Origin: Rickettsiales bacterium
GTDB lineage: Bacteria > Pseudomonadota > Alphaproteobacteria > Methylaequorales > Methylaequoraceae
Reading direction: 5' to 3'
NCBI GenBank assembly: GCA_002711625.1
Contig: PARR01000037.1
Location: forward strand, 6,426 to 18,199
Length of the DNA stretch: 11,774 nt
The notes beneath the pieces were generated by a model. It worked only from the letters and a program-made list of their open reading frames with translations. It had not been told where the DNA came from and ran no database searches. Each line of letters starts with the position of its first letter. Within the stretch, counting starts at the first letter, position 1. Below are positions 1 to 11,774 of the stretch, one piece after another. Both the position numbers and the translations under genes were made by a program.

Positions 1-261
1 TTATATAAAAAGCTTGCGAACAAATCATCAAGTATTGAGTGTAAAGAAATTTCCTACACACCCAAGCTACCACCAGTTTGGAACTGCGGTGTTTGTAATC
101 TTGCGTCAAAAAAATGGAAATTCATGTGTGAAAATTGCCAAAGTGTCGATTCATTTATTTGGAAAACAAGTATTGAATCAAGCACAAATAGTAAATCAAA
201 CAAGTTTTTTAATGATCTAATCAAGAACCCTCTTCGCCATTTTCCAAAGATGCAAAGATAA
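1..261 (+). CDS. C-terminal end of a HemY/LapB-like TPR protein with zinc-ribbon tail (partial)
   Basis: The gene enters from the left edge and reads in frame 1 for 86 codons to TAA at 259-261; no start is visible. The tail carries two Cys-x2-Cys knuckles, WNCGVC (C29, C32) and MCENC (C43, C46), ten residues apart, followed by a Trp-Lys-Thr segment. This arrangement resembles the rubredoxin-like metal-binding tail at the end of alphaproteobacterial HemY (COG3898) and of LapB/YciM-type tetratricopeptide proteins, which are membrane-anchored and act in tetrapyrrole or LPS homeostasis. The TPR part would lie outside the window, so the choice between HemY and LapB rests only on the tail. The last 45 nt overlap, tail to tail, the end of the AlkA-like gene on the other strand. 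The assignment is an inference from a short fragment. Confidence 0.7.
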   Translation, partial: LYKKLANKSSSIECKEISYTPKLPPVWNCGVCNLASKKWKFMCENCQSVDSFIWKTSIESSTNSKSNKFFNDLIKNPLRHFPKMQR

Positions 262-831
262 GAAAGATAAGTATGGTGAAAAAATTTTTCTTAAATTTAA
301 ACTTTGGTCATGCGAAAATACTATTTTTTTTTCAACTTTTTTAATAATAAGATCATTCTCAGGGAATATATTTTCTTTATTCAGAAAAAATATGAGAAGC
401 ATATCAACTGTCCAATTCCCAATTCCTTTAATTATTTTTAAATTATTTCTTAATTCCTCTATGCATTTAGTATTGATTTTTTCAAGAGTTAACTTTTTTG
501 TTACGATATTTTCAAAAACTTCTGTGATATAAAAAATTTTCCTTTTCGAAACTCCGGCATTACTTAGATATTGAATCAACTCATTTTCATTTTTTATAAC
601 AAATATGTTCATTGATTTTGAAGATATTTGATTTCTGAATTTGTCCCATATTGAATTTGCTGCTCTATCTGATATTTGCTGTGAAATAATTGTTTTTGTT
701 AAGAAAAAAAAAAGATCTTCGCTTCTACTTGGAATTTTTAATTCTCCATTTAATTTTATTTCTCTGTGCAACAAGGAAATAAATTTACTTTTTTCTAGAA
801 GAAAAGAATGTATTTTTGTATTTTGATTCAA
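217..831 (-). CDS. DNA-3-methyladenine glycosylase II (AlkA-like, HhH-GPD)
   Basis: This 204-residue protein is a base-excision repair glycosylase of the helix-hairpin-helix GPD superfamily, expected to remove alkylated purines from DNA. Visible landmarks are the family's N-terminal helix motif TIISQQISDRAA (about residues 47-58), the hairpin KGIGNWTVDMLL (135-146), and the catalytic aspartate in FPENDL (D160). The C-terminal PYLSFLSLHLWK (186-197) matches the usual aromatic, Leu-His-Leu-Trp end. It is shorter than E. coli AlkA because it lacks that protein's N-terminal TBP-like domain; about 200 residues is normal for many alphaproteobacterial homologues. The start appears to be TTG at 831-829, because no in-frame ATG lies nearby and the previous gene stops only 4 nt upstream. 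It is the last gene of a minus-strand run after the glycosyltransferase and LAB_N genes, an unusual partner set for DNA repair. Confidence 0.87.
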   Translation of the reverse strand: MNQNTKIHSFLLEKSKFISLLHREIKLNGELKIPSRSEDLFFFLTKTIISQQISDRAANSIWDKFRNQISSKSMNIFVIKNENELIQYLSNAGVSKRKIFYITEVFENIVTKKLTLEKINTKCIEELRNNLKIIKGIGNWTVDMLLIFFLNKENIFPENDLIIKKVEKKIVFSHDQSLNLRKIFSPYLSFLSLHLWKMAKRVLD

Positions 832-835
832 AAAT

Positions 836-1138
836 TTAGTTAACTTTCATTAGTTTAGAAGGATCATTTTTCTTTTTTTTCCCAAATTTTTTTATTAAGT
901 AAATATTTCTTGAATAGATTAAGAACCCACAAGACTGTCCGACTATAAATACAGGATCTTGTTTGTGGATTGCATAACTCAACAGAGTCAGACTGCCAGC
1001 CAAACTTATCCACCAAAATATATTAGGAATTATACTTCTAGATGCTCTTTCACTGACAACCCATTGGATTAAAAATCGAGATGCAAAAATTGTTTGCCCA
1101 ATAAATCCAATAATTAACCAAATTTGTTCAACTGTCAT
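836..1138 (-). CDS. LAB_N-domain membrane protein (lipid A biosynthesis N-terminal domain)
   Basis: A 100-residue membrane protein consisting almost entirely of one LAB_N domain (PF07578, COG3952). Supporting motifs are FASRFLIQWVVSERASRSIIP (about 18-38), the FWW.S..GSL..L.YA stretch (41-56), and DPVFIVGQSCGFLIYSRN (61-78). About three hydrophobic segments are present, followed by a lysine-rich cytoplasmic tail. Stand-alone LAB_N proteins are commonly encoded next to a DPM1-type GT2 and an ArnT/PMT-type transferase, where they are thought to assist sugar-lipid transfer or flipping; their biochemical role is not well established. Its ATG overlaps the TGA of the upstream GT2 gene in an ATGA, indicating translational coupling. 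The gene continues into the AlkA-like gene after 4 nt. Confidence 0.85.
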   Translation of the reverse strand: MTVEQIWLIIGFIGQTIFASRFLIQWVVSERASRSIIPNIFWWISLAGSLTLLSYAIHKQDPVFIVGQSCGFLIYSRNIYLIKKFGKKKKNDPSKLMKVN

Positions 1139-1839
1139 TTTTTTCTCCTTTTACTAAAATTTATCAAATACCATACTTTTATTAAATCTCTAATACCAAC
1201 CCAGAATCTATTATTAAAGTTATATTTAGATAATCCACCAAATCTCAAACGGTCGTTGACTTGAATATTAAAAATTTTTCCTCCTCTCGTTTTAAAAAGT
1301 GATGGAAGAAATCTATGCATGTTTTTAAAATAAGGTATATTAAGATAGTCAATTTTTCTAAATACTTTGAGTGCACATGCTGTATCATTACACTCATCCC
1401 TTAAAATCATCCTTCTGATGTAATTAGCAATCTTTGAACTTATTTTTTTAATTAAAGTATCCTGCCTTATCTTCCTGTTTCCACAAACAAGAAAAAACTG
1501 TTTATTTTTTTGATTAATATTTTCCCAAAAGTTAAGTAGTTTTTTCAATTCTCTCGGTGGATTTTGACCATCTCCATCAATAACCCCAATTAATTTTCCT
1601 TTTGCTTTCTTGATACCAGTTAACATAGCTCTGCATTTTCCCAAATTTTGGTTGTGTGAAATTATTTTTAAATTTTTGGGTGTCGACATAAGCTTGTCTT
1701 TAAAGTTGTCTGTGCTTCCGTCATCAATTATCAATATTTCAATATTTCTATTTTCAAACTCACTATATAATTCATTAAGAAGAATGGAAATGGAATCTTC
1801 CTCGTTAAATATTGGAATTATAATCGAAAATTTTTGCAT
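1135..1839 (-). CDS. GT2 family glycosyltransferase, DPM1/polyprenyl-phosphate sugar type
   Basis: The 234-residue protein has the GT-A fold signature of dolichol/undecaprenyl-phosphate glycosyltransferases: the N-terminal SIIIPIFNEE strand-turn (5-14), the nucleotide-binding DDGSTD (39-44), the metal-binding DGDGQNPP (88-95), ND.ACALKVFRK (151-162), MHRFLP (174-179) and R.GGLSKYNF (199-208). It is expected to transfer a sugar from a nucleotide-sugar to undecaprenyl phosphate on the cytoplasmic face. The usual C-terminal transmembrane hairpin is absent, leaving only a weakly hydrophobic, basic end (VWYLINF then KRRKK); the membrane function may be supplied by the adjacent LAB_N protein. It heads the minus-strand run, starting from ATG at 1839-1837, and is divergent from the ArnT-like gene. 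The sugar cannot be read from the sequence. Confidence 0.88.
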   Translation of the reverse strand: MQKFSIIIPIFNEEDSISILLNELYSEFENRNIEILIIDDGSTDNFKDKLMSTPKNLKIISHNQNLGKCRAMLTGIKKAKGKLIGVIDGDGQNPPRELKKLLNFWENINQKNKQFFLVCGNRKIRQDTLIKKISSKIANYIRRMILRDECNDTACALKVFRKIDYLNIPYFKNMHRFLPSLFKTRGGKIFNIQVNDRLRFGGLSKYNFNNRFWVGIRDLIKVWYLINFSKRRKK

Positions 1840-1887
1840 TTCAGAATGTTATGGTAAGTTAATCTAAACTAGTAGTGAACAAAAACA

Positions 1888-3489
1888 ATGAATTTTTTTG
1901 ATCTAAATAAAAAACAAGTTGGTCTTTTTTTATTTATTTTTTTCTCGTTTTTTCTTGTAGGTTCATTAAATGTTCCTGTTCTTGATAGAGATGAAGCAAG
2001 ATTTGCATCGGCCTCTAAGGATATGATTTACAAAAATGAATACATTGATATCACAATTGGAGATGAGAAAAGATATAAAAAACCAGTCGGTATCTATTGG
2101 GCTCAGATCTTATCGAATAAACTTTTTGGCCAAGAGCCTTATACCAAAATTATATTTTACAGGTTGCCGTCAGTCGTTGGCATCGCATTAAGTTTGTTTT
2201 TAATATTTTCATATTTTTCTCAAATCTATGGAAGGGAGACTGGATTTTTGGCAATTTTTTTTTTGACATTTTCATTGATAACTATGTCTGAAGTGAATCA
2301 GGCTAAAACAGACGGTTTATTACTTTTATTTATAACTATATGCAATATTATAGTTTTTCAAAGCATCAGAACAAAAATTAGATTTTCTTTGAAATGTTCC
2401 TTTTGGGTGTCGTTGGCAATTGGAATTTTGATAAAAGGTCCAATTATTTTAATTTTTGTTTTTTTTCCACTAGCTGTCTTATCACTTATGAAAAGAAAAA
2501 ATTATTTTATAAATTTATACTCATTTTATAGTCTTGTACTCTTTCTATTGACTGTTCTGCCTTGGTTTATCCTTATTTCTATTAAATCAAATGGAATGTT
2601 TTGGAGTGAATCCGTTGGACATGATCTCCTTAAAAAAGTTGCAACTAGTCAGGAGTCTCATGGTTTTTATCCGGGATATTACAGCCTTTTGATCTTTATA
2701 TTTTTTTGGCCAGCCTCAGCATTTATTCCTGCTTTAATATCTAATATTCGAATGAAATGGGAAAAAATTTTTTTAAGTGAAGAGCAATCTTTTTTGATAT
2801 TAGGGTTTACAGTCCCTTTTTTATTTTATGAATTAATTTTCACTAAACTACCTCACTATGTTTTTCCAACATATACATTTCTAAGTTTACTGGTCGCAAA
2901 TTTCCTTGTTAAAACAAGATTTAGGGGTTTGAGGTTTGTTTTATTTCCTTTGATATTATTTCCTGCATTATTTTCTGGAGCATTCATTTACGCTATTTTA
3001 GAATATTCTTCCATAGACTTAACATCCTTAATAATTTTTATAATTTTAATTATTTTAGTTATAGCTCTATATTTTTTAAATATTCAAAAAAAAATAAAAC
3101 AAATTATTTTTGTTGCTGGATTTTTCCAGTGCTTCCTTTATTCTGTGGTTACTGGCTTTATGGTTAATAAGCTTGAAATATTTTGGATTTCTCAAAGAAT
3201 CTCCAACATAATTGGTGATAAAAAGGGTAATTATGACAAAATTTATCATTATGGTTTTAACGAACCCAGCCTTTTCTTTCTAACCTCTCAAAATGCAGAA
3301 ATGCTTCGCCCCTCTGATTTAAAATTAGAAGAGCTACATAATAAAAAGATCATCTTTTTTGTAATTTCTGAAAAGAATAAACCTTTAATTGAGGAAAAGT
3401 TCAACCAATTAGAATTGATTGATCAGTTCAAAGGGTTTAATTATACAAAAGGTAAAAGCCTCAATATTAATATTTTCCAAAATAAATGA
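1888..3489 (+). CDS. ArnT/GT39-like membrane glycosyltransferase (PMT superfamily)
   Basis: A 533-residue polytopic membrane protein of the ArnT/PMT (GT-C) superfamily, which transfers sugars from polyprenyl-phosphate donors to acceptors at the periplasmic face, for example lipid A in the ArnT case. Family marks are the catalytic-loop acidic motif LDRDEARFA (32-40), KKPVGIYW (64-71), YRLPSV (91-96), a periplasmic segment ending in AKTDGLLLL (139-147), IKGPI (182-186), LPWF (224-227) and the ESHGFYPGYY loop (256-265). About a dozen hydrophobic segments follow in the expected order, and a soluble C-terminal tail of roughly 100 residues is present, as in ArnT. The divergent GT2/LAB_N pair would supply the polyprenyl-phosphate sugar. 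The TGA stop is embedded in an ATGA shared with the PAP2 gene start. The donor sugar and acceptor are not determinable from sequence. Confidence 0.88.
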   Translation: MNFFDLNKKQVGLFLFIFFSFFLVGSLNVPVLDRDEARFASASKDMIYKNEYIDITIGDEKRYKKPVGIYWAQILSNKLFGQEPYTKIIFYRLPSVVGIALSLFLIFSYFSQIYGRETGFLAIFFLTFSLITMSEVNQAKTDGLLLLFITICNIIVFQSIRTKIRFSLKCSFWVSLAIGILIKGPIILIFVFFPLAVLSLMKRKNYFINLYSFYSLVLFLLTVLPWFILISIKSNGMFWSESVGHDLLKKVATSQESHGFYPGYYSLLIFIFFWPASAFIPALISNIRMKWEKIFLSEEQSFLILGFTVPFLFYELIFTKLPHYVFPTYTFLSLLVANFLVKTRFRGLRFVLFPLILFPALFSGAFIYAILEYSSIDLTSLIIFIILIILVIALYFLNIQKKIKQIIFVAGFFQCFLYSVVTGFMVNKLEIFWISQRISNIIGDKKGNYDKIYHYGFNEPSLFFLTSQNAEMLRPSDLKLEELHNKKIIFFVISEKNKPLIEEKFNQLELIDQFKGFNYTKGKSLNINIFQNK

Positions 3490-4269
3490 AAAAAATCTAT
3501 TTTGATCAATTTAAAAAATTTTATTCTATTAAATTTTTCATTTTAGTAGTTTTGATTTCAGCGCTTTTTTTTTTCTTTTTTTGATATTGTCATTTTTGAA
3601 TTTACAAGAAATATGCATGGATCTGTTTTTAGTTTTTTTAAACATGTTATTGACCCTATTTCTGAGGTTTTTGATCCGCTGAATGTAAGTATAATTTTAA
3701 TTTTATTTCTTTTTTTTTCCAACAATATTGAAGTGATTTCAAAAAACTCAAAAAAAATTTCTTTATTAAAAGATAAAACTGGACTAATAGAGTCAGAGAT
3801 ATTTTCAATTTTTTATTATTATAGATTAATTATAAAGCATTGTTTGATTTCTATAATTGTCGCGGGAATTGCGTGTAATGTTTTAAAGTATATTATGGGC
3901 GTAGCAAGACCAAAATACTTTTTTTTGGAAAACGCAGAACGGATTGATTTTTTTAATATAATTCAGAAAATGAATTCTTTTCCGTCTGGTCACACACAAG
4001 CAGCTTTCACAATGGCAGTGCTAATTTTGTTTTATGTAAATAGATTTTCAATTTTGGTTTTTTTACTTGCTTCTCTAATGGGAATTTCTAGAATATTTAT
4101 GTCAATGCATTTTCCAAGTGATATAATTTTTGGAGCATACTTGGGATTTATTATTCCGATTGCTCTTTATAATCATTTTTTTATTGAAAAAATTGAAAAA
4201 ATAGAAAATTGTAATTATTTATCGTTAAATAATTTTCTAAAATTACTGTATTGGAGATTTTTTTTATGA
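3486..4269 (+). CDS. PAP2-family membrane phosphatase, apparent frameshift at a T-tract
   Basis: The core is a PAP2 (lipid phosphate phosphatase) domain with all three signature motifs, numbered for the repaired 260-residue protein: KYIMGVARP (K134...R141-P142), SFPSGHT (PSGH 166-169) and SRIFMSMHFPSD (R202, nucleophile-assisting H208, D212). Such enzymes dephosphorylate lipids such as undecaprenyl diphosphate, phosphatidylglycerol phosphate or lipid A. As read, the continuous frame begins only at ATG 3613. However, an ATG at 3486 sits in an ATGA overlap with the ArnT-like stop and encodes a typical basic then hydrophobic N-terminus (MKKIYFDQF... up to the Phe run) that hits TGA at 3582 just after T10 (3565-3574) and T7 (3576-3582) runs. 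Removing one T joins both parts into a normal family-length protein continuing DIVIFEFTRN into the known ORF. Either a base-calling error or a real slippage site explains this. ATGA coupling to the next gene suggests one operon. Confidence 0.82.
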
Positions 4270-4580
4270 GAAAGCTTTCGCTTATTCTAATATTAAATAT
4301 GTTTATTTTTGGAAAATTATTTGCTGGCAGTTGGTGTAAAGTTCTATATGGGACTGAGATGACTGAAGGTGAGTTGCAAGAACAAATATCAAAATGCAGG
4401 AATTCTGACAATTTTTTTTTAGCTATCCATAGTAGTTACTCTAACGCTGGAAATCTATTAAATGGATTTACAGCAGAGCTGTGCAATTTAAATAGGAGAG
4501 TAATAACCACAAGCCCAAATGATAAAGACCCTTTTTTTTCACTCGTTTGTGAATATAAAAAAAATTTTTTAAGAAAATAA
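4266..4580 (+). CDS. small secreted four-cysteine protein, function unknown
   Basis: I do not recognise a characterised family. The 104-residue product starts with a clear Sec signal peptide: MRK, a hydrophobic core LSLILILNMFIFG, and a plausible signal peptidase I site after LFA (residues 18-20), giving a mature periplasmic protein of about 84 residues. The mature part has four cysteines (C24, C44, C73, C95), compatible with two disulfides, and a conserved-looking centre (MTEGELQEQ, FLAIHSSYSNAG). The ATG at 4266 was chosen over the upstream ATG at 4251 because it forms an ATGA overlap with the PAP2 stop and gives a proper signal peptide. Its position as the last gene of the ArnT-like/PAP2 run suggests an envelope role, which is inference only. 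Confidence 0.75.
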   Translation: MRKLSLILILNMFIFGKLFAGSWCKVLYGTEMTEGELQEQISKCRNSDNFFLAIHSSYSNAGNLLNGFTAELCNLNRRVITTSPNDKDPFFSLVCEYKKNFLRK

Positions 4581-4615
4581 TCTAAATTTTTTTTAAATAG
4601 GCCGTTTATTATACT

Positions 4616-4783
4616 ATGCTAAGTTTGATGCACAACATAAGAATTGACCGAGAAAAAAGAAATAAGTTTTATTCTTTTAAAACTAGCCTTAATAATCAAA
4701 ATACATCAGAATTAAATGGTGAGTTTGAAAGCAACTCACAAATGCTGTCAGCCAACTGGTTAACTTTATATAGGAGTCAATAA
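4616..4783 (+). CDS. possible 55-codon small ORF ending in the terminator
   Basis: An ATG at 4616 opens 55 codons to TAA at 4781-4783; a second in-frame ATG at 4628 would give 51 codons. The predicted product is hydrophilic, with a basic N-terminal part (IDREKRNKFYSFK) and an Asn/Ser-rich remainder ending NWLTLYRSQ. A TATACT -10-like hexamer at 4610-4615 lies directly before the first ATG, so the second ATG would be the better start if that promoter is used; no good -35 and no clear ribosome site are visible. The stop codon lies in the left arm of the terminator stem, which is where a short transcription unit would be expected to end. I recognise no family. It could also be a non-coding stretch that happens to be open. 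Confidence 0.35.
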   Translation: MLSLMHNIRIDREKRNKFYSFKTSLNNQNTSELNGEFESNSQMLSANWLTLYRSQ

Positions 4784-4810
4784 AACCCTGTCAGAAACAG
4801 GGTTTTATTG
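4778..4810. terminator. bidirectional intrinsic terminator
   Basis: A perfect 13-bp inverted repeat, CAATAAAACCCTG at 4778-4790 and CAGGGTTTTATTG at 4798-4810, surrounds a 7-nt loop (TCAGAAA). The GC core CCCTG/CAGGG is flanked by an A-tract on one side and a T-tract on the other, so it works as a rho-independent terminator in both directions. It can stop plus-strand transcripts arriving from the small ORF at 4616 (and the operon before it) and the minus-strand RNA started near 4900. It is the strongest hairpin I found in the window. Confidence 0.88.
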
Positions 4811-4817
4811 GAGGAAA

Positions 4818-4889
4818 TTAAAATAGACTTGAAACTAGTAAAAACAAAAATATTGAAGAGAACGTAATTGCACAAAATTTTGTTATCAT
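4818..4889 (-). CDS. 23-residue hydrophobic peptide, possible small membrane protein
   Basis: On the minus strand an ATG at 4889-4887 opens 23 codons to TAA at 4820-4818. The peptide starts MITKFCAITF and is then almost entirely hydrophobic (IFLFLLVSSLF at the C-terminus), long enough for one membrane span. A near-consensus sigma-70 promoter lies 19 bp upstream of the ATG, and a strong terminator begins 7 bp after the stop, so the reading frame nearly fills a predicted RNA of about 120 nt. The leader is only about 11 nt and has no clear Shine-Dalgarno sequence. Alternatives are a non-coding RNA with a chance ORF, a type I toxin-like peptide, or a small accessory membrane subunit; nothing in the sequence separates these. 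No known family is recognised. Confidence 0.5.
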   Translation of the reverse strand: MITKFCAITFSSIFLFLLVSSLF

Positions 4890-4904
4890 TATACCAGTTC
4901 AAAT

Positions 4905-4954
4905 AACAATATATAGATATATTTTTTATTTGTCAAACAATATATTGATTTATT
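4905..4954. repeat. 19-bp direct repeat pair, candidate operator
   Basis: AACAATATATAGATATATT at 4905-4923 recurs as AACAATATATTGATTTATT at 4936-4954, identical at 17 of 19 positions with a 31-bp offset, close to three helical turns. The first copy covers the -10 element of the minus-strand promoter and the second begins at its -35. The second copy also contains the perfect palindrome CAATATATTG (4938-4947). Placement and phasing fit a regulator binding two sites on one DNA face in the shared upstream region of the small RNA unit and the lipid cluster, but AT-rich sequence produces such matches by chance more easily. Confidence 0.4.
4908..4936 (-). promoter_or_regulatory. near-consensus sigma-70 promoter, minus strand
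   Basis: Read on the minus strand, TTGACA (4936-4931, a perfect -35 match) is followed by a 17-bp spacer and TATATT (4913-4908, one mismatch to the -10 consensus). The expected transcription start is near 4900, about 11 nt before the ATG of the 23-residue ORF, and the transcript would end at the hairpin ending at 4778. It points away from the amine-oxidase-like gene, so it is not that gene's promoter. It is the best promoter match I found in the window. Confidence 0.75.
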
Positions 4955-4992
4955 TTGCTGGTTAAATAAAAAAAAAATTCAATAATAAATTT

Positions 4993-6240
4993 GTGAAAAT
5001 TGCAGTTATTGGTAGTGGTATATCAGGTTTGTCGGCCTCTTGGCTAATATCTAATTACTATAAAGTCTATTTATTTGAAAAAAAATCTTATTTTGGAGGA
5101 CATTCTAATACTCAAATTGTTTATGAAAACAATAAAGAAATAGCAGTTGATACAGGATTTATTGTCTTTAATGAACATAACTATCCAAATTTATGTAAGC
5201 TTTTTAAAAGTTTAAATGTAAAAATCTTAGAAACTGACATGTCATTCAGTGTTTCTAGAAATAATGGTGAACTTGAATATTCTGGTTCAGGTTTAAGCGG
5301 TATTTTTGCACAAAAGAAGAATTTAGTAAATAAAGACTTTATGTTAATGTTATATGAAATTATAAAATTCTACAAATTTAACTCTCAACATTCTTCTGGA
5401 CGCAAGCCAGAAACTCTGTCTCAATTCCTAAACTCAAATAATTATTCAGACTATTTTAGATACAACCATATATACCCAATGGCAGCCAGTATCTGGTCTT
5501 CAAAACTTAGTGATATTGCTAATTATCCAATTGATAAATTTGTAAAATTTTTTAACAATCATAATTTATTTAATTTGTTTGTTCGTCCAAAATGGAGAAC
5601 AGTGCTAGGTGGTAGCAAACAATATGTAAAAAAAATTCTCAATTTAAAAAAAATTATTCCGAAAAAAGATATTAGTGTTGAAGTTTTAAATAGAAACACA
5701 AATCAAGTAACCTTGCTGATAAATGGGAAGAAAATGTTTTTTGATAAATTAGTAATTGCAACACACACTGATCAGGCAATTACACTATTAAAAGATTTAA
5801 CTAATGATGAAAAAAAAATTCTCGTTAATATAAAATATTCCGCTAATAAAATTTATTTCCATACTGACGAAACATTAATGCCAAAAAATAAAAAAGTTTG
5901 GTCTAGCTGGAATTTTCTTGGCAATGATTCCAAAAAGGAGAGATTATCGGTCTCATATTGGATGAATAATTTACAACATCTTTCTACTAATCAAAACTAT
6001 TTTGTAACTCTCAATCCATTTAAAAAACCAGTTGATTCAAAAATAATTAAAATTATTGACTATTCTCACCCTATGTTCACTTTCGACAGTTTTAAAGCCC
6101 AAGAAGAATTGAAAAAAATCCAAGGAAAGAATAGCACTTGGTTTTGTGGAGCTTATACAGGTTTTGGTTTTCATGAAGATGGTATAAAATCTGGACTGGG
6201 TGTTGCAGAACAAATCTTAGGCAAAAAAAGGCCATGGTAA
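4993..6240 (+). CDS. FAD-dependent amine-oxidase-like oxidoreductase (COG2907)
   Basis: A 415-residue flavoprotein of the NAD(P)-binding/amine oxidase superfamily. The N-terminus has the dinucleotide-binding GSGISG (G7, G9, G12) with the acidic ribose ligand E29, then FGGHSNT (34-40) and DTGFIVFNEHNYPNL (53-67). The middle has AASIWSS and the flavin-contact-like RTVLGGS, and the C-terminus has the FAD-closing GAYTGFGFHEDG (386-397). COG2907 members nearly always sit next to DUF1365 and a Cfa-like methyltransferase and are presumed to oxidise or desaturate the modified acyl chain; the substrate of this one is not known. The start is GTG at 4993, chosen because the dinucleotide fold begins immediately; there is no obvious ribosome site. 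It heads the plus-strand lipid cluster and overlaps the DUF1365 gene by 7 nt. Confidence 0.88.
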   Translation: MKIAVIGSGISGLSASWLISNYYKVYLFEKKSYFGGHSNTQIVYENNKEIAVDTGFIVFNEHNYPNLCKLFKSLNVKILETDMSFSVSRNNGELEYSGSGLSGIFAQKKNLVNKDFMLMLYEIIKFYKFNSQHSSGRKPETLSQFLNSNNYSDYFRYNHIYPMAASIWSSKLSDIANYPIDKFVKFFNNHNLFNLFVRPKWRTVLGGSKQYVKKILNLKKIIPKKDISVEVLNRNTNQVTLLINGKKMFFDKLVIATHTDQAITLLKDLTNDEKKILVNIKYSANKIYFHTDETLMPKNKKVWSSWNFLGNDSKKERLSVSYWMNNLQHLSTNQNYFVTLNPFKKPVDSKIIKIIDYSHPMFTFDSFKAQEELKKIQGKNSTWFCGAYTGFGFHEDGIKSGLGVAEQILGKKRPW

Positions 6241-7061
6241 AAATAGAGAAGCCGGAAAATACCATGTATGCAGGTGAAGTTAGACATACAAGACTTTATC
6301 CGATCTATCATTCTTTTAAATATAAATTAGTATATTTTTGGTTTGATATCGAAAAATTTAGTAATACAATTTTATTTAAAAAAAATAAGTTTGCATTATT
6401 TTCTTTTAATGAAAATGACCATGGTGAGTTCAAACAAAAGTCTCCTCTCAAAGAATCTTTTAAAAATGAACTACAAAAACATCAAATTTACAATTTTGAT
6501 TCAGTAATGGTTTTGTGTTTACCCAGAATCTTAGGATATGTTTTTAATCCTATCGCCGTTTTTGTATTTTACAAAAAGGAAAGTCCGATAGCATTAATTT
6601 TTGAGGTGAGTAATACTTTTGATGAAAAACATGCATACATATGCAAAATCACAGGCAAAACTAATAGGTTTAAAATGAAGAAAAGACTTTATGTTTCACC
6701 TTTTTTTAAAGTCAAAGGATACTACAACATTAATTTTTGTATTAATAAAAATTCCACCAAATTAAGTGTGATCTATAAATGCGATGAGAAAATTCTATTC
6801 GAAGCCTGTTTTAATGGTTGTTCAATAAAATTTACAGGGAGAAACATAATTAAAGTTTTCTTTTCAAGATTATTGCAAAACGTTAAGGTTACCCTGGCAA
6901 TTTACTATGAAGCATTGAAATTATTCTTAAAAGGAGCAACTTATAAAGTAAAACCAAAAAAGAATAAAAATTTTTATTCAAAAAATTTAAATGAGAAAAA
7001 AAAAAAAAAAAACTTGATTTGTTTTTACAGCTTCTCTCTGAAGCCAAGTTCGGAAGTATAG
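6234..7061 (+). CDS. DUF1365 family protein (COG3496)
   Basis: A DUF1365 protein, a family of unknown biochemical function that is a near-constant partner of COG2907 and Cfa-like genes. Motifs are MYAGEVRHTRLYPIYHSFKY (11-30), a FDIE segment (37-40), DHGEF (62-66), CLPRILGYVFNPIAVFVFY (95-113), EVSNTFDEKHAY (124-135) and KRLYVSPFF (150-158). The ATG at 6234 overlaps the upstream gene by 7 nt; an ATG at 6264 (M11) is an alternative start. As read, the protein ends in a Lys run encoded by an A17 tract (6996-7012) followed by 16 unrelated-looking residues that overlap the Cfa gene. If one A were absent, the frame would stop at TGA 7015-7017 right after the Lys run, which is the more natural end. 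The last residues are therefore doubtful. Confidence 0.87.
   Translation: MVKIEKPENTMYAGEVRHTRLYPIYHSFKYKLVYFWFDIEKFSNTILFKKNKFALFSFNENDHGEFKQKSPLKESFKNELQKHQIYNFDSVMVLCLPRILGYVFNPIAVFVFYKKESPIALIFEVSNTFDEKHAYICKITGKTNRFKMKKRLYVSPFFKVKGYYNINFCINKNSTKLSVIYKCDEKILFEACFNGCSIKFTGRNIIKVFFSRLLQNVKVTLAIYYEALKLFLKGATYKVKPKKNKNFYSKNLNEKKKKKNLICFYSFSLKPSSEV
6996..7012 (+). repeat. A17 homopolymer at the DUF1365/Cfa junction
   Basis: Seventeen consecutive A residues follow ATGAG (6991-6995). The ATG is in the frame that would read into the Cfa gene if the run were one base shorter, giving an N-terminus of MR, five lysines and then LDLFLQLL. With 17 the same ATG reads into TGA at 7015. The tract therefore decides both the end of the DUF1365 protein and the start of the methyltransferase. 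Confidence 0.9.
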
Positions 7062-8173
7062 TCGTTATTAAGGATAAAAAGAGACTTCTGCATCACATTG
7101 GGGTTAAGAAAGGCCCTAGTGCACAAATTTTCATAAGAAGTAAAAAATGTATAGATGATTTTTTTCTGAAAGGTGATTTAGGTTGGGCGGAAAGTTACAT
7201 TGAAGGAAATTGGGATACACCGGATCTTTCAGATTTTTTAGAATGGGGAGCTCTCAATTTCCATGAATTCACAAGATTTATGAGGGGGAAATGGTACATT
7301 ATTGTTTACTTAAGGTTGCGTCATATGCTGAATAGAAATTCAAAGGCAGGTTCAAAAAGGAATATTAGTTTTCACTATGATTTAGGTAACAACTTCTACA
7401 AACAATGGTTAGATAAGTCTATGACTTACTCATCTGCCATATTTAAAAATAAAAATCAAGATTTATATCCTGCACAATTGAATAAATATGAACAACTTTC
7501 AAACTTATGTGGAATTAAACCTGGGAAAAGTGTGCTAGAAGTTGGATGCGGATGGGGAGGCTTTTCTGAATTTTTGGCCAAAAGATTTAAATCTAAAGTT
7601 ACAGCAATTACAATATCTCAAAAACAATTCGAATCTGTAAAACAGAAAATCCAAGAGGAGCATTTAAATGAGCTTATTGATGTTAAGTTGTCTGATTATA
7701 GAGATGTAAAAGGTCAGTTTGATCATGTCGTTTCTATTGAAATGTTTGAAGCTGTTGGAGAAAAGTATTGGGCAACTTTCTTTGACACCTTAAAACAAAA
7801 TCTTACATATAATGGAACCATTGGACTTCAAACAATCACAATTGAAGATAATTTTTTTAAAAGTTATAAAAAATTTCCAGACTTTATCCAAACCTATATT
7901 TTTCCTGGAGGCATGTTACCTTCGGTAGAAGAAATTAAGAAAATTACAAGAGTTACTGGTCTCAGAGTCGATAAAGAAAATATGTTTGGTGAACATTATG
8001 CAAAAACAATTAAACACTGGAAAAAGTCTTTTGACAATTCTTGGAATAATATCCGGACTTGTGGATTTGACAATACTTTTAAGCGACTTTGGAAATATTA
8101 TTTAAGTTATTGTGAGGGCGGTTTTAGGTCAGGAAATATCAACGTAGGCCAATTTCTAATAAAGAAAGTCTAA
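7019..8173 (+). CDS. Cfa-family S-adenosylmethionine-dependent fatty-acyl phospholipid methyltransferase
   Basis: A 384-residue member of the mycolic acid/cyclopropane synthase family (COG2230), which adds a SAM-derived carbon to double bonds of membrane phospholipid acyl chains. It has the N-terminal lipid-binding part (GDLGWAESYIEGNWDTPDLSDF), the FHYDLGNNFYKQWLD motif (118-132), the SAM loop VLEVGCGWGG (172-181), SDYRD, SIEMFEAVG (239-247), YIFPGGMLPS (293-302) and GEHYAKTI. Relative to E. coli Cfa, the bicarbonate-binding Cys is Ser139 (YSSA) and the His is Gln271 (LQTI), while Glu244 and Tyr327 are kept. This pattern suggests a product other than a cyclopropane, such as a methyl- or methylene-branched chain. 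The continuous frame only offers TTG 7019 as start; ATG 6991 becomes the natural start if the A17 tract loses one base. The TAA stop is 1 nt from the next gene. Confidence 0.88.
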   Translation: MFLQLLSEAKFGSIVVIKDKKRLLHHIGVKKGPSAQIFIRSKKCIDDFFLKGDLGWAESYIEGNWDTPDLSDFLEWGALNFHEFTRFMRGKWYIIVYLRLRHMLNRNSKAGSKRNISFHYDLGNNFYKQWLDKSMTYSSAIFKNKNQDLYPAQLNKYEQLSNLCGIKPGKSVLEVGCGWGGFSEFLAKRFKSKVTAITISQKQFESVKQKIQEEHLNELIDVKLSDYRDVKGQFDHVVSIEMFEAVGEKYWATFFDTLKQNLTYNGTIGLQTITIEDNFFKSYKKFPDFIQTYIFPGGMLPSVEEIKKITRVTGLRVDKENMFGEHYAKTIKHWKKSFDNSWNNIRTCGFDNTFKRLWKYYLSYCEGGFRSGNINVGQFLIKKV

Positions 8174-8174
8174 A

Positions 8175-9461
8175 TTGAAGCACCTTCTGAGAAATCTTGT
8201 ATACTCTTTTCCTGCTTTTGCTTTCGCCGTTCCTACCCTCCCAGTAATGATTTTACTTCCTCCATTGTATTCAGAAAAATTCGGATATGATATTGCCATA
8301 ATTGGTATTTCAATTTTTTTTGCTAGAATAATTGATATTTTATCAGACCCAATTATGGGATGGATTTGTGATAAGAATTATTTTTCAAAAAAAATTTGGC
8401 TGATAGCTGGTGGTTTACTATCTGGATTTGCACTGTATAAGTTACTTGTTGTTGAGAATGTTACATACAAAGAATATTTATTTGTTTGGATAAGTGTTTT
8501 ATATTTTGGTTGGACAATCTTCCAGATACCATATCTATCAATAGGCTACGATCTTGAAAAAGACTATCACTCCAGAACCAAACTAAACGCATCGCGAGAA
8601 ATGTTTATTTTGTTAGGTTTATTTTTCTCATTGACCTTCCCAATATTTTTTAAGTTACAGACATTTGACAGTCTAGAATATTTAGTTTTTATAGTTATCT
8701 CCTTCGGAATTATAAGTTTGATTCTTTTTATATTTCTTGTTGATGAAAAGTTTGTACCAAAAAAAAAGAAGAACTTTTTTCAAGTTTACAAAAACTTAAT
8801 AAAAAACAAAAGGTATGTGATTTTAATAGGTGCTTCCTTTATCAATAATATAGCTAACGTTCTACCAATGATATTATTTTCATTTTTTGTAACAGACGTT
8901 CTAGGTGGTAGTGATAAGGAAAGACAATATCTTTTATTTTTTTACTTTCTTTTTGCAATTATTGGAGTTCCATTTTGGTCATACTTAAGTAATGCTTTAG
9001 AAAAAAAAAAATGTTGGATATTGTCACTTATTCTATCCTCTGCATTTTTTATTTTTGTGCTATTAATTGGCAGAGATGATATCTTTCTTTTTATAATAAT
9101 CTGTTGTTTGACAGGATTTTGTCTTGGAGCAGACATGTTCTTGCCTCCGTCAATGCAAGCTGATGTAACAGATTATCACAAATTAAGGTTTAATGAGGAT
9201 ATATCTGGGGTAATGTTTGCTTCTATCACTTTTCTTAATAAGTTTGCTTTTGCTGTAGGAAGTATTTTTGTTTTTTCCATCCTTGGATTTCTAAAATTTG
9301 AAACCAACTCAACAATTAGTAGTGAGAGTAAGGCATTTATATATATTTCATATGCTTTAATACCTGTATTTCTAAAATTATTTTCAAGCTATCTTTTAAC
9401 GAAATTCAATTCCAGCAGAATGGATCAACTTCAAATACAAAAAAAAATATATGGAAATTAA
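8175..9461 (+). CDS. MFS transporter, GPH (glycoside-pentoside-hexuronide)-like family
   Basis: A 428-residue integral membrane protein with about twelve hydrophobic segments, resembling COG2211 (MelB-like) carriers. The first half contains ARIIDILSDPIMGWICDK (50-67), the family's conserved Asp-rich helix II/loop motif, and TRTKL-like SRTKLNASRE after helix IV. Members encoded in COG2907/DUF1365/Cfa clusters have no demonstrated substrate; transport of a lipid or lipid-derived compound is possible but is inference. The start is TTG at 8175, one base after the Cfa stop; the nearest alternative in-frame ATG (about residue 25) would remove most of the first helix, so TTG is preferred. It is followed after 24 nt by the lipoprotein gene. 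Confidence 0.85.
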   Translation: MKHLLRNLVYSFPAFAFAVPTLPVMILLPPLYSEKFGYDIAIIGISIFFARIIDILSDPIMGWICDKNYFSKKIWLIAGGLLSGFALYKLLVVENVTYKEYLFVWISVLYFGWTIFQIPYLSIGYDLEKDYHSRTKLNASREMFILLGLFFSLTFPIFFKLQTFDSLEYLVFIVISFGIISLILFIFLVDEKFVPKKKKNFFQVYKNLIKNKRYVILIGASFINNIANVLPMILFSFFVTDVLGGSDKERQYLLFFYFLFAIIGVPFWSYLSNALEKKKCWILSLILSSAFFIFVLLIGRDDIFLFIIICCLTGFCLGADMFLPPSMQADVTDYHKLRFNEDISGVMFASITFLNKFAFAVGSIFVFSILGFLKFETNSTISSESKAFIYISYALIPVFLKLFSSYLLTKFNSSRMDQLQIQKKIYGN

Positions 9462-9485
9462 CACCGTATAAACTATACTGAAATT

Positions 9486-10007
9486 GTGAGATTTGTTTTA
9501 ACTTTAATTGTTTTATTCCTAACATCCTGTACTGAAAAAATGAATATTACTGAATTTAAAGATGCTGAGCCTAGGTTTGTCCTAGAGGACTATTTTAATG
9601 GTCAGGTTAAGGCTTGGGGTCTATTCCATGATAGATTTGGCAATCTTAAAAGATCCTTTAAAGTTGATATCAAAGGGACAATAGATAACAATGAGCTTAT
9701 TCTTGATGAAAAGTTTTTGTATAATGATGGTGAAGAAGACCAAAGAATATGGAAAATTAAAATATTGGGTGATAATGAATATTCTGGTACTGCTGACGAC
9801 GTAATTGGCGAAGCGATTGGAAGTTCATCTGGAAATGCATTAAACTGGAAATACAAACTTAGTTTAAAAGTTAAAGATTCATATGTTTTAGTTGACTTTG
9901 ATGATTGGATGTTTCTCAAAGACAATAACATACTCATGAATAGAGCAGTTATAAAGAAATGGGGGATTGAGTTAGGAGTTGTCTCTATAACATTCTTAAA
10001 AATTTAA
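9486..10007 (+). CDS. DUF3833 family lipoprotein
   Basis: A 173-residue predicted lipoprotein. The N-terminus MRFVLTLIVLFLTSC ends in a lipobox (LTSC), so C15 would be the lipidated residue. The mature part matches DUF3833: LEDYFNGQVKAWG (33-45), a GLFHDRFGNLKRSF stretch, an EDQRIWKI strand, YSGTADDVIGEA and the late FDDWMFLKDNNILMNRA segment. This is a beta-rich, possibly lipid-binding envelope protein of unknown activity, regularly found in the same cluster as COG2907, DUF1365 and Cfa. The start is GTG 9486, just before the signal peptide. It is the last gene of the plus-strand run, and its TAA stop lies in the TTAA shared with the converging gene. Confidence 0.85.
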   Translation: MRFVLTLIVLFLTSCTEKMNITEFKDAEPRFVLEDYFNGQVKAWGLFHDRFGNLKRSFKVDIKGTIDNNELILDEKFLYNDGEEDQRIWKIKILGDNEYSGTADDVIGEAIGSSSGNALNWKYKLSLKVKDSYVLVDFDDWMFLKDNNILMNRAVIKKWGIELGVVSITFLKI

Positions 10008-10405
10008 CTATGTACTAATTGGAAGATTTTTCCAATAAAGGGAAGATTCGCATAAAAATTTCTACCTGAATCCCAATAATCTATATGCGAAATTATCAAA
10101 CCTTTTCTCAAAGTTAATTCACTAATTCCATCAAATTTTATTTTTTTGTCTCCATATAAAATTAATAAATTCCATTTAACAAGGTAATGTTGATTATTAT
10201 TCATCACTTTTAAAATCTTAAAATTAATTTCTCCAAATTTTTCAATAAATTTATTTAATAAGGCTTTAAGCTTTTCCTTCCCTTTTATACTATGAAATGG
10301 GTCGTAAAAAACAATATCTTCATCAACAATTTTCATCATTTTTTCTAAATTAGATTTGTTTAATTTCCGGTAACAATTGAGATAAATTTTCACAACGTTA
10401 TTCAT
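10004..10405 (-). CDS. SnoaL/NTF2-like small protein
   Basis: A 133-residue single-domain protein with the cone-like NTF2/SnoaL pattern: an N-terminal helix pair, VFYDPFHSIKGKEKL (32-46), two long strands (FKILKVMNNNQHYLVKWNLLILYG), then GISELTLRKGLIISHIDYWDSG (93-114). The family includes isomerases, hydrolases and non-catalytic binding proteins, so no reaction is assigned. Homologues sit beside a short-chain dehydrogenase in COG2907/Cfa clusters. The ATG at 10405-10403 overlaps the dehydrogenase stop by one base, so the two are co-translated. The gene ends in the TTAA shared with the DUF3833 gene, leaving no room for a terminator between the two arms. Confidence 0.82.
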   Translation of the reverse strand: MNNVVKIYLNCYRKLNKSNLEKMMKIVDEDIVFYDPFHSIKGKEKLKALLNKFIEKFGEINFKILKVMNNNQHYLVKWNLLILYGDKKIKFDGISELTLRKGLIISHIDYWDSGRNFYANLPFIGKIFQLVHS

Positions 10406-11166
10406 TAAATTTTACTCAATATTTTTGTCATTAGGAATAAATAGATTTTATTTGGCAAAAGTTGCAAAAGTTTCATTATATAAATGAACCTTTTTGGGAA
10501 AAAAATTTCAAAATCATTAGTCCATAATTTCTTATTTATCCTTTTAGCTGCTTCTTCAGCTGAGATTAGAAATGGCATAGGGAAATTATTTTTATCTGTC
10601 ATTGGGGTTTTTACAAATCCAGGATGAATTACCTGAACTTTAATATCAAACTTTTTTAATTCAATGTATAGAGACTCTGATAAAAAAGTTAAAGCAGATT
10701 TTGTTACACCATAGATTCCCGCATTTGGAAGACCTCTAAATCCTGCAGGAGATGAGACAAAAACTATATGCCCACTTTTTTTTTCCTTCATTCTTGGTAA
10801 TATAAACTTCAGGCAATTCATTTGGCCGATAAGATTTGTATCAACAACAGTTTTAATTTTCTTCATGTCATTAAAGTCTATATGACCGGGGTTATAAGCC
10901 GCAGCATTTAGTATTACAATGTCAATCATATCCATTTTGTTGTAGATTTGATTTATTACATTTTTACATTCTTGTTCTGAACTGATGTCAATTTTAAACG
11001 GTTTAATAAGATCTGGTTCTATATTAGAAACTTTTTTAAGTTTTATTTTGTCTCTTCCACTTATAATTACTTTATGCCCATTATTTGCAAAAATTTTTGC
11101 CAATTCACTGCCGATACCAGATCCGCCACCAGTAATCCAAATTATTTTTTTATCATTCATCATCAT
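10405..11166 (-). CDS. short-chain dehydrogenase/reductase (SDR)
   Basis: A 253-residue classical SDR. It has the cofactor-binding TGGGSGIG (12-19), the NAAA strand end (87-90), structural N111, and the catalytic triad S139 (VSSPAG), Y152 and K156 (YGVTK), followed by PGFVKTPMT (182-190). It should catalyse an NAD(P)-dependent oxidation or reduction; a basic residue after the first strand (SGRDK) favours NADP. A hydrophobic, basic C-terminal tail (RFIYIMKLLQLLPNKIYLFLMTKIL) suggests membrane attachment, fitting a lipid substrate. Three in-frame ATG codons stand in a row (11166, 11163, 11160), all overlapping the end of the DUF6134 gene by 8-14 nt. Its partner genes suggest work on modified fatty acids, which is inference. 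Confidence 0.88.
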   Translation of the reverse strand: MMMNDKKIIWITGGGSGIGSELAKIFANNGHKVIISGRDKIKLKKVSNIEPDLIKPFKIDISSEQECKNVINQIYNKMDMIDIVILNAAAYNPGHIDFNDMKKIKTVVDTNLIGQMNCLKFILPRMKEKKSGHIVFVSSPAGFRGLPNAGIYGVTKSALTFLSESLYIELKKFDIKVQVIHPGFVKTPMTDKNNFPMPFLISAEEAAKRINKKLWTNDFEIFFPKRFIYIMKLLQLLPNKIYLFLMTKILSKI

Positions 11167-11774
11167 AATTGCTCAAAACATAATCAATTGTACTTCCATC
11201 TTTTAAAAATCGCATTTTGACCCAATTATCATATTTATCATACCAAATATCAATATCAACTTCAGCACCGGTTGATTCAAAACCTTTTAGCTTATAGCGA
11301 AAAGCAGATAAGTTGCCGTCGTAGATTTTATCTTTACCTACGAACTCAATGTTTAAATTAATGAATGAACAATCCTGGGTATTTAATATTTCTAATTGTT
11401 TATTTTCTTTAACCAGAACTGAGTTCCAATAACTTGACGGTAAAATAAGATTATCTAATAATACTGTATTATCGGTTCCTGAAATATCTAATTTGTCGCC
11501 CTTTTTTTTTAAGGTGCAGGTCATTAATTTACCATTTTGATCGGTACTCGAATCTAAAAGAATAAGTTCATTTCCAATCCACTTTTCTCTGTTTTTATGC
11601 CTGTATTCGTAAATTTTGAAGCCTAAGAAACTAACATCAAAATTAATTTTTATGTTAACCTCAGTAAATGAATCTTTTGTGTCTATTAATAACTCATGAG
11701 TACCGATCTTGCTCTGGTTTCTATAAACTTGAAAAAATATATTTTGATGATTGGACGACAAACTAGTAACAGGA
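11153..11774 (-). CDS. DUF6134-like exported protein (partial at the right edge)
   Basis: The frame stays open through the right edge, so the gene is incomplete. A TTG at 11761 is available as a start, but upstream in-frame codons (PVTSL) continue to the border, and family members carry a signal peptide that would lie just outside the window. Visible features are a VYRNQSKIGTHEL segment (the family's usual short strand before an IGTH motif), an EYRHKNREKWIGNELILLDSSTDQNG core, LPSSYWN, and a C-terminal DIDIWYDKYDNWVKMRFLKDGSTIDYVL. This beta-rich periplasmic protein of unknown function is typical of COG2907/Cfa clusters. It is translationally overlapped with the dehydrogenase gene downstream. 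Confidence 0.75.
   Translation of the reverse strand, partial: PVTSLSSNHQNIFFQVYRNQSKIGTHELLIDTKDSFTEVNIKINFDVSFLGFKIYEYRHKNREKWIGNELILLDSSTDQNGKLMTCTLKKKGDKLDISGTDNTVLLDNLILPSSYWNSVLVKENKQLEILNTQDCSFINLNIEFVGKDKIYDGNLSAFRYKLKGFESTGAEVDIDIWYDKYDNWVKMRFLKDGSTIDYVLSNYDDE

Follow-up and report, generated by a model that had tools for sequence, protein, structure and literature searches.

The window, that is, the whole stretch of 11,774 nucleotides analysed here, from an AT-rich alphaproteobacterium, carries a short minus-strand unit in which a promoter, a reading frame and a terminator hairpin follow one another in this order, all checked and found at the positions that an earlier, sequence-only reading of the same DNA had given them. 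As that reading stated, the unit lies divergent from a lipid cluster (4993-10007, plus strand), which encodes amine oxidase-like, DUF1365, CMAS, MFS and DUF3833 proteins and, judging by these domains and their order, would resemble the Rhodobacter sphaeroides genes for furan fatty acids (PMC7380195). On its other side the unit runs towards a convergent small gene. Farther out, between a PAP2 gene and this 55-codon gene, a conserved and secreted-looking small protein with WCK and CKNSDNFF motifs is encoded at 4266-4580 (plus strand); it has no match in NCBIfam and only a sub-threshold one in Pfam. The features of the locus are the following.

4936-4931, minus strand: -35 box TTGACA, present as TTGAC(A/T) in 27/27 complete copies of the unit
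4913-4908, minus strand: -10 box TATATT after a spacer of 17 bp, present as TAT(A/G)TT in 27/27 complete copies
4938-4947, no strand: palindrome CAATATATTG adjoining the -35 region, a possible operator, kept in relatives as CAATATATTG, CTATATATAG or mixed forms
4907-4916, no strand: CTATATATTG (as read on the minus strand) around the -10 box, a possible second operator, CTATATATTG or CTATATGTTG in relatives
4778-4900, minus strand: predicted transcript of about 120 nt, matched by RNA model R1 in 28/32 genomes of the family
4892-4900, minus strand: 5′ arm of helix 1 (predicted nucleotides 1-9 of the transcript), pairing with 4832-4840
4889-4818, minus strand: ORF of 23 codons with a single predicted membrane span, MITKFCAITFSSIFLFLLVSSLF*, from translation and comparison in 27 copies
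4832-4840, minus strand: 3′ arm of helix 1, within the ORF at codons 18-21 (24-codon numbering), pairing with 4892-4900
4804-4829, minus strand: near-invariant segment AGTCTATTTTAATTTCCTCCAATAAA, made of the ORF end, stop codon, linker and first part of the terminator, with 25/26 columns invariant among 26 sequences
4810-4778, no strand: terminator hairpin, T-rich in its arms on either strand, common to the unit and the convergent gene, from covariation and folds
4616-4783, plus strand: convergent conserved protein of 55 aa with its stop codon within the hairpin, from protein conservation
4583-4606, plus strand: promoter of the convergent gene, putatively flagellar (sigma-28-like), TAAAT-N14-CCGTT, a degenerate form in the window, from motif comparison

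Promoter, spread and genomic place of the unit

The TTGACA, the 17-bp spacer and the TATATT of the sequence-only reading are all there. A promoter match alone, nevertheless, says little in a window as AT-rich as this one, where promoter-like sites are not above chance (51, against a shuffle mean of 66.4), and comparison across relatives was therefore needed. The same reading held that promoter, ORF and terminator in register are unlikely to arise by chance; the promoter match does not bear this out, whilst conservation in the family does. A mere accident of AT-rich DNA, which the unenriched promoter-like sites would fit, is contradicted by the comparison and hardly deserves credence, because the unit is found in 28 of the 32 family genomes and its 17-bp spacer is kept in every one of the 27 complete copies. 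In all of these, promoter, ORF and terminator stand in the same mutual register (the promoter was counted by script in 25 copies, and by eye in L006 and L024). Comparison of the relatives thus confirms the minus-strand unit as real. In the best explanation its promoter is of the sigma-70 type, and from the -10 box, together with the point where helix 1 begins, the transcript would start near 4900.

The two operator-like sites are AT-rich, palindrome-like and conserved, lie 31 bp apart and flank the -35 box, and, within its own genome, the combination of the palindrome and the -35 box without mismatch occurs at the unit's locus only. That these are two operators acting at the unit's promoter is a fair guess from their conservation.

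RNA model R1 was built from alignment A1 (26 sequences), to which L079 was added for the ORF test (27 sequences). Rows that present the window again (L001 and L034), that come from the same contig as L014 (L035) or that are cut by a contig end (L012) were removed, and L085 was too short to enter the ORF test. The model matches in 11 of the 12 genera, at one locus per genome with two exceptions: G022 has a second copy of identical score on another contig, and the copy of G006 is split across two contig ends. Apart from these cases no paralogues were found, the model's other matches falling on the locus itself, read on its opposite strand. The rest of the window's own genome has two weak DNA matches, both inside ORFs, and these were rejected as further copies. 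The genomes of the order that were covered are those of the family alone, and among 385 sampled genomes of the class there were five matches, four of them in the family and one weak (G285), which was discarded, as it resembles a terminator next to a tRNA-like stretch. The phage records and viral contigs searched contained no match.

The genomes with the unit are the same 28 that have the amine oxidase, and the four without it are also without the amine oxidase and PAP2 genes, save for a weak amine oxidase match of 30% identity in G025; in these four the whole locus was either lost or not assembled. Family loci that reach far enough (60 genomes were searched with the protein of the divergent amine oxidase-like gene) have the order PAP2, small secreted protein, gap and amine oxidase, and parsing of 20 distinct loci put the GSG motif of the amine oxidase 418-447 bp away from the stop of the secreted protein. 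By this distribution the unit belongs to the core genes of its host family of marine bacteria, in single copy and at one fixed place.

The membrane peptide

The hydrophobic 23-codon ORF is present as the earlier reading described it. That reading regarded relatives with an intact promoter and terminator around a broken frame as the case against a peptide; what is found across the 27 complete copies is an ORF free of indels, with its stop kept in all of them and, in 24, an ATG-started length of 23 or 24 codons, and the unit survives this comparison. The ATG stands at codon 1 in 20 copies and at codon 2 in four (L004, which is the window, L008, L018 and L023), and these four are scattered on the amine oxidase tree, which holds 25 of the 27 copies (L016 and L079 are missing). 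The three copies with an ATG at neither codon are L007 and L013, from sister genomes with ATT TCA there, and L021, which has GTA and further amino acid changes. In L007 and L013 a GTG in the same frame, three codons farther upstream and close to the predicted 5′ end, might serve as the start; in the 12 nt upstream of L021 there is no ATG, GTG or TTG, and an in-frame TGA is found.

Changes within the ORF follow the codons. Amino acid replacements are conservative for the most part, and one clade writes the serine of codon 12 as TCN, and the other mostly has AGY there (L025 and L026 have GGC, for glycine). Variable columns number 16, 7 and 18 at the first, second and third codon positions, out of 23 each. 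The coding score of 2.01 compares with -0.56 (sd 0.63) in column shuffles, none of 5000 of which scored as high, and when only the variable columns were shuffled 6/5000 did so. Substitutions are biased towards synonymous ones, the pattern that the sequence-only reading had suggested looking for in relatives, with pN/pS of 0.18 and 0.24 inside the clades and of 0.40 across them (only here was L021 excluded); in shuffles of a subset of 12 sequences none of 300 was as low as the observed 0.40. The one plus-strand frame that is open opposite the peptide in the aligned part was rejected as a coding alternative, since its score of 0.97 is below the 1.95 of the peptide frame, and no standard start was noticed nearby. 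Coding score, pN/pS and the shifted ATG together indicate that the ORF is under protein-level selection, and we take most of the family to have a real peptide, with doubt for L007, L013 and L021. Thirteen variants of it had no match in Pfam or NCBIfam.

An RNA that is noncoding only, with an incidental or decaying ORF, would agree with the three copies that keep the RNA without an ATG at codon 1 or 2, and with the fact that no Shine-Dalgarno is visible in the leader of about 8-13 nt. The coding score and pN/pS speak against it, as do the ATG shifted in four copies and the serine codons that switch between TCN and AGY, and we consider it very improbable. The ORF as a leader peptide or attenuator was rejected also, as the minus strand just downstream has no notable ORF and only the convergent plus-strand gene lies there.

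The RNA elements and what they may do

Covariance analysis, which the sequence-only reading had proposed, finds that the terminator and the 5′ stem both covary. The hairpin begins 7 nt past the stop of the ORF, as that reading had it, and is real, with a stem of 14 Watson-Crick pairs rather than its 13 and a wobble pair added by the fold; double changes occur in 6 of the 15 pairs. A stretch of 51 nt with the hairpin has a fold z of -7.7 on the minus strand and -5.9 on the plus strand. The terminator scan of the window does not have the hairpin at 4810-4778 in its output, presumably because the T run sits inside the stem. The earlier description of the unit as self-contained was right in that the unit is real, and fell short in that its terminator doubles as the 3′ end of the convergent conserved small gene, which had been missed; because of this sharing the unit is not quite self-contained.

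Helix 1 begins at the expected transcript start. Its cells are paired in 98.3% of cases, and cells with double changes number 14 against 2.9 in shuffles (0/500 as high), whilst weak results came from two of the five measures, namely the number of pairs with double changes (3, with 1.3 in shuffles; 22/500 as high) and that of pair types (12, with 11.7 in shuffles; 333/500 as high). The inner helix is weaker, with 89.7% of cells paired and a double change in 1/9 pairs. The invariant columns around the stop codon (25/26) include UUUCCUCC. The first part of AGTCTATTTTAATTTCCTCCAATAAA encodes S-L-F-stop, where silent variation is possible, and yet the segment is almost invariant. By inspection, UAUUUUAAUUUCCUCC, the tail, is the complement of sequences of the form GGAGGAAAUUAAAAUG, a Shine-Dalgarno with a start codon. 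The covarying stem, the covarying terminator and the tail indicate that the unit is constrained as RNA too.

Taken together, comparison of the relatives shows a conserved unit, coding selection, covariation of the 5′ stem and the terminator, and invariance of the tail; transcription, membrane insertion and controlled translation are what we infer from these. The reading to which we give somewhat better than even chances is that of a structured, short-leader mRNA for a small membrane peptide, weakly translated and with a second function in a pairing tail. A sigma-70-type promoter would give an RNA of about 120 nt that encodes a membrane peptide of 23-24 aa and carries conserved RNA elements. 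Its 5′ end would fold back onto the late codons, leaving the start codon at the end of the stem or in a bulge, and the peptide would be made weakly, or only once the stem opens. The tail UAUUUUAAUUUCCUCC would most likely base-pair with other mRNAs at the Shine-Dalgarno and start codon, which would make this a dual-function RNA. A small membrane protein, a type I toxin-like peptide and an sRNA were the options of the sequence-only reading; with the peptide and RNA layers both conserved there is no either/or, and the toxin idea is without an antitoxin.

A base-pairing role of the tail, which we infer, found no companion signal in the searches for targets. The complement of the tail occurs in its own genome, with up to three mismatches, at 35 sites (own locus included) against 33 for the reversed control, and across the family, with up to two mismatches, at 114 sites (29 of which are the RNA's own loci) against 131, so that near-perfect targets are above control in neither. 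For the leaders of neighbouring and of flagellar genes, no pairing with the tail was conserved or significant; against the leaders at ten sigma-28-like sites, the lowest counts of single-base shuffles at least as strong were 23 and 36 of 200. The Shine-Dalgarno of the gene at 4251-4580 was considered as a target and dropped: pairing is possible in the window, but TGGAG is present in 5/13 among the copies listed. Hfq (PF17209) was found in 0/32 family genomes, many of them incomplete; in a control the search matched in 5/14 named genomes, Caulobacter included.

The lack of a target signal and of Hfq in the 32 genomes searched, as well as the coding selection, would suit a gene for a small membrane protein only, whose 5′ stem and tail tune the stability, translation or termination of its own mRNA. 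This is rather unlikely in our judgement, as conservation is higher in the tail, most of which lies beyond the ORF, than in the ORF. A bolder form of the dual-function reading, which we put forward tentatively and with less than even confidence, is that of a family-wide RNA, in a lineage in which no Hfq was detected, as a closed short-leader mRNA whose near-invariant UAUUUUAAUUUCCUCC is antisense to the Shine-Dalgarno and start codon and couples membrane state to translation.

Type I toxins such as Ibs and TisB have a short hydrophobic peptide. A toxin-like unit, its hydrophobic peptide encoded by an mRNA that 5′ pairing keeps closed and an antisense RNA silences, would share with the AapA family both this kind of peptide and a paired mRNA 5′ end, as in closed toxin mRNAs (PMC6733600), whose 5′ and 3′ ends pair with each other. 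The same source has the 5′ end of the AapA3 mRNA paired and its Shine-Dalgarno sequestered (PMC6733600), whereas no Shine-Dalgarno is visible here. No sigma-70-like site was found on the plus strand of 4434-5530 at the scan threshold, leaving no antisense partner in sight, and the convergent transcript would overlap the hairpin only and encodes a protein of its own. The single copy at one fixed core locus in 28 of 32 genomes, and the 13 peptide variants without a family match, weigh against a toxin as well, which we regard as improbable.

Single-stranded CCUCC elements beside a terminator hairpin are found in the csRNAs of streptococci and in PsrR1 of cyanobacteria, and the unit resembles both in this respect, as it does the rhizobial CCUCCUCCC-loop RNAs; we know of no membrane peptide encoded by any of the three. 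The CCUCCUCCC loops of the rhizobial RNAs are described as anti Shine-Dalgarno (PMC3927594). In Rfam, the window and six relatives reached no family at gathering score, and short stretches gave some hairpin families at low E-values, far below gathering: L014 scored 24.9 for csRNA (gathering 57) and 25.3 for PsrR1 (gathering 42), and the window 19.5 for PsrR1. With VcdRP of Vibrio cholerae, which encodes the 29-aa VcdP, and AzuCR of E. coli the unit shares a short transcript, a tiny ORF and, separate from the latter, a single-stranded element rich in C. VcdR works via four consecutive cytosines, and Hfq is a keyword of the VcdRP paper (PMC8672173). The unit differs in that no Hfq was found in its host family (32 genomes), no target was found for it, and its predicted 5′ end is paired into the ORF.

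The earlier statement that there is no described family holds in Rfam, Pfam and NCBIfam, and the titles and abstracts of the papers searched, a scope that excludes most subscription journals, do not describe the unit. From the comparison, the unit is a new small gene, conserved and constrained in its peptide as well as in its RNA, and better supported than first described. Streamlined marine bacteria are thought to be poor in regulators. With its conserved peptide, its covarying 5′ stem and a tail that hardly changes, the unit is a testable candidate for one in a lineage without detectable Hfq.

The convergent gene

Genes as tiny as these slip past ordinary annotation, and the convergent gene of 55-58 aa is a second small core gene of the locus that lacks a family match, its protein having none in Pfam or NCBIfam. 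It is present in all 28 RNA-bearing loci read, with a protein of 54-58 aa in most relatives and relatives of 80-87% identity in the protein collection. It ends in or just before the hairpin; in L005 alone it stops short of this point, leaving the hairpin to the RNA unit.

In 20 of 22 copies its ATG lies 8-9 nt past TAAA(C/T)-N14-(T/C)CGT(T/A); in the two exceptions, L015 and L085, the script chose an earlier ATG. This motif resembles the consensus of sigma-28 flagellar promoters. In the four genomes sampled, the exact form TAAAC-N13-GTCGTT has 14 sites and the control has 6 (4 against 4 in G002). The gene is a candidate small member of the flagellar regulon, to which it probably belongs: four of the 14 exact sites precede the convergent gene itself, two a flagellin, six FliS-like genes and two neither, and Pfam agreed with these identities for the one flagellin and three FliS-like proteins compared.
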